From Lactococcus sp. S-13 (GTDB lineage Bacteria; Bacillota; Bacilli; Lactobacillales; Streptococcaceae), in contig NZ_SDAK01000001.1 of the NCBI RefSeq assembly GCF_004210295.1, forward strand, positions 1,984,001-2,048,000: a stretch of 64,000 bases of DNA, given 5' to 3'. The first letter of the stretch is position 1, and each line of letters starts with the position of its first letter. Of this stretch, positions 1-64,000 are shown one piece after another. The position numbers and the translations under genes were made by a program. The notes beneath the pieces are model-generated. The model had not been told where the DNA came from and searched no databases. It worked only from the letters and a program-made list of their open reading frames with translations.

Positions 1-974
1 GTTTGCGTGAACCCCTTTATCTCTCGGCGCTCAAAGCCGTGAATTGCGCTAATTCATTGACCGATTTCTCTGATATCCAAAGTTTAGATCATCAAGGAGT
101 CCAGCAAGCTCTTCTTAATTTTTCTAAGCAATATCAAACACCAATGGTCGCTGCCAGTGAAAATGAACTTCTATCAGTACAAAATCTGACGGTCAAATTT
201 GATCAGCGTGAAGTTTTAAAGAATATTGACCTCAAAATTCAACAGGGAGAAAAAATTTCGATTGTCGGTAAAAACGGAGTAGGAAAATCAACCTTTGCCA
301 ATGCCCTCTGTCATTTTGTCGAGGCTGAGGGGGAGATTTTTTACCGGCAAAAATCTATAAAAGCAGATAGTATTTCAGAACGTGCTGCCAAAATTGGCTA
401 TATCATGCAAAATCCAAATCTGATGATTTCACAAAATATCGTCAGTGACGAAGTCGCCTCAGGACTTCGCTTGCGTGGGATAAGCGAAGAAATCATCAGC
501 GAAAAGGTCGAAAAAATTCTGAAAGTCTGTGGACTTTATCCCTTTAGAAATTGGCCCATCAGCTCTTTAAGTTATGGTCAGAAAAAAAGAGTGACCATTG
601 CTAGCATTTTAATTTTAGAGCCAGAAATTTTACTCCTAGATGAGCCGACAGCTGCTCAAGATTTGACATCCTACCGTGAAATCATGGATTTTTTGGATGA
701 ACTGAACCAAAAACTCCATCTGACCATGATTATGATTACACACGATATGTATCTCATCACAGAATATACCAATCGCACGCTTGTTTTTGCAGATGGAACA
801 ATTCTCGCCGATGATACACCTTACGAAATTCTTAAAAATGAGAAGTTTGTGATGAGCGGCAATCTCACCCAACCGAGTCTGTATGAGCTTGCAAAACAGA
901 CTGCTATTGATCCAATAGCGCTGACAACTGCTTTTATCAACTATCAATCTAAAGAAAGGACAGTCCATGAATAA
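1..974 (+). CDS. ECF-type ABC transporter ATPase, C-terminal half (5' truncated)
   Basis: This ATPase would energise uptake of a vitamin or metal together with the T protein that follows. The reading frame is open to the window edge, so the start lies upstream. The first ~50 residues (REPLYLSALKA onwards) look like the linker between two ABC domains, as in double ATPases of the YkoD/CbiO kind. The visible ABC domain has Walker A GKNGVGKST, a degenerate signature LSYGQKKR, Walker B ILLLDEPT and a switch His in ITHD. Its stop overlaps the start of the T-protein gene by 8 bases, so the two are translationally coupled. The substrate cannot be read from what is visible; the S component would lie outside the window. 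Confidence 0.85.
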   Translation, partial: LREPLYLSALKAVNCANSLTDFSDIQSLDHQGVQQALLNFSKQYQTPMVAASENELLSVQNLTVKFDQREVLKNIDLKIQQGEKISIVGKNGVGKSTFANALCHFVEAEGEIFYRQKSIKADSISERAAKIGYIMQNPNLMISQNIVSDEVASGLRLRGISEEIISEKVEKILKVCGLYPFRNWPISSLSYGQKKRVTIASILILEPEILLLDEPTAAQDLTSYREIMDFLDELNQKLHLTMIMITHDMYLITEYTNRTLVFADGTILADDTPYEILKNEKFVMSGNLTQPSLYELAKQTAIDPIALTTAFINYQSKERTVHE

Positions 975-1788
975 TCAACTTAAAGTCTTGGGATTCAAGG
1001 CCGGAACAGGTGTTATTTATGAAATAAATGCCACAGCAAAACTTTTGTTTTTTCTTTTGATATCCATCAGTAGCATGATTACTTATGACACCAGATACCT
1101 TGCTTTTGTTGCTATTTTCTCACTTATTTTATTCCGTTTTTCAAAAATTCCGTTTGCCTCAGTTAAACGGGTAGCCCAATTTGCAGCTCTCTTTGCACTA
1201 CTTAACCTGTTGTTTGTTTTTATTTTCGATGCTGGTTATGGTGTACGACTTTATGGCTCTCAAACGATGTTGGTTGGGCCATTGAGTAGTGAAGAGCTCT
1301 TCTATCTTTTCAATCTCGTTCTTAAATATCTCTGTACGATTCCTCTTGCTCTTTTATTCATTTTGACCACAAATCCTAGCCAATTTGCAAGCAGTCTGAA
1401 TAAGATTGGCTTACCTTATCGTTCTTCATATTCTGTTTCACTGGCCTTGCGCTATATTCCAGATATGCAAGAAAAGTTTATAGCAATTCGTAATGCGCAA
1501 GAGGCTCGAGGAATGGATTTATCTAAAAAGGTCAACTTGTTTTTACGAATTAAGCTGAACGTACAACTTTTGCTCCCTCTCATTTTTTCAAGCTTGGAGC
1601 AAATTGATAGCATTTCAACGGCAATGGAACTCCGACGATTTGGTAAAAAGAAAAAAAGAAGCTGGTACAGCTATCAACCATTGCAGGCAAAAGATTATTT
1701 TGTAATCTTTATCGCAATTTTAGGCGTTTTAACAGTGATTGCCCTTTTCTTTGTCAATCAAGGTCGATTTTTCAATCCTTTTCGTTAA
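967..1788 (+). CDS. Energy-coupling factor transporter transmembrane (T) protein, EcfT/YkoC-like
   Basis: This is the integral membrane coupling subunit of an ECF transporter. The 273-residue protein has several hydrophobic segments in its first two thirds. It then carries the two short Ala-Arg-Gly type coupling motifs that contact the ATPases: AQEARGMD near residue 180 is clear, and a second (AMELRRFG) lies near residue 220. A last membrane segment follows at ~245-265. It overlaps the preceding ATPase gene by 8 bases and is the last gene of that operon; a terminator hairpin follows ~95 bases downstream. Substrate unknown. Confidence 0.85.
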   Translation: MNNQLKVLGFKAGTGVIYEINATAKLLFFLLISISSMITYDTRYLAFVAIFSLILFRFSKIPFASVKRVAQFAALFALLNLLFVFIFDAGYGVRLYGSQTMLVGPLSSEELFYLFNLVLKYLCTIPLALLFILTTNPSQFASSLNKIGLPYRSSYSVSLALRYIPDMQEKFIAIRNAQEARGMDLSKKVNLFLRIKLNVQLLLPLIFSSLEQIDSISTAMELRRFGKKKKRSWYSYQPLQAKDYFVIFIAILGVLTVIALFFVNQGRFFNPFR

Positions 1789-1881
1789 AAATAGAGCCAA
1801 AAATTTCCTTACCATAGTCAAGATGACGTGAAACATTTTTCTTTAAGTGAAATAGAGCAGACTAAATTTGTCTACACACTG

Positions 1882-1907
1882 AAAGCAGAGTAATCTGCTT
1901 TTTGTTG
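1882..1907 (+). terminator. Rho-independent terminator after the ECF genes
   Basis: An 8-bp perfect stem (AAAGCAGA / TCTGCTTT) with loop GTAA is followed by a T-rich tract. It separates the ECF operon from the fhu promoter just downstream. Confidence 0.7.
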
Positions 1908-1909
1908 TC

Positions 1910-1938
1910 TTGCAAAAATGACCGGAAAATGGCATAAT
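1910..1938 (+). promoter_or_regulatory. Sigma-A-type promoter for the XRE-fhu operon
   Basis: A -35 TTGCAA and a -10 CATAAT are separated by exactly 17 bases. It lies right after the terminator and ~110 bases before the XRE gene. Position and spacing support it; no operator is obvious. Confidence 0.55.
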
Positions 1939-2050
1939 AGGGAGTGTAAAAAACTTTTTACAAAAAATGATTTATAAAAAAATAAAATTTAAAAATTAAC
2001 GAAAAAGAGGGAGAAAATGATTTTTCTCAGCTCAACTAGAAGGGATAATT

Positions 2051-2344
2051 ATGGAAAATAGAATCCGTGAATTGCGTCGTCAAAAACATCTATCACAAGA
2101 AGACATTGCCCATATTGCTCATGTTTCAAGGCAAACAATCAACGCTATTGAAAATGATAAGTATGACCCAGAATTACTACTAGCTTTCAAATTGGCAGAA
2201 ACTTTGGGGACAACGGTTAATGAGCTATTTAGCTATCAACCAGCAGTCATAAAAAGGAAAGAAAACGATGTATTTTGGTGCGAAAAATATCAATGTGTCT
2301 TATGGAAAAGAGCAGGTATTGAAAAACGTAACGTTGTCGATTGA
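2051..2344 (+). CDS. Small XRE-family helix-turn-helix regulator
   Basis: A short cytoplasmic DNA-binding protein of the single-domain XRE type, probably a regulator of the operon it heads. The helix-turn-helix covers residues ~3-60 (IRELRRQKHLSQEDIA, then VSRQTINAIEN). Many relatives end soon after a VNELF motif at ~65-70 residues; this frame continues to 97 residues. The last ~25 codons run over the start of fhuC in another frame, an overlap of 77 bases. The tail is Cys- and Trp-containing and unlike the domain, so it may be non-functional read-through or the result of a lost stop codon. The start has a usable upstream GAAGGGA sequence. Confidence 0.75.
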   Translation: MENRIRELRRQKHLSQEDIAHIAHVSRQTINAIENDKYDPELLLAFKLAETLGTTVNELFSYQPAVIKRKENDVFWCEKYQCVLWKRAGIEKRNVVD

Positions 2345-3047
2345 AAAAGGAAAAACGACAGCGATTATTGGAGTCAATGGTTCTGGAAAATCAACAATTT
2401 TAAAAGCACTAGGTCGTTTGATTAAGATAGAAGGAGAGGTAATTTTTGATAATCAAAAATTAACAAAATTTACCAATCGTGAAATTGCTCGCATCTTAGC
2501 CCTTCTTCCTCAAGGCATCACAGCACCAGAGGACATTACGGTTTTGGAATTAGTCAGTCTGGGGCGTTTTCCTCACCAAAAGTTAATGCAACAACATTTA
2601 TCAAAAAAAGATGAACTTTTTGTAGAACTACTGATGAAAGAAACTTCTGTGTGGGAAATCAAAGACAGTAAGGTTTCAGAACTTTCAGGTGGGCAAAGGC
2701 AGCGCGTTTTTATTACCATGATTTTGGCGCAAGACAGCGAAATTATTTTGCTTGATGAACCGACCACTTATTTGGACTTGGCACATCAGTTAGATATCTT
2801 GTGTTTGCTCAAAGATTTGGCGACCAAGCGGCATAAAACAATCGTTTATGTAATTCATGATTTAAATCAAGCGGCTCGCTTTGCTGATTGTCTTATTTTG
2901 GTCAAAGATGGACAAGTTGTGGGGCAGGGAACAGTAGAAGAACTATTTACCGAGAAAACCTTGAAAGATTGCTTTGGCCTAGATGTCACTTTGGGCTGTG
3001 ATACCTTTACGAAAAGTCTGATGATTACTGGGGTGAAAGATGCCTAA
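2268..3047 (+). CDS. fhuC: Iron-siderophore/heme ABC transporter ATP-binding protein FhuC
   Basis: ATPase of a FecCD-type importer for ferric siderophores or heme. The 259 residues hold Walker A GVNGSGKST (~35-43), signature LSGGQRQR (~140), Walker B IILLDEPT (~160) and the switch His in VIHDLNQA. An AGGAAAG sequence 6 bases before the ATG fixes the start even though it lies inside the XRE reading frame. It overlaps the next permease gene by 8 bases. The order ATPase, permease, permease, binding protein, LysR regulator matches the lactococcal fhuCBGDR cluster, which is reported to affect heme homeostasis; that assignment rests on gene order. Confidence 0.88.
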   Translation: MYFGAKNINVSYGKEQVLKNVTLSIEKGKTTAIIGVNGSGKSTILKALGRLIKIEGEVIFDNQKLTKFTNREIARILALLPQGITAPEDITVLELVSLGRFPHQKLMQQHLSKKDELFVELLMKETSVWEIKDSKVSELSGGQRQRVFITMILAQDSEIILLDEPTTYLDLAHQLDILCLLKDLATKRHKTIVYVIHDLNQAARFADCLILVKDGQVVGQGTVEELFTEKTLKDCFGLDVTLGCDTFTKSLMITGVKDA

Positions 3048-3990
3048 AAAACGTTTTTTGACGGTCTTGTTAAGCCTCGTTTTTTCTTTACTCATTTTAT
3101 CCCTACTCTATCTGATGTTGGGAAATCAAAATGTTCCGCTAGACCAGCTTTTTACGAATAAGATGGTCACACAACTTCGCCTTCCAAGACTCCTAAGCTT
3201 ATATTTAACGGGTTTTTTGCTCGCTGTTAGTGGTTTTCTGGTTCAATTGATGACGCGTAACCCTATCGCTGAAATGGCGACGCTAGGTATTTCTGGTGGG
3301 TCAAGTCTTGCTTTATCAATTGTGCTAACGTTGGGCTTATCGACAAATGATGGGATTTCCGTACTTATCTCTGCAATTGGTGCCTTTGTGGCACTTTGTT
3401 TGGTAATGCTATTGACGGCGCGCACTCATTTCCAACCTCTCAAAGTGGTGTTGGTCGGCACGTCTGTTGGACTTTTTACGACGAGTTTGGCAAGTTCTTT
3501 GACTTTTGCTAGTCATGATACTCAGGCTTACTTTCGGTGGATTGTTGGTTCTTTCTCAGGGATTACTCAGGTAAAAGTGTGGTTAATGGCACTTGTTAGC
3601 TTAATTTTTCTTTTGTTGCTTTTTATCTTTTCCAGTCAAATCAGACTTTTGGTTTTTGGAGATGAACTGGCAAGATCACTTGGTGTGTCGGTCAATCAGG
3701 TGCGTTTGTTGATTATGACTTTGGTCGCTTTAGCCTCGGGTGTGACAGTAGCTTCCGTTGGGGTGGTGAGTTTTGTTGGTCTGATTGCTCCGCATATCGT
3801 CAAAAAAATCGCGCGGACTAACTTCTGGCAAAACATTTTTTTATCGGTTTTGGTGGGAATGTTTTTGCTTGTTGGTGCTGATTTGATTGCTCGTAATCTT
3901 TTTAAACCTTATGAATTTCCAGCAGGAAGTGTGACAATGCTTCTTGGTGCACCCTTTTTTCTTTGGGTGATTTCAAAGGAGGCGAAATAA
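3040..3990 (+). CDS. fhuB: FecCD-family iron transporter permease FhuB
   Basis: Membrane permease subunit of the iron/heme importer. The 316-residue protein has about nine hydrophobic segments. It shows typical FecCD features: RLPRLL near the N terminus, NPIAEMATLGISGG in the first third, and a GLIAPHIVKKI loop (~245) that contacts the ATPase. The start overlaps fhuC by 8 bases and the next gene begins directly after the stop, so fhuCBG is one translation unit. FhuB and FhuG are separate ~310-residue half permeases here, as in Gram-positive bacteria, not the fused form of E. coli. Confidence 0.88.
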   Translation: MPKKRFLTVLLSLVFSLLILSLLYLMLGNQNVPLDQLFTNKMVTQLRLPRLLSLYLTGFLLAVSGFLVQLMTRNPIAEMATLGISGGSSLALSIVLTLGLSTNDGISVLISAIGAFVALCLVMLLTARTHFQPLKVVLVGTSVGLFTTSLASSLTFASHDTQAYFRWIVGSFSGITQVKVWLMALVSLIFLLLLFIFSSQIRLLVFGDELARSLGVSVNQVRLLIMTLVALASGVTVASVGVVSFVGLIAPHIVKKIARTNFWQNIFLSVLVGMFLLVGADLIARNLFKPYEFPAGSVTMLLGAPFFLWVISKEAK

Positions 3991-4929
3991 ATGAAAAAAC
4001 GTTTTGCCTTATTGATCTTGGCTCTTATTTGGCTCATTATCATGAATTTGACTCAGTTCTCACTGAACGCAAAAATTTTAGCGCTTTTGATTCCTGAGTT
4101 TCGATTGCCACGTTTATTGACGGTTTTAGCGGCTGGTGTGGCCTTATCCGTTGCTGGATTTATCATCCAAAGTATCACTGAAAATCCACTGGCAGATAGC
4201 GGCACAATTGGTATCACGTCAGGCGCTTCGGCGGGGAGTGTCGCTTTTCTTTTAATTGCGGATCGCTTTGATCTGACAGGAATGTGGAATTTTTCTTATC
4301 CTATTTTCGCTCTGCTTGGCGCGCTTGTTGCTTTTGCAATGATTTACCTCTTTGCTTTGCGAAAAAATGTTAGCTCGGTGCGTGTCCTTCTGACGGGAAT
4401 TGCGATTACAGCTTTTTTTCAAGCGTTGATTACTTTAGGGCAACTGTCGGTTAATGCTTTTGATTTTCAAAAGGTTGCAGTTTGGTTGTCGGGCGATGTG
4501 TGGCAAACAGGAAGTTCTTACCTTCTAGTTTGCTTGGTGTTATTGCTCGGTGGATTGGCTGTTTTACCGTTTTTTCTCAAAAAGTTGGAGATTTTGACTT
4601 TGGGAGAAGAGATGGCGACAGCGCTCGGCTTGGAAGTTAGAAAAACGAAGCTTCAACTTTATTTGCTAGCTTTGCTCTTTGCTGCTGTAGGTGTTCTTCT
4701 GGTTGGAGGATTGGCTTTTGTGGGCTTGATTGCACCACATATTGCGCGTGAAATCATGGGTTTTAAACCACGACGAAGATTGCTTGCAACCGCACTCTCT
4801 GGAATGATAATTCTATGTTTTGCAGACCTTGTATCACAGATGATTATCGCTCCGTCAAGTCTACCTTTGGGCTTTGTTGTTGCCTTCATTGGCGCCCCTT
4901 ATTATATTTACCTCATTCAAAAAGTTTAG
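3991..4929 (+). CDS. fhuG: FecCD-family iron transporter permease FhuG
   Basis: Second permease of the iron/heme importer, paralogous to FhuB. The 312 residues share RLPRLLTVLAAG near residue 30, NPLADSGTIGITSGAS near 65 and GLIAPHIARE near 240, the ATPase-contact loop. The start codon follows the fhuB stop immediately, and GGAGG lies in the last fhuB codons. A 170-base gap with no clear terminator separates it from fhuD. Confidence 0.87.
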   Translation: MKKRFALLILALIWLIIMNLTQFSLNAKILALLIPEFRLPRLLTVLAAGVALSVAGFIIQSITENPLADSGTIGITSGASAGSVAFLLIADRFDLTGMWNFSYPIFALLGALVAFAMIYLFALRKNVSSVRVLLTGIAITAFFQALITLGQLSVNAFDFQKVAVWLSGDVWQTGSSYLLVCLVLLLGGLAVLPFFLKKLEILTLGEEMATALGLEVRKTKLQLYLLALLFAAVGVLLVGGLAFVGLIAPHIAREIMGFKPRRRLLATALSGMIILCFADLVSQMIIAPSSLPLGFVVAFIGAPYYIYLIQKV

Positions 4930-5099
4930 CTTTTAAACTTAAAAACAGTGATTTGCCAAGGCAAAGTTACTTAACAGCGTTCAAGTGGCTAGAGACTGAT
5001 GAAAAAGAGAAAAAATGCAATTTGCATCTTTTCAAGCACACTATTTTTTCTAAGTTTCGTCGTTTCTGGGCAACTGAACTCACATCTTAAGGAGAAAAC

Positions 5100-6035
5100 A
5101 TGAAAAAAGTACTCACAACTCTTATCGCAGGAGCGGCCTTATTGACTTTAGCTGCTTGTTCATCTTCCACTTCAAAGTCGTCTTCTGATGACAAAACAGT
5201 GACTTTTCATGCTTTAAATGGGGAGGTCAAGGTGCCGGCTAATCCTAAGCGGATTGCTGTGCAAAATTATCCTGATGAGGTTGCTTCACTTGGTAGCAAT
5301 GTCGTTGGGACAGATTCGTGGGCTTATCCTAATCCATTTTTGACAAAAAATCAAAAGAAAAATATGATAGATTTGGGAGCGCCAAAATTTAATTTGGAAA
5401 AATTAATTGCGCAAAGCCCTGATTTAATCATCACTGTGGATAAGGATCAGGTGGCAGATTATGAGAAAATTGCCCCAACTGTGCTTGTGAATTATAAAAA
5501 ACTTTCAGGAATGAACCAATCTTTGGATTATTTTGCAAAATTGCTCAATCGCGAAACGGAGAAGGAGAATTTCTTGAAGTCTTTCAAGAAAACAGCAGCG
5601 GCTCAAAAAGCAAAGTTGGAGAAAGTTGATATAAAACCAAGCGAAAATACGATTTCTTTGTTAGAGCTTCAAGGGGATAAGATTTATGCTTTTGGTGATA
5701 ATTTTGCGCGAGGCGGGCAAGCTTTGACGACAGGATTAGGTTTTAAACAATCGAAAAAGATGGCGGAATTGTCTAAAGGAACAGGTTATGCTGAGGTCAA
5801 TGCAGAGAGTTTAGCGGCTTTTGATGCTGATTATCTCTTTGTTGATTTTGCTGAGAAAGATAAAGCGCAATTTGCAGCCTTAGAAAATAATCCAGCTTGG
5901 AAAAATCTTAAAGCTGTTAAAGAGGGTCATGTTGTGACAATGGACTACGATAAAGTTTATTTCTTTGGTGGGCCAACAGCGTCACAAAAGGAGTTGTCAC
6001 TTTATACGGATGCTATCATCAATGCTACAAAATAA
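5100..6035 (+). CDS. fhuD: Iron-siderophore/heme-binding lipoprotein FhuD
   Basis: Extracellular substrate-binding lipoprotein of the importer. It has a lipoprotein signal: KK at the N terminus, a hydrophobic stretch and lipobox LAACSS, so Cys20 would be lipidated. The mature part is a class III periplasmic-binding-protein fold: VKVPANPKRIAV near the start, a KLIAQSPDLIIT segment around 100, and a C-terminal DADYLFVDF segment. An AAGGAG sequence precedes the ATG. A strong terminator follows. The ligand is not readable; ferric hydroxamate or heme are the family options. Confidence 0.87.
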   Translation: MKKVLTTLIAGAALLTLAACSSSTSKSSSDDKTVTFHALNGEVKVPANPKRIAVQNYPDEVASLGSNVVGTDSWAYPNPFLTKNQKKNMIDLGAPKFNLEKLIAQSPDLIITVDKDQVADYEKIAPTVLVNYKKLSGMNQSLDYFAKLLNRETEKENFLKSFKKTAAAQKAKLEKVDIKPSENTISLLELQGDKIYAFGDNFARGGQALTTGLGFKQSKKMAELSKGTGYAEVNAESLAAFDADYLFVDFAEKDKAQFAALENNPAWKNLKAVKEGHVVTMDYDKVYFFGGPTASQKELSLYTDAIINATK

Positions 6036-6038
6036 AAG

Positions 6039-6075
6039 AAAAAAAGTGTATAATCAGGCTATACACTTTTTTTGA
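6039..6075 (+). terminator. Strong terminator after fhuD
   Basis: A 14-bp perfect inverted repeat (AAAAAAAGTGTATA and its complement) with a 7-base loop ends in seven T. It lies between fhuD and the LysR gene, so the regulator is reached only by read-through or by its own weak promoter near the hairpin. Confidence 0.85.
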
Positions 6076-6097
6076 TACAATATGAAGGATTGATGAA

Positions 6098-7004
6098 ATG
6101 AATATTAAACAATTACGTTATGTGGTGGCAATCGCCAATAGTGGTACTTTTCGAGAAGCTTCTGAGCAACTTTTTGTGAGCCAACCTTCCATGTCAATCG
6201 CTGTTAAGGATTTGGAACAAGAGCTTGGTTTTCAGATTTTCGAGCGTACGAATACGGGGGCTACATTAACGATTGAGGGAGAACGTTTTTACGAGCAGGC
6301 GCAAACGGTTTTGCGAAATTTTGAATCTTTTGAGTCAAAATACTCTAAACCGAAGGAATCAGACAAGATTTTTTCTGTTGCTAGTCAGCACTATGATTTC
6401 TTGGCACCTGTGGCGGTAGAATTTGCGAAAAAAAAATCGTGAAATCAAGAATTTTCGGATTTTTGAGTCTACGACTTATAATATTTTGCAAGAAGTAGCG
6501 CAAGGACACAGCGAGCTTGGCGTGGTTTATCTGAATAAGCAAAATCGCTCAGGAATTTTGCGGATGCTTAATAAGTTGGAGCTGGATTACGAAGAAATTT
6601 TCTTGTCGCAAACGCATATCTATATTCGTAAGGGGCATCCTTTGGCTCAACGAGAATCTATCTCGGCAAATGATTTGAAGCCACTTGACCGGGTACGGTT
6701 TACGCAGGAAAATGAACAATTCTTGTATTACTCAGAGGATTTGGTTGAGACTTTTGAAAATACTTTGATTTACAATGTGACTGACCGGGCCAGTCTAAAC
6801 GGGATTTTGGAGCGGACAGATGCTTATGCGACTGGTTTGGGCTTCATTGATGATGCGAGTGTGCACAATGTGACCGTCGTGCCAATGGACGGAGACAACG
6901 GCAATAGTTTGATTTTGGTCAAACATCGCGGTCATTTATTGTCCAACGCCGCAGCTTCTTACAAACGGAGTCTGGAAGTTTATTTTGAAAATTATAAGTT
7001 TTAG
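6098..7004 (+). pseudogene. fhuR: LysR-family regulator FhuR, frameshifted in an A-run
   Basis: A LysR-type regulator placed where the lactococcal fhu activator sits. The first frame (6098-6442) has the helix-turn-helix (SGTFREASEQLFVSQPSMS) and stops after EFAKKKS. The second frame (to 7004) continues the effector domain from NREIKNFRIFESTT. The break is a run of nine A at 6428-6436; eight A would read EFAKKNREIKN and give one ~301-residue protein, the usual LysR length. This could be a real inactivating mutation, a slippage-prone tract that allows some full-length product, or a homopolymer sequencing error. If real, only the DNA-binding part plus a stub is made. Confidence 0.8.
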
Positions 7005-7018
7005 GTAAAAATATAGAG

Positions 7019-7047
7019 AAATCACTGACGAAACAGTGATTTTTTTG
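7019..7047 (+). terminator. Terminator after the LysR gene
   Basis: AAATCACTG / CAGTGATTT form a 9-bp stem with loop ACGAAA, followed by seven T. Confidence 0.75.
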
Positions 7048-7100
7048 CTGACGAAAATTAAGGCTACAAAAAAAGGATTTCCTCTTCAAAAAAAGAAATC

Positions 7101-7160
7101 CGTCAGTAAATTCTCTGGCTTTTCAGTTCAAAAAGGAAATCCGTCAGTAAAAATTCTGCT
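7101..7160. repeat. Two copies of the dispersed CGTCAGTAAA repeat
   Basis: CGTCAGTAAATTCTCT at 7101-7116 and a variant CGTCAGTAAAAATTCT from 7143 are each preceded by GAAATC or GGAAATC. They lie between convergent genes; the second copy includes the stop codon of the minus-strand gene at 7144. Confidence 0.7.
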
Positions 7161-7737
7161 CAATTTCTTCGTCATCAGCAAAATTATCGGTTGTTGCAGG
7201 GTCGTCAGCATTTTCTCCGTCATCACTTTCGTCAAGCTCATCATCCGGTGCAAAATCAATGATTCGATGCTCAATAGCTGCGGTTTGAAGGATTTTTCCA
7301 ATTCGTTTGATGGCCCCTGAAAAGTAATAAAGATAATAATCTTCTTTCATCGAGCCAACGTGGACGTAGCCCATGAATAAATTTGTGGCAATTTTCACAT
7401 CTGTTAAGCGGTCGAACATCAAACTTTCGCTCGTGTGTCTAAAAGGCTGCCAATGTGCGTAAATCAAGCGATTGAGGCTAGTTAGACCAAAGGCATAATA
7501 ACCTTGCGTGGTTCGCCATTTGATTTTGCTGGGCTGCTCTTTGCCCTCTTCGTCTAAAGCGGATTCTGCTGATTGAAAACGGATGAGAAATGAAATTTTA
7601 ACTTCCTCATCATCCAGCAAGGCCTGTTCCAATAATTTGAAGTGCTTATTTCCTAGCCAATTTCCCAAAATGGGGAGCAAATGGCGACCGAGTTTGTATT
7701 GTTTTGCAAAATCTTGCATTTCCTGAGCTGATTTCAT
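7144..7737 (-). CDS. Hypothetical protein with acidic C-terminal tail
   Basis: Not recognised with confidence. The 197-residue protein has no signal peptide or membrane segment. The central part (~45-150) is rich in beta-prone and aromatic residues (KWRTTQGYYAFGLTSLNRL, YVHVGSMKEDYYLYYFSG) and could be a PH-like fold. The last ~40 residues are strongly acidic (DDELDESDDGENADD). It lies 24 bases downstream of a small membrane-protein gene on the same strand and is probably co-transcribed with it. Start chosen at the ATG at 7737. Confidence 0.6.
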   Translation of the reverse strand: MKSAQEMQDFAKQYKLGRHLLPILGNWLGNKHFKLLEQALLDDEEVKISFLIRFQSAESALDEEGKEQPSKIKWRTTQGYYAFGLTSLNRLIYAHWQPFRHTSESLMFDRLTDVKIATNLFMGYVHVGSMKEDYYLYYFSGAIKRIGKILQTAAIEHRIIDFAPDDELDESDDGENADDPATTDNFADDEEIEQNFY

Positions 7738-7761
7738 TTCGTCAACTTTCTGTTATTAAAT

Positions 7762-8172
7762 TTAAAGATTAGAGGCTTTTGCTGATAGCCAGATATTTCC
7801 TAAAGAAATAGCCAAAACAATCAAAGTAAAATAATTCGTCAGGATATACTGATTATTGACCACATAATAAGCCGTCCAAAGTCCAGTCATTACCGTCAGA
7901 ATGGCAAGAAAGATAAAAGTGATACTCCATAAGCGAAAGACCACAAAAACGAGAGCGGCCACTCCTAAAAGGAAAACGATTGTCTGCCAACTAAAAATAA
8001 AATGACGTAAATTAAACCACTGAAGTCCCACTGCAGAACGGATAGAGGTAAGTCCTTTTTTCAGACTCAAATCAAACGAATTAGCTGGTGCGCTCAGCAC
8101 TTTAAAAAGGCTGCAAAGACTGTAAAGCCATAAGCAAATATTCACAATTAAAAATAAATAAGTTTTTTTCAT
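7762..8172 (-). CDS. Small hypothetical membrane protein (four TM segments)
   Basis: The 136-residue protein has four predicted membrane segments, at roughly residues 5-25, 60-80, 83-103 and 112-132, joined by short loops. No motif points to a function. It is the first gene of a two-gene minus-strand unit, with a TATAAT box ~25 bases upstream and AAGGAG 13 bases before the ATG, a rather long spacing. Confidence 0.6.
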   Translation of the reverse strand: MKKTYLFLIVNICLWLYSLCSLFKVLSAPANSFDLSLKKGLTSIRSAVGLQWFNLRHFIFSWQTIVFLLGVAALVFVVFRLWSITFIFLAILTVMTGLWTAYYVVNNQYILTNYFTLIVLAISLGNIWLSAKASNL

Positions 8173-8491
8173 ATCGTATTCAAAGCTCCTTGTTATATTA
8201 TACGAAATTTTTGTAAAAAATAACTTTTCAAATATATCTCACAGAGATGTTTTTTACATGAACGAAATAAAAGAGTCAGAAAAAAGCATCCATAAAATAC
8301 ACCCAAAGAAAAAAAGAACAGAGAAAATGCTGACGAAAATTTACTGACGTAAAAAAAGACAATTTTGTCAGTAAATAAAAGGGCTTACAGAAAATCAAGG
8401 CTAGAAAAAAAACAAAATTTATAGTAAAATTAAATTTGTAAACGAACGAACTCAATTTCGCTCAGTAAAAAATAAACGGAGAATTCACAAA
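8173..8491. other. Intergenic region between divergent genes
   Basis: This 319-base AT-rich gap holds a minus-strand TATAAT (8197-8202) for the membrane-protein gene, one copy of the dispersed repeat (GAGAAAATGCTGACG at 8321-8335, with ACTGACG and GTCAGTAAAT following at 8343-8375), and the gpmA upstream region with a likely -10 TAAAAT at 8425-8430. I see no coding sequence. Confidence 0.6.
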
Positions 8492-9187
8492 ATGCCTAAA
8501 TTAGTATTTGCACGTCACGGTGAATCTGAATGGAACCTTGCTAACCTTTTCACAGGTTGGGCTGACGTTGACCTTTCAGAAAACGGAACACAACAAGCGA
8601 TTGACGCTGGTAAATTGATCAAAGAAGCAGGAATCGAATTTGATATTGCTTACACATCAGTTTTGAAACGTGCAATTAAAACAACAAACCTTGTTCTTGA
8701 ATACTCAGATCAACTTTGGGTACCAGTTGTAAAATCATGGCGCTTGAACGAACGTCACTACGGTGGTTTGACAGGCTTGAACAAAGCTGACGCTGCAGCT
8801 CAATACGGTGATGACCAAGTCCACATCTGGCGTCGTTCATACGATACATTGCCACCAGAAATGGCTCATGATGACCAATACTCAGCACACGGCGACCGTC
8901 GTTATGCTGGTCTTGAAGACTCACTCATCCCTAACGCTGAAAACCTCAAAGTTACATTGGAACGCGCGCTTCCATTCTGGGAAGATCAAATCGCTCCAGC
9001 TTTGAAAGAAGGCAAAGACGTCTTCGTTGGTGCGCACGGTAACTCAATCCGCGCCCTCGTTAAACAAATCAAAAAATTGTCAGATGACGAAATCATGGAC
9101 GTTGAAATCCCTAACTTCCCACCACTCGTATTTGAATTTGATGACAACTTGAACGTTAAAGACGAATACTACTTGAAAGCAAAATAA
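8492..9187 (+). CDS. gpmA: 2,3-bisphosphoglycerate-dependent phosphoglycerate mutase
   Basis: Glycolytic enzyme converting 3-phosphoglycerate to 2-phosphoglycerate in the cytoplasm. The 231-residue length fits the cofactor-dependent family. The phosphohistidine motif ARHGESEWN is at residues 7-15, [14 protein letters not shown] at ~85-98, and the second catalytic His is in [10 protein letters not shown] (~180). Codon use is strongly biased towards preferred codons, as expected for a very highly expressed gene. It stands alone, with ACGGAG before the ATG and its own terminator. Confidence 0.97.
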
Positions 9188-9194
9188 TTACCCT

Positions 9195-9228
9195 AAAATC
9201 ACAGATTTCGTAGAAACTGTGATTTTTT
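9195..9228 (+). terminator. Terminator after gpmA
   Basis: A 10-bp stem (AAAATCACAG / CTGTGATTTT) with a 12-base loop is followed by T residues. Confidence 0.85.
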
Positions 9229-9269
9229 GTGCCTTTTTTGCTATTTTTTCATACTTTTAATCAAAAAAT

Positions 9270-9298
9270 TTGACCACGCTTTCAAATATTGAGATAAT
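9270..9298 (+). promoter_or_regulatory. Promoter of ahpC
   Basis: A -35 TTGACC and a -10 GATAAT are 17 bases apart, 35 bases before the ahpC ATG. TAATAT with a 19-base spacer overlaps as a weaker alternative. No PerR box is evident. Confidence 0.65.
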
Positions 9299-9333
9299 AT
9301 AAGAGTAAAATTGCGACACAAAAGGAGAATGCG

Positions 9334-9897
9334 ATGTCATTAGTTGGTAAAAAAATCGAAGAATTTTCAACAGACGCCTATCTTGGTGGAAAATTCATCA
9401 CTGTTACAGATCAAGATTTCTATGGAAAATGGAATGTCCTTTGCTTCTATCCAGCAGACTTTTCATTTGTTTGTCCTACTGAACTAGAAGACCTAGAGGA
9501 AAGCTATTCAACTTTGAAAACACTTGGTGTAGAAGTTTACTCTGCATCAACAGATACCCACTATGTCCATGCTGCTTGGCACGAACATAGCGATGCCATT
9601 TCAAAAATCACTTACACCATGCTTGCCGATCCTTCTCAAAAAATTTCACGCGCTTTCGATGTTTTGGATGAAGAATCAGGACTTGCTCAACGTGGCACTT
9701 TCATTATTGATCCAGATGGAATCATCCAAGCCGTTGAAATCACAGCTGACGGCATTGGTCGAGATGCCAGCCAATTGATTGATAAAATCAAAGCTGCCCA
9801 ATACATTCGTAACCATCCAGGCGAAGTTTGTCCAGCCAAATGGAAAGAAGGAGCAGAAAGTCTCCACGTAGGCATTGACCTCGTCGGTAAAATTTAA
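9334..9897 (+). CDS. ahpC: Alkyl hydroperoxide reductase peroxiredoxin subunit AhpC
   Basis: Typical 2-Cys peroxiredoxin that reduces H2O2 and organic peroxides. At 187 residues it has the family length. The peroxidatic Cys is in DFSFVCPTE (~residue 47-50) and the resolving Cys in [11 protein letters not shown] (~165). It works with AhpF, encoded 60 bases downstream behind a hairpin that may lower the reductase level relative to the peroxiredoxin. AAAGGAG precedes the ATG. Confidence 0.97.
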
Positions 9898-9903
9898 TAA
9901 CTA

Positions 9904-9930
9904 AAAGTGAGTGTTTACTCACTTTATTTT
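9904..9930 (+). terminator. Partial terminator/attenuator between ahpC and ahpF
   Basis: AAAGTGAGT / ACTCACTTT form a 9-bp perfect stem with loop GTTT, followed by ATTTTTG. It fits the usual excess of AhpC over AhpF. Confidence 0.75.
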
Positions 9931-9957
9931 TGATTAAGAAAAATAGAGGGAAATCAG

Positions 9958-11484
9958 ATGCTTTTAGATGAAACAACACGCGCTCAACTCCTCCCCTACC
10001 TTGAACTATTGGAAAATCCAATTTTTCTAAAGGTAGATGCAGATGAGAGCGAACAAGGTAAAAAAATCCGAGATTTCGTCACAGAGTTAGCAGACCTGTC
10101 ACCAGAACTTTCGATAACCGAAGGGAAATTAAGTCGCACACCAGCTTTTAGCGTTGAACGTGAAGGCAGTGAGGGAATTCTATTCTCAGGATTGCCTCTA
10201 GGTCATGAATTAACTTCCCTTGTCTTGGCGCTTGTCCAAGTGAGTGGACGCCCGCCACGTATTGACGAGCAAACCATTGAAAAAATCAGGGCAATTAAAG
10301 AACCCATGCATTTTGACACCTATGTCAGTCTCACTTGCCATAATTGCCCTGACGTTGTTCAAGCACTCAATATTATGAGCCTGCTCAACCCTAACATCAG
10401 CCACACAATGATTGAAGGCGGAATGTTCCAAGAAGAGGTTGAAGCCAAAGGCATCATGGCAGTGCCAGCAGTCTTTAAAAATGGGAAAGAATTTCACAGT
10501 GGCAGATCCAGTCTCGAAGAATTAGTTGAAAAGATTAGTGGACCAGAGACAAATAATATATTCGCTGACAAAGCCCCATATGATATTTTAGTTGTTGGTG
10601 GTGGCCCTGCTGGAGTAAGTGCAGCCATTTATGCTGCCCGTAAAGGAATACGCACAGGACTTGTTGCTGAGCGCTTCGGTGGTCAACCTTTAGAAACTTT
10701 GGGTATTGAAAACCTGATTGGAACACCCTATATCGAAGGAACACAGCTTGCTCAACAACTTAAAGAACATCTCAAAAAATACCCTGTTGATATCATGAAC
10801 TTACACCGAGCAGTCAAACTAGAAAAAAAAGAGCTCGTCGAGTTAAGTTTAGAAAATGGTGCGGTTTTAAAAACCAAAGCAATCATCCTAGCTACTGGTG
10901 CGCACTGGCGTGATTTAGGCGTTCCAGGTGAAGCAGAGTTCAAGACTAAAGGGGTGGCTTATTGCCCGCACTGCGACGGCCCCTTATTTGCTGGAAAAAA
11001 TATTGCGGTAGTTGGCGGAGGAAATTCAGGTATTGAAGCTGCTATTGACTTAGCCGGCGTGGTTGCTCATGTTACCGTTCTTGAGTTTTTACCTGAACTT
11101 AAGGCGGATAAAGTGTTGCAAGAACGTCTGGCTCGTCTGAAAAATGTGACCGTCTTGACCAATGTTGAAACCAAAGCCATTAGAGGGACAGACAGAGTGA
11201 CAGGACTGGATTATCAAGTGCGTGGTCAAAGTGACCTTACTCATCTAGAAGTAGCTGGGGTTTTTATACAGATTGGCTTAGTTCCCAATACAGACTGGTT
11301 GGCAGATACCCTCGAACTCAACTCACGTGGTGAAATCATTACAGATAAAGCGGAAAGTACAGTCCTTGATGGTGTGTTTGCCGCAGGAGATTGCACCGAT
11401 AGTCGCTATAAACAAATCATTATCTCGATGGGAAGTGGAGCAACCGCTGCACTTAGTGCCTTTGATTATTTGATTCGAAATTAA
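9958..11484 (+). CDS. ahpF: Alkyl hydroperoxide reductase flavoprotein subunit AhpF
   Basis: NADH-dependent flavoprotein disulfide reductase that regenerates AhpC. The 508 residues show the full architecture: an N-terminal pair of thioredoxin-like folds with CHNCPD (~125), an FAD-binding GGGPAGVSAA (~210), a redox-active CPHCDG (~340), and an NADH-binding GGGNSGIEAA (~355). It starts at the ATG preceded by AGAGGGAAATC. It is second in the ahpCF operon. Confidence 0.96.
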   Translation: MLLDETTRAQLLPYLELLENPIFLKVDADESEQGKKIRDFVTELADLSPELSITEGKLSRTPAFSVEREGSEGILFSGLPLGHELTSLVLALVQVSGRPPRIDEQTIEKIRAIKEPMHFDTYVSLTCHNCPDVVQALNIMSLLNPNISHTMIEGGMFQEEVEAKGIMAVPAVFKNGKEFHSGRSSLEELVEKISGPETNNIFADKAPYDILVVGGGPAGVSAAIYAARKGIRTGLVAERFGGQPLETLGIENLIGTPYIEGTQLAQQLKEHLKKYPVDIMNLHRAVKLEKKELVELSLENGAVLKTKAIILATGAHWRDLGVPGEAEFKTKGVAYCPHCDGPLFAGKNIAVVGGGNSGIEAAIDLAGVVAHVTVLEFLPELKADKVLQERLARLKNVTVLTNVETKAIRGTDRVTGLDYQVRGQSDLTHLEVAGVFIQIGLVPNTDWLADTLELNSRGEIITDKAESTVLDGVFAAGDCTDSRYKQIIISMGSGATAALSAFDYLIRN

Positions 11485-11494
11485 AAAAACGAGT

Positions 11495-11527
11495 AAAAGG
11501 AAATACTTAAAGTTTTTCCTTTTTTTG
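11495..11527 (+). terminator. Terminator after ahpF
   Basis: AAAAGGAAA pairs with TTTCCTTTT across an ~11-base loop and runs into a T tract. Confidence 0.6.
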
Positions 11528-11658
11528 TTGTATTTTACTTGCTAAAATATTTTTTCTTGATTAAACTTAAAGTAACAAAAATTGTAAGGTAAACTGAGCA
11601 TAAATATGTTAAAATGTTTAAGTATAAATTTTGAGTAAGCAAAGCTCTTGGAGACGAA

Positions 11659-13812
11659 ATGTCAAATAAAAGAAAAAACGATAAGCAAAATAAAACCAAA
11701 CCTTCAACTAAAGCACCTAAAGTCTTAAAAAATCCAACAAAATCTATTCCAACAAGAATCAATCTGCTATTCTTTGTTATTTTTGTTCTATTTATGATTT
11801 TGATTGGGAAACTTTTTAATATGCAAGTTCTGAACCCTCATTACTATGCAGAGAAAGCAGTGAGCGCTGGAGGAAATGTTCAAATTATTAGCGGTGCACC
11901 GCGTGGGAGCATTTATGATGCGACAGGAAAACCCTTGGCAAGTACAGTGCCTGTGCAAGCCGTTGAATTTACCCGCAGTCAAAATGCCACAGCGAGTGAG
12001 ATGCGAGAAGTTGCAGATAAGTTAGCAACCATATTGTCAAATACAATTGATGCTGGAACTTTGACAACTCGTGATAAAAAGGACTATTTTTTAGCTGATG
12101 CTACCAATCTTGAAAAGATTTCGGAAAGCTTAACCAAAAAAGAAAAAACCGATAAACAAGGAAATGATTTATCAGGAACCGATATTTATGAGGTCGAATT
12201 GTCTAAAGTAAAAGACAGCGACTTGAATTTCACACCAGAGCAAGAATTTGCAGCTAAACTTTTCAAAGAAATGAACAGCACAATGGTTTATAACAGCACA
12301 ATGATTGCATCTGGTAGTATCACGGCAGAGCAACAAGCGACCATAGCTGAACGAGAAAGTGAACTTCCTGGAATTAGTATTGGAACATCTTGGGATCGTA
12401 CATATGCCCAAAATTCATTAACGCCACTTATGGGTAAAATCACAAGCTCTAAGGCAGGGATTCCGGCTGAAGATTTAGATAGTTATCTGAAAAAAGGCTA
12501 TCAGCGTAATGACCGTGTCGGAACAGGGCTCTTAGAAAAAGGTTATGAAAGTGATCTTCAAGGAACCCATAGCATCAAAAAAGTCAAATTTGACAAAAAT
12601 GGTGATGTTTCAGGCACAAAAACAATCCAAGCGGGTAAACGTGGGGATGATTTAAAATTAACGATCAATATGGACTTTGAAGATGGGGTCAACAATATTG
12701 TCCAAAATCAACTCCAACAATTGATTCAACAAGGTTATGGTCAGTACAACCGTGGGGCATATGCGGTAGTCTTGAATGCCAAGACAGGAGCAGTCCTTGC
12801 GATGTCTGGTTACAATCGTGATGCAAGTACAGGGGTGATCACTTCCGATGTTTTAGGGACTTTCCAAAATATCTTCGTCCCAGGATCTGTAGTCAAGATG
12901 GGAACATTGACGGCCGCCTGGAATGCGGGAGTGATTTCTGGAAATGATACTTTGACTGCTCAGTCCATTCAATTTAAAGGTTCTCCACCAATCAATGACT
13001 GGTGGGGGGATTACTCACCAATGCCTTTGACCGCAGTTCAAGCCTTGCAATATTCATCCAATACCTACATGATTCAACTAGCGATGAGAATGATGGGGGC
13101 ACCTTACACAGCAGCCGGTCAATATTTTGATAACAGTAATCGAGAAAAAGCCTATGAGGAACTCAGAAAGGCTTATGCTTCATATGGACTAGGAGCTTCG
13201 ACAGGATTTGACATCCCTGGGGAATCCACAGGTTATCTTCCCTCTGCAAAATCTGATGCTGCTGCGGGAGTCAATGTCTTGTTTGAAGCATTTGGCCAGT
13301 ATGATAACTACACTCCTTTACAGTTAGCAGTTTATGCAGCGACTATTGGGAATAACGGAACGCGTCTATCCCCTCACATCGTCCAAGGAATCTACGAAGG
13401 AAGTTCAGATGGTTCGATGAAAAATTTAGTTAAAAATATCACACCTAAAATTATGGACAAGGTGAACATTACGCCAGATAATATGGATGTCCTTCATCAA
13501 GGGATGTATGCTGTCGTTCACGGTAGCGGAGGTTATACAACAGGTAGAGGAATGAGTGTTGCTAATGTATCAATCTCAGCGAAAACAGGGACTTCCGAAG
13601 CAGATAAACTGCTTCCGGACGGAACAACAGTCACAGTAACAGCTAATAATGCTGTGGCTTATGCGCCATCAGATGATCCACAAATTGCGATTGCAGTTGT
13701 CTTACCAGATAACACGGAAGCTAACGCAAGCAGCGGAACAAAGGCCAATCAGAATATCGTGACAGAAATAACAAATCTTTATTATTCTAATCCAGTCTAT
13801 CAAGCACAGTAG
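11659..13812 (+). CDS. pbp2B: Class B penicillin-binding protein 2B (transpeptidase)
   Basis: Monofunctional peptidoglycan transpeptidase of the elongation machinery. The 717-residue protein has a Lys-rich cytoplasmic tail (~1-30), one membrane anchor (~33-53), a dimerisation/pedestal region beginning around GAPRGSIYDATG, and a transpeptidase domain from ~residue 360. Catalytic motifs are SVVK (in VPGSVVKMG, ~415), SSN (~465) and KTGTS (~640). It lies directly ahead of recR, ddl and murF, the same order as in streptococci. GGAG precedes the ATG at a suitable distance. Confidence 0.93.
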   Translation: MSNKRKNDKQNKTKPSTKAPKVLKNPTKSIPTRINLLFFVIFVLFMILIGKLFNMQVLNPHYYAEKAVSAGGNVQIISGAPRGSIYDATGKPLASTVPVQAVEFTRSQNATASEMREVADKLATILSNTIDAGTLTTRDKKDYFLADATNLEKISESLTKKEKTDKQGNDLSGTDIYEVELSKVKDSDLNFTPEQEFAAKLFKEMNSTMVYNSTMIASGSITAEQQATIAERESELPGISIGTSWDRTYAQNSLTPLMGKITSSKAGIPAEDLDSYLKKGYQRNDRVGTGLLEKGYESDLQGTHSIKKVKFDKNGDVSGTKTIQAGKRGDDLKLTINMDFEDGVNNIVQNQLQQLIQQGYGQYNRGAYAVVLNAKTGAVLAMSGYNRDASTGVITSDVLGTFQNIFVPGSVVKMGTLTAAWNAGVISGNDTLTAQSIQFKGSPPINDWWGDYSPMPLTAVQALQYSSNTYMIQLAMRMMGAPYTAAGQYFDNSNREKAYEELRKAYASYGLGASTGFDIPGESTGYLPSAKSDAAAGVNVLFEAFGQYDNYTPLQLAVYAATIGNNGTRLSPHIVQGIYEGSSDGSMKNLVKNITPKIMDKVNITPDNMDVLHQGMYAVVHGSGGYTTGRGMSVANVSISAKTGTSEADKLLPDGTTVTVTANNAVAYAPSDDPQIAIAVVLPDNTEANASSGTKANQNIVTEITNLYYSNPVYQAQ

Positions 13813-13931
13813 GATAAGAGAACAGGGGAATCACGAAAAATTTCCCTGTTTTGTTTTCTTTTCATTTTAAATGTTTTATAGTAAAATGGATGAACTAGAG
13901 AAAATATTAACAAGTGAAGAATTGGTGAATT

Positions 13932-14528
13932 ATGTATTATCCAGAACCTATTGCCAAGTTGATTGAGTCGTTTTCAAAATTGCCTGGAATTGGACAAAAA
14001 ACGGCTACTCGACTGGCTTTTTATACGATTGGCATGGACGACCAAGAAGTCAATGAGTTTGCTAAAAATTTGTTGTCGGCAAAGCGAGATCTGCGTTTTT
14101 GCACGATTTGTGGCAATTTAACAGAAAATGATCCTTGTGCCGTGTGTACGGATTCAACACGGGATAAGTCAACCATTTTGGTTGTTGAAGAATCAAAAGA
14201 TGTGCTTGCTATGGAGAAAATACGAGAATATCGTGGTCTTTATCATGTCTTGCACGGAACGATTAGTCCAATGAATGGCATTTCTCCAGATGAAATCAAT
14301 GTTAAATCATTGATTACACGACTCATGGACTCAGAGGTGACAGAGATTATCATTGCGACAAATGCCACTTCTGATGGTGAAGCGACAGCAATGTACCTGG
14401 CACGGATGATTAAACCAGCAGGTATTAAGGTAACGAGATTAGCGCGGGGCTTAGCTGTTGGCTCAGATATTGAGTACGCTGATGAAGTTACATTGTCTAA
14501 GGCGGTAGAGAACCGGTTGGAAATTTAA
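13932..14528 (+). CDS. recR: Recombination protein RecR
   Basis: Part of the RecFOR pathway that loads RecA onto gapped DNA. The 198-residue protein has the N-terminal helix-hairpin-helix ([14 protein letters not shown]), a four-Cys zinc finger ([16 protein letters not shown], ~57-72), and a Toprim domain starting at VVEESKDV with the conserved acidic residues. The ribosome-binding site is weak. It lies between pbp2B and ddl. Confidence 0.96.
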
Positions 14529-14638
14529 ATTTTACTGTGGTAAAATGGACAAGACGATACGGATGCTTTTTGTAAGTTACAAAATATTCGTATGAGGAAA
14601 AAGCTACTGGCAGTTCTGTCAGTAAAAAAGGATGGATT

Positions 14639-15688
14639 ATGTCAAAAGAAACATTAATTTTGTTATATGGTGGTCGTTCAGCTGAACATGAGGTTTCTGT
14701 TCTGTCTGCAGAATCAGTGATGCGTGCGGTCAATTATGAACGTTTTATAGTTAAAACTTATTTCATTACCAAATCAGGCGATTTTGTAAAAACGCAAGAA
14801 TTTACAGAATTACCAGCAGCCGATGAAAAATTGATGTCTAATGATCAAGCAGCTGCTGAACCAAAAATTTCACCAGCGGCAATTTATGAAAAAGATGCGG
14901 TCGTTTTCCCAGTGTTGCATGGCCCAATGGGAGAAGATGGCTCTATCCAAGGTTTCTTAGAAATTTTACGTTTGGCTTATGTTGGGCCAAACATTTTGTC
15001 AGCATCAAGCACGATGGATAAACTTTTGGCAAAACACGTTTTTGAAGCTGTTGGTGTGCCTCAAGTGCCTTATGTAGCGGCATTTGCTGACGAAAATCAG
15101 GCTGAAATTGCTGAAGAAGTCGTTGAAAAACTTGAATTTCCAGTTTTTGTTAAACCGGCAAATATGGGGTCAAGTGTTGGGATTTCGAAAGTTGATGATT
15201 TAACTGGGCTGGAACCTGCACTATTGGAAGCTTATAAATACGATAACCGTGTTGTTATTGAACAAGGAGTTGATGCGCGTGAGATTGAGTGTGCTGTTCT
15301 TGGTAATGGTGGTGAAGTTGCAGCGACTTTACCAGGTGAAGTAGTCAAAGATGTAGCTTTTTATGACTACAACTCTAAGTACATTGATAATAAAATTCAA
15401 ATGGATATTCCGGCAAAAATTCCAGCAGATTTGGCACAAAAAATTCAAGATTTTGCAACACAAGCCTACAAAGCAGTGAACGGTGCTGGTTTGTCGCGTT
15501 GTGATTTCTTTGTGACCAAAAACGGCAATGTCTATCTCAATGAGATTAATGCTATTCCAGGATTTACTCAATGGTCAATGTATCCATTACTTTGGGAAAA
15601 TATGGGCTTGAGCTATTCTGATTTGATTGAAAAATTGGTGGATTTGGCAAAATCAGCCTTTGAAATCAGAGAAGCACATCTTGCCTAA
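14639..15688 (+). CDS. ddl: D-alanine--D-alanine ligase
   Basis: ATP-grasp enzyme making D-Ala-D-Ala for peptidoglycan precursors. The 349 residues contain the N-terminal [10 protein letters not shown], the ATP-grasp region with [14 protein letters not shown] (~175) and the metal-binding [10 protein letters not shown] near 300. A Tyr ([10 protein letters not shown]) lies in the omega-loop region, typical of a ligase making D-Ala-D-Ala rather than D-Ala-D-Lac, which would mean vancomycin sensitivity; this is inference. AAAGGATGG precedes the ATG. It is followed by a terminator and then murF, whose product uses the dipeptide. Confidence 0.96.
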
Positions 15689-15695
15689 AGACAAG

Positions 15696-15726
15696 AAGTC
15701 TGTCATTTTACTGACGGACTTTTTTG
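15696..15726 (+). terminator. Terminator after ddl (built on the GTCAG repeat)
   Basis: AAGTCTGTCA / TGACGGACTT form a 10-bp stem with one wobble pair, followed by six T. It uses the same TGTCA/TGACG core as the dispersed repeat. Confidence 0.8.
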
Positions 15727-15736
15727 TCAGTAAAAA

Positions 15737-15745
15737 TGTTATAAT
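15737..15745 (+). promoter_or_regulatory. Extended -10 promoter of murF
   Basis: TGTTATAAT ends nine bases before the murF ATG, so the mRNA would have a leader of only about 2-3 bases. The GGAG between them would lie upstream of the start point. Confidence 0.55.
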
Positions 15746-15754
15746 GGAGCTATT

Positions 15755-17080
15755 ATGAAACTCACAATTCACGAAATCGCTCAGGTCATTGGCGCAAAAA
15801 ATGATTGGTCACAGCTGACAAATGCGTCAGTAAATAATATTGAATTTGACAGCCGTTTAATCACGGCTGGCGACATTTTTTTACCCTTGCATGGTGCGCG
15901 CGACGGCCATGATTTTATCCCGACTGCTTTTGAAAAAGGGGCAATCATGACCTTTTCAGAAAAAACAGTTGAGCAGCCTCATCTTTTGGTCGAGAACAAT
16001 CTCAAAGCTTTCCAAAAACTTGCTCAGTATTATCTTGAGAAAACGCAAGTTCCAGTTGTTGCTGTGACAGGATCGAACGGTAAGACAACGACTAAAGATA
16101 TGATTGCAGCTGTATTGTCTAAAAAATACAAAACCTATAAAACACAAGGCAATCATAACAACGAAATTGGGCTACCTTATACCGTTTTGCATATGCCGGA
16201 CGACACAGAAAAATTGGTTTTGGAAATGGGAATGGATCATCCAGGAGACATTGATTTTCTATCAAAGCTCGCCCGACCAGAGCTCGCTGTCATCACACTG
16301 ATTGGTGAAGCTCACCTCGAATTTATGGGAAGCCGGGAAAATATTGCCAAAGGTAAAATGGGGATTACAGCAGGTCTACACGGCGAATTAATTGCACCTG
16401 CTGATCCGATTATCAATACTTTTATTCCAGAAAATCAAAAAATTACGCGATTCGGTGCTTCTGGCGAAGAATTGTACATCACAAAATTGATTGAACACAA
16501 AGATTGTTTGACTTTTGAAACTAACTTTTTGAATGACGAAATCAGTATCCCTGTTCCAGGAAAATATAATGCAACGAACGCGATGCTAGCAGCCTATGTT
16601 GGCTGCCATTATAGCTTGAGTGAGCCAGAAATTCGCAGTGCTTTAGGACAAGTTGAGCTGACTAGAAATCGCACCGAGTGGAAAAAAGCTAAAAATGGTG
16701 CAGACTTGCTCAGTGATGTTTATAATGCCAATCCAACTGCTATGCGCTTGATTTTGGAAACTTTCCAAGCCATTCCTAAAAACAAAAACGGGCGCAAAAT
16801 TGCTGTGCTTGCTGATATGCTGGAGCTTGGACCAACAGCAGTGCAGCTGCACGAGCAAGTCTTGGAAAGCCTTGATTTTACCAAACTCGATGCGGTTTAC
16901 CTCTATGGTCCACTGATGAAAAACCTTGAAAAAGTTGCTGCGGATAAGCCCGTCAGTCATTTTTCAGATTTAAAAATGCTGACGGAAATCTTGTCAGCAA
17001 ATCTTCAACCGACAGACCAAGTCCTATTTAAGGGTTCTAATAGTATGAAACTGTCTGAAGTTGTCGAAAAATTGATTTGA
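15755..17080 (+). CDS. murF: UDP-N-acetylmuramoyl-tripeptide--D-alanyl-D-alanine ligase
   Basis: Mur ligase that adds D-Ala-D-Ala to the UDP-MurNAc-tripeptide, the last cytoplasmic step of precursor assembly. The 441-residue protein has the N-terminal substrate-binding domain, the ATP loop TGSNGKTTTKD (~105-115), the conserved His region GNHNNEIGLP and the Mur C-terminal domain. It directly follows ddl, which makes its substrate. Two copies of the dispersed GTCAG motif lie inside the coding sequence (near 15825 and 16975), which is unusual. An extended -10 promoter lies just upstream. Confidence 0.96.
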   Translation: MKLTIHEIAQVIGAKNDWSQLTNASVNNIEFDSRLITAGDIFLPLHGARDGHDFIPTAFEKGAIMTFSEKTVEQPHLLVENNLKAFQKLAQYYLEKTQVPVVAVTGSNGKTTTKDMIAAVLSKKYKTYKTQGNHNNEIGLPYTVLHMPDDTEKLVLEMGMDHPGDIDFLSKLARPELAVITLIGEAHLEFMGSRENIAKGKMGITAGLHGELIAPADPIINTFIPENQKITRFGASGEELYITKLIEHKDCLTFETNFLNDEISIPVPGKYNATNAMLAAYVGCHYSLSEPEIRSALGQVELTRNRTEWKKAKNGADLLSDVYNANPTAMRLILETFQAIPKNKNGRKIAVLADMLELGPTAVQLHEQVLESLDFTKLDAVYLYGPLMKNLEKVAADKPVSHFSDLKMLTEILSANLQPTDQVLFKGSNSMKLSEVVEKLI

Positions 17081-17086
17081 TATTAA

Positions 17087-17124
17087 GAGAAAATGCTGAT
17101 GTAAGTATCAGGATTTTTTCTTTT
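17087..17124 (+). terminator. Weak terminator after murF, repeat-like
   Basis: GAGAAAATGCTGAT matches the left arm of the dispersed repeat. CTGAT / ATCAG pair around GTAAGT, and TTTTTTC follows. Confidence 0.55.
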
Positions 17125-17154
17125 GTTAAATTATCAGAAAATATATAATTTCAC

Positions 17155-17183
17155 TTGACAATTTAAGGTCAGCATAGTATAAT
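17155..17183 (+). promoter_or_regulatory. Consensus promoter of optS
   Basis: A perfect -35 TTGACA and a perfect -10 TATAAT are separated by 17 bases. It should be a very strong promoter unless repressed; a CodY-type box begins 14 bases after the -10. Confidence 0.9.
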
Positions 17184-17196
17184 AGTCGCCATAATG

Positions 17197-17211
17197 AATT
17201 TTCAGAAAACT
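17197..17211 (+). promoter_or_regulatory. CodY box upstream of optS
   Basis: AATTTTCAGAAAACT matches the CodY consensus AATTTTCWGAAAATT at 14 of 15 positions. It overlaps the expected transcription start region, where bound CodY would block expression under amino-acid-rich conditions. Confidence 0.8.
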
Positions 17212-17252
17212 AAGAAAATTCGTTTTTTGTGAAATTATTGAAGGAGTTTAAC

Positions 17253-18905
17253 ATGAAAAAGAGAAAAGCAGTAGCTTTGACTACAACCGCCGTCCTATCA
17301 GGTTTACTTTTGGTAGCGTGCGGAGCTAAGGAGAGCCAACAAAAAAATATTCAATTTTCAGTTCCAACAGACATTGCCTCATTGGACTCAACGATTATAG
17401 TTGACCAGTATTCTTATGATGTGGCAGGGAATGTTGAAGAAGGATTGACACGAGTGAACAACAAAGGGGTTCCAGATTTGGCGTTGGCGAAATCTATTGA
17501 TGTGTCAAAAGATGGACTGACTTATACGATTAACCTCAAGAGCGATTTAAAATGGTCGAATGGAGATAAGTTGACAGCAAAAGACTTTGTTTATGCTTGG
17601 CAACGTGCCGTTGACCCTAAGACTGGTTCAGAATACGCTTACCTTTTGGGAGCTATTTCTAAAGCCAATGATATCATTGCTGGAAAAGCAGCTGTTGATA
17701 GCCTAGGTGTCAAAGCTGATAGTGAAAGCAAGTTAACTGTTACGTTGGCGTCACCAACGCCTTATTTCAAATTCCTCCTGTCACAAGCAGTTTACTATCC
17801 GCTAGACCAAAAAGTTGTGGAAAAATATGGGAAACAATACGGAACATCATCAGATAAAACCGTTTATAACGGTCCTTATATGTTCAAGAAAGAAAAAGCA
17901 TGGACAGGCACTAATAAAACCTTCTCAATTTATGCGAATCCAAACTATTATGACAAAGCAGCAGTTAAGTCTAAAGAAATTGATTTTCAAGTGGTTTCGA
18001 ATGCTAACACAGGAGCTCAACTTTATAAACAAGGGAAACTCGATTTTACGCTGTTGTCTAGTACAGACTTGATTGAAGCTAATAAGAAAACTAAAGGCTA
18101 CACGACTTTTAAACAAGCCCGGACGGATTACATTGAATACAATCAATCTGGTAAAAATGCCTCTAGCCCCGCTGCGCAAAAAGCACTGGCCAACCCAAAT
18201 ATCCGTGAAGCAATCAATTTGGCGACTAACCGTTCAGCTGTCGTCGATGCTGCTCTGCCAGGTTCTAGTGTTGCCACGAGCTTCACCCCAGTTGGAATGA
18301 GCAAAACAGCAAGTGGGGAAGATTTTGCGACTTACGCAAAACAGGGCTATACTTACGATCCAGCAAAAGCGAAAGCACTTTGGAAAAAAGGTATGGAGGA
18401 AGTTGGCTTGAGTAAAGTTACACTTGGTCTTGAAGCAGCAGGAGACCTAGCGCCTTCACAAGCAACTGCGAATTTCTTGCAGACGGCCTATGAGCAAAAT
18501 CTACCAGGATTGAAAATCAATTTGAAACTTGTGCCTTTTAAACAACGTCTCAATGATGCACAAAATGGTAATTTCGATATGGTAATTTCAGGTTGGGGCG
18601 GTGATTACGCTGAACCTTCAACTTTCTTGCAACTTTTCACCACAGGGCAATCTTACAATGATGGGAAATTTTCAAGTACCGATTATGATACAGCATTTAA
18701 ACAAGCAACAACAGTTCCAGACGTCTTGAATCCAGCGAAAGTTGATGCGCATTACAAAGCTGCAGAAACGTTCCTCTATCAAGGTTCTTATATTAATCCG
18801 ATTGATTTTCAAGCTAACCCAGCTTTAATGAATCCAGCAATCAAAGGACTTGATTTCCATTCTACAGGCCTAGCTTTTGATTTAAAAACAGCTTATATTA
18901 AATAA
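17253..18905 (+). CDS. optS: Oligopeptide-binding lipoprotein (OptS-like)
   Basis: Extracellular peptide-binding protein of the SBP_bac_5 (OppA) family. An upstream GTG at 17229 is in frame, but GAAGGAG sits just before the ATG at 17253 and the signal peptide begins there (MKKRKAV), so 17253 is the start: 550 residues. The lipobox is LLVACGA, lipidated at the Cys. Typical family segments are LKWSNGDKLTAKDFVYAWQRA (~100) and FDMVISGWGGDYAEPSTF. It is the first of two paralogous binding proteins ahead of one set of permeases and ATPases, the optSABCDF layout. It has its own terminator and CodY-controlled promoter. Confidence 0.85.
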   Translation: MKKRKAVALTTTAVLSGLLLVACGAKESQQKNIQFSVPTDIASLDSTIIVDQYSYDVAGNVEEGLTRVNNKGVPDLALAKSIDVSKDGLTYTINLKSDLKWSNGDKLTAKDFVYAWQRAVDPKTGSEYAYLLGAISKANDIIAGKAAVDSLGVKADSESKLTVTLASPTPYFKFLLSQAVYYPLDQKVVEKYGKQYGTSSDKTVYNGPYMFKKEKAWTGTNKTFSIYANPNYYDKAAVKSKEIDFQVVSNANTGAQLYKQGKLDFTLLSSTDLIEANKKTKGYTTFKQARTDYIEYNQSGKNASSPAAQKALANPNIREAINLATNRSAVVDAALPGSSVATSFTPVGMSKTASGEDFATYAKQGYTYDPAKAKALWKKGMEEVGLSKVTLGLEAAGDLAPSQATANFLQTAYEQNLPGLKINLKLVPFKQRLNDAQNGNFDMVISGWGGDYAEPSTFLQLFTTGQSYNDGKFSSTDYDTAFKQATTVPDVLNPAKVDAHYKAAETFLYQGSYINPIDFQANPALMNPAIKGLDFHSTGLAFDLKTAYIK

Positions 18906-18910
18906 ATGAC

Positions 18911-18946
18911 AAAAAGATGGATTTTCTGAAAATTCATCTTTTTCTA
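18911..18946 (+). terminator. Terminator after optS with embedded CodY-like sequence
   Basis: A 16-bp stem with one wobble pair (AAAAAGATGGATTTTC and its partner at 18928-18943) ends in T. Its centre, GATTTTCTGAAAATT (18920-18934), also matches the CodY consensus at 14 of 15 positions. Confidence 0.8.
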
Positions 18947-18976
18947 TTGACATTTCGCTGTAAGAGAAGGTATAAT
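18947..18976 (+). promoter_or_regulatory. Promoter P1 upstream of optA
   Basis: A perfect -35 TTGACA and a perfect -10 TATAAT are 18 bases apart, ~250 bases before the optA ATG. A CodY box starts 13 bases after the -10. Confidence 0.8.
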
Positions 18977-18988
18977 ATAGAAGTGCAG

Positions 18989-19003
18989 AATTTTCTGAAA
19001 ATA
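18989..19003 (+). promoter_or_regulatory. CodY box at optA P1
   Basis: AATTTTCTGAAAATA matches the CodY consensus at 14 of 15 positions, at the same place relative to its promoter as the optS box. Confidence 0.8.
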
Positions 19004-19095
19004 ATGTTTTCTGTAAAAAATCAAATTGCGTTTTCAAGAAAATTTATCTGGATGAAAATTTGTGAATTATTTCCGTTATAAAATTTTTAAATGAT

Positions 19096-19110
19096 AATTT
19101 TGAGAAAATC
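19096..19110 (+). promoter_or_regulatory. CodY-like box upstream of optA P2
   Basis: AATTTTGAGAAAATC matches the CodY consensus at 13 of 15 positions, directly upstream of promoter P2. Confidence 0.55.
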
Positions 19111-19122
19111 TAGCCATTATAC

Positions 19123-19151
19123 TTTACAATTTAGATTGAATTAAGTATAAT
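19123..19151 (+). promoter_or_regulatory. Promoter P2 upstream of optA
   Basis: A -35 TTTACA and a -10 TATAAT are 17 bases apart, 75 bases before the ATG. It is flanked on both sides by CodY-like boxes. Confidence 0.7.
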
Positions 19152-19163
19152 ACCAATATAATA

Positions 19164-19178
19164 AATTTTCTGACAATA
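19164..19178 (+). promoter_or_regulatory. CodY-like box at optA P2
   Basis: AATTTTCTGACAATA matches the CodY consensus at 13 of 15 positions, 13 bases after the P2 -10. Confidence 0.6.
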
Positions 19179-19225
19179 CTAAAAATTACAAAGTCAGAGA
19201 TCATTCATGAAAGAGGGAAAATTAC

Positions 19226-20857
19226 ATGAAGACTTGGAAAAAGGTTACCTTAGGTACCGTTGCGCTTGGTTCAGTAGCCGTACTCGCGGCTTGTGGAAAC
19301 AGTGACTCATCATCATCGTCAAAAGACATTCAATGGAATTTGTCATCACCAATTCAAACATTGGACTCATCATTGGCTACAGATACATACTCAAATATCA
19401 TCATTGGTAATACTAATGCTGGTTTGACTCGTGTGGATAAAAATGGTAAAGCAAAACCAGAATTGGCAAAATCAGTGGATGTATCATCTGATGGCTTGAC
19501 TTATACTTTCCACCTTCGTGATGGCTTGAAATGGTCAAATGGCGATAAATTGACAGCTAAAGATTTTGTTTACTCATGGCAACGTGCAGTTGACCCAGCG
19601 ACAGCATCAGAATATGGTTACCTTCTTGGTGCAATTAAAAATGCGAATGATATTAACTCTGGTAAAGGGGACAAATCAACGCTTGGTGTTAAAGCAACAG
19701 ATGATAAAACGCTTGTTGTAACACTTGCTCAACCAACACCGTACTTTGAATATTTGACTGCTAATGGTGTTTACTACCCACTCAACCAAAAAGTTGTTGA
19801 AAAATATGGTAAACAATATGGTACATCATCAGAAAAGATGGTTTACTCAGGTCCTTATAAATTTGAAAAATCAAAAGGCTGGAACGGTTCAAATCAAACT
19901 TTCTCAATCGTTAAAAATGATGACTACTGGGATAAAAAGGATGTGAAGACAAAAGCCATTGACTTCCAAGTTGTTCAAGATGTCAAGACTTCATTTAACC
20001 TTTACAAACAAGGTAAGATTGACCAAGCAAGTATTGGTGACCCAGACCTCTTCAAAGCGAATAAAGATAACAAAAATGTTACTTCACTACATGAAGCCAC
20101 AACAGCTTATATCCAATATAACCAATCTGGAAAAAATAAAGCACTTGCTAACAAAAATATCCGTGAAGCTTTCAACCTTGCTACTGACCGTCAACAATAT
20201 GTTGATACAGTAACACCAGCTTCTAATCCTGCTACAGGCTTGACACCAGCAGGAATGGCCCAAACCAACACTGGTGAAGACTTTGCAAAATATGCGGCTC
20301 AACCATACAAATACGATGCAGCAGCAGCGAAAGCGGCTTGGGCAAAAGGGTTGAGCGAAATCGGTGAAACAAACCTCACAGTGACGTTGACAACTGATGA
20401 CAGCTCGGCCTCTAAGGACTCAGCAACTTTCCTTAAGCAAGCTTGGGAAAAACAACTTCCAGGTTTGACACTCAATATCAAGTCGGTACCATTCAAACAA
20501 CGTTTGAATGACTCTACAACAGGTAACTTTGACATGGTCATCTCACTCTGGGGCGGTGACTACGCTGAACCTTCAACATTCCTTGATTTGTTTGTGAAAG
20601 ATGGGCCAAACAATAACGGTAAAATCAATAACGTAACTTACGACAATGCCGTTAAAGCAGCAGAAACAACAGACGCCCTTGACCCTGCAAAACACTATGC
20701 AGATTATAAAGCGGCTGAAGAAGCGCTCTACAATGAATCAAACCTCAATCCGCTTTATTTCCGTACCACACCAGTTCTTCGCAATCCTAACCTCAAAGGG
20801 GTTCATTTCGGTTCAACTGGTTTGATGTACGATTTCAAAACGGCTTACCTCAAATAA
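19226..20857 (+). CDS. optA: Oligopeptide-binding lipoprotein (OptA-like)
   Basis: Second peptide-binding protein, clearly paralogous to the one at 17253. The 543 residues have signal peptide and lipobox VLAACGN, a Ser-rich linker, then SBP_bac_5 segments LKWSNGDKLTAKDFVYSWQRA and FDMVISLWGGDYAEPSTF. Codon use is more biased than in the first copy, suggesting higher expression. GAGGG precedes the ATG. It is followed by a hairpin and then optBCDF, so it is probably the main receptor of this transporter, with OptS as an alternative receptor of different specificity. The generic name would be oppA. Confidence 0.87.
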   Translation: MKTWKKVTLGTVALGSVAVLAACGNSDSSSSSKDIQWNLSSPIQTLDSSLATDTYSNIIIGNTNAGLTRVDKNGKAKPELAKSVDVSSDGLTYTFHLRDGLKWSNGDKLTAKDFVYSWQRAVDPATASEYGYLLGAIKNANDINSGKGDKSTLGVKATDDKTLVVTLAQPTPYFEYLTANGVYYPLNQKVVEKYGKQYGTSSEKMVYSGPYKFEKSKGWNGSNQTFSIVKNDDYWDKKDVKTKAIDFQVVQDVKTSFNLYKQGKIDQASIGDPDLFKANKDNKNVTSLHEATTAYIQYNQSGKNKALANKNIREAFNLATDRQQYVDTVTPASNPATGLTPAGMAQTNTGEDFAKYAAQPYKYDAAAAKAAWAKGLSEIGETNLTVTLTTDDSSASKDSATFLKQAWEKQLPGLTLNIKSVPFKQRLNDSTTGNFDMVISLWGGDYAEPSTFLDLFVKDGPNNNGKINNVTYDNAVKAAETTDALDPAKHYADYKAAEEALYNESNLNPLYFRTTPVLRNPNLKGVHFGSTGLMYDFKTAYLK

Positions 20858-20883
20858 TAACAGATATTTAGAGCAGGAAAGTT

Positions 20884-20914
20884 AGGATTGGCAGATTGCC
20901 AACCCTATCTTTTC
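20884..20914 (+). terminator. Intercistronic attenuator between optA and optB
   Basis: AGGATTGGCA / TGCCAACCCT form a 10-bp stem with one mismatch and loop GAT, followed by ATCTTTTC. It would let the receptor be made in excess of the membrane complex. Confidence 0.65.
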
Positions 20915-20935
20915 GCTTAGATTAGGAAATTTTTT

Positions 20936-21847
20936 ATGGTTAAATATATTCTTAAACGTTTGGGGCTGTTGCTTCTAACCTTATTCTTGATTGTGACATT
21001 GACTTTCTTTATGATGCAAGTCATGCCCGGAACACCTTTCTCCAATCCAAAATTAACGCCAGATCAGCTGGAAATTTTGAAACACGCTTATGGTCTTGAT
21101 AAGCCACTCTGGCAACAATATCTTATCTATATCGGTCATATGTTTACGGGTAATTTCGGAACTTCATTTGTGTATACCAATCAACCTGTAATTACAATGA
21201 TTGCCCAACGCCTCCCTGTTTCTATGCAGCTTGGTGTTCAAGCTTTAATTGTTGGTACAATCTTGGGAGCTTTCATGGGGAAAGCGTCTGCTCGTCGTAA
21301 AAATGGATGGCTTGATGGGATTTTTGGATTCGTATCAGTACTTGGGATTTCCGTGCCTTCATTTGTTATAGGTACTTTGATTCTTCTTTACCTCGGATTC
21401 AATTTGAATCTTTTCCCAATTTCAGGTTGGGGTACTTTCTCACAAACGGTAATGCCAACTTTGGCATTGTCATTGGCTCCAATGGCAGTAGTAACACGTT
21501 TTGTCCGTTCTGAAATGATTGAGTCGCTTTCTTCAGATTATATTCTTCTGGCGCGTGCTAAAGGATTGTCTGAAAAAGAAGTGGTTAACAAACACGCGGT
21601 ACGTAATTCACTGATTCCAATGTTGACTTTGATTGGTCCAATGGCAGCGAATCTCTTGACAGGTTCGGTCTTGATTGAGAAAATTTTCTCAATTCCTGGG
21701 ATTGGTTCTCAGTTTGTTGATTCTATTCCAGCGAAAGATTTCCCGGTCATTATGGCAACAACGATTGTTTATGCTGTAATCTTGATGCTTTTCATCTTAG
21801 TTACAGACATTTTGACGGCAATTGTCGATCCACGGGTTCGTTTATAG
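20936..21847 (+). CDS. optB: Oligopeptide ABC transporter permease OptB/OppB
   Basis: Permease subunit of the peptide importer (BPD_transp_1 family). The 303-residue protein starts with a membrane segment, then MPGTPFSNP, about five more segments, and the ATPase-contact EAA loop around ARAKGLSEKEVVNKHAVRNSL (~200). It ends with a VDPRVRL-type tail, as in OppB/AppB. It is the first gene after the attenuator and is followed 16 bases later by optC. Confidence 0.9.
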   Translation: MVKYILKRLGLLLLTLFLIVTLTFFMMQVMPGTPFSNPKLTPDQLEILKHAYGLDKPLWQQYLIYIGHMFTGNFGTSFVYTNQPVITMIAQRLPVSMQLGVQALIVGTILGAFMGKASARRKNGWLDGIFGFVSVLGISVPSFVIGTLILLYLGFNLNLFPISGWGTFSQTVMPTLALSLAPMAVVTRFVRSEMIESLSSDYILLARAKGLSEKEVVNKHAVRNSLIPMLTLIGPMAANLLTGSVLIEKIFSIPGIGSQFVDSIPAKDFPVIMATTIVYAVILMLFILVTDILTAIVDPRVRL

Positions 21848-21863
21848 AGAGGGTTTGAAGAAA

Positions 21864-22895
21864 ATGGAAAATATAAATAAAGACTTCACCCTTGTTGGTT
21901 CAAAGGGTTCAGATTCAACAGAAAAAATTGCGAAACCAGCCTTGAGCTTTTTCCAAGATGCTTGGCGTCGTTTTAAGAAAAATAGAGTAGCACTTGTTGC
22001 AATGTGGGTTATTGTTATTACCTTAACTTTCTCTGTTATTTCGGCAGTGGTTGTTCCTCAATCTAAAGCGAATTATTTCAATCCAAACAAAACACAAGTA
22101 TACGGTAATCTTCCGCCTAAGCTTTCAGGTGATTTGCCTTTCTGGAATGGTGAATTTAAAGCACCAGGTTCTAGCACACGCTCTAATGTTTATGAGGAAC
22201 AAGGTGTTGAAAAGGGTAAAAACTATATCTTTGGTACGGATAAATACGGTCGCTCTTTGGCTAAACGAACGATCGTTGGTTTGCGTATTTCTTTGATTAT
22301 TGCTTTGGCTGCCGCCTTGATTGACTTAATTATTGGGGTAACTTATGGGATTATTTCTGGCTGGATGGGCGGAAAAGTCGATCTGGTCATGCAACGGATT
22401 ATTGAAATCATCCAATCAGTGCCAAACTTGGTTGTGGTTACGATGCTTGCTTTGCTTTTAGGACAAGGGATTTCATCAATCATCATTGCGATTGGTTTGT
22501 TTGCTTGGACAGGGATGGCAAGGCAGGTAAGGAATATGGTTCTTTCCTATAAAGAGCGTGATTTTGTCTTGGCTTCCAAAACATTGGGGCAATCCACATG
22601 GAAAATTGCTGTGAAACACTTGCTTCCAAATGTTTCTGGTGTTATTGTTGTTCAAATCATGTTTGATATTCCAAGTATGATTATGTATGAAGCTGTTTTG
22701 TCGGCGATTAACCTTGGGGTTAAGCCACCAACATCTTCTTTGGGATCATTGATTAATGATGGGATTGCAAGTTTGCAATTTTATCCTTTCCAATTAATTA
22801 TTCCAGCTATTGTCTTGTCTGTGCTTTCATTAACATTCATCTTCTTTGGAGATGGTTTGCGTGATGCATTTGACCCTAGAGCAAGTGAGGATTAG
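21864..22895 (+). CDS. optC: Oligopeptide ABC transporter permease OptC/OppC
   Basis: Second permease of the importer. An earlier in-frame start at 21822 would overlap optB, but GAGAGGG and GAAG before the ATG at 21864 support the shorter 343-residue form. It has an N-terminal OppC-type extension, a first membrane segment (~45-65), a long extracellular loop with FGTDKYGRSLAKR (~130), then the permease core with EAA loop ASKTLGQSTWKIAVKHLLPN (~235). It ends in FGDGLRDAFDPR, the OppC/DppC signature. Confidence 0.9.
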   Translation: MENINKDFTLVGSKGSDSTEKIAKPALSFFQDAWRRFKKNRVALVAMWVIVITLTFSVISAVVVPQSKANYFNPNKTQVYGNLPPKLSGDLPFWNGEFKAPGSSTRSNVYEEQGVEKGKNYIFGTDKYGRSLAKRTIVGLRISLIIALAAALIDLIIGVTYGIISGWMGGKVDLVMQRIIEIIQSVPNLVVVTMLALLLGQGISSIIIAIGLFAWTGMARQVRNMVLSYKERDFVLASKTLGQSTWKIAVKHLLPNVSGVIVVQIMFDIPSMIMYEAVLSAINLGVKPPTSSLGSLINDGIASLQFYPFQLIIPAIVLSVLSLTFIFFGDGLRDAFDPRASED

Positions 22896-22897
22896 AA

Positions 22898-23947
22898 ATG
22901 ACAAAAGAAAAAGTATTAGAAGTTAAAAATTTGCATGTCAATTTCCACACTTACGCTGGAGATGTGAAAGCGATTCGTGATGTTTCTTTTGATTTGGAAA
23001 AAGGACAAACTCTGGCGATTGTTGGTGAGTCTGGTTCTGGTAAGTCTGTAACAACAAAGACTTTGATGGGTTTAAATGCCAAAAATGCTGTGATTCCAAA
23101 GGGAGAATTATTGTTCAAGGGGCGTAATCTTCTGGACCTTAAAGAAGAAGAATGGCAAAAAATTCGTGGGAATGAAATTTCGATGATTTTCCAAGATCCG
23201 ATGACTTCTCTTGACCCAACCATGCGTATTGGTAGACAGATTGCTGAGCCGATGTTGAAACACAACAAAGGGATGAGTAAGGATGATGCGATGAAACGTG
23301 CCTTGGAATTGATGCAACAAGTAGGAATTCCAGATGCGGAGCAACACATCAATGATTACCCACACCAATGGTCAGGCGGGATGCGCCAACGGGCTGTTAT
23401 CGCTATTGCGCTTGCTGCTGATCCTGAAATTTTGATTGCGGATGAGCCTACAACGGCTTTGGACGTTACGATTCAGGCTCAAATCATGCATATGATGGCA
23501 GAGTTGCAAGAACGGATTAACTCATCAATCGTGTTTATTACGCACGACCTCGGTGTTGTTGCTGGTTTTGCTCATAAAGTAGCGGTAATGTATGCTGGGG
23601 AAATTGTAGAGTACGGAACGGTTGAGGAAATCTTTTATAATCCGCAACATCCTTACACTTGGGGACTTTTGGACTCTATGCCAACGGTTGATTCAAGTGT
23701 GGATCGTTTGGTTTCGATTCCAGGGACGCCGCCAGATTTGTTGAATCCGCCTAAGGGAGATGCTTTTGCGGCACGGAATAAATTTGCTTTGGCAGTTGAT
23801 TTTGAAGAAGAACCTCCTTATTTTGAAGTTTCACCTACTCATTTCGCTAAAACGTGGCTTTTGGATCCACGAGCACCAAAGGTGACGCCTTCTGATAATA
23901 TCTTGGCGCGCTGGAAACGCTGGGAAGAATTGAAAGGGGAGCTTTGA
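22898..23947 (+). CDS. optD: Oligopeptide ABC transporter ATPase OptD/OppD
   Basis: Cytoplasmic ATPase of the importer. The 349 residues contain Walker A GESGSGKS (~44), signature [12 protein letters not shown] (~160) and Walker [13 protein letters not shown]. The oligopeptide-type C-terminal extension ([12 protein letters not shown] onwards) is present, but I see no full four-Cys iron-sulfur cluster set in it. It ends by a one-base overlap with optF (TGATG). Confidence 0.92.
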
Positions 23948-24885
23948 TGGCTGAACGTAAGAAAGTAATTGAAATTAAAAACCTTGATTTGACTTTTAAT
24001 AAAGGCAAAAAAGGAGCGAATAAAGCAATCAACAATGTTTCTTTGGAGATTTTTGAGGGAGAAACGTTTGGGCTTGTTGGTGAGTCGGGGTCTGGTAAGA
24101 CAACGATTGGTCGTGCTATCTTGAAACTTTATGATAACTTTATCACAGGAGGAGAAATTCTTTTTGAAGGTAAAGATGTTCGTAACTTAAAAGGTTCAGA
24201 ATTGCGGGATTATCGTTCTGAAGCGCAAATGATTTTCCAAGATCCACAGGCTTCATTGAATGGCCGGATGCGTGTGAAAGATATTGTTGCTGAAGGGCTT
24301 GATGCCAATGGTTTGGTCAAAAATAAGGCTGAACGTGATGCGCGTGTTCTAGAGCTCTTGCGCTTGGTTGGTTTGAATGACGACCATTTGACGCGGTATC
24401 CTCATGAGTTTTCAGGTGGACAACGTCAACGGATTGGGATTGCGCGAGCTTTGGCTGTAAAACCGAAGTTTGTTGTGGCAGATGAACCGATTTCGGCTCT
24501 GGATGTTTCGATTCAGGCGCAGGTTGTCAACTTGATGAAAGATATTCAAGCTAAGGAAAATCTGACTTATTTGTTTATTGCTCACGATTTGTCAATGGTT
24601 AAGTATATTTCTGACCGAATTGGCGTGATGCACTGGGGGAAAATTTTAGAGGTTGGGACTTCTGATGAAGTTTATAATCATCCTATCCATCCTTATACAA
24701 AGAGCTTGCTGAGTTCTATTCCTTCTCCTGACCCAATTTCTGAGCGGGAACGGACACCTATTGTCTATGATCCAACGGCTGAATTGGATGGACAGGAACG
24801 TGAGATGCGCGAGATTACACCAGGGCATTTTGTATTTTCAACTGAAGCTGAAGCTGAAATTTACAGAAAAAATGTAAGTTTGTAA
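23947..24885 (+). CDS. optF: Oligopeptide ABC transporter ATPase OptF/OppF
   Basis: Second ATPase of the importer. The ATG at 23947 overlaps the optD stop; a TTG one codon earlier is a less likely start. The protein is ~312 residues with Walker A GESGSGKTT (~46), signature FSGGQRQRIGIARAL (~158) and Walker B FVVADEPISALD. It has the shared C-terminal HPYTKSLLSSIP motif. It is the last gene of the operon; a repeat element with hairpin potential follows. Confidence 0.92.
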   Translation: MAERKKVIEIKNLDLTFNKGKKGANKAINNVSLEIFEGETFGLVGESGSGKTTIGRAILKLYDNFITGGEILFEGKDVRNLKGSELRDYRSEAQMIFQDPQASLNGRMRVKDIVAEGLDANGLVKNKAERDARVLELLRLVGLNDDHLTRYPHEFSGGQRQRIGIARALAVKPKFVVADEPISALDVSIQAQVVNLMKDIQAKENLTYLFIAHDLSMVKYISDRIGVMHWGKILEVGTSDEVYNHPIHPYTKSLLSSIPSPDPISERERTPIVYDPTAELDGQEREMREITPGHFVFSTEAEAEIYRKNVSL

Positions 24886-24897
24886 GTTGATTTTCAC

Positions 24898-25003
24898 AGA
24901 GAAAATGCTGACGCATTTGCTTTGCGTGCTTCGAGTGTCAAATTTGAATCGAAAAAGATTTTTGAGAATCCGTCAGTAATGAGGGGTTCTCTTTTTTCGT
25001 GAA
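24898..25003. repeat. Dispersed repeat element after optF
   Basis: AGAGAAAATGCTGACG at 24898-24913 and CGTCAGTAATGAGG...TTCTCT at 24971-24993 form long-range inverted arms; an internal ACGCA/TGCGT hairpin lies near 24911-24929. TTTTTTC follows the right arm, so it may also end opt transcription. Confidence 0.65.
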
Positions 25004-25177
25004 AGGCTATGACTTTAGGGTTTGTTAGCATGAGGAGGGGGTTGTTCAGAGACTTCGCTTCTACTATCGAAAATCTATTGGATTTTTGATATAATTAAAG
25101 GAAGAATTTTTGCGAGGCTTGGCCAATGTAAGATGAAAATAAAATAATGAAAAATAAGAAAAGAAATTGAGAATACT

Positions 25178-26749
25178 ATGAATTTACAAGAAGAAATACA
25201 GAAACGTCGGACTTTCGCCATCATCAGTCACCCGGATGCTGGTAAGACGACAATTACAGAACAATTGCTGAAGTTTGGTGGCGCAATTCGTGAAGCGGGG
25301 ACGGTTAAGGCCCGCAAAACAGGAAATTTTGCTAAATCTGACTGGATGGACATTGAAAAAGAACGGGGAATTTCGGTTACTTCGTCAGTGATGCAGTTTG
25401 ACTATGCTGGTAAGCGTGTCAACATTTTGGATACACCAGGGCACGAAGATTTCTCAGAAGATACTTATCGGACGCTCATGGCGGTGGACGCTGCAGTGAT
25501 GGTAATTGACAGCGCCAAAGGGATTGAAGCACAAACGAAAAAACTTTTTCAAGTTGTTAAACGCCGTGGGATTCCTGTCTTTACTTTCATCAATAAACTT
25601 GACCGTGACGGGCGTGAACCGCTGGATTTGTTGTCGGAGTTGGAAGAGATTCTTGGGATCGCTTCTGTGCCGATGAATTGGCCAATCGGGATGGGGAAAA
25701 ATTTCCAAGGACTCTATGATTTTACACATGGTCGTGTGGAAGTTTATCAGCCTGAGGATGATAAGCGCTTTGTGGAATTTGATGAAAATGGGGAAGTGCC
25801 GGCTAGTCATCCTTTGACAAAAAATCCTTTCTTTACTCAAGCTTTGGAAGATGCTGAATTACTTTTGGATGCTGGAAATCAATTTTCAAAAGAAGAAGTG
25901 ACTGCTGGGCAATTGACTCCCGTCTTCTTTGGCTCGGCTTTGACAAGCTTTGGGGTACAAACTTTCTTGGAAACCTTCTTGGACTATGCACCAGAGCCAC
26001 ATTCGCATAAAACAGTAGATGAGGAAGAAATTGAACCTTTGAATCCTGATTTTTCTGGTTTTATTTTCAAAATCCAAGCGAATATGGATCCGCGTCACCG
26101 TGACCGAATTGCTTTTGTGCGGATTGTCTCTGGTGAATTTGAGCGCGGCATGGATGTGAATTTGGTGCGTACAGGAAAGAAAATGAAGTTGTCAAATGTG
26201 ACACAGTTTATGGCAGAATCTCGTGAAAATGTGGAAAATGCGGTAGCTGGGGACATTATTGGGGTTTACGACACAGGGACTTATCAGGTCGGTGATACGC
26301 TGGCAACGGGCAAATTGAAAAAAGCTTTCGAGCCTTTGCCAACCTTCACGCCAGAACTTTTCATGCGTGTTCAAGCGAAAAATGTCATGAAACAAAAATC
26401 TTTCCAAAAAGGGATTGAGCAATTGGTTCAAGAAGGAGCCATTCAGCTCTACAAGGCTTACACGACTGGCGATGTCATGCTTGGTGCTGTGGGGCAATTG
26501 CAGTTTGAAGTGTTTAAAGATCGTATGGAGCGGGAATACAGCTCAGAAACAGTCATGACGCCAATGGGCTCAAAAACGGTGCGTTGGATTAGAGAAGAAG
26601 ATTTGGACGAAAAAATGTCAAGTTCACGCAATATTTTAGCGCGTGATCGCTTTGACCATCCGTTGTTCTTGTTTGAAAATGAATTTGCGATGCGTTGGTT
26701 CAAAGATAAGTACCCCGATGTTGAATTGTTGGAACAATTTTCCGTTTAA
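25178..26749 (+). CDS. prfC: Peptide chain release factor 3
   Basis: Translational GTPase that recycles RF1/RF2 after termination. At 523 residues it has the family length. GTPase motifs are [13 protein letters not shown] (G1, ~18-30), the switch I region [17 protein letters not shown] (G3) and NKLDRDG (G4). The C-terminal RF3 domain follows from ~residue 390. A TATAAT lies at 25090-25095; the ribosome-binding site (TTGAGAA) is modest. It is monocistronic, with a strong hairpin downstream. Confidence 0.96.
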
Positions 26750-26756
26750 AAATGCA

Positions 26757-26797
26757 GAGAATTCGCTGACGCATTTGCGTCAGTGAATTTTTATTGA
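26757..26797 (+). terminator. Terminator after prfC formed by the dispersed repeat
   Basis: AATTCGCTGACGCA / TGCGTCAGTGAATT make a 14-bp stem with one wobble and a 2-base gap at the tip, followed by TTTTA. The 5' arm is the AGAGAATTCGCTGACG form of the repeat. Confidence 0.75.
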
Positions 26798-26937
26798 GAG
26801 AAAATGCTGACGTAAATTTTTACTGGAAAAATGCTTTTTTGGAAGCTTTGAAATTGATTTTAATTTACGTCAGTAAGTTTTTTTATGAAAAAAAATAAAA
26901 AAATTAAATGGCGTAAGCATTTTCAGAGAAAAAAGTG

Positions 26938-26946
26938 TGTTATAAT
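26938..26946 (+). promoter_or_regulatory. Extended -10 promoter of cshA
   Basis: TGTTATAAT has no good -35 at 17 bases. Transcription would start near 26953, giving a ~103-base leader. Confidence 0.65.
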
Positions 26947-26952
26947 AGATAA

Positions 26953-27055
26953 GTTACATCAGGCGAGTCACATAAATTTCGCCTGGAACAAGGGTTTCGT
27001 ACCCTGTAATAAAAATTTTGGCGTGGGAACACGCAGTAGAAAAAATAGGTAAATA
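26953..27055 (+). promoter_or_regulatory. Structured 5' leader of the DEAD-box helicase
   Basis: Three hairpins follow one another: CAGGCGA / TCGCCTG (26960-26985), AGGGT / ACCCT (26991-27005), and GCGTG / CACGC (27021-27034) closed by a GGAA (GNRA-type) tetraloop. None is followed by a T tract, so they are not terminators. Such a leader could control translation or stability in response to helicase level or cold. It matches no riboswitch class I know. Confidence 0.65.
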
Positions 27056-28699
27056 ATGAAATTTAGTGAACTCGGTCTGTCAGAAGGAATCGTAAATACA
27101 CTTACAGAGATTGGTTACGAGCAACCAACTCCAATCCAAGAACAAACCATTAAATTGGCGCTTGAAGGGCGTGACGTTCTTGGTCAAGCACAAACAGGGA
27201 CTGGTAAAACAGCAGCATTTGGTCTTCCAACGATTGAAAAAATCAATGCTTCAAATCCAGCAATCCAAGCGCTTGTCATTGCTCCAACTCGTGAACTTGC
27301 CGTTCAGGGTCAAGAAGAGCTTTTCCGTTTTGGAAAATCAAAAGGACTTAAAGTCCGCACTGTTTTCGGTGGTTCAAGCATTGAAAAACAAATTAAAGGC
27401 CTCAAAGCTGGTGCGCATATCGTTGTAGGTACACCAGGACGTTTGGTGGACTTGATCAAACGTAAAGCAATTAAATTGGATCAACTTGAAACTTTGATTC
27501 TTGATGAAGCAGATGAAATGCTCAACATGGGATTCTTGGAAGATATTCATTTTATCATTGAAAAAACACCAGAAGCTCGTCAAACATTGCTTTTCTCAGC
27601 AACAATGCCTGCTGACATCAAAAAAATTGGTGTGAAATTCATGAAAAATCCTGAACACATCAAAATTGCAGCTAAAGAAATGACGGCTGACCGTATTGAT
27701 CAATATTTTGTAAAAACAAAAGAATTTGAAAAATTTGATGTTTTGACTCGTTTGCTTGATGTTGAACGTCCAGAACTTGCCATTGTTTTCGGTCGTACAA
27801 AACGTCGTGTTGACGAATTGATTCGTGGGCTTAAACTCCGTGGTTACCGTGCTGAAGGAATGCACGGCGACTTGGATCAAAACAAACGTTTGGCTGTTTT
27901 GCGCGATTTTAAAGCAGGACACATTGACGTTTTGGTGGCAACTGACGTTGCAGCACGTGGACTTGACGTATCTGGCGTAACTCACGTTTATAACTATGAT
28001 ATTACTCAAGACCAAGAAAGCTACGTTCACCGTATCGGTCGTACCGGTCGTGCTGGTAAATCTGGTCGCTCTGTGACTTTTGTTTCTTACAATGAAATGG
28101 GCTACTTGCGTGCCATTGAAAAATTGACAAACAAAGAAATGAAAGGCTTGAAACCACCAACAAAAGAGGAAGCTTATGAAGCCTCACTTTCTGTTGCGAT
28201 GGACGACGTTTTGCGTGATTTGACAGATGAAGCTGGTAAAGCAAAATTGGCTAAATTTGACAAACAAGCTGAAAGTTTGTTGGAAAAATTTGACGCTAAA
28301 GAATTGGTAGCTCTGCTTCTCCAAGGACGCGTCAAAGACCCAGACAATCAAGAAGAAGTCAAAATCACAGCTGAACGCCCATTGCCATTCAATGGTGAAG
28401 GTAAAGGCTTCAACAAAAAAGGTAAAGGCGGCGGCGGACGCTATAAAGGCCGTGGAAATGGCGACCGTGACGGCAATCGTGGTGGATACCGTGGTAATCG
28501 TGATGGTAAAGATGGCGAACGCGGTGGAGATCGTAAACGTAATTGGAAAGATCGCGATGACAATCGTGGAGGTTACCGTGGAAAACGCGATGACCGTCGT
28601 TTCGATGACCGCAAAGCTGGCGAAAAAACACCACGCAAACGCACAACAGGCACTGAAAAATCAGCTGGTTTTGTAATGCGTAGCCGTGGCGATAAATAA
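27056..28699 (+). CDS. cshA: DEAD-box ATP-dependent RNA helicase (CshA-like)
   Basis: RNA helicase acting in RNA turnover, ribosome assembly and cold adaptation. The 547 residues show the Q motif (GYEQPTPIQ), Walker A AQTGTGKT (~45), PTRELA, the DEAD box (LDEADEML, ~150), SAT and the C-terminal HRIGRTGRAG (~325). A CshA/DeaD-type extension follows and the last ~90 residues are Gly/Arg/Asp-rich RGG-like sequence for RNA binding. Codon use is highly biased, indicating strong expression. A structured leader precedes it. Confidence 0.93.
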   Translation: MKFSELGLSEGIVNTLTEIGYEQPTPIQEQTIKLALEGRDVLGQAQTGTGKTAAFGLPTIEKINASNPAIQALVIAPTRELAVQGQEELFRFGKSKGLKVRTVFGGSSIEKQIKGLKAGAHIVVGTPGRLVDLIKRKAIKLDQLETLILDEADEMLNMGFLEDIHFIIEKTPEARQTLLFSATMPADIKKIGVKFMKNPEHIKIAAKEMTADRIDQYFVKTKEFEKFDVLTRLLDVERPELAIVFGRTKRRVDELIRGLKLRGYRAEGMHGDLDQNKRLAVLRDFKAGHIDVLVATDVAARGLDVSGVTHVYNYDITQDQESYVHRIGRTGRAGKSGRSVTFVSYNEMGYLRAIEKLTNKEMKGLKPPTKEEAYEASLSVAMDDVLRDLTDEAGKAKLAKFDKQAESLLEKFDAKELVALLLQGRVKDPDNQEEVKITAERPLPFNGEGKGFNKKGKGGGGRYKGRGNGDRDGNRGGYRGNRDGKDGERGGDRKRNWKDRDDNRGGYRGKRDDRRFDDRKAGEKTPRKRTTGTEKSAGFVMRSRGDK

Positions 28700-28712
28700 G
28701 CACTAAACATGA

Positions 28713-28742
28713 AAAATACTGATTTATGTCAGTGTTTTTTCT
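28713..28742 (+). terminator. Terminator after cshA
   Basis: AAAATACTGA / TCAGTGTTTT form a 10-bp stem with one wobble, loop TTTATG, then six T. It again uses the CTGA/TCAG core. Confidence 0.8.
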
Positions 28743-28831
28743 TTTCGTCAGAAAAATCTCTACTGTTTTTAGATTTCGTCAGTAAAATTTCACAAGCAAA
28801 CCAAAGATTTGCTTTCAAAAGCCAGATTTTA

Positions 28832-28840
28832 TGCTATAAT
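28832..28840 (+). promoter_or_regulatory. Extended -10 promoter of era, placed for a leaderless mRNA
   Basis: TGCTATAAT ends six bases before the era ATG at 28847. The predicted start point falls on or next to the A of the ATG. There is no Shine-Dalgarno sequence. Confidence 0.65.
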
Positions 28841-28846
28841 AGCGCT

Positions 28847-29758
28847 ATGACAAATAACAAATTTAAATCAGGTTTTGTGGCGATTTTAGGTCGTCCAAAT
28901 GTTGGTAAATCAACATTTATGAACCACGTGATGGGGCAAAAAATTGCCATCATGTCTGACAAACCGCAAACAACACGAAATAAAATTCAAGGGATTTACA
29001 CGACTGAAAATGAGCAAATTGTTTTCATTGATACCCCAGGAATTCACAAACCACACAATGCTTTGGGTGATTTCATGGTGCAATCTGCTTACTCTACTCT
29101 GCGCGAATGTGATGTCGTTTTGTTCATGGTAGCTGCTGATGAGCCACGTTCAACGGGTGAAAACATGATCATTGAACGTTTGAAAAAAGCTGAAGTGCCA
29201 GTTATTTTGGTGGTCAATAAAATTGACAAAGTTCACCCTGATCGTCTTTTTGAAACCGTTTCTGATTACACTTCACAAATGGAATTTGCGGAAGTTGTCC
29301 CTATTTCAGCCAAAGAAGGCAACAATACTGAGCGACTTTTGAGTACTTTGTCTGAAAAATTGGACGAAGGCCCTCAATATTTCCCAGAAGATCAGATTAC
29401 CGACCATCCAGAGCGTTTCTTAGTTTCCGAAATGATTCGTGAAAAAATCTTGCTTTTGACGCGTGAAGAAGTACCGCACAGCATTGCTGTAACTACTGAT
29501 CAAATGACGCGTGATGAAGAAACAGGAAAAATTCACATCATGGCAACCATCATCGTTGAGCGTAAGAGCCAAAAAGGAATTATTCTCGGCAAAGGTGGCG
29601 ATATGATTCGCAAGATTGGTAAAATGGCCCGCCGTGACATTGAAATCATGCTTGGTGATAAAGTTTATCTTGAAACATGGGTCAAAATCAAGAACGATTG
29701 GCGTGATCGCAAAATGGATTTAGCCGATTTTGGTTACAATCGTGATGATTATATGTAA
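28847..29758 (+). CDS. era: GTPase Era
   Basis: Essential GTPase that binds 16S rRNA and checks small-subunit maturation. A longer frame from 28709 exists but runs back through the cshA terminator, and its extra residues are not Era-like; the ATG at 28847 begins [13 protein letters not shown], the normal N terminus. The 303 residues have G1 GRPNVGKST, effector [10 protein letters not shown]3 DTPG, G4 NKID and the C-terminal KH domain with [11 protein letters not shown]. No ribosome-binding site is present and the promoter sits immediately upstream. Confidence 0.95.
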
Positions 29759-29760
29759 AA

Positions 29761-29790
29761 AAAAATAGCGTTTTTTCGCTATTTTTTTAT
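29761..29790 (+). terminator. Terminator after era
   Basis: AAAAATAGCG / CGCTATTTTT is a perfect 10-bp stem with loop TTTTTT and trailing T, starting two bases after the stop codon. Confidence 0.9.
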
Positions 29791-29816
29791 TTTATTATGA
29801 AATTTACAGATAATTG

Positions 29817-29962
29817 TGGTATAATATTGAAAATTATATATTTTGAAATAATTGAATTTGCCTCCTGAAGTAATGAAAATGTAGTTTGAGCGCTGTTATC
29901 AAAGCTCGAACTGCTAATTTTCTAATTTCAGCGCAGTCAGATTCAGATTTGGGGGAGAGATT
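29817..29962 (+). promoter_or_regulatory. Promoter and structured leader of asnB
   Basis: Extended -10 TGGTATAAT (29817-29825) is followed by a ~130-base leader. It contains an 11-bp stem with two wobble pairs, GTAGTTTGAGC / GCTCGAACTGC (29881-29914, loop 12). No T-run follows, and no T-box motif is present. GGGGGAGAG before the ATG is a strong ribosome-binding site. Confidence 0.5.
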
Positions 29963-31555
29963 ATGTGTGGCTTTTTGTTTATGGAATCATCTGATTTGAC
30001 AGTGGCGGAGTTCAAGGGCAATTTGCAGTTGATTGAACATCGGGGACCCGACGATTTACAGCACGTCCGCGATACTTTGGGCAATGATTTTGGCTTTTGT
30101 CGCTTGTCAATCATGGATTTGTCAGACTTGGGTCGCCAACCTTTTGGGTTAAATGGCAAACGTTTGATGTGCAATGGTGAAGTCTATAATTTCTTAAGTT
30201 TACGCAAATTTTTGGAAACCCAAGATTACAAATTTACGGGCGATTCCGACTGTGAAGTGCTTTTGCCTCTTTTTGAGGTCATGGGTATTGAAACAATGGT
30301 CAAGATGTTGGACGCTGAGTTTGCCTTTGTTCTGGTTGATGAAAATACTGGTGAAATCTTTGCCGCCCGTGATCCTTTTGGTATCCGCCCACTTTTTTAC
30401 GGGTACAATAAAGCGACAGGGAAAATTTCGTTTGCCTCAGAAGCCAAAGCTTTAGTGTCAACTTGTGAAAAAATCACCCCATTCCCACCAGGTTATTATT
30501 TTGCGAATGGGGAATTTCATGTTTATAATGACATTGCAGATGTTTCTGGCATTGTTGAAGAACCCTTAGCAGAAATCTCAGGTCATATTCGCCGCAAATT
30601 GGAACGGGCAGTTAAAAAACGTCTGCACGCCGATGCACCGATGGGTTATCTCTTGTCTGGTGGCTTGGATTCATCATTGGTCTGTGCCATTGCCGCCCGC
30701 GAATTGGAACAGCCCATCAAAACGTTCGCAATTGGAATGGAAACTGATCCAATTGACCTCAAATACGCTCGTGAAGTTGCCGATTTCTTGCGAACTGATC
30801 ACACGGAAGTGCTGATGACCAAAGATGACGTGCTTGGTGCGCTTAGAGATGTTATTTGGCACTTGGAAACTTGGGATATTACGACGATTCGAGCGTCCAT
30901 TGGGATGTATTTGATTTGCAAATATATTCATGAAAATACAGATTTGAAAGTTTTGATGACTGGCGAAGTGTCTGACGAGATGTTTGGCTACAAGTACACG
31001 GACTTTGCGCCGTCAGCATCTGCCTTTCAAAAGGAAGCACAAAAGCGAGTACACGAGCTTTATATGTATGATGTGCTACGCGCTGACCGTTGCCTAGCTG
31101 CTCATTCCTTGGAAGCGCGGGTTCCTTTTGCCGATTTGGATTTTGCAAGTTATGTGATGTCGATCAATCCAAGTCGAAAACTCAATACTTATGGCAAAGG
31201 AAAATACCTTTTGCGCCATGCTTTTGAGGGAACAGAACTTCTGCCAGATGAGATTTTATTCCGGGAAAAAGCCGCTTTTTCCGACGCTGTTGGCCACTCT
31301 ATGGTCGATTATTTGAAGGCATATGCTGAAGAAAAATATTCGGACGAAGACTTGTCAAATGCGGCACAGAAATATCCGAGCCACACACCGTTTACTAAAG
31401 AATCCCTGCTCTATCGCGAAATTTTTGAAGAGTTTTATCCAGGATATAATGATTGGATTCTTGATTTTTGGATGCCAAATCGAGAATGGGTAGGTGCAGA
31501 GGTGAACGATCCATCAGCACGTGTCTTATCGAACTACGGCGATTCAGGAAAATAA
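29963..31555 (+). CDS. asnB: Asparagine synthetase B (glutamine-hydrolysing)
   Basis: Makes asparagine from aspartate, glutamine and ATP. The 530-residue protein begins MCGF, so Cys2 is the N-terminal glutaminase nucleophile. The amidotransferase domain (~1-190) has HRGPDD and the ARDPFGIRPLFYG signature. The synthetase domain has the PP-loop LSGGLDSSL (~230) and DRCLAAHSLEARVPFAD near 370. Start and cytoplasmic location are secure. It stands alone behind a structured leader. Confidence 0.94.
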   Translation: MCGFLFMESSDLTVAEFKGNLQLIEHRGPDDLQHVRDTLGNDFGFCRLSIMDLSDLGRQPFGLNGKRLMCNGEVYNFLSLRKFLETQDYKFTGDSDCEVLLPLFEVMGIETMVKMLDAEFAFVLVDENTGEIFAARDPFGIRPLFYGYNKATGKISFASEAKALVSTCEKITPFPPGYYFANGEFHVYNDIADVSGIVEEPLAEISGHIRRKLERAVKKRLHADAPMGYLLSGGLDSSLVCAIAARELEQPIKTFAIGMETDPIDLKYAREVADFLRTDHTEVLMTKDDVLGALRDVIWHLETWDITTIRASIGMYLICKYIHENTDLKVLMTGEVSDEMFGYKYTDFAPSASAFQKEAQKRVHELYMYDVLRADRCLAAHSLEARVPFADLDFASYVMSINPSRKLNTYGKGKYLLRHAFEGTELLPDEILFREKAAFSDAVGHSMVDYLKAYAEEKYSDEDLSNAAQKYPSHTPFTKESLLYREIFEEFYPGYNDWILDFWMPNREWVGAEVNDPSARVLSNYGDSGK

Positions 31556-31603
31556 TTTTGGAATCAAACGTCAAAATTTTTCAGTAGAAAATGGTAAAAT
31601 AGT

Positions 31604-31690
31604 CACTGACAACTTTCGTCAGTGATTTTTCTGTCAGCGAATTTGCTGACGAAAATATTTTTCAAATCCGTCAGTAATTACTCTGACGAA
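31604..31690. repeat. Dispersed repeat cluster upstream of mutM
   Basis: Five TGAC/GTCA cores occur in ~85 bases: CACTGACAACTTTCGTCAGTG (a hairpin), CTGTCAGCGAATTTGCTGACG, CCGTCAGTAATTAC and CTGACGAAAGG. The first hairpin is followed by ATTTTTC and may act as a terminator for asnB. Confidence 0.65.
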
Positions 31691-31751
31691 AGGACAAAAG
31701 ATAAGCTAAAAAGAGCCTAAAAACAGGCTGAACGCTTCTGAAAGGAGAAAA

Positions 31752-32576
31752 ATGCCAGAATTACCAGAAGTTGAAACCGTCAAAAGAGAGCTAGAAAAGC
31801 ATCTCCTCAATCAAAAAATTATTGCTCTAGAAGCCACTTATCCTCGAATGGTTTTGACAGGTTTTGAAAACTTGCAAAAAGAGCTGACGGGACGTACAAT
31901 TACAGGGCTTTCTCGGAGAGGGAAATATTTGATTTTTGAGTTTGCTGATGAATTTCGACTCATTTCACATTTGCGGATGGAGGGCAAATATCGACTGGCA
32001 AATCTTGGAGAAATCAGTCAAAAGCATGATCATATCGCTGTGAAATTTGCTGATAAACAGTTGGTTTACAATGATGTCCGCAAATTTGGCACATGGGAGT
32101 TACTCGCGGCAGAGCAGGAAGACGCCTATTTTTTGTCGAAAAAATTGGGACCTGAGCCGACATATGCTGACTTCGACTGTCACATCTTTGCCGAAAAATT
32201 ACAAAAATCCAGCAAAAAAATCAAACCCTTTTTATTGGAACAAAGTTTGGTTGTAGGTCTGGGAAATATTTATGTGGACGAAGCCCTGTGGCGCGCTCAA
32301 ATTCATCCAGAAACACAGGCGAATCATTTGACCAAACTCGAAGTCCAAAGCCTGCATACGGCCATAATTGAGCTACTTCAAGAAGCAATAGAACTTGGTG
32401 GTTCAAGCATCAGGACTTATAGCGCACTTGGTGAACCTGGGCGAATGCAAGAAAAACTGCAAGTCTACGCAAAGACAGGAGATCCTTGCCCCCGCTGTCT
32501 GACACCTATTCAAAAAATAAAAGTTGCCGGTCGTGGCACACATTTTTGTCCAAAATGTCAGCAAAAAAGGCTCTAA
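31752..32576 (+). CDS. mutM: Formamidopyrimidine-DNA glycosylase (MutM/Fpg)
   Basis: Base-excision repair enzyme removing 8-oxoguanine and cutting the abasic site. The 274 residues start MPELPEVETV, so after Met removal Pro1 is the catalytic nucleophile. A helix-two-turn-helix is present around VGLGNIYVDEALW (~170). A C-terminal four-Cys zinc finger runs from CPRC to CPKC (~247-270). AAAGGAG precedes the ATG. It lies upstream of recA; in L. lactis fpg and recA are likewise neighbours. Confidence 0.96.
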   Translation: MPELPEVETVKRELEKHLLNQKIIALEATYPRMVLTGFENLQKELTGRTITGLSRRGKYLIFEFADEFRLISHLRMEGKYRLANLGEISQKHDHIAVKFADKQLVYNDVRKFGTWELLAAEQEDAYFLSKKLGPEPTYADFDCHIFAEKLQKSSKKIKPFLLEQSLVVGLGNIYVDEALWRAQIHPETQANHLTKLEVQSLHTAIIELLQEAIELGGSSIRTYSALGEPGRMQEKLQVYAKTGDPCPRCLTPIQKIKVAGRGTHFCPKCQQKRL

Positions 32577-32583
32577 TTTAGGA

Positions 32584-32617
32584 GTCACTAAAAAAGTAAA
32601 AAAATTGGTGACATTTT
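32584..32617 (+). terminator. Hairpin between mutM and recA
   Basis: GTCACTAA / TTGGTGAC form an 8-bp stem with one wobble and a 13-base A-rich loop, then ATTTTG. It is a weak terminator at best. Confidence 0.45.
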
Positions 32618-32651
32618 GCAAATAAAAACGTATAGATAAGGTGTAAGGGAC

Positions 32652-32680
32652 TTATAAAATGTCTTGAAAAATGCTATAAT
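32652..32680 (+). promoter_or_regulatory. Promoter of recA
   Basis: Extended -10 TGCTATAAT (32672-32680) has a poor -35 TTATAA 17 bases upstream. I see no clear SOS operator around it. Confidence 0.6.
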
Positions 32681-32713
32681 TAAACAATAAATAAAGAATA
32701 ACGGAGAAAAAAT

Positions 32714-33886
32714 TTGGCAACAAAGAAAAAAACAAATTTTGATGATATTACCAAAAAATACGGAGCAGAACGTGATAAAGCCTTGGCGGATGCGTTAGCG
32801 CTGATTGAGAAAGACTTTGGAAAAGGGTCACTCATGCGTCTTGGCGAAGCGGCCAACCAGAAAGTATCTGTAGTGAGCTCAGGTTCCCTAGCCCTCGATA
32901 TCGCATTAGGTGCAGGTGGCTATCCTAAAGGACGAATTGTAGAAATTTACGGCCCAGAATCATCTGGTAAAACGACCGTTGCTTTGCACGCTGTAGCTTC
33001 TGTCCAAAAAGAAGGCGGCATCGCAGCTTACATTGACGCTGAAAATGCTCTTGATCCAGAATATGCTAAAGCACTCGGTGTTAATATTGATGAACTTTTG
33101 CTTTCACAGCCTGACTTTGGTGAACAAGGCTTGCAGATTGCCGAAAAATTGATCACGTCAGGAGCGGTAGATCTTGTTGTTATTGACTCTGTCGCAGCGC
33201 TTGTGCCAAAAGCGGAGATTGACGGAGAAATTGGTGATAGTTCTGTCGGACTTCAAGCACGGATGATGTCACAAGCAATGCGTAAACTTGCTGGACACAT
33301 CAATAAGACAAAGACAACAGCTATTTTCATTAACCAATTGCGTGAGAAAGTAGGAGTTATGTTTGGATCGCCTGAAACAACACCTGGCGGTCGTGCGCTC
33401 AAATTCTATGCCTCAGTTCGTCTGGACGTTCGTGGTTCAACTAAAATTGAAGAAGGGTCTGGTGATAATAAGACTCAAATCGGTAAGATTACCAAACTCA
33501 AAGTTGTTAAAAATAAAGTGGCACCGCCTTTCAAAGTTGCGCTCGTAGACATTATGTTTGGTGAAGGAATCTCCAAGACAGGAGAACTTTTGACAATCGC
33601 TGTTGACGAAGGCATCATCAAAAAATCAGGCTCATGGTTTGCTTACAATGATGAAAAAATTGGCCAAGGATCTGAAAAAGCTAAAGCTTATCTTAAAGAA
33701 CACCCAGAAGTTTTTGATGAGATTGACCACAAAATTCGTGTTGCGCATGGTCTTCTTGATGAAGAACCAGAAAGCAACCCAGCTCCTGAAGTAGAAAAAG
33801 CTCCCAAAGGGAAAGCAAGTAAAGCTAAGAAAGCAGAAGATGTACTTCCAGAAACAGAAGAAATCGAACTTGAGCTTGAAGATTAA
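32714..33886 (+). CDS. recA: Recombinase RecA (TTG start)
   Basis: Strand-exchange protein and SOS co-protease. The coding sequence begins at TTG 32714 (then GCA ACA AAG), preceded by ACGGAGAAAA at the right distance; no ATG fits the known N terminus. The 390 residues contain Walker [10 protein letters not shown] (~79), [20 protein letters not shown] (L2 region) and an acidic C-terminal tail rich in Glu and Lys ending EIELELED. The tail is long compared with E. coli RecA and typical of lactococci. Confidence 0.97.
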
Positions 33887-33891
33887 GTAAG

Positions 33892-33924
33892 AAAAAAACA
33901 GCTGATTTACTCAGCTGTTTTTGG
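33892..33924. terminator. Bidirectional terminator between recA and the permease gene
   Basis: AAAACAGCTGA / TCAGCTGTTTT is an 11-bp perfect stem with loop TTTAC, flanked by an A-run and a T-run so it works on both strands. The loop contains the stop codon of the minus-strand gene. Confidence 0.85.
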
Positions 33925-35286
33925 TTTTCTAAGAACACTGATAATCCCGAAAAAGATAATCCAGAGCACAGAACCAATAGCTGGCACTCGAGTGTCTTTA
34001 AAGAAGAATAATGAGATAAAGATCAAGCTAAAACCCAGAATTGCCAGCGGCACCACAAATTTTGCTGCTGGAAGGACAAAGCCAGTCGCATCAAAATCTT
34101 TTGATTTTCGATAACGGAGATAAGAAACCAGAGTAATCACATACACAATCAAAAAGAGATTAGTTGCCACGCTCGTAATAAAGACAAAAGCGTTAGAAAT
34201 CGCTGGAATCATTGAGAAAAATGGTGTAATCATGATGAGCAAAGCAGTAAAAAGTAGGGCGTTGAGCGGGATATTAGCCTTGGAAAATTTTGTAAAAGGT
34301 TTTAAAAGCTTATCGCCATTGATTACTGAGAGTGAGTAAAGGTTTCGCGTTGTTGAAAAAAGACAAGAATTAAGTGCAGAAGCAGCGGAGGTCAAGACCA
34401 CGAAGTTGATTAAAGCAGCTGCCCATTTTATTCCAATCAGTTGGAAAATCGTGACAAATGGAGATTTATCAGCGGGAATATCTTGCCAATGGTAGATGCT
34501 CATGATTGCAAGCAAAGCCCCAATGTAAAAGAGAATGATTCGGATTGGAATTTGGTTGATTGCTTTTTTCAAAGTTGGTTTTGGATTTGCCGTTTCAGCA
34601 GCGGTCATTCCAATGAATTCCATGGCAACGAAGGCAAACATGACCATTTGAAAGCTTTCGAAAAATTTAGACAGTCCATTGGGGAAAAATTGGAAGCCGT
34701 TTGTGATATTACTTAAGCTGACTGTATCAGTTCCTGATCCTGTTTTATAGTGGGTGAAAATAAGGATGATGGCTGTCAAAATCAAACCAACAATCGCCAC
34801 AATTTTGATCATACCAAACCAGAACTCTGTTTCTCCGAAAAATTTTGAATTGAGTGTGTTAAGCGCCGTCAGCAAAAGTAAGACAAAGACTTCACTTAGC
34901 CAAATTGGCAACTGAGGTAACCAGAAATTGATATAAGTTCCAATCGCTGTCAGCTCGGCCATTGCTACAAAAATAACAACAAGCCAGTAAGTCCACTGAA
35001 TAAAATAGCCTGTTTTTGATCCCATATAGCGAGAAACAAAATTCAAAAAAGAATGTTGCGAGGGATCTTGATAAAGCATCTCACCAATGGCTCGCAAGAG
35101 AATGAACATCAAGGCACCAATTGCTAAATAGACAAAAATAATCGAAGGGCCAGTTAGACTGATTGATTTACCAGCGCCTAAAAATAATCCTGTCCCAATT
35201 GTTCCAGCAATTGCAATAAGCTGAATATGTCGATTTTGCAAACCGCGCGTGGCTGTTTGCTTTTCTGTATTTTCATTTGTTTTCAT
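33907..35286 (-). CDS. Amino acid permease, APC family (SerP-like, second of a tandem pair)
   Basis: Proton-coupled amino acid transporter with 12 predicted membrane segments, 459 residues. The N terminus has the APC signature RHIQLIAIAGTIGTGLFLGAG. FIGMTAAETANP (~225) is typical of the AAT subfamily. It is very similar along its length to the gene just upstream (35346-36713), so the pair arose by tandem duplication. Lactococci have two adjacent serine permeases, SerP1 and SerP2, and this layout matches, but substrate is inferred. The start has no ribosome-binding site and a TATAAT ends six bases before it, so the mRNA may be leaderless. Confidence 0.85.
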   Translation of the reverse strand: MKTNENTEKQTATRGLQNRHIQLIAIAGTIGTGLFLGAGKSISLTGPSIIFVYLAIGALMFILLRAIGEMLYQDPSQHSFLNFVSRYMGSKTGYFIQWTYWLVVIFVAMAELTAIGTYINFWLPQLPIWLSEVFVLLLLTALNTLNSKFFGETEFWFGMIKIVAIVGLILTAIILIFTHYKTGSGTDTVSLSNITNGFQFFPNGLSKFFESFQMVMFAFVAMEFIGMTAAETANPKPTLKKAINQIPIRIILFYIGALLAIMSIYHWQDIPADKSPFVTIFQLIGIKWAAALINFVVLTSAASALNSCLFSTTRNLYSLSVINGDKLLKPFTKFSKANIPLNALLFTALLIMITPFFSMIPAISNAFVFITSVATNLFLIVYVITLVSYLRYRKSKDFDATGFVLPAAKFVVPLAILGFSLIFISLFFFKDTRVPAIGSVLWIIFFGIISVLRKPKTAE

Positions 35287-35292
35287 ATTATA

Positions 35293-35298
35293 ATTATA
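35293..35298 (-). promoter_or_regulatory. -10 box of the downstream permease gene, leaderless arrangement
   Basis: On the minus strand the sequence reads TATAATTATAATATG. The first TATAAT ends six bases before the ATG at 35286. Confidence 0.5.
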
Positions 35299-35345
35299 CC
35301 TTTTTTTTATGAAATTTTCATCGGCTACTCAACACTAGCGCTTGA

Positions 35346-36713
35346 CTATATTTTCTTAAAACGAGAAAAGAGTCCAAAAGCAATTGTCCAAACAACAGCG
35401 CCAACTGCTGGATAGAAAGTATCTGAATTGAAAAAGAGAGAAAGGAAAACGAGCGCAAAGATGAAAGTAACAAATGGAATAGTCAGCTTTGCTTTTGGTG
35501 TTAAAAAGCCATTCTTATCAAAATCAGCGGATTTGCGATATTGCCAAAAACTATAAAGGGTGATAAAGTAAACAACTAAAAAGAGATTCGTTGTACAAGA
35601 AGCGGCAAAATCAAAAGCATTTTTAATTTGGGGGATTAAGGTTAAAACAGGAGCGAAAAGAGATAGAATGACAGCCATGTAGAGGGCATTGATGGGAATG
35701 CCTGCTTTAGAAAGCTTGGTAAAAGGAGTCAAACGTCCCTTGTCGTGCTGTTTGGAAAGAGAGTACATATTACGAGTGGCTGAGAAAAGCGAGCTATTCA
35801 ACGCTGAGGCAGCAGAGGTCAGAACGACAAAATTGACTAAAGCTGCGGCCCATTTGATGCCGATAAGCTCAAAAACCATAACAAATGGCGATTTGTCAGC
35901 AGGAATATAATGCCAGTCAAAGATGGCCATAATTGCTAACAAAGCTCCAACATAAAAGAGTAAAATACGTACAGGAATTTGGTTGATGGCTTTAGGTAAG
36001 CTTTTACGAGGATTGACCGTTTCAGCGGCAGTCATTCCGATAAATTCCATAGAGGTGAAGGCAAACATGACCATTTGTAAAGCCCCAACGTAATTCCAAA
36101 CGCCATTAGGGAAAAATTGAAAATGGGTAAAAATATTGCTCAAAGAAACGGAGCCAGTAACAGATTTTCCTGATAGGACAGTAGTATAGCTGAAGTGTCC
36201 AAAGCCAAGAATGATGGCAGTGGCAATCATTCCTAAGATGGCAGCGACTTTAATCATGGCAAACCAAAATTCGGTTTCACCAAAGAAGCGAGCGTTCAAG
36301 GTATTTAGGCCAAAAAGGAGGATAAGCATGACAATTTCAATCAGCCACAGTGGAACTTGTGGGAGCCAGAATTGAATGTAGGTGCCAATTGCTGAAAGTT
36401 CGGAAATACAAACGAAGATGATGACTAGCCAATAAGACCATTGAGTAAAGTAACCTGTCCGCACCCCAGCGTATTTTGTCACAAAGTTGAGAAAAGAATG
36501 TTGTGTAGGATCGCGATAAAGCAGTTCTCCGATTGCTCTGAGAAAGAAAAACATCGCAATCCCGATAATAATATAGGCGAAAATAATGCTAGGACCGGAC
36601 ATTTTAATGGTTTTTCCAGCACCGAGAAACAGTCCTGTCCCAATCGTTCCCGCAATTGCAATCAGTTGAATGTGGCGGTTTTGTAAGCCGCGCTGTTGTT
36701 GTGGTTCTTCCAT
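35346..36713 (-). CDS. Amino acid permease, APC family (SerP-like, first of a tandem pair)
   Basis: Twelve-segment amino acid transporter of 455 residues with RHIQLIAIAGTIGTGLFLGAG at the N terminus and FIGMTAAETVNP near 230. The two paralogues share long identical blocks, for example around the Pro-Ala-Asp-Lys-Ser segment near residue 280. This copy is upstream and has a normal ribosome-binding site (AGAGG before the ATG) and a good promoter. Serine, alanine or glycine are likely substrates by analogy with SerP1/SerP2. Confidence 0.87.
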   Translation of the reverse strand: MEEPQQQRGLQNRHIQLIAIAGTIGTGLFLGAGKTIKMSGPSIIFAYIIIGIAMFFFLRAIGELLYRDPTQHSFLNFVTKYAGVRTGYFTQWSYWLVIIFVCISELSAIGTYIQFWLPQVPLWLIEIVMLILLFGLNTLNARFFGETEFWFAMIKVAAILGMIATAIILGFGHFSYTTVLSGKSVTGSVSLSNIFTHFQFFPNGVWNYVGALQMVMFAFTSMEFIGMTAAETVNPRKSLPKAINQIPVRILLFYVGALLAIMAIFDWHYIPADKSPFVMVFELIGIKWAAALVNFVVLTSAASALNSSLFSATRNMYSLSKQHDKGRLTPFTKLSKAGIPINALYMAVILSLFAPVLTLIPQIKNAFDFAASCTTNLFLVVYFITLYSFWQYRKSADFDKNGFLTPKAKLTIPFVTFIFALVFLSLFFNSDTFYPAVGAVVWTIAFGLFSRFKKI

Positions 36714-36763
36714 AGAAACCTCTTTTCTAATTTTTCTGACTATTGTTGAATAAATTATATAAT

Positions 36764-36792
36764 ATTATAACAATTCAGCTTTATAATTGCAA
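36764..36792 (-). promoter_or_regulatory. Promoter of the upstream permease gene
   Basis: On the minus strand a -35 TTGCAA (36792-36787) and extended -10 TGTTATAAT (36772-36764) are 17 bases apart. A weak CodY-like sequence (12 of 15) lies in the leader at 36730-36744. Confidence 0.65.
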
Positions 36793-36853
36793 GCAGAGTT
36801 CAAATTTTTCATTTTATTGAATAAAAAAAGCTTGTTTTTAAATTTTTTTATGA

Positions 36854-36893
36854 AAAAAGCAAATCGTTTTCATAAAAAGCAAATTGTTTTCGC
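36854..36893. repeat. Two 20-bp direct repeats between divergent genes
   Basis: AAAAGCAAATCGTTTTC and AAAAGCAAATTGTTTTC lie 20 bases apart start to start, two helical turns, between the permease and ylbF promoters. The spacing suggests a tandem operator. Confidence 0.5.
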
Positions 36894-36932
36894 ATGTGAG
36901 ATGATAAAGGGTGGAAGTTAGGTCAAAGGGTG

Positions 36933-36941
36933 TGCTATAAT
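36933..36941 (+). promoter_or_regulatory. Extended -10 promoter of ylbF, leaderless arrangement
   Basis: TGCTATAAT ends six bases before the ATG at 36948; no Shine-Dalgarno is present. Confidence 0.6.
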
Positions 36942-36947
36942 AGATTT

Positions 36948-37352
36948 ATGTTAATCATTGATCAAAATTTAGTGGAAATAGATGATTTATTGGACAAATT
37001 GGTCAGTGCTTTTGCGCAACTTTCTGAAGTTGAGGCTTATAGGAAGGCACGGGCTGAGTTTTTGTCAGATGCGACCTTGCAAAAAAAGGTACAGATATGG
37101 AACGAAAATAAGGAATTTATACCTTTTCGGGCGGATTTGCGCGCTTTGCAACAGGAAATCAATCGGAACGAGAAAGTCTATGCACTACGTCTTGCTGAGA
37201 ATGACCTTCAGCAGATTTTGTCAACATTGACTCAAAAAATAACACAAGGAATTTCTGAGCATATTTATGTGGATGAACATTTACCTTTAAAAAATTCAAA
37301 AGGAGGACATCATGGACGACATCATGGACAAAAAAGAAATTCGGCCACTTGA
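36948..37352 (+). CDS. ylbF: YlbF/YmcA-family protein
   Basis: Small cytoplasmic helical protein of the YlbF family; B. subtilis relatives form the Y-complex that affects RNase Y-dependent mRNA processing. An in-frame GTG at 36930 lies within the promoter, so the ATG at 36948 is preferred, giving 134 residues. The helical core spans ~1-115 and the C terminus is His/Lys-rich ([12 protein letters not shown]). It overlaps ylbG by 41 bases, and the AGGAGG for ylbG lies within it. Confidence 0.8.
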
Positions 37353-37632
37353 GGTGCCAGAGCGTGTGGCAATTTATGTCTATTGTCATTCCTATAAAGG
37401 GGCACGACAGCTGGCGAGGTTTGGTGATGTGATTTACACAAGTTCAAAATCTCATTATAGCTTACTGTATGTTGAAGATAACGAAGTTGCTGAATTAGTG
37501 AAAAAATTAGAGGAATTAAAGTTTGTGAAAAAAGTGCGCGTGGGTCGGCTCAAAGCACTCAATCAAGATTTTTCTGGTGCGTTTGCCAAAACGAATTTGG
37601 AAGTAAAAGAAGCACTAGAGAAATTATCATGA
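37312..37632 (+). CDS. ylbG: YlbG-family protein (DUF2129)
   Basis: Small conserved cytoplasmic protein of unknown function, UPF0298. The 106 residues contain the typical [20 protein letters not shown] and ending segments [15 protein letters not shown] five bases before the ATG at 37312 supports the start; a second ATG four codons on is possible. It follows ylbF, the same pairing as in Bacillus. Confidence 0.85.
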
Positions 37633-37860
37633 AACAGTGCTGACGCCTTTTGTAATGGGTTTCATCAGTAATTTAGAAAACCTATTTGTATATCATTTGA
37701 GTGCTTGTTAAATTTTTGTTAAGATTAGTTAAGTGAGGGAGTGGCTTGATGAAATTTTGTGATTTTTGAGCGACAATCTCTTAAATATTTTCAGGGAAAG
37801 TATGTTTTTAGACTTTGACAAAGTCATTTTGGACTAAAAAACAGGTTGAGGAAGAATAGA
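37633..37860. other. Intergenic region after ylbG
   Basis: It contains a degenerate repeat copy (GTGCTGACGCC at 37639-37649 with CATCAGTAATTTAG at 37663-37676), then AT-rich sequence with no clear promoter. Confidence 0.4.
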
Positions 37861-38376
37861 GTGGAAATTCATTATTATTTCACACCGATTTTGGATCAGT
37901 TGGAGCAGTTTGATCAAAACCTTTGGTATTTATATCCGATTGTAACGCTGGCTACGGCCAAGGAGCTGCGAGATACGGAGGATTTGCCGAAAAATGTTGC
38001 GGCGCTTAATGCTTGTCATGATCGTCTGCAAAAAATTTCGCTTGATTATCTGACGGTCAATCTTCATGGTAGAAAATATGGGCGGGCTTTTTTGAGTCTG
38101 CTACAGGATTTGCTTTCAGAAATGACGATTTTGGATTATACAGGTCAATTGCGTCAGCAAATTTTGAGTGAGATTGGCGTGTCGACGGCTGATTTCATGG
38201 AATATCGCCCTTATGCAAAACAACATTTGGCTTTGATTTTACAGGATTTTAGAAAAAACGATTTTCAATTTTCTCCAGCAGGTTTGATTATGACTGCTGA
38301 GGAATGTCTACAAGTGGAAAAGTGTAGCCATGCTACTTTACAACGTTATTTACATCAAATTGAAAAAACTGCCTGA
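37861..38376 (+). CDS. Hypothetical protein, 171 residues, all-helical
   Basis: Not recognised. A TTG at 37846 is in frame, but GAGGAAG lies seven bases before the GTG at 37861, so the shorter form is preferred. The protein (starting VEIHYYFTPILDQLEQF) is soluble and mostly helical, with no signal peptide. The last 30 residues (MTAEECLQVEKCSHATLQRYLHQ) look like a helix-turn-helix, so a regulatory role is possible but unproven. It stands alone, with a terminator overlapping its stop codon. Confidence 0.6.
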   Translation: MEIHYYFTPILDQLEQFDQNLWYLYPIVTLATAKELRDTEDLPKNVAALNACHDRLQKISLDYLTVNLHGRKYGRAFLSLLQDLLSEMTILDYTGQLRQQILSEIGVSTADFMEYRPYAKQHLALILQDFRKNDFQFSPAGLIMTAEECLQVEKCSHATLQRYLHQIEKTA

Positions 38377-38392
38377 TTTGGCAGTTTTTTTG
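38364..38392 (+). terminator. Terminator overlapping the stop of the hypothetical gene
   Basis: AAAAACTGCC / GGCAGTTTTT is a 10-bp stem whose loop carries the TGA stop; T-run follows. Confidence 0.88.
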
Positions 38393-38394
38393 TT

Positions 38395-38454
38395 AGAGAA
38401 AATGCTGACGTAATGCTATTTTTCTGGTTTTGCCCAGAGAAAATGCTGACGTAA
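38395..38454. repeat. Two direct copies of AGAGAAAATGCTGACGTAA
   Basis: Identical 19-base copies at 38395-38413 and 38436-38454 are 41 bases apart. The second reaches the stop codon of the minus-strand CYTH gene. Confidence 0.8.
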
Positions 38455-38456
38455 AA

Positions 38457-39050
38457 TTATTTTCGTAAATGGCGTAAGCAATCCAAAAAACGTACAACTT
38501 TTGATTTTGAAAAACGATATTCGATCTTGTTTTTTTCCAAATACTCAAAGAAATCCTTTTTGCCTTGCGTGCTGTCTTCAACTTCGAGTTCCAGCTCATA
38601 ATCGGTATGTCCCAGATAATCATTTTTATCCAGAGCTGCAAGGCCGATTGGCAAGTGTTGCTCATAACGAATAGTCGTCAGACTACCAATCAAGGTGATT
38701 TCGTCCAGATCGACATCACGTTCCACGAGCAATTCGCAAATCTCGCTCAGGTCGGTCTGACCACAAGTAATACTGCGCTCGCCAAGTAAATACTGAGCTT
38801 CTTCCAAACTAAGCGCAATATTATATTCAATATTTCCGACTTCTTGGGGAACTTTTAAAGTCATTTCAGCAGATTTGTCGAAGGTTCGAATCCGCAAAGC
38901 TAATTTTTTCTTGCGCAATTTGAAATCTTTTGAATCCAAGTAGTGGTTGGTCTGTCTGATTGGGCTAACGTGAGTGAATCGTTTTTTGAGCTGGTCGTAT
39001 TCAGCCAGTGATAAGAGCGATTTATACTCAATCTCCAAATTCGTACTCAT
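38457..39050 (-). CDS. CYTH-domain protein (triphosphate tunnel metalloenzyme family)
   Basis: CYTH proteins hydrolyse or use triphosphates such as PPPi or thiamine triphosphate. The ExExK signature is at the N terminus (LEIEYKSLL), with Arg/Lys-rich strands (LALRIRTF, VVRFLDCLRH) lining the expected tunnel. The frame can extend to a TTG at 39065, but the ATG at 39050 places the motif normally; the protein has ~197 residues. It has only a weak ribosome-binding site, and an 8-codon upstream reading frame with a good one ends five bases before its ATG. Relatives in firmicutes often lie near relQ, nadK and rlu genes, as here. Confidence 0.82.
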   Translation of the reverse strand: MSTNLEIEYKSLLSLAEYDQLKKRFTHVSPIRQTNHYLDSKDFKLRKKKLALRIRTFDKSAEMTLKVPQEVGNIEYNIALSLEEAQYLLGERSITCGQTDLSEICELLVERDVDLDEITLIGSLTTIRYEQHLPIGLAALDKNDYLGHTDYELELEVEDSTQGKKDFFEYLEKNKIEYRFSKSKVVRFLDCLRHLRK

Positions 39051-39054
39051 TTGA

Positions 39055-39081
39055 CTAATTTTCAAGAATATTCTGATACAT
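39055..39081 (-). CDS. Putative 8-residue upstream reading frame of the CYTH gene
   Basis: On the minus strand AAAGGAAG lies eight bases before ATG TAT CAG AAT ATT CTT GAA AAT TAG, encoding MYQNILEN. The TAG is five bases before the CYTH ATG, which itself has a poor ribosome-binding site. Translation of the short frame may deliver ribosomes to the CYTH start. Confidence 0.35.
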   Translation of the reverse strand: MYQNILEN

Positions 39082-39455
39082 AAAATATTCTTCCTTTCAA
39101 TTTAAATTGGGTAAACGATAGATTACTTAAAAGTATAACAAAACCCAGCCTAGAAGTAAAGTTGCGCAAAAAACCAAACAAGTAAGCCAAGCAATTTGCA
39201 AATAAAAGTCAGGTCAGCCAGAGAAAATGCTGACGAAAATTTTCGTCAGTAAATTTTCTGCAGCTGTAAAAATACGTCAGCATTTTCTCTCATTTTTTTC
39301 ACTAAAAATCACGTCAATGCACCTTGAAGTCATGTAAGGATTGATGTAAAATTATCCTTGGGTGTCGTCATTAGATTTCGCTACTCATCATCAGCCAAAA
39401 CGCTCGAACTTATGTTAAAATATTAAAGGATGATGTAATAAAATAAAAACAAATA
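39066..39455. other. Intergenic region between the CYTH and relQ genes
   Basis: This 390-base gap between divergent genes holds the upstream frame of the CYTH gene, the best-formed copy of the dispersed repeat (39220-39290) and a possible extended -10 TGTTAAAAT near 39414 for relQ. No further gene is visible. Confidence 0.6.
39220..39290. repeat. Best-formed palindromic copy of the dispersed repeat plus a third arm
   Basis: AGAGAAAATGCTGACGAAAA (39220-39239) is followed at once by TTTTCGTCAGTAAATTTTCT, making a near-perfect hairpin with one internal mismatch block (GC against TAA). A third arm, ACGTCAGCATTTTCTCT, lies at 39274-39290 and is an exact complement of the first arm, so two alternative hairpins are possible. 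Confidence 0.85.
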
Positions 39456-40172
39456 ATGAATAAATTCTCAGGAAGGAGAATGCAAAAAGCAGTACTTTTG
39501 CAAAGTGAACTTATGTTTAATTGGGAAGAATTTTTAGATCCCTACGTACAAACTGTCGGAGAATTAAAAATAAAATTGCGCGGTGTGCGCAAACAATACC
39601 TCAAAAAAGGGCTCTATTCACCGATTGAATTTGTCACAGGGCGAGTAAAACGACACGAATCAATCATTAAAAAAGCGCGTCTGCGTGGCTACACCCAAGA
39701 GAATTTGTCAGAAATGGAAGACCTTGCGGGCATTCGTGTCATGGTGCAATTTGTCGATGATGTCTGGGACGTTCTGGAACTTCTGCGCAAACGTAGAGAT
39801 TTTAAAATCATTGAAGAGCGAGACTATATCAACAATCAAAAAGCATCAGGTTATCGTTCGTACCACGTCATCATTGAATATCCGATTGATACGATTGACG
39901 GCTATCAGCTGGTCAATGCAGAAATTCAAATTCGGACACTAGCAATGAATTTTTGGGCAACCATTGAACATTCGCTCAACTATAAATACGGTGGCTCAAT
40001 TCCAGACGCTGTCAAAAACCGACTGACTAATGCAGCAAGAGAAGCCGCTCAACTAGATGCCGAAATGGGCGCCATTAGGGAAGACATTCAAGAAGCTCAG
40101 CTTCTGTTTGATCGTCCCCAACAAAAACAAGATTTCAAAAAAGAAAATGGAGAAGATGATGAACTTTGGTAA
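39456..40172 (+). CDS. relQ: Small alarmone synthetase (RelQ-type GTP pyrophosphokinase)
   Basis: Synthesises (p)ppGpp from ATP and GDP/GTP; lacks the hydrolase domain. The synthetase core begins at NWEEFLDPYVQTVGELKIKLRG, and key motifs are EMEDLAGIRVMVQFVDDV and GYRSYHVIIEYP, with EIQIRTLAMNFWATIEHSLNYK. The start is uncertain: the first ATG is at 39456, another at 39480 has GGAAGGAG too close, and the ATG at 39513 gives the usual RelQ N terminus. It is first in relQ-nadK-rlu, a common order in this group, and overlaps nadK by 14 bases. Confidence 0.9.
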   Translation: MNKFSGRRMQKAVLLQSELMFNWEEFLDPYVQTVGELKIKLRGVRKQYLKKGLYSPIEFVTGRVKRHESIIKKARLRGYTQENLSEMEDLAGIRVMVQFVDDVWDVLELLRKRRDFKIIEERDYINNQKASGYRSYHVIIEYPIDTIDGYQLVNAEIQIRTLAMNFWATIEHSLNYKYGGSIPDAVKNRLTNAAREAAQLDAEMGAIREDIQEAQLLFDRPQQKQDFKKENGEDDELW

Positions 40173-40971
40173 AAAAGTCTGGCTCATCGGAAATTCGAGT
40201 GAAAAATCAAAGAAAACAATGGCCAAACTCAGCAAAATTCTCAAAGCTGAACATTTTGCTTTCGATGATATCAACCCAGACATCGTCATCTCTGTAGGTG
40301 GAGATGGAACGCTTTTGCGGGCCATGCATATGTATGAATATCAACTTAATCGGGTTCGTTTTTTGGGCGTACATACGGGTCATCTTGGATTTTACACCGA
40401 CTTTACAGACGAAGATCTTTTTGAAGTCGTTGAAGCGCTTTACGATGAAAATCCAGCCAAAGCCATCCATTACCCCCTCATCAAAGTTCAAGTTAACTTC
40501 ACCGACGGCTACCAAATTGTGCGCCACGTCCTCAATGAAGCAACCATTCGTCGTGCTAGTAAAACAATGGTGGGAGATGTTCGCATTTCGGACTATCTTT
40601 TTGAGCGCTTCCGTGGGGATGGACTCTCTATATCCACCCCCACAGGCTCAACAGCTTATAACAAATCAATTGGTGGAGCCGTTGTCCATCCTCGTGTAAA
40701 AGCTATGCAAATCGCCGAAATTGCCAGCCTCAATAATGTCGTCTACCGAACTTTAGGCTCGCCCATGATTGTCGCCGAAAAAGACGTCATCACCGTCTGT
40801 CCAGCACCAGAAGACGATTATAGCTTGACCTTTGACCAACTGACCTTTGAATATAAAAATATTAAATCCATCGAATTTAGTTTGGATGGCAGCACGATTT
40901 CCTTTACCAATTGCGCCCACACCCCTTTTTGGGAGCGCGTGAGTAAATCATTCATAGGGGAGGTCGAATAG
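40159..40971 (+). CDS. nadK: NAD kinase
   Basis: Phosphorylates NAD to NADP. A longer frame from 40057 lies inside relQ; the ATG at 40159, with GGAG six bases upstream, gives 270 residues, the family length. Motifs are GGDGTLLRAM (~48) and STPTGSTAYNKSIGG (~155). It overlaps relQ by 14 bases and rlu by one base. Confidence 0.94.
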   Translation: MNFGKKVWLIGNSSEKSKKTMAKLSKILKAEHFAFDDINPDIVISVGGDGTLLRAMHMYEYQLNRVRFLGVHTGHLGFYTDFTDEDLFEVVEALYDENPAKAIHYPLIKVQVNFTDGYQIVRHVLNEATIRRASKTMVGDVRISDYLFERFRGDGLSISTPTGSTAYNKSIGGAVVHPRVKAMQIAEIASLNNVVYRTLGSPMIVAEKDVITVCPAPEDDYSLTFDQLTFEYKNIKSIEFSLDGSTISFTNCAHTPFWERVSKSFIGEVE

Positions 40972-41855
40972 TGGAATTCGCCTTTACCAACACCATTGAA
41001 GGAACAATGGTCAAATCCATGCTTGCCCGCCACGGAATTTCCAAAAGATTGCTTGCAAAAGTCAAGTTTGACGGAGGAAAAATCCATGTCAACGGTGAAG
41101 AACATAATGCCATTCATAGACTTCACAAAGATGATGTCGTCACCGTCACCGTTCCAGACGAACCCGATAACGAAAAGTTGATTCCAGATGATGTTCCTCT
41201 TAATGTTTTGTTTGAAGACGACCATTACCTTGTCGTTGAAAAACCAGCAGGTAAGCCATCGATTACTGGTTCCCTTCATCCAACGGGTGCCATGTCTAAT
41301 GCAGTCAAAGGCTATATTTCTAGAAAAAATTACGCCAATCAGACTGTCCATATCATTACCCGCCTAGACCGTGACACCAGTGGCATCATGTTTTTAGCAA
41401 AGCATCGCTATGCCCATGCGCTCATGGTGCAGCACAAGTTTCGAGACAGCTTGGAAAAAAGATATTTTGCGATTGTGAAAGCAGAAGGGCTACTTGATTC
41501 TGGTGAAATTGATTTACCGATTGGTCGACGGGATGACTCTATCATTCAGCGGCAAGTTCGCTTTGACGAAAAAGCGAAGACTGCGCGGACAAGCTTCGCT
41601 GTTTGTGAGCGTAAGAATGATTTAGCGCTTCTTGATATCACTTTACACACAGGCCGTACACACCAAATTCGTGTTCACTTTTCACATTTGGGCTATCCCT
41701 TGATGGGAGATGACTTGTATGGGGGCAATCATGATCTCATCAGTCGTCAAGCACTTCATTGCCACCATTTACAATTTTTACATCCTTTTACCGATGAAAT
41801 GGTTCACGTCGAGCTGGATATGCCAGAAGATATGAAAAAATTACTGATTGAGTAA
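40971..41855 (+). CDS. Pseudouridine synthase, RluA/RluD family
   Basis: Converts uridine to pseudouridine in rRNA or tRNA. It starts at GTG overlapping the nadK stop (TAGTG). The 294 residues have an S4-like N-terminal domain, the catalytic HIITRLDRDTSGIMFLAK with the nucleophile Asp (~135), and GRTHQIRVHFSHLGYPLMGD near 230. The target site cannot be told from sequence. It is last in the relQ operon. Confidence 0.92.
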   Translation: MEFAFTNTIEGTMVKSMLARHGISKRLLAKVKFDGGKIHVNGEEHNAIHRLHKDDVVTVTVPDEPDNEKLIPDDVPLNVLFEDDHYLVVEKPAGKPSITGSLHPTGAMSNAVKGYISRKNYANQTVHIITRLDRDTSGIMFLAKHRYAHALMVQHKFRDSLEKRYFAIVKAEGLLDSGEIDLPIGRRDDSIIQRQVRFDEKAKTARTSFAVCERKNDLALLDITLHTGRTHQIRVHFSHLGYPLMGDDLYGGNHDLISRQALHCHHLQFLHPFTDEMVHVELDMPEDMKKLLIE

Positions 41856-41870
41856 TCAGTAATTTTTTTA
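41840..41870. terminator. Terminator after the pseudouridine synthase gene
   Basis: ATTACTGATT / AATCAGTAAT is a perfect 10-bp stem containing the TAA stop next to the loop; T-run follows. It may serve the convergent cyclophilin gene as well. Confidence 0.88.
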
Positions 41871-41871
41871 A

Positions 41872-42684
41872 TTAAAATTTCCAGTCTTTAATCACTTTCA
41901 CACCAGTAATTTTCTCGGCTTTGACAGGAGAAGATTGCTCGCCAGAAGTTGTGTTTGCTTTGACTTCACCAGAAGCAATCTTATCCACAACATCCATACC
42001 AGAAATAACTTGGCCAAAGACGGTGTATGAACCATCAAGACTTGGATAACCACCATTTTTGTAGGCCGCTTCAATCTTGCTTGGACGTAAGAAAGTTGAA
42101 AGTTGGCTGCTCATATCTTGACTGCTTTGAACGATGAAAAACTGTGAACTGCTTGAGTTAGGTTGACCTGTGTTAGCCAGAGATAGCGCACCACGAATGT
42201 TATAAAGCTTGTTAGAGATTTCTGTGGCGAAAGGTTGATTGTCGTTAACGACAGACTTGCTACCTGTTCCTTGATTTGATGGATCACCAGTTTGAATCAT
42301 GAAGTCTTTGATGACGCGGAAAAACTCATTATCTTTGTAGTAATCTTGTTTGGCAAGGGTAAGGAAATTTTCCACAGCTAGCGGAGCCAGTTTTGGAAAG
42401 AGCTTGATGTTGATATTTCCAGCCGTTGTTTGGATTTGGACTTCGGCCTCGTCTGAACCAACTGTGTTGGACAATTGAGGTAAATCAAGCTTGTCAAGAC
42501 TTGCTTGACTGACTTTTTTGCCGTTAATTGCTGTCGGTTCACCAGATTGAGTTGTTGTTTGAGTCGTTTGATTAGTACTATCCGTGGATTTCGGACGATT
42601 AGCAAAGAAAATCAAAAGTCCAACCACAACGACTAAAATCACGCCAAAAAGAGTAAAAAGAATGGGGGTATGTTTCTTATTCAT
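41872..42684 (-). CDS. Membrane-anchored cyclophilin-type peptidyl-prolyl isomerase
   Basis: Catalyses proline isomerisation, probably outside the membrane. The 270 residues have an N-terminal membrane anchor (~9-28, no lipobox Cys), a Ser/Thr/Gln-rich linker, and a cyclophilin domain from ~85 with FFRVIKDFMIQTGDP and SSSQFFIV. The domain lies on the outer side if the anchor is type II. The ATG at 42684 has no Shine-Dalgarno; an extended -10 TGTTAAAAT ends six bases before it, so the mRNA may be leaderless. Confidence 0.92.
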   Translation of the reverse strand: MNKKHTPILFTLFGVILVVVVGLLIFFANRPKSTDSTNQTTQTTTQSGEPTAINGKKVSQASLDKLDLPQLSNTVGSDEAEVQIQTTAGNINIKLFPKLAPLAVENFLTLAKQDYYKDNEFFRVIKDFMIQTGDPSNQGTGSKSVVNDNQPFATEISNKLYNIRGALSLANTGQPNSSSSQFFIVQSSQDMSSQLSTFLRPSKIEAAYKNGGYPSLDGSYTVFGQVISGMDVVDKIASGEVKANTTSGEQSSPVKAEKITGVKVIKDWKF

Positions 42685-42690
42685 AGCAAT

Positions 42691-42699
42691 ATTTTAACA
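42691..42699 (-). promoter_or_regulatory. Extended -10 of the cyclophilin gene, leaderless arrangement
   Basis: On the minus strand TGTTAAAAT is followed by ATTGCT and then ATG. Confidence 0.55.
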
Positions 42700-42726
42700 T
42701 AAAAGTGAGTGATTATAAATTTATTC

Positions 42727-42755
42727 TTGCATTTTTAAGAAAAAAGATATAAAAT
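42727..42755 (+). promoter_or_regulatory. Promoter of the leader peptide and permease
   Basis: A -35 TTGCAT and a -10 TAAAAT are 17 bases apart. The predicted start is near 42762, just ahead of the leader-peptide ribosome-binding site. Confidence 0.65.
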
Positions 42756-42773
42756 ATAGAAAAATCATGAAAG

Positions 42774-42896
42774 GAGAATCACGAAATGAATAACTTCTCA
42801 TCACGTCATCATCATTTGCATAGATAAGAGTTGTGTCATACTTAAGGTATAGATACAGCTTTGGAGTACGCTCAAGTATCTATGCCGGTGATTCTC
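42774..42896 (+). promoter_or_regulatory. Alternative RNA pairings of the attenuator
   Basis: Three pairings can be read. GAGAATCAC (42774-42782, over the leader ribosome-binding site) pairs with GTGATTCTC (42888-42896). GGTATAGATAC (42846-42856) pairs with GTATCTATGCC (42876-42886). GCATAGATA in the leader codons competes for that same strand. GCCGGT at 42884-42889 can also pair with ACCGGT at 42902-42907, breaking the terminator. Confidence 0.6.
42786..42827 (+). CDS. Histidine-rich leader peptide MNNFSSRHHHLHR
   Basis: A 13-residue reading frame with AAGGAG nine bases before the ATG. Codons 8, 9, 10 and 12 are all CAT (His), 4 of 13. It lies in the leader of a LysP/HisP-type permease and ahead of an intrinsic terminator, the layout of a transcription attenuator. 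The last His codon, AGA and stop (GCATAGATA, 42818-42826) are exactly complementary to 42877-42885, so ribosome position on these codons would change the RNA fold. This is a prediction; no product has been shown. Confidence 0.7.
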   Translation: MNNFSSRHHHLHR

Positions 42897-42897
42897 G

Positions 42898-42933
42898 AAA
42901 GACCGGTTGTAAAGACAGCCGGTCTTTTTATTT
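42898..42933 (+). terminator. Attenuator terminator upstream of the permease
   Basis: AAAGACCGGTTGT / ACAGCCGGTCTTT form a 13-bp stem with one wobble and loop AAAG, followed by TTATTTG. It lies between the leader peptide and the permease gene with no stop of another gene nearby, so it must act as an attenuator. Confidence 0.88.
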
Positions 42934-42993
42934 GTTTGTACTCAATTGCTGAATGAAACTTATGAAGATTTTTTGGATAAAAAGGAGAAAATT

Positions 42994-44427
42994 TTGGAAA
43001 ATCAAAATCAGGTTAGGCGTAACCTTAAACAACGTCACATTACCATGATTGCTTTAGGAGGGACGATTGGGACGGGCTTGTTCTTGACCTCTGGAGCAAC
43101 AATTAGTCAAGCGGGGCCTTGGGGTTCAGTGCTCGCTTATTGTTTTATTGGGATTATGGTGTATTTTGTCATGACTTCCCTTGGGGAAATGGCGACCTAC
43201 CTTCCAACTTCGGGTTCGTTTTCAGATTATGGCGGACGCTATGTTGACCCCGCTTTTGGCTTTGCTTTGGGCTGGAATTACTGGATAAATGGTGCAATTA
43301 CGATTGCCGTTGACTTGACAACAGCTGGATTGATTACGCAGTTCTGGTTTCCACACGTTCCATCTTGGATTTTCTCGGGAATTGCAACCATTTTGATTTT
43401 TGTGATTAACGTGCTTGCCGTAAGTGCTTTTGGTGAAACAGAATATTGGTTGTCAACGATCAAAGTCATTACAATTGTTCTCTTTTTGATTGTTGGTATT
43501 TTGACAATTATCGGCGTTTTGGGACAGGGAAATGTTGATGTGATGGCCAATTTGTCAGCAGGAAATCACGGCTTTGTCGGTGGAATTTCAGGATTTGTCG
43601 GCGTACTCTTAATCGCTGGATTTTCTTTCCAAGGAACAGAGCTTTTGGGAGTTACTGCAGGAGAGTCTGAGGATCCAGGGAAATCTATTCCGAAAGCTAT
43701 GAATTCTATCTTCTGGCGGATTTTGCTCTTTTACATCTTTTCAATTATTGTTATTGCAGCGATTATCAATTTTAAAGACCCACGCCTCCTTAATCCAAAT
43801 TCGACAGCGGTCATGAGTCCTTTCACGATTGTTTTCAAAAATATTGGTTTTGCAGTGGCGGCTTCAGTCATGAATGCGGTCATTCTAACTTCTGTAATTT
43901 CTTCAGCCAACTCAGTGATGTACGCTTCAACACGGATCTTGTACTCTTTAGGACAGGAAAAGGGCGCACCAAGATTCTTTGGACGTACAGCGAAAAATGG
44001 GATTCCATTTTATGCGTTGCTTGCCACAACAATTATTTGTTTCATCGCCTTTTTGACAGGGATTTTCGGAACACAGATTTATCTTTTCTTGGTTGATTTG
44101 TCCTCATTGACTGGTTTCTTAGCTTGGCTGGGGATTTCAGTGAGTCACTTGCGTTTCCGCAGAGCTTATGTTGCCCAAGGGCACGACGTTGCAGACTTAC
44201 CTTATAAAGCGAAATTGTTCCCCTTTGGACCGCTCGTTGCACTTTTGATGACGGCGGCAATTGCAATCAATCTTGATCCAAGAATGCTCTTTAGCTCACA
44301 CTGGGGAGAAGGGCTTGCCATGTATGCGGCAATTCCGATTTTCATTCTCCTTTATTTCGGCTACAAATGGAAATATAATACCAAAATCATTCCATTAGAA
44401 GAAGTTGATTTGAGTCGAGAAAAATAA
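42994..44427 (+). CDS. Lysine/histidine-type amino acid permease (LysP/HisP-like, APC family)
   Basis: Twelve-segment amino acid transporter. The frame extends to a TTG at 42946, but AAAGGAG lies six bases before the TTG at 42994, giving 477 residues starting MENQNQVRRNLKQRHITM. APC features are ALGGTIGTGLFLTSG at ~25 and GFSFQGTELLGVTAGESEDP near 210. The family includes lactococcal LysP (lysine) and HisP, formerly LysQ (histidine). The His-rich leader peptide argues for histidine. It is monocistronic with its own terminator. Confidence 0.9.
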   Translation: MENQNQVRRNLKQRHITMIALGGTIGTGLFLTSGATISQAGPWGSVLAYCFIGIMVYFVMTSLGEMATYLPTSGSFSDYGGRYVDPAFGFALGWNYWINGAITIAVDLTTAGLITQFWFPHVPSWIFSGIATILIFVINVLAVSAFGETEYWLSTIKVITIVLFLIVGILTIIGVLGQGNVDVMANLSAGNHGFVGGISGFVGVLLIAGFSFQGTELLGVTAGESEDPGKSIPKAMNSIFWRILLFYIFSIIVIAAIINFKDPRLLNPNSTAVMSPFTIVFKNIGFAVAASVMNAVILTSVISSANSVMYASTRILYSLGQEKGAPRFFGRTAKNGIPFYALLATTIICFIAFLTGIFGTQIYLFLVDLSSLTGFLAWLGISVSHLRFRRAYVAQGHDVADLPYKAKLFPFGPLVALLMTAAIAINLDPRMLFSSHWGEGLAMYAAIPIFILLYFGYKWKYNTKIIPLEEVDLSREK

Positions 44428-44437
44428 TTTTTACATG

Positions 44438-44465
44438 AAAAACGAGCTTACGCTCGTTTTTTTTA
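44438..44465 (+). terminator. Terminator after the permease
   Basis: AAAAACGAGC / GCTCGTTTTT is a 10-bp stem with loop TTAC and trailing T. Confidence 0.88.
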
Positions 44466-44512
44466 TAGATTTGCTAAATTCAAAGAAAAGCAACAGCTTG
44501 TTGAATAACGTC

Positions 44513-44541
44513 TTGACAAAAATTGTGAAAAAGAATAGAAT
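44513..44541 (+). promoter_or_regulatory. Promoter of the FMN reductase-apbE operon
   Basis: A perfect -35 TTGACA and a -10 TAGAAT are 17 bases apart. Confidence 0.75.
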
Positions 44542-44577
44542 TACAGGGTATTTAGAAATAGAAAAAAGAGGGAATGA

Positions 44578-45432
44578 ATGAGATATATCGCCATTGTCGG
44601 TACTAATGCAAGTTTTTCTTATAATCGAAAATTGCTTTGGTATATGAAAAAACACTTTGAGCCCCAAGCACAAATTGAAGTGGTGGAAATTGCCGATCTT
44701 CCTCTTTTTTGTGAGGATTTTGAGCAAATTCCAACGCGGATTTTGGAGATTGTTCGGGCAATTGAAGCTGCGGATGGGGTGATATTTTCAACGCCTGAGT
44801 ATGATCATGCAATTACGGCAAGTTTGAAATCGTTGATTGAGTGGTTATCTTGGAAGACTTTGCAGCCTTTGGTCAATATGCCCGTGATGATTGTGGGGGT
44901 TTCTTTGGGAAATATGGGAACTGTTTTTGCTCAGGAAAATCTGCGACAAATTTTGAGTTCACCAGGTTTGGATGCTTTTGTTTTGCCGACCCACCAATTT
45001 TTATTGGGGCGTGCGGTGACGGCTTTTAATGCTCAGGATGAATTGGTGGATGAGCGAACTATTGAGTGGTTGGAGCAATGTTTTGAGCAGTTTATGCGCT
45101 ATGCGAAGACGCTAAAACCACTGCGGGAATCGGCTAGTCGTAGCTTAGTTTCAAAAGATGAGCCTCAAAATATAGAACGCTGGAATCAAGGGACGCCTCT
45201 GGGTCTAGCGGTTGCTTCGGATGCGGATACAGGAGCTTCGGAAAGTGAAGCAAGAGATGAAGGCGTCAAGTCGGTCTACGATCAACTTTTTGAAGGGGCG
45301 GACATCTGGGCATTTGAGGAACTTGATCGGCGCTTGGAGAGAGAAGAAAAAGGTCGGTCGGCGGCTCAATCAGTGGGTGAAGAAGAGACTGAGGAACAAG
45401 CGGACGGGCTAAGAGAGGATTTGCCACAATGA
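44578..45432 (+). CDS. NAD(P)H-dependent FMN reductase with a possible flavinylation motif
   Basis: Cytoplasmic flavodoxin-like FMN reductase. Residues ~1-180 form the FMN_red domain: phosphate-binding GTNASFSYNRKL near residue 8 and the STPEYDHAITASLKS loop near 80. The protein has 284 residues, ~100 more than a minimal FMN_red protein. The extra part contains SDADTGASESE at ~214-224 (codons 45217-45249). This fits the D-x-x-[ST]-G-A-[ST] pattern where ApbE attaches FMN through phosphoester to the Thr; Thr218 would be the acceptor. The tail after it is acidic and helical. The next gene, overlapping by four bases, is apbE. No signal peptide. Confidence 0.85.
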   Translation: MRYIAIVGTNASFSYNRKLLWYMKKHFEPQAQIEVVEIADLPLFCEDFEQIPTRILEIVRAIEAADGVIFSTPEYDHAITASLKSLIEWLSWKTLQPLVNMPVMIVGVSLGNMGTVFAQENLRQILSSPGLDAFVLPTHQFLLGRAVTAFNAQDELVDERTIEWLEQCFEQFMRYAKTLKPLRESASRSLVSKDEPQNIERWNQGTPLGLAVASDADTGASESEARDEGVKSVYDQLFEGADIWAFEELDRRLEREEKGRSAAQSVGEEETEEQADGLREDLPQ

Positions 45433-46409
45433 CAGAGAACTTTACACCACTTGCGAGTTCCAAAATTTCTAAACGTTATCGTGCCTTGGGGACGGTGATT
45501 GATTTGACGGTTTTTGGGACACAAGAGGAGCGCTTTTTGGATATGGCTTTTGATTTGATTAAAGAATATGAAAATATTTTTACGGTCAATCGGGAGGAAT
45601 CAGAGTTGATGAGGGTCAATCATGCAGCGGGAAAAGAGGCCGTTCAGGTTTCAAGTGCTGTGTACGGGTTGACCAAGGTTGCGGTGGAAAAAAGTCAGGA
45701 ATGCTTTGGCTTTAATGCCGCAATCGGCCCTTTGGTGAAATTATGGCACATTGGTTTTGCGGATGCGCAGGTACCTCAGCAAGCGCAGATTGATGAACGC
45801 TTGGCTTTGATTGATCCACAGGATATTGTGTTGAACGATGAGGAATTATCTATTTTTCTGCTTAAAGAAGGGATGGAGCTGGATTTGGGTGGCATTGCCA
45901 AGGGCTATATCGCTGATCGGGTTCAAGATTTGTGGCGGGCATATGGGCTTTCTGCTGGAATTATCAATCTGGGGGGCAATCTCGTTTTGATGGGGGATGC
46001 TCCGCATCAGGTGGATAAAAAATGGCGTGTCGGGATTCGAAATCCGCTGACGAACACAGGAGTTTCTGTGGCTCAACTTGTGACAGGTGCAGCTTCTGTG
46101 GTAACTTCAGGCATTGCGGAGCGGTTTATGGAAGTGGATGGTCAATTTTATCATCATATTATTGATTCTCAAACGGGTTTTCCACATGATAATGACATTG
46201 CAAGTGTGACTGTTTTGTCGAAGAAGTCAGTAGATGGGGAAATTGAAACGACCCGCCTCTTTTTCGCTGCGGAAGAGCTTGAAGATTGGCTTTGTGAGCA
46301 TGAAGAGCTATATGGGGCAATTTTTATCAGCCGCGATAAAAAAATAAAACTGGTAGGAATTACTCCAGAACAGGTGCAAATTATTGATCCAAGCTTTATC
46401 TTGGAATGA
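45429..46409 (+). CDS. apbE: FAD:protein FMN transferase (ApbE)
   Basis: Transfers FMN from FAD to Thr/Ser of target proteins. The 326 residues start at the ATG overlapping the FMN reductase stop (ATGA). Family segments are LDLGGIAKGYIADRVQ (~155), INLGGNLVLMG, ASVVTSGIAERF and HHIIDSQTGFPH (~240). It has no signal peptide or lipobox, so it should act in the cytoplasm, on the same side as the reductase encoded upstream. That reductase is the obvious candidate substrate. Confidence 0.92.
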   Translation: MTENFTPLASSKISKRYRALGTVIDLTVFGTQEERFLDMAFDLIKEYENIFTVNREESELMRVNHAAGKEAVQVSSAVYGLTKVAVEKSQECFGFNAAIGPLVKLWHIGFADAQVPQQAQIDERLALIDPQDIVLNDEELSIFLLKEGMELDLGGIAKGYIADRVQDLWRAYGLSAGIINLGGNLVLMGDAPHQVDKKWRVGIRNPLTNTGVSVAQLVTGAASVVTSGIAERFMEVDGQFYHHIIDSQTGFPHDNDIASVTVLSKKSVDGEIETTRLFFAAEELEDWLCEHEELYGAIFISRDKKIKLVGITPEQVQIIDPSFILE

Positions 46410-46458
46410 AAGAAGTCAAAAGTTTGATTTTCCAAAGAAAATTAAGCTTTTTTGATTT

Positions 46459-46515
46459 CGTCAGTAAATTCTCTGTGGAAACTTAATTATTTTTGTTTCC
46501 GTCAGTAAATTTTCC
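46459..46515. repeat. Two repeat copies between apbE and lysS
   Basis: CGTCAGTAAATTCTCT (46459-46474) and CCGTCAGTAAATTTTCC (46499-46515) lie in direct orientation 41 bases apart, the same period as other copies. Confidence 0.75.
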
Positions 46516-46522
46516 ACATAAA

Positions 46523-46546
46523 AAAACTCCGCTTTAGCGGAGTTTT
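46523..46546. terminator. Bidirectional terminator between apbE and lysS
   Basis: AAAACTCCGC / GCGGAGTTTT is a perfect 10-bp stem with loop TTTA, with A residues on one side and T on the other. Confidence 0.9.
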
Positions 46547-46549
46547 ATG

Positions 46550-48079
<1,530 letters not shown>

Positions 48080-48147
48080 TTAGGAAATTAACAGAAATTT
48101 TTTGGTCAGTAAACGCTTTAACCAGCGGATTGAGCAGATTTCATTTT

Positions 48148-48186
48148 CGTCAGTAAATTCTCTAAGACCAAAATGCTGACGCAAAT
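48148..48186. repeat. Repeat copy between lysS and the LysR gene
   Basis: CGTCAGTAAATTCTCT at 48148-48163 and AAAATGCTGACGCAAAT at 48170-48186 are opposed arms. The right arm first, left arm second order is inverted relative to the palindromic copy at 39220. Confidence 0.7.
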
Positions 48187-48210
48187 GAAATTTCCCTAAA
48201 AATACCATTT

Positions 48211-49029
48211 TCAGAAATCACCAAGATGCCTGATCTGTTTAATCAGTTTTTTCGTCAGCACATCTTGCTCAGCCGAAAAACTGACCCCGTAAAAAATTCG
48301 CTGATAACGCTCACCCAACTGTTTATAAGGCAAATCGCGCCCCACAAAGCGTTTGGAAATCAAAGACGCCCCCAGCCCAGCTCTCAAATGACTAATAATA
48401 ACATCATTATTATTGACTGACACGATATTTTGAGGTGTCCAACTCATTTCTTTCAGGTAATTCTGCGTATAATGCGCAACTCCAGAACCAGCCTCACGAA
48501 TAAAAAATAGCTCCGAATCCCAATCACCAGCAAGGACTAATTCATCCTTAAAAAGTGGGAAAGTAGTCGTCACATCGCTCATCATCGGTTTTTCAATAAT
48601 GCCCAAATGAAGCTCATGATTTTGAATCCTATCAAAAACTTCTTGAGAATCCAACATCAAAAGTTCCACATTGAGCTGCTCCAAATCAGCCAGTAACTCG
48701 CGAAAAATCAGGGGCAGAACAGTCGTTGCCGCACTATGAGACGCCCCAATTTTGAAAGAACGGCGTGCAGGTGTTTGATTCTTCAACATTAACTGCAATT
48801 CGCTCCAATCATTCAGATAAGTCAGTGCTTTGGGATAGAGTAGCGAAGCAGCAGCCGTTGGAATCACTTCTTGGTGTTGCCCCCGCGAAAAAAGTTTCAC
48901 CTTCAAATCGTCCTCCAACTTCCGGATTCGCACCGTCGCCGTTGGCTGCGAAATAAAAAGCTGTTGCGCCGCTTTTGTAAAACTTTTCGTTTCAAAAACA
49001 GCAATAAAAGTTTCAAACAATGAAAACAT
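48211..49029 (-). CDS. LysR-family regulator, probably of the divergent YeiH-type gene
   Basis: The 272-residue regulator has the N-terminal winged helix-turn-helix (KSFTKAAQQLFISQPTATVRIRKLE) and an effector domain from ~90. It is slightly shorter than most LysR proteins. It is transcribed away from the YeiH-type exporter gene, whose start is 104 bases off, the typical placement for a LysR regulator and its target. GGAG precedes the ATG. The inducer is unknown; related LysR-YeiH pairs are linked to sulfur metabolism. Confidence 0.87.
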   Translation of the reverse strand: MFSLFETFIAVFETKSFTKAAQQLFISQPTATVRIRKLEDDLKVKLFSRGQHQEVIPTAAASLLYPKALTYLNDWSELQLMLKNQTPARRSFKIGASHSAATTVLPLIFRELLADLEQLNVELLMLDSQEVFDRIQNHELHLGIIEKPMMSDVTTTFPLFKDELVLAGDWDSELFFIREAGSGVAHYTQNYLKEMSWTPQNIVSVNNNDVIISHLRAGLGASLISKRFVGRDLPYKQLGERYQRIFYGVSFSAEQDVLTKKLIKQIRHLGDF

Positions 49030-49133
49030 GATTTCTCCTTAATTAAAAAAATTAATCTTAAAGATAGTAATAATTCATTTTACAAAATTAAAGCAAGCGT
49101 GTAAACTAGTTGATAGCAGAAAAGGAAAAAAAG

Positions 49134-50180
49134 ATGAATCTATTACAAAAAATAATGAAAAAAAACAGCCAAAAACAGCCCACAAACCAGATTTTTGCAG
49201 GTTTCTTCCTCTCTTTTGGCGTAGCACTCCTTAGCTATGCCCTCAATCGTTTTGTTTTTCACAGTCTAGGTGCAGCGACAATTGCTATTTTGCTTGGCAT
49301 TATTCTGGGGAATCTCTATTTTAAACAGCCCATTTTATTTCCAGGAACAGCTTGGTCAGAAAAGAAATTACTTGAACTTTCGGTCATGTTTTTGGGAGCA
49401 ACGGTGACTCTACAAACCATTAGCAAATTAGGTTTACAAGGGCTGATTTTTATTGTCTTACAAATGATTTTGACCATTGTTTTTGTTCTTTTTATGGGAA
49501 AAAAACTAGCTTTTTCTAAGAATACAGCAGCCCTCATGGCCGCAGGAAATGCAGTTTGTGGTTCTTCCGCAATCGCTGCTGTCGACCCAGTAATCAGCGC
49601 CAAAACGAGTGAAAAAAGAACAGCTATCACGATGGTCAATCTTATGGGAACGATTTTGATGCTGAGTTTACCAGCACTTGGTACTGCAATTTTCGGAAGC
49701 AATGACTTGTATCGAGGCGCTTTAATTGGTGGTACCATTCAATCCGTTGGACAAGTAGTAGCTTCAGCGACAATGGTCAATTCACAAACAGCAACTTTAG
49801 CCACTTTATTCAAAATCATGCGCATCATATTTCTTGTTTTTGTTGTTTTGTACTTTGGAGCGATGAGGAAAAAGCAAGAAAAAAACGAGAAAAATAACCA
49901 ACAAATTAAAATAAAACGCCAAGCTTTCTTACCTTGGTACGTTTTAGGCTTTCTGGTACTCTGTCTTTTGAATACCCTCTTACATTTTGTGCCACAAATT
50001 GCTAACTTCGCCCATTTCCTATCGACCTGGTGCGAAACCATTGCACTGGCTGCAATTGGACTGCGGCTCAATCTGGTTGAATTTTTAAAAGCAGGGAAAA
50101 ATTTATTGATTTATGGACTCTCAACCCTCGTTTTTCAAATTCTTTTAGCCCTTTTACTCATTTTTCTCCTCCTTAAATGA
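49134..50180 (+). CDS. YeiH-family putative sulfate exporter (UPF0324)
   Basis: Integral membrane protein of the Cons_hypoth698/YeiH family. The frame extends to a TTG at 49110, but AAAGGAAA before the ATG at 49134 supports the shorter 348-residue form. It has about ten membrane segments; conserved parts are LGIILGN, LSVMFLGATVTL and GNAVCGSSAIAAVDPV. A Lys-rich cytoplasmic loop (KKQEKNEKNNQQIKIK) lies around 250-270. Function in sulfur export is proposed for the family, not proven here. Divergent LysR gene upstream. Confidence 0.85.
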   Translation: MNLLQKIMKKNSQKQPTNQIFAGFFLSFGVALLSYALNRFVFHSLGAATIAILLGIILGNLYFKQPILFPGTAWSEKKLLELSVMFLGATVTLQTISKLGLQGLIFIVLQMILTIVFVLFMGKKLAFSKNTAALMAAGNAVCGSSAIAAVDPVISAKTSEKRTAITMVNLMGTILMLSLPALGTAIFGSNDLYRGALIGGTIQSVGQVVASATMVNSQTATLATLFKIMRIIFLVFVVLYFGAMRKKQEKNEKNNQQIKIKRQAFLPWYVLGFLVLCLLNTLLHFVPQIANFAHFLSTWCETIALAAIGLRLNLVEFLKAGKNLLIYGLSTLVFQILLALLLIFLLLK

Positions 50181-50547
50181 GCCCATTTCTATAATTTTTA
50201 AGTACTTTAGCGTGAAATAATCAAAAAAACTATATATTAGCAGTTCATTAGCGAATATTCGGGAAATTTTGTTACAATTGAGCTTCTATCCTTAAAGTTA
50301 CAAGATACTTCTTTTAGTGGACAAGATGAAATCAGAGAGGGATATAAGGGAAAAACCAACCCTAATCTGATACTAAGGTTAATTTAAGCACCCATTGTTT
50401 AGGAACATTTAATAGATTAAAACAAAGAAAAAACCAATAAAAACGTAGAAAATGTTTTTAATACGTTTTTATTGGTTTGTTTTACTCCTTTTTCTCAGCT
50501 TCAGCTAGAACGATAATAGCAAAACTTAAGGGAGCAATCTCGAATCC
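50181..50547. other. Intergenic region between yeiH-like and rgg genes
   Basis: This 367-base gap between convergent genes holds a 16-bp hairpin near its end. The rest is AT-rich. A short frame starting at 50325 (14 codons) has no good ribosome-binding site. I see no Rgg-type pheromone gene here. Confidence 0.55.
50431..50480. terminator. Large hairpin, probably bidirectional terminator
   Basis: AAACCAATAAAAACGT / ACGTTTTTATTGGTTT is a perfect 16-bp stem with a 16-base loop, followed by GTTTT on the plus strand and CTTTGTTTT on the minus strand. Confidence 0.75.
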
Positions 50548-51432
50548 TCAGTCCTCAAACGTTCCTGCTTCCAAAATATCAAATATTTTACTTCTTTTCA
50601 TATCGGTCATTTTTATATAAAAAATGAAAAGAGAGTGATAATAGGAGTAAACACCTTCAGATTCTACAGCTTTGAAAATATCCAGAGCCTTTTTTATCTC
50701 TTGCATTCCCTGATTTGAATCCTTAAAACGGTAGACCCACAAACCATGTGTTAGATTAAAGAGATTGTGAAGGTACATATTTTCAGTAGCTAAGTGATGG
50801 TTATTGATAAAGTCTAGGATTTGTTTTGCACTGTCTTTACAATCCCTTATGGATAAGACTGATATCGCTCGACAAGCAGCTTGAACCAAGTATTGATTAT
50901 ACTTTTGTGAATTAAGAAATTTTTGTTGAGGAGCAAAGAGAAAATCTGAAAAGTTTATGATGTCCTTGGTTGGAAATAAATTAAGAGTTTGATGGAAAAT
51001 AGAGAGCTCTTGAAAACTCCAAAAATTGAGACCATATAAATAATCAAGAATAGACTTGATTTCTTTATCTGTGAGGGTATGACTTAAACTTTTAGCAGCC
51101 AAGGCAATAAAATGAAATCCTTCTTTTTCAGCTAAATCAGCAATCTCTAAAACGGCCTTTTTATTCTGACTAAAAGTTGCTGCTTCAAGTTTTTGTAAGA
51201 GCGAATTGACATTGTTAGGAAAATAGTTATTTATAAAATGTTCATATTCTTCAAGACTAATCTCCATGAATTGAAGAGCAAGGTATAATTTGTCAAAACT
51301 CATCATTGATTTACCAGATTCAAAGCGAGAAAGGGTGGATTTGGGAATATTAACAGAGGCAAAGTCAGAAAGAGAAAGCTTTTTTTGTTCTCTAATCCTG
51401 CGAAAAGTTTCTCCATAAGTGGTATAAATCAT
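50548..51432 (-). CDS. Rgg/GadR/MutR-family transcription regulator
   Basis: Rgg proteins are cytoplasmic regulators, often switched by short secreted peptides. The frame extends upstream to 51504, but AAGGAG just before the ATG at 51432 gives 294 residues, the family length. The helix-turn-helix is at ~10-60 (FRRIREQKKLSLSDFA, then IPKSTLSRFESGKSMMS) and is followed by a helical repeat region that would bind peptide. It is divergent from an LPKTG surface protein. No short hydrophobic peptide gene is seen next to it. Confidence 0.87.
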   Translation of the reverse strand: MIYTTYGETFRRIREQKKLSLSDFASVNIPKSTLSRFESGKSMMSFDKLYLALQFMEISLEEYEHFINNYFPNNVNSLLQKLEAATFSQNKKAVLEIADLAEKEGFHFIALAAKSLSHTLTDKEIKSILDYLYGLNFWSFQELSIFHQTLNLFPTKDIINFSDFLFAPQQKFLNSQKYNQYLVQAACRAISVLSIRDCKDSAKQILDFINNHHLATENMYLHNLFNLTHGLWVYRFKDSNQGMQEIKKALDIFKAVESEGVYSYYHSLFIFYIKMTDMKRSKIFDILEAGTFED

Positions 51433-51647
51433 GTTGCTCTCCTTAATAATAGCGAATAGAATCTTCGGGACAATTATAACACAATTATTCCATAAAATAC
51501 TCAATGAGCAGGAAAAATCGTATCTTTTATGGAACGATAGAAAAAATCAATATAAAATTAGGTATACTATATTAGGTAGCACATTATTAAATTATGTGTA
51601 CTATATTAAGTGATACCACTAATAACTAGAATGAGAGTTTTAAATAA
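51433..51647. promoter_or_regulatory. Divergent region between rgg and the surface protein gene
   Basis: TACTATATTAG (51565-51575) and TACTATATTAA (51599-51609) are direct repeats 34 bases apart, inside outer inverted ends GGTAT / ATACC (51561-51565 and 51613-51617). They are candidate regulator-binding sites and overlap possible -10 boxes of the surface protein gene. Confidence 0.45.
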
Positions 51648-52586
51648 ATGAATTTTAAAAGCAGGAAGTATTTATATCTAGCCTTTGCAATTATCGCTAT
51701 GATTTATTATGTTCCTCATGTAAACGCAGGAACATTGACGACGTCTGATGATTCTATCGGTGTAAGCCTTCAGTTGGGAAGTGGCGAGACGATACCAGTA
51801 TTGCAATTTATGAGCACGCACAGTCTTATGGACACAAATGGTTATAGTTGGGAACTAAGTAGTAAAACTGGATTATGGCGAAAAGAAACTACTACGGAAA
51901 CAGGTTCTTTAATAAAAACAGTTACCATTTCTGTTCCTGATCCGATACCAGCCTTGTCGGCAGATGATGTTGTAAGTCCTACTCCTATCGCTCCTCCATC
52001 AACTTATAAAACGCCTGTGCCAAGTCCTGCTCTGACGCCACCTACTCCTACTCCGGCCTCGAGCTCAAGCAGTACGCCTCCAGAACCAAACTTGAGCATT
52101 ACTGTACCAGTAAAACCAGGGACAACGACTAAAGCGGTTGATGGAGAACTCATCAATCCTACAACACCTAATCCCCCAACCTCTACGACAATTTCAAAAG
52201 AAGAACCAGTAAAACCTCTAACGGTCCCAACAGACTTAAAAAGCAAGACGAATCAGTCTAGTGAAAAAACGGTTAAATCAACAGTTCCGTCTTCAACAAG
52301 TACAACAGTTCCGTCTTCAACAAGTACAGCAGTTCCGTCTTCATCTGCTTCGACGACAAGAACGCAAAGCTTGTCATCTACAACGAATTTAAGTGCTCAT
52401 AAGATCTCGATTTCTCAAAGTCTACCAGCTCAGAGCAAGGTCCGTGTAAAATCAGGTCTACCTAAAACAGGGGAAAGTCAATCATCGGATTATTTCTTAA
52501 AGTTTATGGGTTTGACTATACTTGCACTGATAGGATTTTGGTTTAAAGGAAATTCAAAAAAGAAAAGTGGAACAAGCTTTCAATAA
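51648..52586 (+). CDS. LPKTG-anchored, Pro/Ser/Thr-rich surface protein
   Basis: Cell-wall-anchored protein of 312 residues. Order of parts: signal peptide (~1-27, cleaved near NAG), a short globular part (~28-105), a Pro/Ser/Thr-rich stalk (~105-265), and a sortase signal: LPKTG at ~271-275, hydrophobic segment and KKK tail. The stalk includes TVPSSTST repeats. The globular part has no recognised binding domain. It may be an adhesin or a stalked surface marker. Neighbouring Rgg suggests peptide-signal control. Confidence 0.85.
   Translation: MNFKSRKYLYLAFAIIAMIYYVPHVNAGTLTTSDDSIGVSLQLGSGETIPVLQFMSTHSLMDTNGYSWELSSKTGLWRKETTTETGSLIKTVTISVPDPIPALSADDVVSPTPIAPPSTYKTPVPSPALTPPTPTPASSSSSTPPEPNLSITVPVKPGTTTKAVDGELINPTTPNPPTSTTISKEEPVKPLTVPTDLKSKTNQSSEKTVKSTVPSSTSTTVPSSTSTAVPSSSASTTRTQSLSSTTNLSAHKISISQSLPAQSKVRVKSGLPKTGESQSSDYFLKFMGLTILALIGFWFKGNSKKKSGTSFQ
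52281..52350 (+). repeat. 24-bp in-frame tandem repeat in the surface protein gene
   Basis: Two identical 24-base units (52281-52304, 52305-52328) are followed by a partial third; each encodes TVPSSTST. Unit number could change by slippage and alter stalk length without a frameshift. Confidence 0.75.
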
Positions 52587-52625
52587 GAAACTAACCCAAA
52601 TCGTTCTTACAATTTTTATTAAATA

Positions 52626-52655
52626 AAAAGTAGAAGCTATTTCTTCTGCTTTTTT
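52626..52655 (+). terminator. Terminator after the surface protein gene
   Basis: AAAAGTAGAAG / CTTCTGCTTTT form an 11-bp stem with one wobble, then T-run. Confidence 0.82.
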
Positions 52656-52705
52656 GTTTTCTAATCTAAGGTCATGAAAAGGAGTTAGAAAAACAAGAAA
52701 TAATG

Positions 52706-52714
52706 TGCTATAAT
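52706..52714 (+). promoter_or_regulatory. Extended -10 promoter upstream of thiI
   Basis: TGCTATAAT would start transcription near 52721, giving a ~157-base leader for thiI. Confidence 0.6.
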
Positions 52715-52723
52715 TAGAAGGTT

Positions 52724-54107
<1,384 letters not shown>

Positions 54108-54119
54108 GTCTTGTCGGGT

Positions 54120-54145
54120 AAAACTCTGCTGAGCAGGGTTTTTCT
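54120..54145 (+). terminator. Terminator after thiI
   Basis: AAAACTCTGC / GCAGGGTTTT form a 10-bp stem with one wobble and loop TGA, then TTC. Confidence 0.82.
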
Positions 54146-54181
54146 TATGAGAAGTTTAAAACTACGAACAGTAGTTTAGAC

Positions 54182-54210
54182 TTGACAAAGAAAAGAAACA
54201 AGTTTATAAT
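54182..54210 (+). promoter_or_regulatory. Consensus promoter of the MFS gene
   Basis: A perfect TTGACA and a perfect TATAAT are 17 bases apart. It should be strong; multidrug pump genes usually need a repressor at such a promoter. Confidence 0.88.
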
Positions 54211-54248
54211 CACTAATGGTATTAAATAATATGAAATGAATAATTTTG

Positions 54249-54278
54249 GAGCGTAGCACGTAGTGCGCGCTCATTTTT
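54249..54278 (+). promoter_or_regulatory. Hairpin in the MFS gene leader
   Basis: GAGCG and GCAC pair with GTGC and CGCTC around GTA, with a small internal bulge, followed by ATTTTTAT. It may act as a transcription attenuator, 17 bases before the start codon. Confidence 0.45.
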
Positions 54279-54294
54279 ATCAGAAAGGAATTTT

Positions 54295-55703
54295 ATGTCA
54301 GACAGAATTAAAGCGCTGATTGCGCTGGGCGTTTTTACGTTTATGTCCACGTTGGATGGTTCAATTGTTAATATTGCTTTGCCAACGATGTCACGGGAAC
54401 TGCAGGTTTCAACGTCACAGATTACTTGGGTGGTGACGATTTATTTGATTGTGATTTCGGCGATTGTTTTAATTTTTGGTCGTCTTGGAGATTTACTTGG
54501 AAAAGCGCGGATTACGCGAATTGGCTGGGCGGTCTTTATTTTGGGGTCGTTTCTTGCGGGCTTGAATTTTGGTTGGGGCTTGGGCTTTTTGCTTTTTGCA
54601 CGTGTGGTGCAGGCGATTGGGGCTGCGATGTACATGGCGACAGGTTTTGGGATTATTTCGGAAATTTTTCCAGTGGCAAGTCGGGCGAGAGCTTTGTCAA
54701 TTTCGGCAATGTTTGTATCGGTTGGCTCTATTGCTGGGCCGGCTTTGGGTGGTTTGATTTTACAGGTCGCGAGTTGGAATTATATTTTCTGGATTAATGT
54801 GCCGATTGGGATTGTGGCTTGGATTTTTGGGAGTCGAGCTTTACCAAAGGAGACCAGTCATGGCAAGCTTTCGGATGTTGATTTTGCTGGTGGGTTGCAG
54901 ATGAGTCTGGTCATTATCTTGCTTTTCTTAGCCTTGAATTTTGGGCAAAATTTGGGTTGGACGAGTCCGCTGATTTTGATTGCGGGGGACTTGGTTTGAT
55001 CTTATTTATGACGTTCATTTTTACGGAGAAGAAGGTGGAAAAACCTTTGTTAGATTTGGGAATTTTCAAATCAAAACTTTTTTCAATGAGTATTATCATG
55101 GCCCTTTTTAATTTCACTGTGGCGATGTTTGGAAGTATTTTGTTGCCTTTTTATTTGCAGGATTTTCGGGCGTATGCGCCTGGTGTGGCAGGGCTAATCA
55201 TGATGGCTTATCCTGCAGCAATGCTGATTTCTAGCCCTCTGGCTGGGGCTGCGGCGGATAAAATGGATAAGGAAATTGTGACTTTTGTTGGAATTTCAGG
55301 GATTGTTTTGTCGCAGATAGGATATCTTTTGATTACTCCTCAATCAAAACCTTGGCTCGTGCTGGTGATTTTGGTGATACAGGGGTCGTCAATGGGGATT
55401 TTCCAAAGTCCAAACAATGCGTTAATCATGGAAACGGTCGATCGTAAATATCTGGGAATTGCGGGTTCGGTCAATTCTTTGGCGCGAAATATGGCCTTTG
55501 TATTGGGAACTTCGCTTGCGACCTTGATTTTATTTACCGCCATGTCCAATCAGTTGGGACACAAGGTGACGACTTATTTGGTCAGTGAACCTGGTGCGTT
55601 CTTACATGGTTTTCATGTGGCTTTCTATTTTTCAACTTTCTTGGTGCTGGTCACTTGGATTTTGGGACTTTTGCGCTTACTTGGTCGCAAAAAAACACTT
55701 TAA
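54295..55703 (+). pseudogene. DHA2-type (14-segment) multidrug MFS transporter, frameshifted
   Basis: An EmrB/QacA-like proton-driven drug exporter split into two frames. The first part (54295-54999, 234 codons) has FMSTLDGSIVNIALPTM and RVVQAIGAAMYMATG and ends at LILIAGDLV. The second part, from about 54985 to 55703, continues GLGLILFMTFIFTEKK to the end. The break lies in five G at 54984-54988; six G would read LIAGGLGLIL and give one protein of ~469 residues, the normal length for this family. It may be a real mutation or a sequencing error. If real, the pump is inactive although its promoter is intact. Confidence 0.85.
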
Positions 55704-55728
55704 AAACAGCAGATGTGCTGTTTTTTTT
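55702..55728 (+). terminator. Terminator after the MFS gene
   Basis: AAAACAGCA / TGCTGTTTT with loop GATG, then T-run. Confidence 0.85.
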
Positions 55729-55830
55729 GCTGACGGAATTGATTGGTGCTAGGAAAGCTGGAAAATTTGCTGACGTAAATGTTTTTGTCTTTTGAAATTG
55801 AGAGAATTTACTGACGGAATTGATTTAGCT
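55725..55830. repeat. Three repeat arms upstream of the azoreductase gene
   Basis: TTTGCTGACGGAATTGATT, AAATTTGCTGACGTAAAT and GAGAATTTACTGACGGAATTGATT occur within ~95 bases; the first and third share GACGGAATTGATT. Confidence 0.7.
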
Positions 55831-55878
55831 GTTGAAATGTGGAAAAAGAGAGGATGAAATCAGAAGATTACCACAAGG

Positions 55879-55892
55879 TTTACATGTGTAAA
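55879..55892. promoter_or_regulatory. Palindrome TTTACATGTGTAAA upstream of the azoreductase gene
   Basis: Six-base arms TTTACA / TGTAAA around TG, ~40 bases before the -10. It could be an operator. Confidence 0.4.
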
Positions 55893-55930
55893 TTTTCACG
55901 TACTAAATCAGAGGAATTTGGATAAAAGTT

Positions 55931-55939
55931 TGTTATAAT
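55931..55939 (+). promoter_or_regulatory. Extended -10 promoter of the azoreductase gene
   Basis: TGTTATAAT, 43 bases before the ATG. Confidence 0.65.
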
Positions 55940-55982
55940 ACATTTCGTATTAAAAAATTAACACTAAAGGAAAAAAATAAAT

Positions 55983-56588
55983 ATGTCTAAACTTCTCGTT
56001 GTAAAAGGTCACCCACTCACAGCCGACTACTCTATGTCTCTCAAGGGATTGGATGCATTTTTGGCAGCTTACAAAGTTGCAAATCCTAATGACGAAATCG
56101 AAGAACTTGATGTTTTTGACGGCACTATTCCGTCACTTAATACAGAACTCGTGAGCGCCATGTTTGCAGGCGAAGGAGCAAGCTTGACTGCTTCACAAGA
56201 AGCAAAATTAGCGCGTTTTGGTGAGTTGACAGAGCAATTTTTGGCGGCTGACAAAGTTGTCATTGCTAATCCAATGTATAATTTGATGATTCCAGCGGAA
56301 TTGAAATCTTGGGTTGACACAGTCAACGTTGCTGGAAAAACTTTCAAATATACGGCTGAAGGCCCAGTTGGTCTTGCGCAAGGCAAAAAAGTCTTGCAAC
56401 TCCAAGCCAACGGTGGCGTGTACGGTGCACAAGATCCTGCGACTGTTTATATGTCAGCAATTTTCAACTTTATCGGTGCAGATTTCAGCCAAATTGCGGT
56501 GGAAGGTCACGCTTACGATCCTTCAAAAACGGACGAATTATTGAATGATTTCATCAGTAAAATCGAAACTGCCGCAAAAACATTTTAA
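55983..56588 (+). CDS. FMN-dependent NADH azoreductase (AzoR family)
   Basis: Flavodoxin-fold enzyme reducing quinones and azo compounds with NADH. The 201 residues have [12 protein letters not shown] near the start in place of the usual phosphate-binding loop, [26 protein letters not shown] (~90-115) that shapes the FMN site, and LQANGGVYG near 140. Biased codon use suggests good expression. It is followed by its own terminator and then an OsmC-type gene; both fit a stress-response role. Confidence 0.88.
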
Positions 56589-56594
56589 AAAATG

Positions 56595-56618
56595 GTCTGT
56601 CAATTGACAGACTTTTTG
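56595..56618 (+). terminator. Terminator after the azoreductase gene
   Basis: GTCTGTC / GACAGAC with loop AATT, then TTTTT. Confidence 0.85.
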
Positions 56619-56677
56619 CAAAATTACTGACCGAATGGCCCAATAAAAAGCGTCAGTGATTTCGCAAGGAGGAAAAA

Positions 56678-57118
56678 ATGGCAAAACACACTTTTAATTC
56701 ACAGATTACTTGGACAGGCGGACGAAATACTGTTGGTGAACTGCACACAGGGGCTCTTGACGAAAAAATCTCAGTTCCACTCGCCATGGACGGCCCAGGA
56801 CTTGGCACAAATCCAGACGAAATGTTGCTCGGTGCAGCAAGCACCTGCTATACCATCACTCTCGCGGCCATGCTAGAGCGTAACGCCATCGCGCTTGAAG
56901 CGTTGCAAGTGAACTCTGAGAGCAGCGTTGACGTCAGTCGTGGCATTTTTACTTACGAAAAAATCACCCACCACGTCCTGCTCAAACTGCCAGCTGACGC
57001 TGACGAAATCAAAGCCCGCAAGCTCGCCGAACGTGCCGAACAAGCCTGCATGATTTCTCGAGCAATTCAGGGTAACGTCCAACTTGAAACATTGATTACC
57101 ATCGAGAAAAATCACTGA
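56678..57118 (+). CDS. OsmC/Ohr-family protein
   Basis: Thiol peroxidase-like protein of the OsmC fold, acting on organic hydroperoxides. The 146 residues contain the two conserved Cys: in AASTCYTITLAAML (~57) and EQACMISRAI (~125). The SAD/YhfA-like sequence is nearer to OsmC than Ohr. GGAGG precedes the ATG. Confidence 0.88.
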   Translation: MAKHTFNSQITWTGGRNTVGELHTGALDEKISVPLAMDGPGLGTNPDEMLLGAASTCYTITLAAMLERNAIALEALQVNSESSVDVSRGIFTYEKITHHVLLKLPADADEIKARKLAERAEQACMISRAIQGNVQLETLITIEKNH

Positions 57119-57137
57119 TTGCAGTGATTTTTTTTAG
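57107..57137 (+). terminator. Terminator after the OsmC gene
   Basis: AAAATCACTG / CAGTGATTTT with loop ATTG, T-run; the stop codon is inside the stem. Confidence 0.88.
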
Positions 57138-57155
57138 TTTTCATTATCCTCAGTA

Positions 57156-57303
57156 ATTACGTCAGCAAATTCTCTAGCCTTCGCAGTCCCACTTAATTAC
57201 GTCAGCAAATTCTCTAGCCTTCGCAGTCCCACTTAATTACGTCAGCAAATTCTCTGGCTTCTCGCACCACTCAACTCATTTACGTCAGCAAATTCTCTAG
57301 CTT
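57156..57303. repeat. Tandem array of four ~40-bp units carrying CGTCAGCAAATTCTCT
   Basis: CGTCAGCAAATTCTCT begins at 57160, 57200, 57240 and 57283, with spacing 40, 40 and 43. The first two units are identical over 40 bases, including the part AGCCTTCGCAGTCCC between cores; the later ones diverge. It lies between convergent genes. Confidence 0.92.
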
Positions 57304-57315
57304 TTTGCGCCCCAC

Positions 57316-57350
57316 AAAAAAAGAACCGACAAGCGTCAGTTCATTTTTTT
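57316..57350. terminator. Bidirectional terminator between the array and the antiporter gene
   Basis: GAAC-GAC / GTC-GTTC with one mismatch and loop AAGC, flanked by A-run and T-run. It includes the stop of the minus-strand gene. Confidence 0.7.
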
Positions 57351-59387
57351 GTTTTTACGCCGCTCCAAAAATTCAAAAAGGAGTGTGTGATGATTACTTG
57401 CCAAGGTATAGTCCTCTAAAACATTGACATTGACGCGCATCTCGCGCGCCTCGCGCGCTGTCAAATGTCCCGCCAATTCATACTCAAAAATAATTTTGCG
57501 CTCCAAATAATAAGCACGCATCATCTCCGTCAAATTATTAGGCTGAGCCTTGTTCATCATCCGAGAAAGGTGAACTCCCTCCGCTACAATTTCTGACGTC
57601 CGCAAGCGCTCCGCTTGCAAGAAATTCAGCAGTTGCTCATCATAAACCTCAGCCAAATTGCCCAAAGCCTGCAAAATCAATTCCGTATTATTAAAGTAAA
57701 GCTCCGTGATTTCTTCCGTCGTATTGGCTTGAGCATCCTTAGACCTGCGCGCAAAGAAATCGACGTGTAAGAGCCGTGAGAGCAACAAGTTAAAAGCACG
57801 TACCAAAAGGACATACACAAACTGCAAACTCGATACCAACGAATGCACAATACTTGATTCAAGCGAGCGAATATAGCGCTGGTAAGTCCGATAAGTATAC
57901 ATCGAAATTTTCCCCTCACGCAAAGCCGCTTCCAGCCCCTCCGACTCAATCCGAATAATCAAGAGCTGCAAATCATTATAATCAATCGCCATATCCGTTG
58001 ATTCCTGCTCAATGATTAAAAGCTGAATCCGCTCCTGATAAGCATCGATGGCAATATTGTACCCCTGCGGATTTTTAGCCGCCTGCATATCCTTATGCAA
58101 CTCCTCGACCACTTCAGTTAAGATTGAAATTTTGGCAATATTATCCACCTTAACCACCTTTTTAACCGCAAAGAAAGGTAAGACAAACATTCCGACCAAA
58201 AAGCTCAGTCCCGTCACAGCCGCTGCAAGAAAGACCAGTACTGGCTGAATTGCAGCTACCGATCGTGGAATCAATAAAATCGTCGCAATACTCACGGTAC
58301 CCTTAGAACCAGCAAAAGTCAAAAGTAAAATATCATTCCAATAAGCCGCAAAGACCTGTTTTTTACGCAAAGCCCGAATCCAAAAATACAGCGTAAGTAC
58401 CGCCCAGCGCAAAGCAAACAGCCCAACCGTCAAAGCCACCGTCAATAAAAGCAAATGCGTAGATGAATACACAGGATTGACCAATAAAGGTACCACCAAC
58501 TGATAAAGCTCAATCCCCAAGAAAAAGAAGACAATCGAATTTAAAATAAAAGTCAAAGTGTCCCAAATTGTGTTCTTGACCTTTTCCACCTGAGCATCAA
58601 ATAAAGTCGTTCTTTTCAAACCGTTTGCAGACATCACACCAGCAACCACTGCGGCAATAATTCCAGAGACATGAACTTCCTCCGCAAGCAAAAAAGCCGA
58701 TAGCGGAATCGCCAATTCCAACAGTAAATAACCAGAAACGTCACGTGCATCCACATCTTCCAAAAGTCGTAGCACTAAGTTTTTCAGGTAAATCAAAATA
58801 AAACCAATAATCGCCCCACCCAGTGCAGAAATTGCCAGTTTCATTGTCGCATCAGGCAAAGAAAAATAGCCCGTCACCAGCGCCACCAGCGCAATTTGGA
58901 AAGCAATAATTCCCGAAGCATCGTTAAGTAGGCCTTCGCCTTGTAAAACGCTCATCACTCGCTTGGGAAAACTAAAATTTTTGGATAAAGCCCCCACCGC
59001 CACAGCATCTGTGGGCGCCAAACTTGCCCCCAAAGCAAAACAAGCCGCAAGTGGCAGACCAGCGTAAATCCAATTGGAAATCAAGCCCAAGCCCAAGGTT
59101 GTAATAAATACCAAGGGAAAAATGAGTACCAAAATCAACTTGCTATGCTTTAAAATATGCTTAACATCAGCCTCCTCACTCTCACGAAAAAGCAGAGGAG
59201 CAATAATAAAACCAAGAAAAAATTCAGGAGCAACGTGTAAAATGTCATCAGCACCAAAAAAACCCAAAATAAGCCCAAAAACCACTTGAATAAGGGGTAG
59301 AGCAAGTTTTGGGAATACTTTGTTGAGGACGTTTGAGAAAACCAATGTCAAAAGAAACACAATGACATAAAGAATGGTATGAAGCAT
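57336..59387 (-). CDS. Na+/H+ antiporter, CPA1 (NhaP) family
   Basis: Sodium-proton exchanger for pH and salt homeostasis. The 683 residues have about 12 membrane segments in the first ~410, with the conserved ASLAPTDAVAVGAL (~123-136) and GEGLLNDASGI (~150), the Asp residues of the transport site. A cytoplasmic C-terminal part of ~270 residues, largely helical, probably regulates it. GAAAGGA precedes the ATG. It lies alone on the minus strand. Confidence 0.92.
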   Translation of the reverse strand: MLHTILYVIVFLLTLVFSNVLNKVFPKLALPLIQVVFGLILGFFGADDILHVAPEFFLGFIIAPLLFRESEEADVKHILKHSKLILVLIFPLVFITTLGLGLISNWIYAGLPLAACFALGASLAPTDAVAVGALSKNFSFPKRVMSVLQGEGLLNDASGIIAFQIALVALVTGYFSLPDATMKLAISALGGAIIGFILIYLKNLVLRLLEDVDARDVSGYLLLELAIPLSAFLLAEEVHVSGIIAAVVAGVMSANGLKRTTLFDAQVEKVKNTIWDTLTFILNSIVFFFLGIELYQLVVPLLVNPVYSSTHLLLLTVALTVGLFALRWAVLTLYFWIRALRKKQVFAAYWNDILLLTFAGSKGTVSIATILLIPRSVAAIQPVLVFLAAAVTGLSFLVGMFVLPFFAVKKVVKVDNIAKISILTEVVEELHKDMQAAKNPQGYNIAIDAYQERIQLLIIEQESTDMAIDYNDLQLLIIRIESEGLEAALREGKISMYTYRTYQRYIRSLESSIVHSLVSSLQFVYVLLVRAFNLLLSRLLHVDFFARRSKDAQANTTEEITELYFNNTELILQALGNLAEVYDEQLLNFLQAERLRTSEIVAEGVHLSRMMNKAQPNNLTEMMRAYYLERKIIFEYELAGHLTAREAREMRVNVNVLEDYTLASNHHTLLFEFLERRKNKKMN

Positions 59388-59440
59388 AAAGTCCTTTCAG
59401 TAAAAACAGCAATCAAAAATCAAAAAATCAAGCCCAATAG

Positions 59441-59908
59441 CTATTTCAAGCGTTTAATCGAATCTTTTTTGAGCGCAATCTTTTCCTCAATTTTCGAGCA
59501 GTCTTTTTTACCTAAAAGCGCCTTACAACGCTTAAGCTCCAAGTCTGCCAATTGACGTTTGATTTTTTCCTTACGCGTCGCATCAAATTCACCTGTTTCG
59601 ATGTATTTCAGCTTTTGCTCCAGAATTAATTTTTTAGTTTTGACCGCATCAATATAAGCTTTAATCTCCGCAAGCTCAGTTTTATCAGCTTTTGCTGCAC
59701 GCGCTTGCGTCAATTTATTATCTAATAACGTAAGTTTTTCAACAATTTGTTTCAAGTGAAGACGGATTTTTTTGACTTTTTCCTCATCCGTGAGCGCCAT
59801 AAAAGCATCCATTTCTTTGGATTTTTCATCGTTAGCGACGCTAGAGCGTTTGTCAAGGTATAATTCCCGAAGATTTTTTAATTTATCTTCAAACTTTTTA
59901 TCTATCAT
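59441..59908 (-). CDS. Hypothetical Lys-rich coiled-coil protein
   Basis: Not recognised. A GTG at 59917 is in frame, but AGGTGA before the ATG at 59908 supports a 155-residue start at MIDKKFEDKL. Nearly the whole chain is charged helix (for example IRLHLKQIVEKLTLLDNKL, then IDAVKTKKLILEQKLKYIE) with heptad-like Leu spacing, so a coiled coil is likely. It has two Cys near the C terminus and no membrane segment. Downstream of it lies the antiporter gene on the same strand. Confidence 0.65.
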   Translation of the reverse strand: MIDKKFEDKLKNLRELYLDKRSSVANDEKSKEMDAFMALTDEEKVKKIRLHLKQIVEKLTLLDNKLTQARAAKADKTELAEIKAYIDAVKTKKLILEQKLKYIETGEFDATRKEKIKRQLADLELKRCKALLGKKDCSKIEEKIALKKDSIKRLK

Positions 59909-59991
59909 ATCAATCACCTAAAATATATTCACTACCCACATTATAACACAAAGCCCTAAAAATGAAACTAAATTGAATAAAATTTTTATAA

Positions 59992-60020
59992 CAAAAACTC
60001 CCTGCCAAAGTGCAAGGAGT
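59992..60020 (-). terminator. Terminator after tyrS
   Basis: On the minus strand ACTCC-TGC pairs with GCA-GGAGT with one mismatch, followed by TTTTTG. Confidence 0.7.
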
Positions 60021-60042
60021 CCACTAATCAAAAGTAAGCGAT

Positions 60043-61302
60043 TTAGTATGTTAAAATAAAGTTCTTCTTTTTACCACGGCGGATAACGGTCAATTGTCCC
60101 TCAATCTTATCTGTGTCAGAAAGCGCATATTCCAAATCCTGCACCCGTTCGCCATTGATATAAATCGCACCATTTGTAATATCTTCACGCGCTTGGCGCT
60201 TAGAATTAACAATACCAGAAGAAATCAGCAACTCAACCAAAGCCAGATTTTCATCAGCACTAACTTGGTATTGTGGCGCAGCCTTCAGCCCAGTCAAAAT
60301 TGACTTCGCATCTAATTGACGTAAATCACCACCACCAAATAAAATTTCAGAAGTTTTCACAGCTTGCTCATAAGCGTCTTTACCATGCACTAAAGTGACT
60401 ACTTCACGCGCTAGGACTTTTTGCGCTAAGCGTTCATGGCGAGCTGCATCAAATTCTTTTTCGATTTCAGCAATCTCTTCTAATGAAAGGAAAGTGAAAA
60501 TCTTAAGCATTTTTACAGCATCGGCGTCATCAACATTGAGCCAAAATTGGTACATTTCATAAGGAGAAGTCTTCGCTGCATCAAGCCAAACCGCATTCCC
60601 TTCAGATTTCCCAAATTTCTTACCCGTTGAGTCTGTAATCAAAGGAATAGTGATAACATGTCCTTGTTTATCAGCTTTACGACGTAAAAGTTCAGTACCA
60701 GCAGTCATGTTACCCCATTGGTCAGAACCACCCAGCTGTAAAGTCACATTGTGTAATTGATTAAGCTCGTAAAAATCATAACCTTGCATAATTTGGTAAG
60801 CAAACTCCGTATAAGAAATCCCTGTTTCCATACGAGATTTCACAGAATCCTTAGAAATCATGTAATTAACAGTGAAATGTTTACCCACATCTCGCAAGAA
60901 ATCAATGAAAGTCAGTTTTTCAAACCAATTGTAGTTATTCGTCATCTCTGCTTTGTTTTCGCCATTTTCAAAATCAAGAAAACGTTCAAGTTGGGCGCGG
61001 ATTTTTCCAGACCATTGTGTAACCGTATCTTTGGTTTGAAGGGCACGTTCAGAATCTTTAAACGAAGGATCACCAATCAACCCAGTCGCACCACCAACCA
61101 GCGCATAAGGTTTGTGGCCAGCCAGTTGCAAACGACGCATCGTCAAAATTTGCACCAAATTTCCCAGATGGAGAGAATCAGCAGTAGGATCATAACCAAC
61201 ATAATAGGAAACCATTCCCTCCGTGAGCGCCTTGCGGAGCGCATCTTCATCAGTCGTTTGGAAAATCAAACCACGTGCTTTAAGTTCGTCAAAAATGTTC
61301 AT
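60043..61302 (-). CDS. tyrS: Tyrosyl-tRNA synthetase
   Basis: Class I synthetase charging tRNA-Tyr. The frame extends to 61338, but AAAGGA before the ATG at 61302 gives [12 protein letters not shown], the normal start, and 419 residues. HLGN (HIGH motif) is at ~47 in [19 protein letters not shown] (KMSKS motif) at ~230, and an S4 RNA-binding domain at the C terminus ([20 protein letters not shown]). It is divergent from pbp1B, as in streptococci. No T-box is visible in its short leader. Confidence 0.96.
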
Positions 61303-61377
61303 AAAAAAATCCTTTCTATAATGATTTTGGCTGCCCAATCTTTAATGCAAAAAGCGAAAACAACAGCACTAGTTCAT

Positions 61378-61386
61378 ATTATACCA
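61378..61386 (-). promoter_or_regulatory. Extended -10 promoter of tyrS
   Basis: On the minus strand TGGTATAAT, ~75 bases before the ATG; no good -35. Confidence 0.55.
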
Positions 61387-61432
61387 AAAAGCTAAAAAAT
61401 TTTCCGAAAATAGCGAAAAATGAAATTAAATT

Positions 61433-61441
61433 TGATATAAT
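61433..61441 (+). promoter_or_regulatory. Extended -10 promoter of pbp1B, leaderless arrangement
   Basis: TGATATAAT ends six bases before the ATG at 61448. AAGGG lies between them but would precede the start point. Confidence 0.55.
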
Positions 61442-61447
61442 AAGGGC

Positions 61448-63880
61448 ATGGAAAAAGACCCAAAGGAATCACAAGAAAAAATAAAAGCGCGCTTGGAAGA
61501 AAAACTCAGCCAGCGTCAAGAAAAAAAGAATAGAAGAAACGCACCAAAAACCCCAAAAGACAAAAATAATGAAGAAGAACATTCCGTATGGTCACTGACC
61601 TTTCACGTTATCCGTGGAGTCATCATTGTATTTGGGACGTTATTTGCTTTAGCGGGGGTTTTTGGGGCAGCAGCAGGTGTAGGCTATTTTGCGCGTCTTA
61701 TCGAAGTGACCAAGACACCAGACAAAGCAGAAATCATATCCAAAATCAATGACATTCACGGTGTATCGGTCATCAACTACAGTAATGGTCAATCTATTTC
61801 GGACATCTCAAGCGACTTGGTTCGAGTTACTGTAAAAAGCGACGCAATTTCGCAAAATGTGAAAAATGCACTGATTGCAACCGAAGACAACAGCTTTTTA
61901 ACCAATAAAGGTGTCGTTCCTAAAGCAATCATTCGGGGAATCATTGGCTCAGTTGGTGGCGGTCTGACATCAGGTGGGTCAACTTTGACTCAACAGCTGA
62001 TAAAGCAACAGGTCTTGGGAGATAGTGTTACTTTCCAACGAAAAGCCAGTGAGATTGTGTATGCTCTAGCGCTCAATAACTACCTCAGCAAAGATCAGAT
62101 TTTGACGGACTACCTCAATGTTTCTCCTTTTGGTCGGAACAATAAAGGACAAAATATTGCGGGGGTAGAAGAAGCAGCTCGAGGGATTTTCGGCAAGTCG
62201 GCAAAAGATTTAACAGTCCCAGAAGCAGCATTCATTGCAGGTTTACCACAAAGTCCAATTGTTTATTCTCCTTACGCGGCTGATGGTTCTTTGAAATCAA
62301 AAGAAAACATGAGCTATGGACTCGCCCGACAAAAAGATGTCCTCTTTAATCTTTATCGTGGGGGCTACCTTTCAAAAGCGGACTATGAAAAATACAAAGC
62401 TTACGATATTTCTCAAGAATTTTTACCAACAGCTCCAGCAGAATCTCAAGAACACGGCTATCTCTACAATGTGGCCTACACTGAAGCGGTCACAAAAGTT
62501 TATAATTATTTAATCCAGCGAGATAAAGTCTCGGCGACTGCTCTTGGTAATGACACAACTAAGGAACACTATCAAAATCTGGCTGAGCAAGCCCTGCAAA
62601 ACGGTGGCTACACAGTCACAACGACAATCAATCAAGCGGTTTATACAGGAATGCAAAACGCCGTTGCTAACTACGGAAGTTTGATGCAAGACGGCACAGG
62701 GATAATCCAGACCGGTAATGTTTTGATGGATAATAAAACTGGTGCTGTATATGGTTTCATTGGCGGTTTAGACTATTCAAGCAATCAAGTCAACCATGCT
62801 TTTGATACCGAACGTTCTCCTGGTTCTTCAATCAAGCCAATTCTCGCCTATGGTCCAGCCATTGACATGGGGTTGATGGGTTCTGCTAGCGTACTGTCTA
62901 ATTATCCAGCCAAATATAGCAGTGGTCAAGACATTGAACACGTTGGCTCAACTGGAACAGCCATGATGCCTTTTTCAGAAGCGCTCAATGTGTCCTATAA
63001 CATTCCAGCCTATTGGACTTATCAAACCATTTTAAAAACAGGAAAATCTGTTGAACCTTATATGACCAAAATGGGATATGAGATTTCCGATTATTCAGTT
63101 GAATCACTGCCACTTGGCGGTGGGGTAGATCCAACTGTTGTTCAGCATACTAATGGTTACCAAACTTTGGCCAATGGTGGGAAGTACGAACCTTGGTATA
63201 TCGTTGATAGTATCAAAGATGATACTGGGAAAGTAATTTATCAACACAAGGACACGGGAGGCACACAGGTATATTCCGAAGCGACCTCAACGATTATGGA
63301 ATATATGCTCCAAGATGCGATTAAAGCTCAAAAAACGAGTAAGTTCTATAGCAATCTACAAGCAATTAACCCTGCTCTGGCTTCTGGGGTACAATGGGCC
63401 GGAAAAACAGGGACAACAGATAACTATACAGACGTTTGGATGATGCTGTCAACACCTACCGTAACCCTTGGTGGTTGGGCTGGTCACGATGATAATTCTC
63501 CGATGTCAAGCAACTCAGGTTATATCAATAATGCAGCTTACATGGCACAGCTCGTGAATGCAATCAATGCGGCAGACCCAGCTATTTTGGGAGCCGGAAA
63601 ATCATTCCCAGACCCTAATCAGGATGCTAATGTCACTAAGAGTAAAGTCTTAGTGAGTACAGGTGAGAAAGCTGGAAAAGTCTCAGTTAAACTAGCTAAT
63701 GGAAAAACTCAAGAGGTCAATCTTGAGGGAGACACGACAACGAGTTTTTGGGCTACAAAAGCGGGAGCGCCTGCGACGAGCTACAATTTCTCAATCGGGG
63801 GATCAGCTAGTGACTTAGCAGATGCTTGGAAAAAGATTTTACCAAGTGTTGACTTTGGAGCAGCTGCTAAAAGTAATTAA
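61448..63880 (+). CDS. pbp1B: Bifunctional class A penicillin-binding protein 1B
   Basis: Peptidoglycan glycosyltransferase/transpeptidase. The 810 residues start with a charged cytoplasmic tail (~1-50), one membrane segment (~58-85), a GT51 domain (EDNSF at ~140, GGSTLTQQLIKQ at ~177), and a transpeptidase domain with SSIK (in SPGSSIKP, ~460), SYN (~518) and KTGTT (~655). The C terminus is Ser/Ala/Gly-rich. Position next to tyrS matches the streptococcal arrangement tyrS/pbp1b. Confidence 0.94.
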   Translation: MEKDPKESQEKIKARLEEKLSQRQEKKNRRNAPKTPKDKNNEEEHSVWSLTFHVIRGVIIVFGTLFALAGVFGAAAGVGYFARLIEVTKTPDKAEIISKINDIHGVSVINYSNGQSISDISSDLVRVTVKSDAISQNVKNALIATEDNSFLTNKGVVPKAIIRGIIGSVGGGLTSGGSTLTQQLIKQQVLGDSVTFQRKASEIVYALALNNYLSKDQILTDYLNVSPFGRNNKGQNIAGVEEAARGIFGKSAKDLTVPEAAFIAGLPQSPIVYSPYAADGSLKSKENMSYGLARQKDVLFNLYRGGYLSKADYEKYKAYDISQEFLPTAPAESQEHGYLYNVAYTEAVTKVYNYLIQRDKVSATALGNDTTKEHYQNLAEQALQNGGYTVTTTINQAVYTGMQNAVANYGSLMQDGTGIIQTGNVLMDNKTGAVYGFIGGLDYSSNQVNHAFDTERSPGSSIKPILAYGPAIDMGLMGSASVLSNYPAKYSSGQDIEHVGSTGTAMMPFSEALNVSYNIPAYWTYQTILKTGKSVEPYMTKMGYEISDYSVESLPLGGGVDPTVVQHTNGYQTLANGGKYEPWYIVDSIKDDTGKVIYQHKDTGGTQVYSEATSTIMEYMLQDAIKAQKTSKFYSNLQAINPALASGVQWAGKTGTTDNYTDVWMMLSTPTVTLGGWAGHDDNSPMSSNSGYINNAAYMAQLVNAINAADPAILGAGKSFPDPNQDANVTKSKVLVSTGEKAGKVSVKLANGKTQEVNLEGDTTTSFWATKAGAPATSYNFSIGGSASDLADAWKKILPSVDFGAAAKSN

Positions 63881-63884
63881 AAAC

Positions 63885-63926
63885 AAAAAAGACACTAGGA
63901 ATTTGATTTGCCTAGTGTCTTTTTGT
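63885..63926. terminator. Terminator after pbp1B, likely bidirectional
   Basis: AAAAAGACACTAGG / CCTAGTGTCTTTTT is a perfect 14-bp stem with an 11-base loop, A-run before and T after. Confidence 0.9.
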
Positions 63927-63944
63927 TTGATGTAGAGCTAAAAA

Positions 63945-64000
63945 TTAGTAATTTTTAACTTGACTAACTTTTTCAGCGTCTAATGAGCTAACGATTGCAC
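63945..64000 (-). CDS. C-terminal end of a minus-strand gene (3' end only)
   Basis: Reading leftwards from the window edge, 17 codons end in AIVSSLDAEKVSQVKNY and a TAA at 63945-63947, just before the bidirectional terminator. The composition looks like real protein and the placement fits a convergent gene. The product cannot be identified from so little. Confidence 0.45.
   Translation of the reverse strand, partial: AIVSSLDAEKVSQVKNY

Follow-up and report, generated by a model that had tools for sequence, protein, structure and literature searches.

Enterobacterial his and trp operons are controlled by attenuation, in which stalling of the ribosome on regulatory codons decides between mutually exclusive hairpins. 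In Firmicutes, histidine attenuators have been described in the B. cereus group, in Peptostreptococcaceae and Lutispora and in Erysipelotrichales (PMC9413887), as well as for hisS paralogues in bacilli (PMC2965389). Lactococcus carries a T-box before its his operon and, in the available text of the same survey, is not among the genera with one before the hisYZX transporter (PMC9413887). A further RNA, the trpB motif (RF04312), has more than 900 representatives, with Fusobacteria named among its carriers. Its 2024 publication presents it as an orphan riboswitch candidate, and the authors, who speculate on a riboswitch, do not exclude a classic attenuator (PMC11109978).

We analysed a 64,000-nucleotide window of the Lactococcus sp. 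S-13 chromosome (genome G000, G000:C1:1984001-2048000; positions given alone below count from the first letter of this window). It contains an element which, with a probability of roughly 0.9, is a ribosome-stalling (leader-peptide) transcription attenuator that would read the histidine supply ahead of a LysP/HisP-type permease gene.

The histidine leader and its conservation in Lactococcus

The leader sits between a divergent gene (41872-42684, minus strand), which we take to encode a peptidyl-prolyl isomerase-like protein, and the permease gene (42994-44427, plus strand; TTG start, 477 amino acids), the candidate regulated gene; the two genes after it (44578-46409) presumably encode an FMN reductase-like protein and an ApbE-type flavin transferase-like protein. 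All parts of the element lie on the plus strand. The promoter proposed in the initial annotation (42727-42755) is present as a sequence (TTGCAT at 42727-42732, 17 nt, TAAAAT at 42750-42755) and all 18 relatives keep CTTGCA 5' of their leader, but the promoter matches the consensus weakly and is absent from the list of a consensus scanner, and thus stays a candidate. A Shine-Dalgarno sequence (AAAGGAG, 42770-42776), which the 18 aligned loci share with little or no change, precedes a 13-codon open reading frame, MNNFSSRHHHLHR* (42786-42827; ATG at 42786, stop TAA at 42825-42827; the asterisk marks the stop), whose four CAT codons (three in a row at 42807-42815 and one at 42819-42821) are the putative sensing codons. 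An intrinsic terminator follows at 42898-42930, with a 13-bp stem (42898-42910/42915-42927) and a U-run; in a second scan it had 14 pairs, by one more G-T, and such sites occurred at 0.1 per shuffle. The AAGGAG, the frame with its four CAT codons, the 13-bp terminator and the permease gene of the initial annotation were all recovered, and every sequence element listed there matches the letters of the window at its position.

Six strands can pair in alternative ways. Strand s0 (GAGAATCAC, 42774-42782) overlaps the leader ribosome-binding site and has s5 (GTGATTCTC, 42888-42896) as partner. Strand s1 (GCATAGATA, 42818-42826) spans the end of the leader frame and reaches into the stop codon; it is similar to s3 and a possible partner of s4. 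Strand s2 (42827-42842) is predicted to take s3 as its partner during a ribosome stall farther upstream, and s3 (GGTATAGATACAGCTTT, 42846-42862, containing GGTATAGATAC at 42846-42856) can alternatively pair with s4 (GTATCTATGCC, 42876-42886), from which it is separated by a small hairpin, GAG-UACG-CUC (42864-42873). The competition of two upstream strands for 42876-42886, noticed initially, has a counterpart in s3 and s1, both of which can pair with s4. The predicted antiterminator hairpin (42884-42907) joins GCCGGT at 42884-42889 to ACCGGT at 42902-42907, and a second GCCGGT copy lies at 42918, so that the threefold arrangement described earlier is there in the sequence. The leader strand folds with z = -5.59, and 0 of 200 shuffles folded as low.

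The CAT run CATCATCAT is common on its own (78 places in the S-13 genome) and alone proves nothing; we used conservation instead. Permease relatives at E up to 1e-100 are found in 17 of the 18 genomes of the genus, the eighteenth, G014, being 71% complete, and together with the L. formosensis locus L044 they give 18 loci for comparison, whose 175-nt leader sequences include 16 distinct ones. In all 18 the leader ends in HHHxHR*, and the frame, the histidine codons and the pairing strands are conserved, by which a chance run of CAT codons was set aside. All 54 HHH codons encode histidine (52 CAT, 2 CAC, no others), with a synonymous change to CAC in two loci. Residue x is L, V, A or H, and the N-terminal half of the peptide differs in length and sequence. 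The element thus has a Shine-Dalgarno-linked frame with a histidine cluster that is conserved as protein, and no orthologue was met among the 18 loci that lacks the leader frame or its histidine codons. The alignment across Lactococcus and Streptococcus proposed initially is borne out for the former genus only: the elements read from the presumed Streptococcus (g10) were of the tryptophan type and gave no histidine leader.

In ten loci (G000, G008, G002, G010, G011, G004, G005, G007, G009 and L044) the leader directly precedes the permease gene, as it does in G015 across a gap about 350 nt longer. In the seven others (G016, G012, G017, G003, G013, G006 and G001), next to a similar divergent neighbour, it heads a longer cluster that encodes an amino acid ABC permease, an ATPase and a binding protein, with the permease last; five of these seven clusters also hold a racemase-like gene, a peptidase-like gene or both. 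Except for the proteins that were scanned, these gene names are our assumption, and we likewise take as DapF-family-like the product of the gene that separates the ABC transporter genes from the permease gene in L046, L050, L052 and L053. The racemase-like proteins of L046 and L053 come nearest to histidine racemase models, at scores far below cut-off, so D-histidine metabolism under control of the histidine leader is possible in the long clusters. In G001 (L053, 9074-10485), the permease orthologue appears to be split into two frames that overlap, 107 and 363 codons long, and may be broken or misread there.

Competing helices and the fold model

We examined covariation in an alignment (A3) of 41 members of the wider family, picked for diversity. 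Helices s2:s3 and s3:s4, which exclude each other by sharing s3, are paired in 93.8% and 93.7% of cells. Seven of the nine pairs of s2:s3 and four of the nine of s3:s4 have changed on both sides. None of five measures was reached by more than 3 of 500 shuffles, and slid versions were less than 52% paired. The stem test suggested in the initial annotation therefore comes out in favour of two mutually exclusive, compensated helices. Helix s1:s4 is paired in 91.8% of cells with weaker covariation, 17 of 500 shuffles reaching this percentage. The proposed pairing of the leader ribosome-binding site with a strand beside the terminator likewise holds: in a separate test s0:s5 was paired in 93.8% of cells with a both-side change in one of nine pairs. 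Within Lactococcus the terminator stem shows such changes in 4 of 13 pairs and s3:s4 in one; the covariation inside the genus is modest, as the 18 leaders are similar.

Which fold goes with stalling had been left unsettled, and constrained folding of the 18 histidine leaders, with the ribosome assumed to cover 15 nt beyond the P-site base and the transcript truncated before the terminator's 3' arm, gives a consistent answer in favour of the antiterminator. In 18 of 18 leaders, the antiterminator core reached 0.95-1.0 for a stall on the first histidine codon and 0.92-1.0 on the second and third, with s2:s3 at 0.89-1.0 for all three positions; a stall on the fourth codon gave mixed values (mean 0.71, range 0.02-0.99). 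With the ribosome at the stop codon, s3:s4 reached 0.68-1.0 and the antiterminator measure had a mean of 0.42 (range 0.12-0.73), in part because two of the four scored pairs (GG:CC) survive when s3:s4 takes GCC; in the window element a 3-bp GGU:ACC remnant is left. With no ribosome on the transcript the antiterminator fell to 0.00-0.03. The model thus favours GCCGGU:ACCGGU on an HHH stall and the terminator path with the ribosome at the stop or absent: the predicted ON state is clear for HHH stalls and the predicted OFF state clear for an untranslated leader, whereas at the stop codon s3:s4 would signal OFF clearly and the antiterminator measure less fully.

The following mechanism would fit these computed folds. 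A ribosome starts the 13-codon leader behind RNA polymerase and, where charged tRNA-His is scarce, would stall on CAT CAT CAT, where it would mask s1 and leave s2 free, so that s2:s3 could form and s4 stay single. The free GCCGGU at the s4 end could then pair with ACCGGU in the 5' arm of the terminator, and transcription would continue into the permease gene. With plentiful histidine, the ribosome would reach the stop and mask s2, s3:s4 would form and consume most of the antiterminator arm, and the terminator would fold. In an untranslated leader, s1 or s3 would hold s4 and s0:s5 would close the rest, making off the default. The leader is probably a short decoy gene, with the importer on when histidine is low. 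The conserved leaders (18 of 18), the compensatory helices and the fold model agree with the initial idea that histidine supply acts through ribosome stalling; stalling, regulation of the permease gene and histidine transport are what we infer. Arginine, conserved at the leader end, was rejected as the sensed residue: the AGA or AGG codon is explained by s1:s4 pairing and several sister elements have other residues at that place.

A generic stall/stop model, which assumes equilibrium, ignores the earlier formation of s2:s3 and omits the antiterminator, was applied to 72 elements of the RF04312 set. The P1 helix formed at the stop in 72 of 72; stalling removed it in 32, and the other 40, mostly of the tryptophan type, did not flip. 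This failure remains a gap in the evidence for a stalling switch across the wider family, above all for the ...RWQSR* subclass.

Relatives of the element and their sensing codons

RF04312 was the sole Rfam family found on the window element (locus L059) at E up to 1. Its score, 40.8 bits, lies below the gathering cut-off of 59, and the homology is detectable in a whole-genome search (E 2.7e-4). Among 11 loci searched at E up to 1, the model matched each element: two trpX leaders scored 66.9 and 64.5 bits, above 59, and the others 38.2-53.0, below it, an OppA-linked tryptophan leader having 41.8. Weak matches of one aromatic element (L085) to MicX and rimP, far below cut-off, were taken as chance. 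At E up to 0.001 the S-13 genome has two places, both short-ORF leaders before amino acid permeases; matches came from 211 of 395 Lactobacillales genomes (59 above cut-off), from 5 of 398 genomes of the phylum, including S-13 itself and another member of the Lactobacillales, and, among 14 named control genomes, from Lactococcus lactis only. The three genomes outside Lactobacillales hold a Phe-rich leader, MNYINNFNLKIQIFFNNHFR, before a sodium-dependent SNF-type transporter gene (L178, G1015:C31:23891-24011), possibly a phenylalanine type, and two frames that look like chance (L179 and L181).

We next read 75 RF04312 places, namely 30 loci and 40 more among the Lactobacillales matches listed (20 in genomes represented there at least twice, 20 in others) and the five phylum-search places, two of which are those of S-13. 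A short ORF was sought as a Shine-Dalgarno-linked frame of 7-40 codons ending -45 to +15 of the motif start, with dinucleotide shuffles as control. Such a frame was found at 75 of 75 places, the chance-like ones of L179 and L181 included, against 22.9% in shuffles, and tryptophan stood within its last eight codons at 67 of 75 against 2.6%, at -6 from the stop in 44, -4 in 18 and -3 in 36. The frame lies upstream of the RF04312 model, which starts downstream of it.

Of 335 Streptococcaceae genomes, 33 had matches (E up to 0.01) to a covariance model, R1, built from the 18 Lactococcus leaders, and many of these matches are not histidine leaders. As a caveat, the histidine set comes from a search whose model had been built on histidine leaders. 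Over 395 genomes of the order R1 matched six, S-13 and five outside the family; all five proved to be tryptophan leaders, so a histidine type outside Streptococcaceae was set aside. A broader model (R2) matched 78 of the 335 Streptococcaceae genomes.

We then cross-tabulated leader codons and downstream genes for 122 elements (73 from RF04312, 31 from R1 and the 18 Lactococcus histidine elements), the gene being called from whichever of nine test proteins gave the best or the nearest tblastn match no more than 3.8 kb away. The 18 histidine elements precede the permease in 11 cases and an ABC permease in 7; six other histidine leaders precede an ABC permease (3), the permease, hisC and a YjeM-type transporter (1 each). 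Among R1 elements, 16 Phe/Tyr(+Trp) leaders stand before APC permeases (14) or TrpX (2) and nine Trp leaders before TrpX (8) or an OppA-like gene (1). The 67 RF04312 Trp leaders precede TrpX (56), TrpB (6) or no match (5), and the four RF04312 Phe/Tyr leaders TrpX (3) or an SNF-type gene (1); the other two gave no match. Four Phe/Tyr-TrpX cases (L141, L145, L076 and L098) are misbinned WQxW leaders, which other F or Y residues had drawn into the Phe/Tyr bin. One more Phe/Tyr leader from RF04312 (L147) precedes a TrpX-type protein that scores 319.3 against the TrpX cut-off of 390, which may reflect a joint drift of leader and protein. Altogether, Trp codons precede trpX, trpB, trpE or trpP, and rarely OppA-like genes.

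WQSWHR*-like leaders lie before the tryptophan-binding protein TrpX (NF041285, 439.0 and 453.4 against 390). At 21 further R2 places, 19 have a Shine-Dalgarno-linked frame (L217 and L218 do not, L218 lying near a contig end), and the genes are 14 TrpX-like, one trpB, three TrpP (PF17099), one trpE (PF04715) and two APC permeases, the latter with leader FYFWQR*; the TrpX-like and APC calls were made by the start of the sequence. The second element of the S-13 genome (L095, G000:C1:1216739-1216824, minus strand), with leader MKTQLFTVFYFWLR (...FYFWLR) before an APC permease, is predicted to be an aromatic amino acid attenuator. Other aromatic leaders before APC permeases end in ...FYFWRR*, ...YYYYRHG* and ...YYYWCR*; in L094 and L096 a small gene lies in between, and for these permeases the ProY, GABA, ThrP and AroP models score about equally, with no NCBIfam cut-off reached. 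Of four HHH or YHHG leaders in genus g6, three precede ABC permeases and one a permease relative. A leader ending in ...NHRHHR* (L073, G014:C43:2494-2582, minus strand) precedes a YjeM-type transporter (NF011775, 576.5 against 400), with an FMN riboswitch (RF00050) close by on the other strand. Trp leaders before OppA-like oligopeptide-binding proteins (L093 and L137, the latter by the start of the sequence) hint that tryptophan may control peptide uptake. A T-box governs trpX in S. suis and is also predicted in S. pneumoniae but not in S. pyogenes (PMC9382623), so that not every trpX uses an attenuator of the trpB-motif type.

The window permease is related to LysP (lysine-specific permease, PDB 9eyd, E 4e-154) and scores 584.4 bits against NF008094, below the cut-off of 735; we take the HisP in the designation to be HisP of L. 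lactis. Histidine as its transported substrate is suggested by the leader codons and by neighbouring genes in relatives. It is helped by the racemase-like genes of the long clusters, nearest to histidine racemases though below cut-off, and by a leader MILLSTLSHHHHLHR* before hisC and then a hisZ-like gene in one Lactococcus (L084, G006:C45:60553-60639, minus strand). This hisC scores 314.6 against 276.55 (TIGR01141) and the hisZ-like gene 232.1 against 271.65. Of the histidine-type targets, hisC is the only one independently tied to histidine; codon and gene agree in our computations for hisC and for the tryptophan leaders. The G006 leader stands before hisC in a genus whose his operons reportedly use a T-box (PMC9413887).

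Since Trp, Phe/Tyr/Trp and His codons, in most cases at positions 3 to 6 ahead of the stop, precede different gene sets, the motif looks like one attenuator family, and we infer that the trpB motif is the 3' half of leader-peptide attenuators with exchangeable sensing codons (Trp, Phe/Tyr, His). It is highly probable that the motif is not a riboswitch but a homologous, mobile attenuator family, found mainly in Lactobacillales, whose scaffold has received other sensing codons (Trp, Tyr, Phe or His) through the exchange of three to four of them, comparable to the change of specifier codons among T-boxes, and has moved before matching transporter and biosynthesis genes, the last leader codons acting as a decoy of the switching strand. 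The kinship with RF04312, the seven longer clusters and the sister elements with other codons go beyond the initial annotation.

Alternative explanations and known systems

A ligand-binding riboswitch, in which the RNA would bind histidine or an amino-acid-related ligand directly and the short ORF would be incidental, is the reading of the motif for which its discoverers saw a strong candidate (PMC11109978), and it would suit this reading that the s1-s5 core is strongly conserved in sequence among the 18 loci. An incidental ORF is hard to reconcile with a Shine-Dalgarno-linked frame at every RF04312 place read, with tryptophan mostly at fixed distances from its stop, with leader codons that agree with the downstream gene and, on one RNA scaffold, are of the His, Trp and Phe/Tyr kinds, or with histidine positions that change synonymously; we regard a riboswitch as very unlikely. 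Slightly less likely again is an arrest peptide, in which the nascent leader and free histidine would stall the ribosome and excess would switch the permease on, much as TnaC stalls the ribosome with free tryptophan (PMC8429421). The conserved C-terminal HHHxHR would fit such a peptide, but s1 pairing explains the HR*, the N-terminal half varies, and different residues in the same register stand before uptake and synthesis genes that would be expected to be induced by low supply.

The attenuator reading was further set against a T-box (RF00230) and an enterobacterial His leader (RF00514). Histidine T-boxes do control the his operon in Lactococcus (PMC9413887), but no Rfam match at gathering score was found in the window, and neither RF00230 nor RF00514 matched the element at gathering score or at E up to 1; we rejected both, and their likelihood is close to nil.

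A leader-peptide attenuator of histidine uptake would be of a kind already known. In the open-access literature searched (preprints and most subscription papers lay outside its scope), we did not find the trpB motif described as a codon-swapping attenuator family, nor such a role in Lactococcus amino acid uptake, nor 'trpB motif' or 'trpX' together with 'leader peptide'; the identification of the orphan motif and the Lactococcus uptake role are new to that literature. The proposal would give a published orphan riboswitch candidate a concrete identity, for which the ribosome and not a ligand is to be sought, and it puts forward a regulator for histidine uptake in Lactococcus. Leader-peptide attenuators would form an exchangeable-codon family in lactic acid bacteria, and the leader codons would predict substrates of unassigned transporters, this permease included.

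The trpB motif shares P1 (s3:s4) and the terminator with the window element, and its model matches this leader and its sisters; PMC11109978 proposes it as a riboswitch candidate and does not use the term 'leader peptide' in its main text, and the window element differs from it by its histidine codons and its sub-gathering score. The ilvB-II motif of Corynebacterium is likewise a comparative-search motif later assigned a leader-peptide (uORF attenuator) mechanism, in another taxon and for other amino acids, a likeness by description (PMC10272879). The his-operon attenuators of Firmicutes have the same short ORF with a run of histidine codons before alternative hairpins (PMC9413887); this likeness is also by description, and the available text of that survey reports none for Lactobacillales and has no 'lysP' or 'hisP'. 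Enterobacterial his and trp attenuation follows the same principle of stalling that decides the hairpin. The window element, which has no Rfam His-leader match, differs from it in strand order, since stalling would allow s2:s3 and free s4 for the antiterminator, in carrying an s3-like strand inside the leader ORF, and in a further strand that would close the leader ribosome-binding site.
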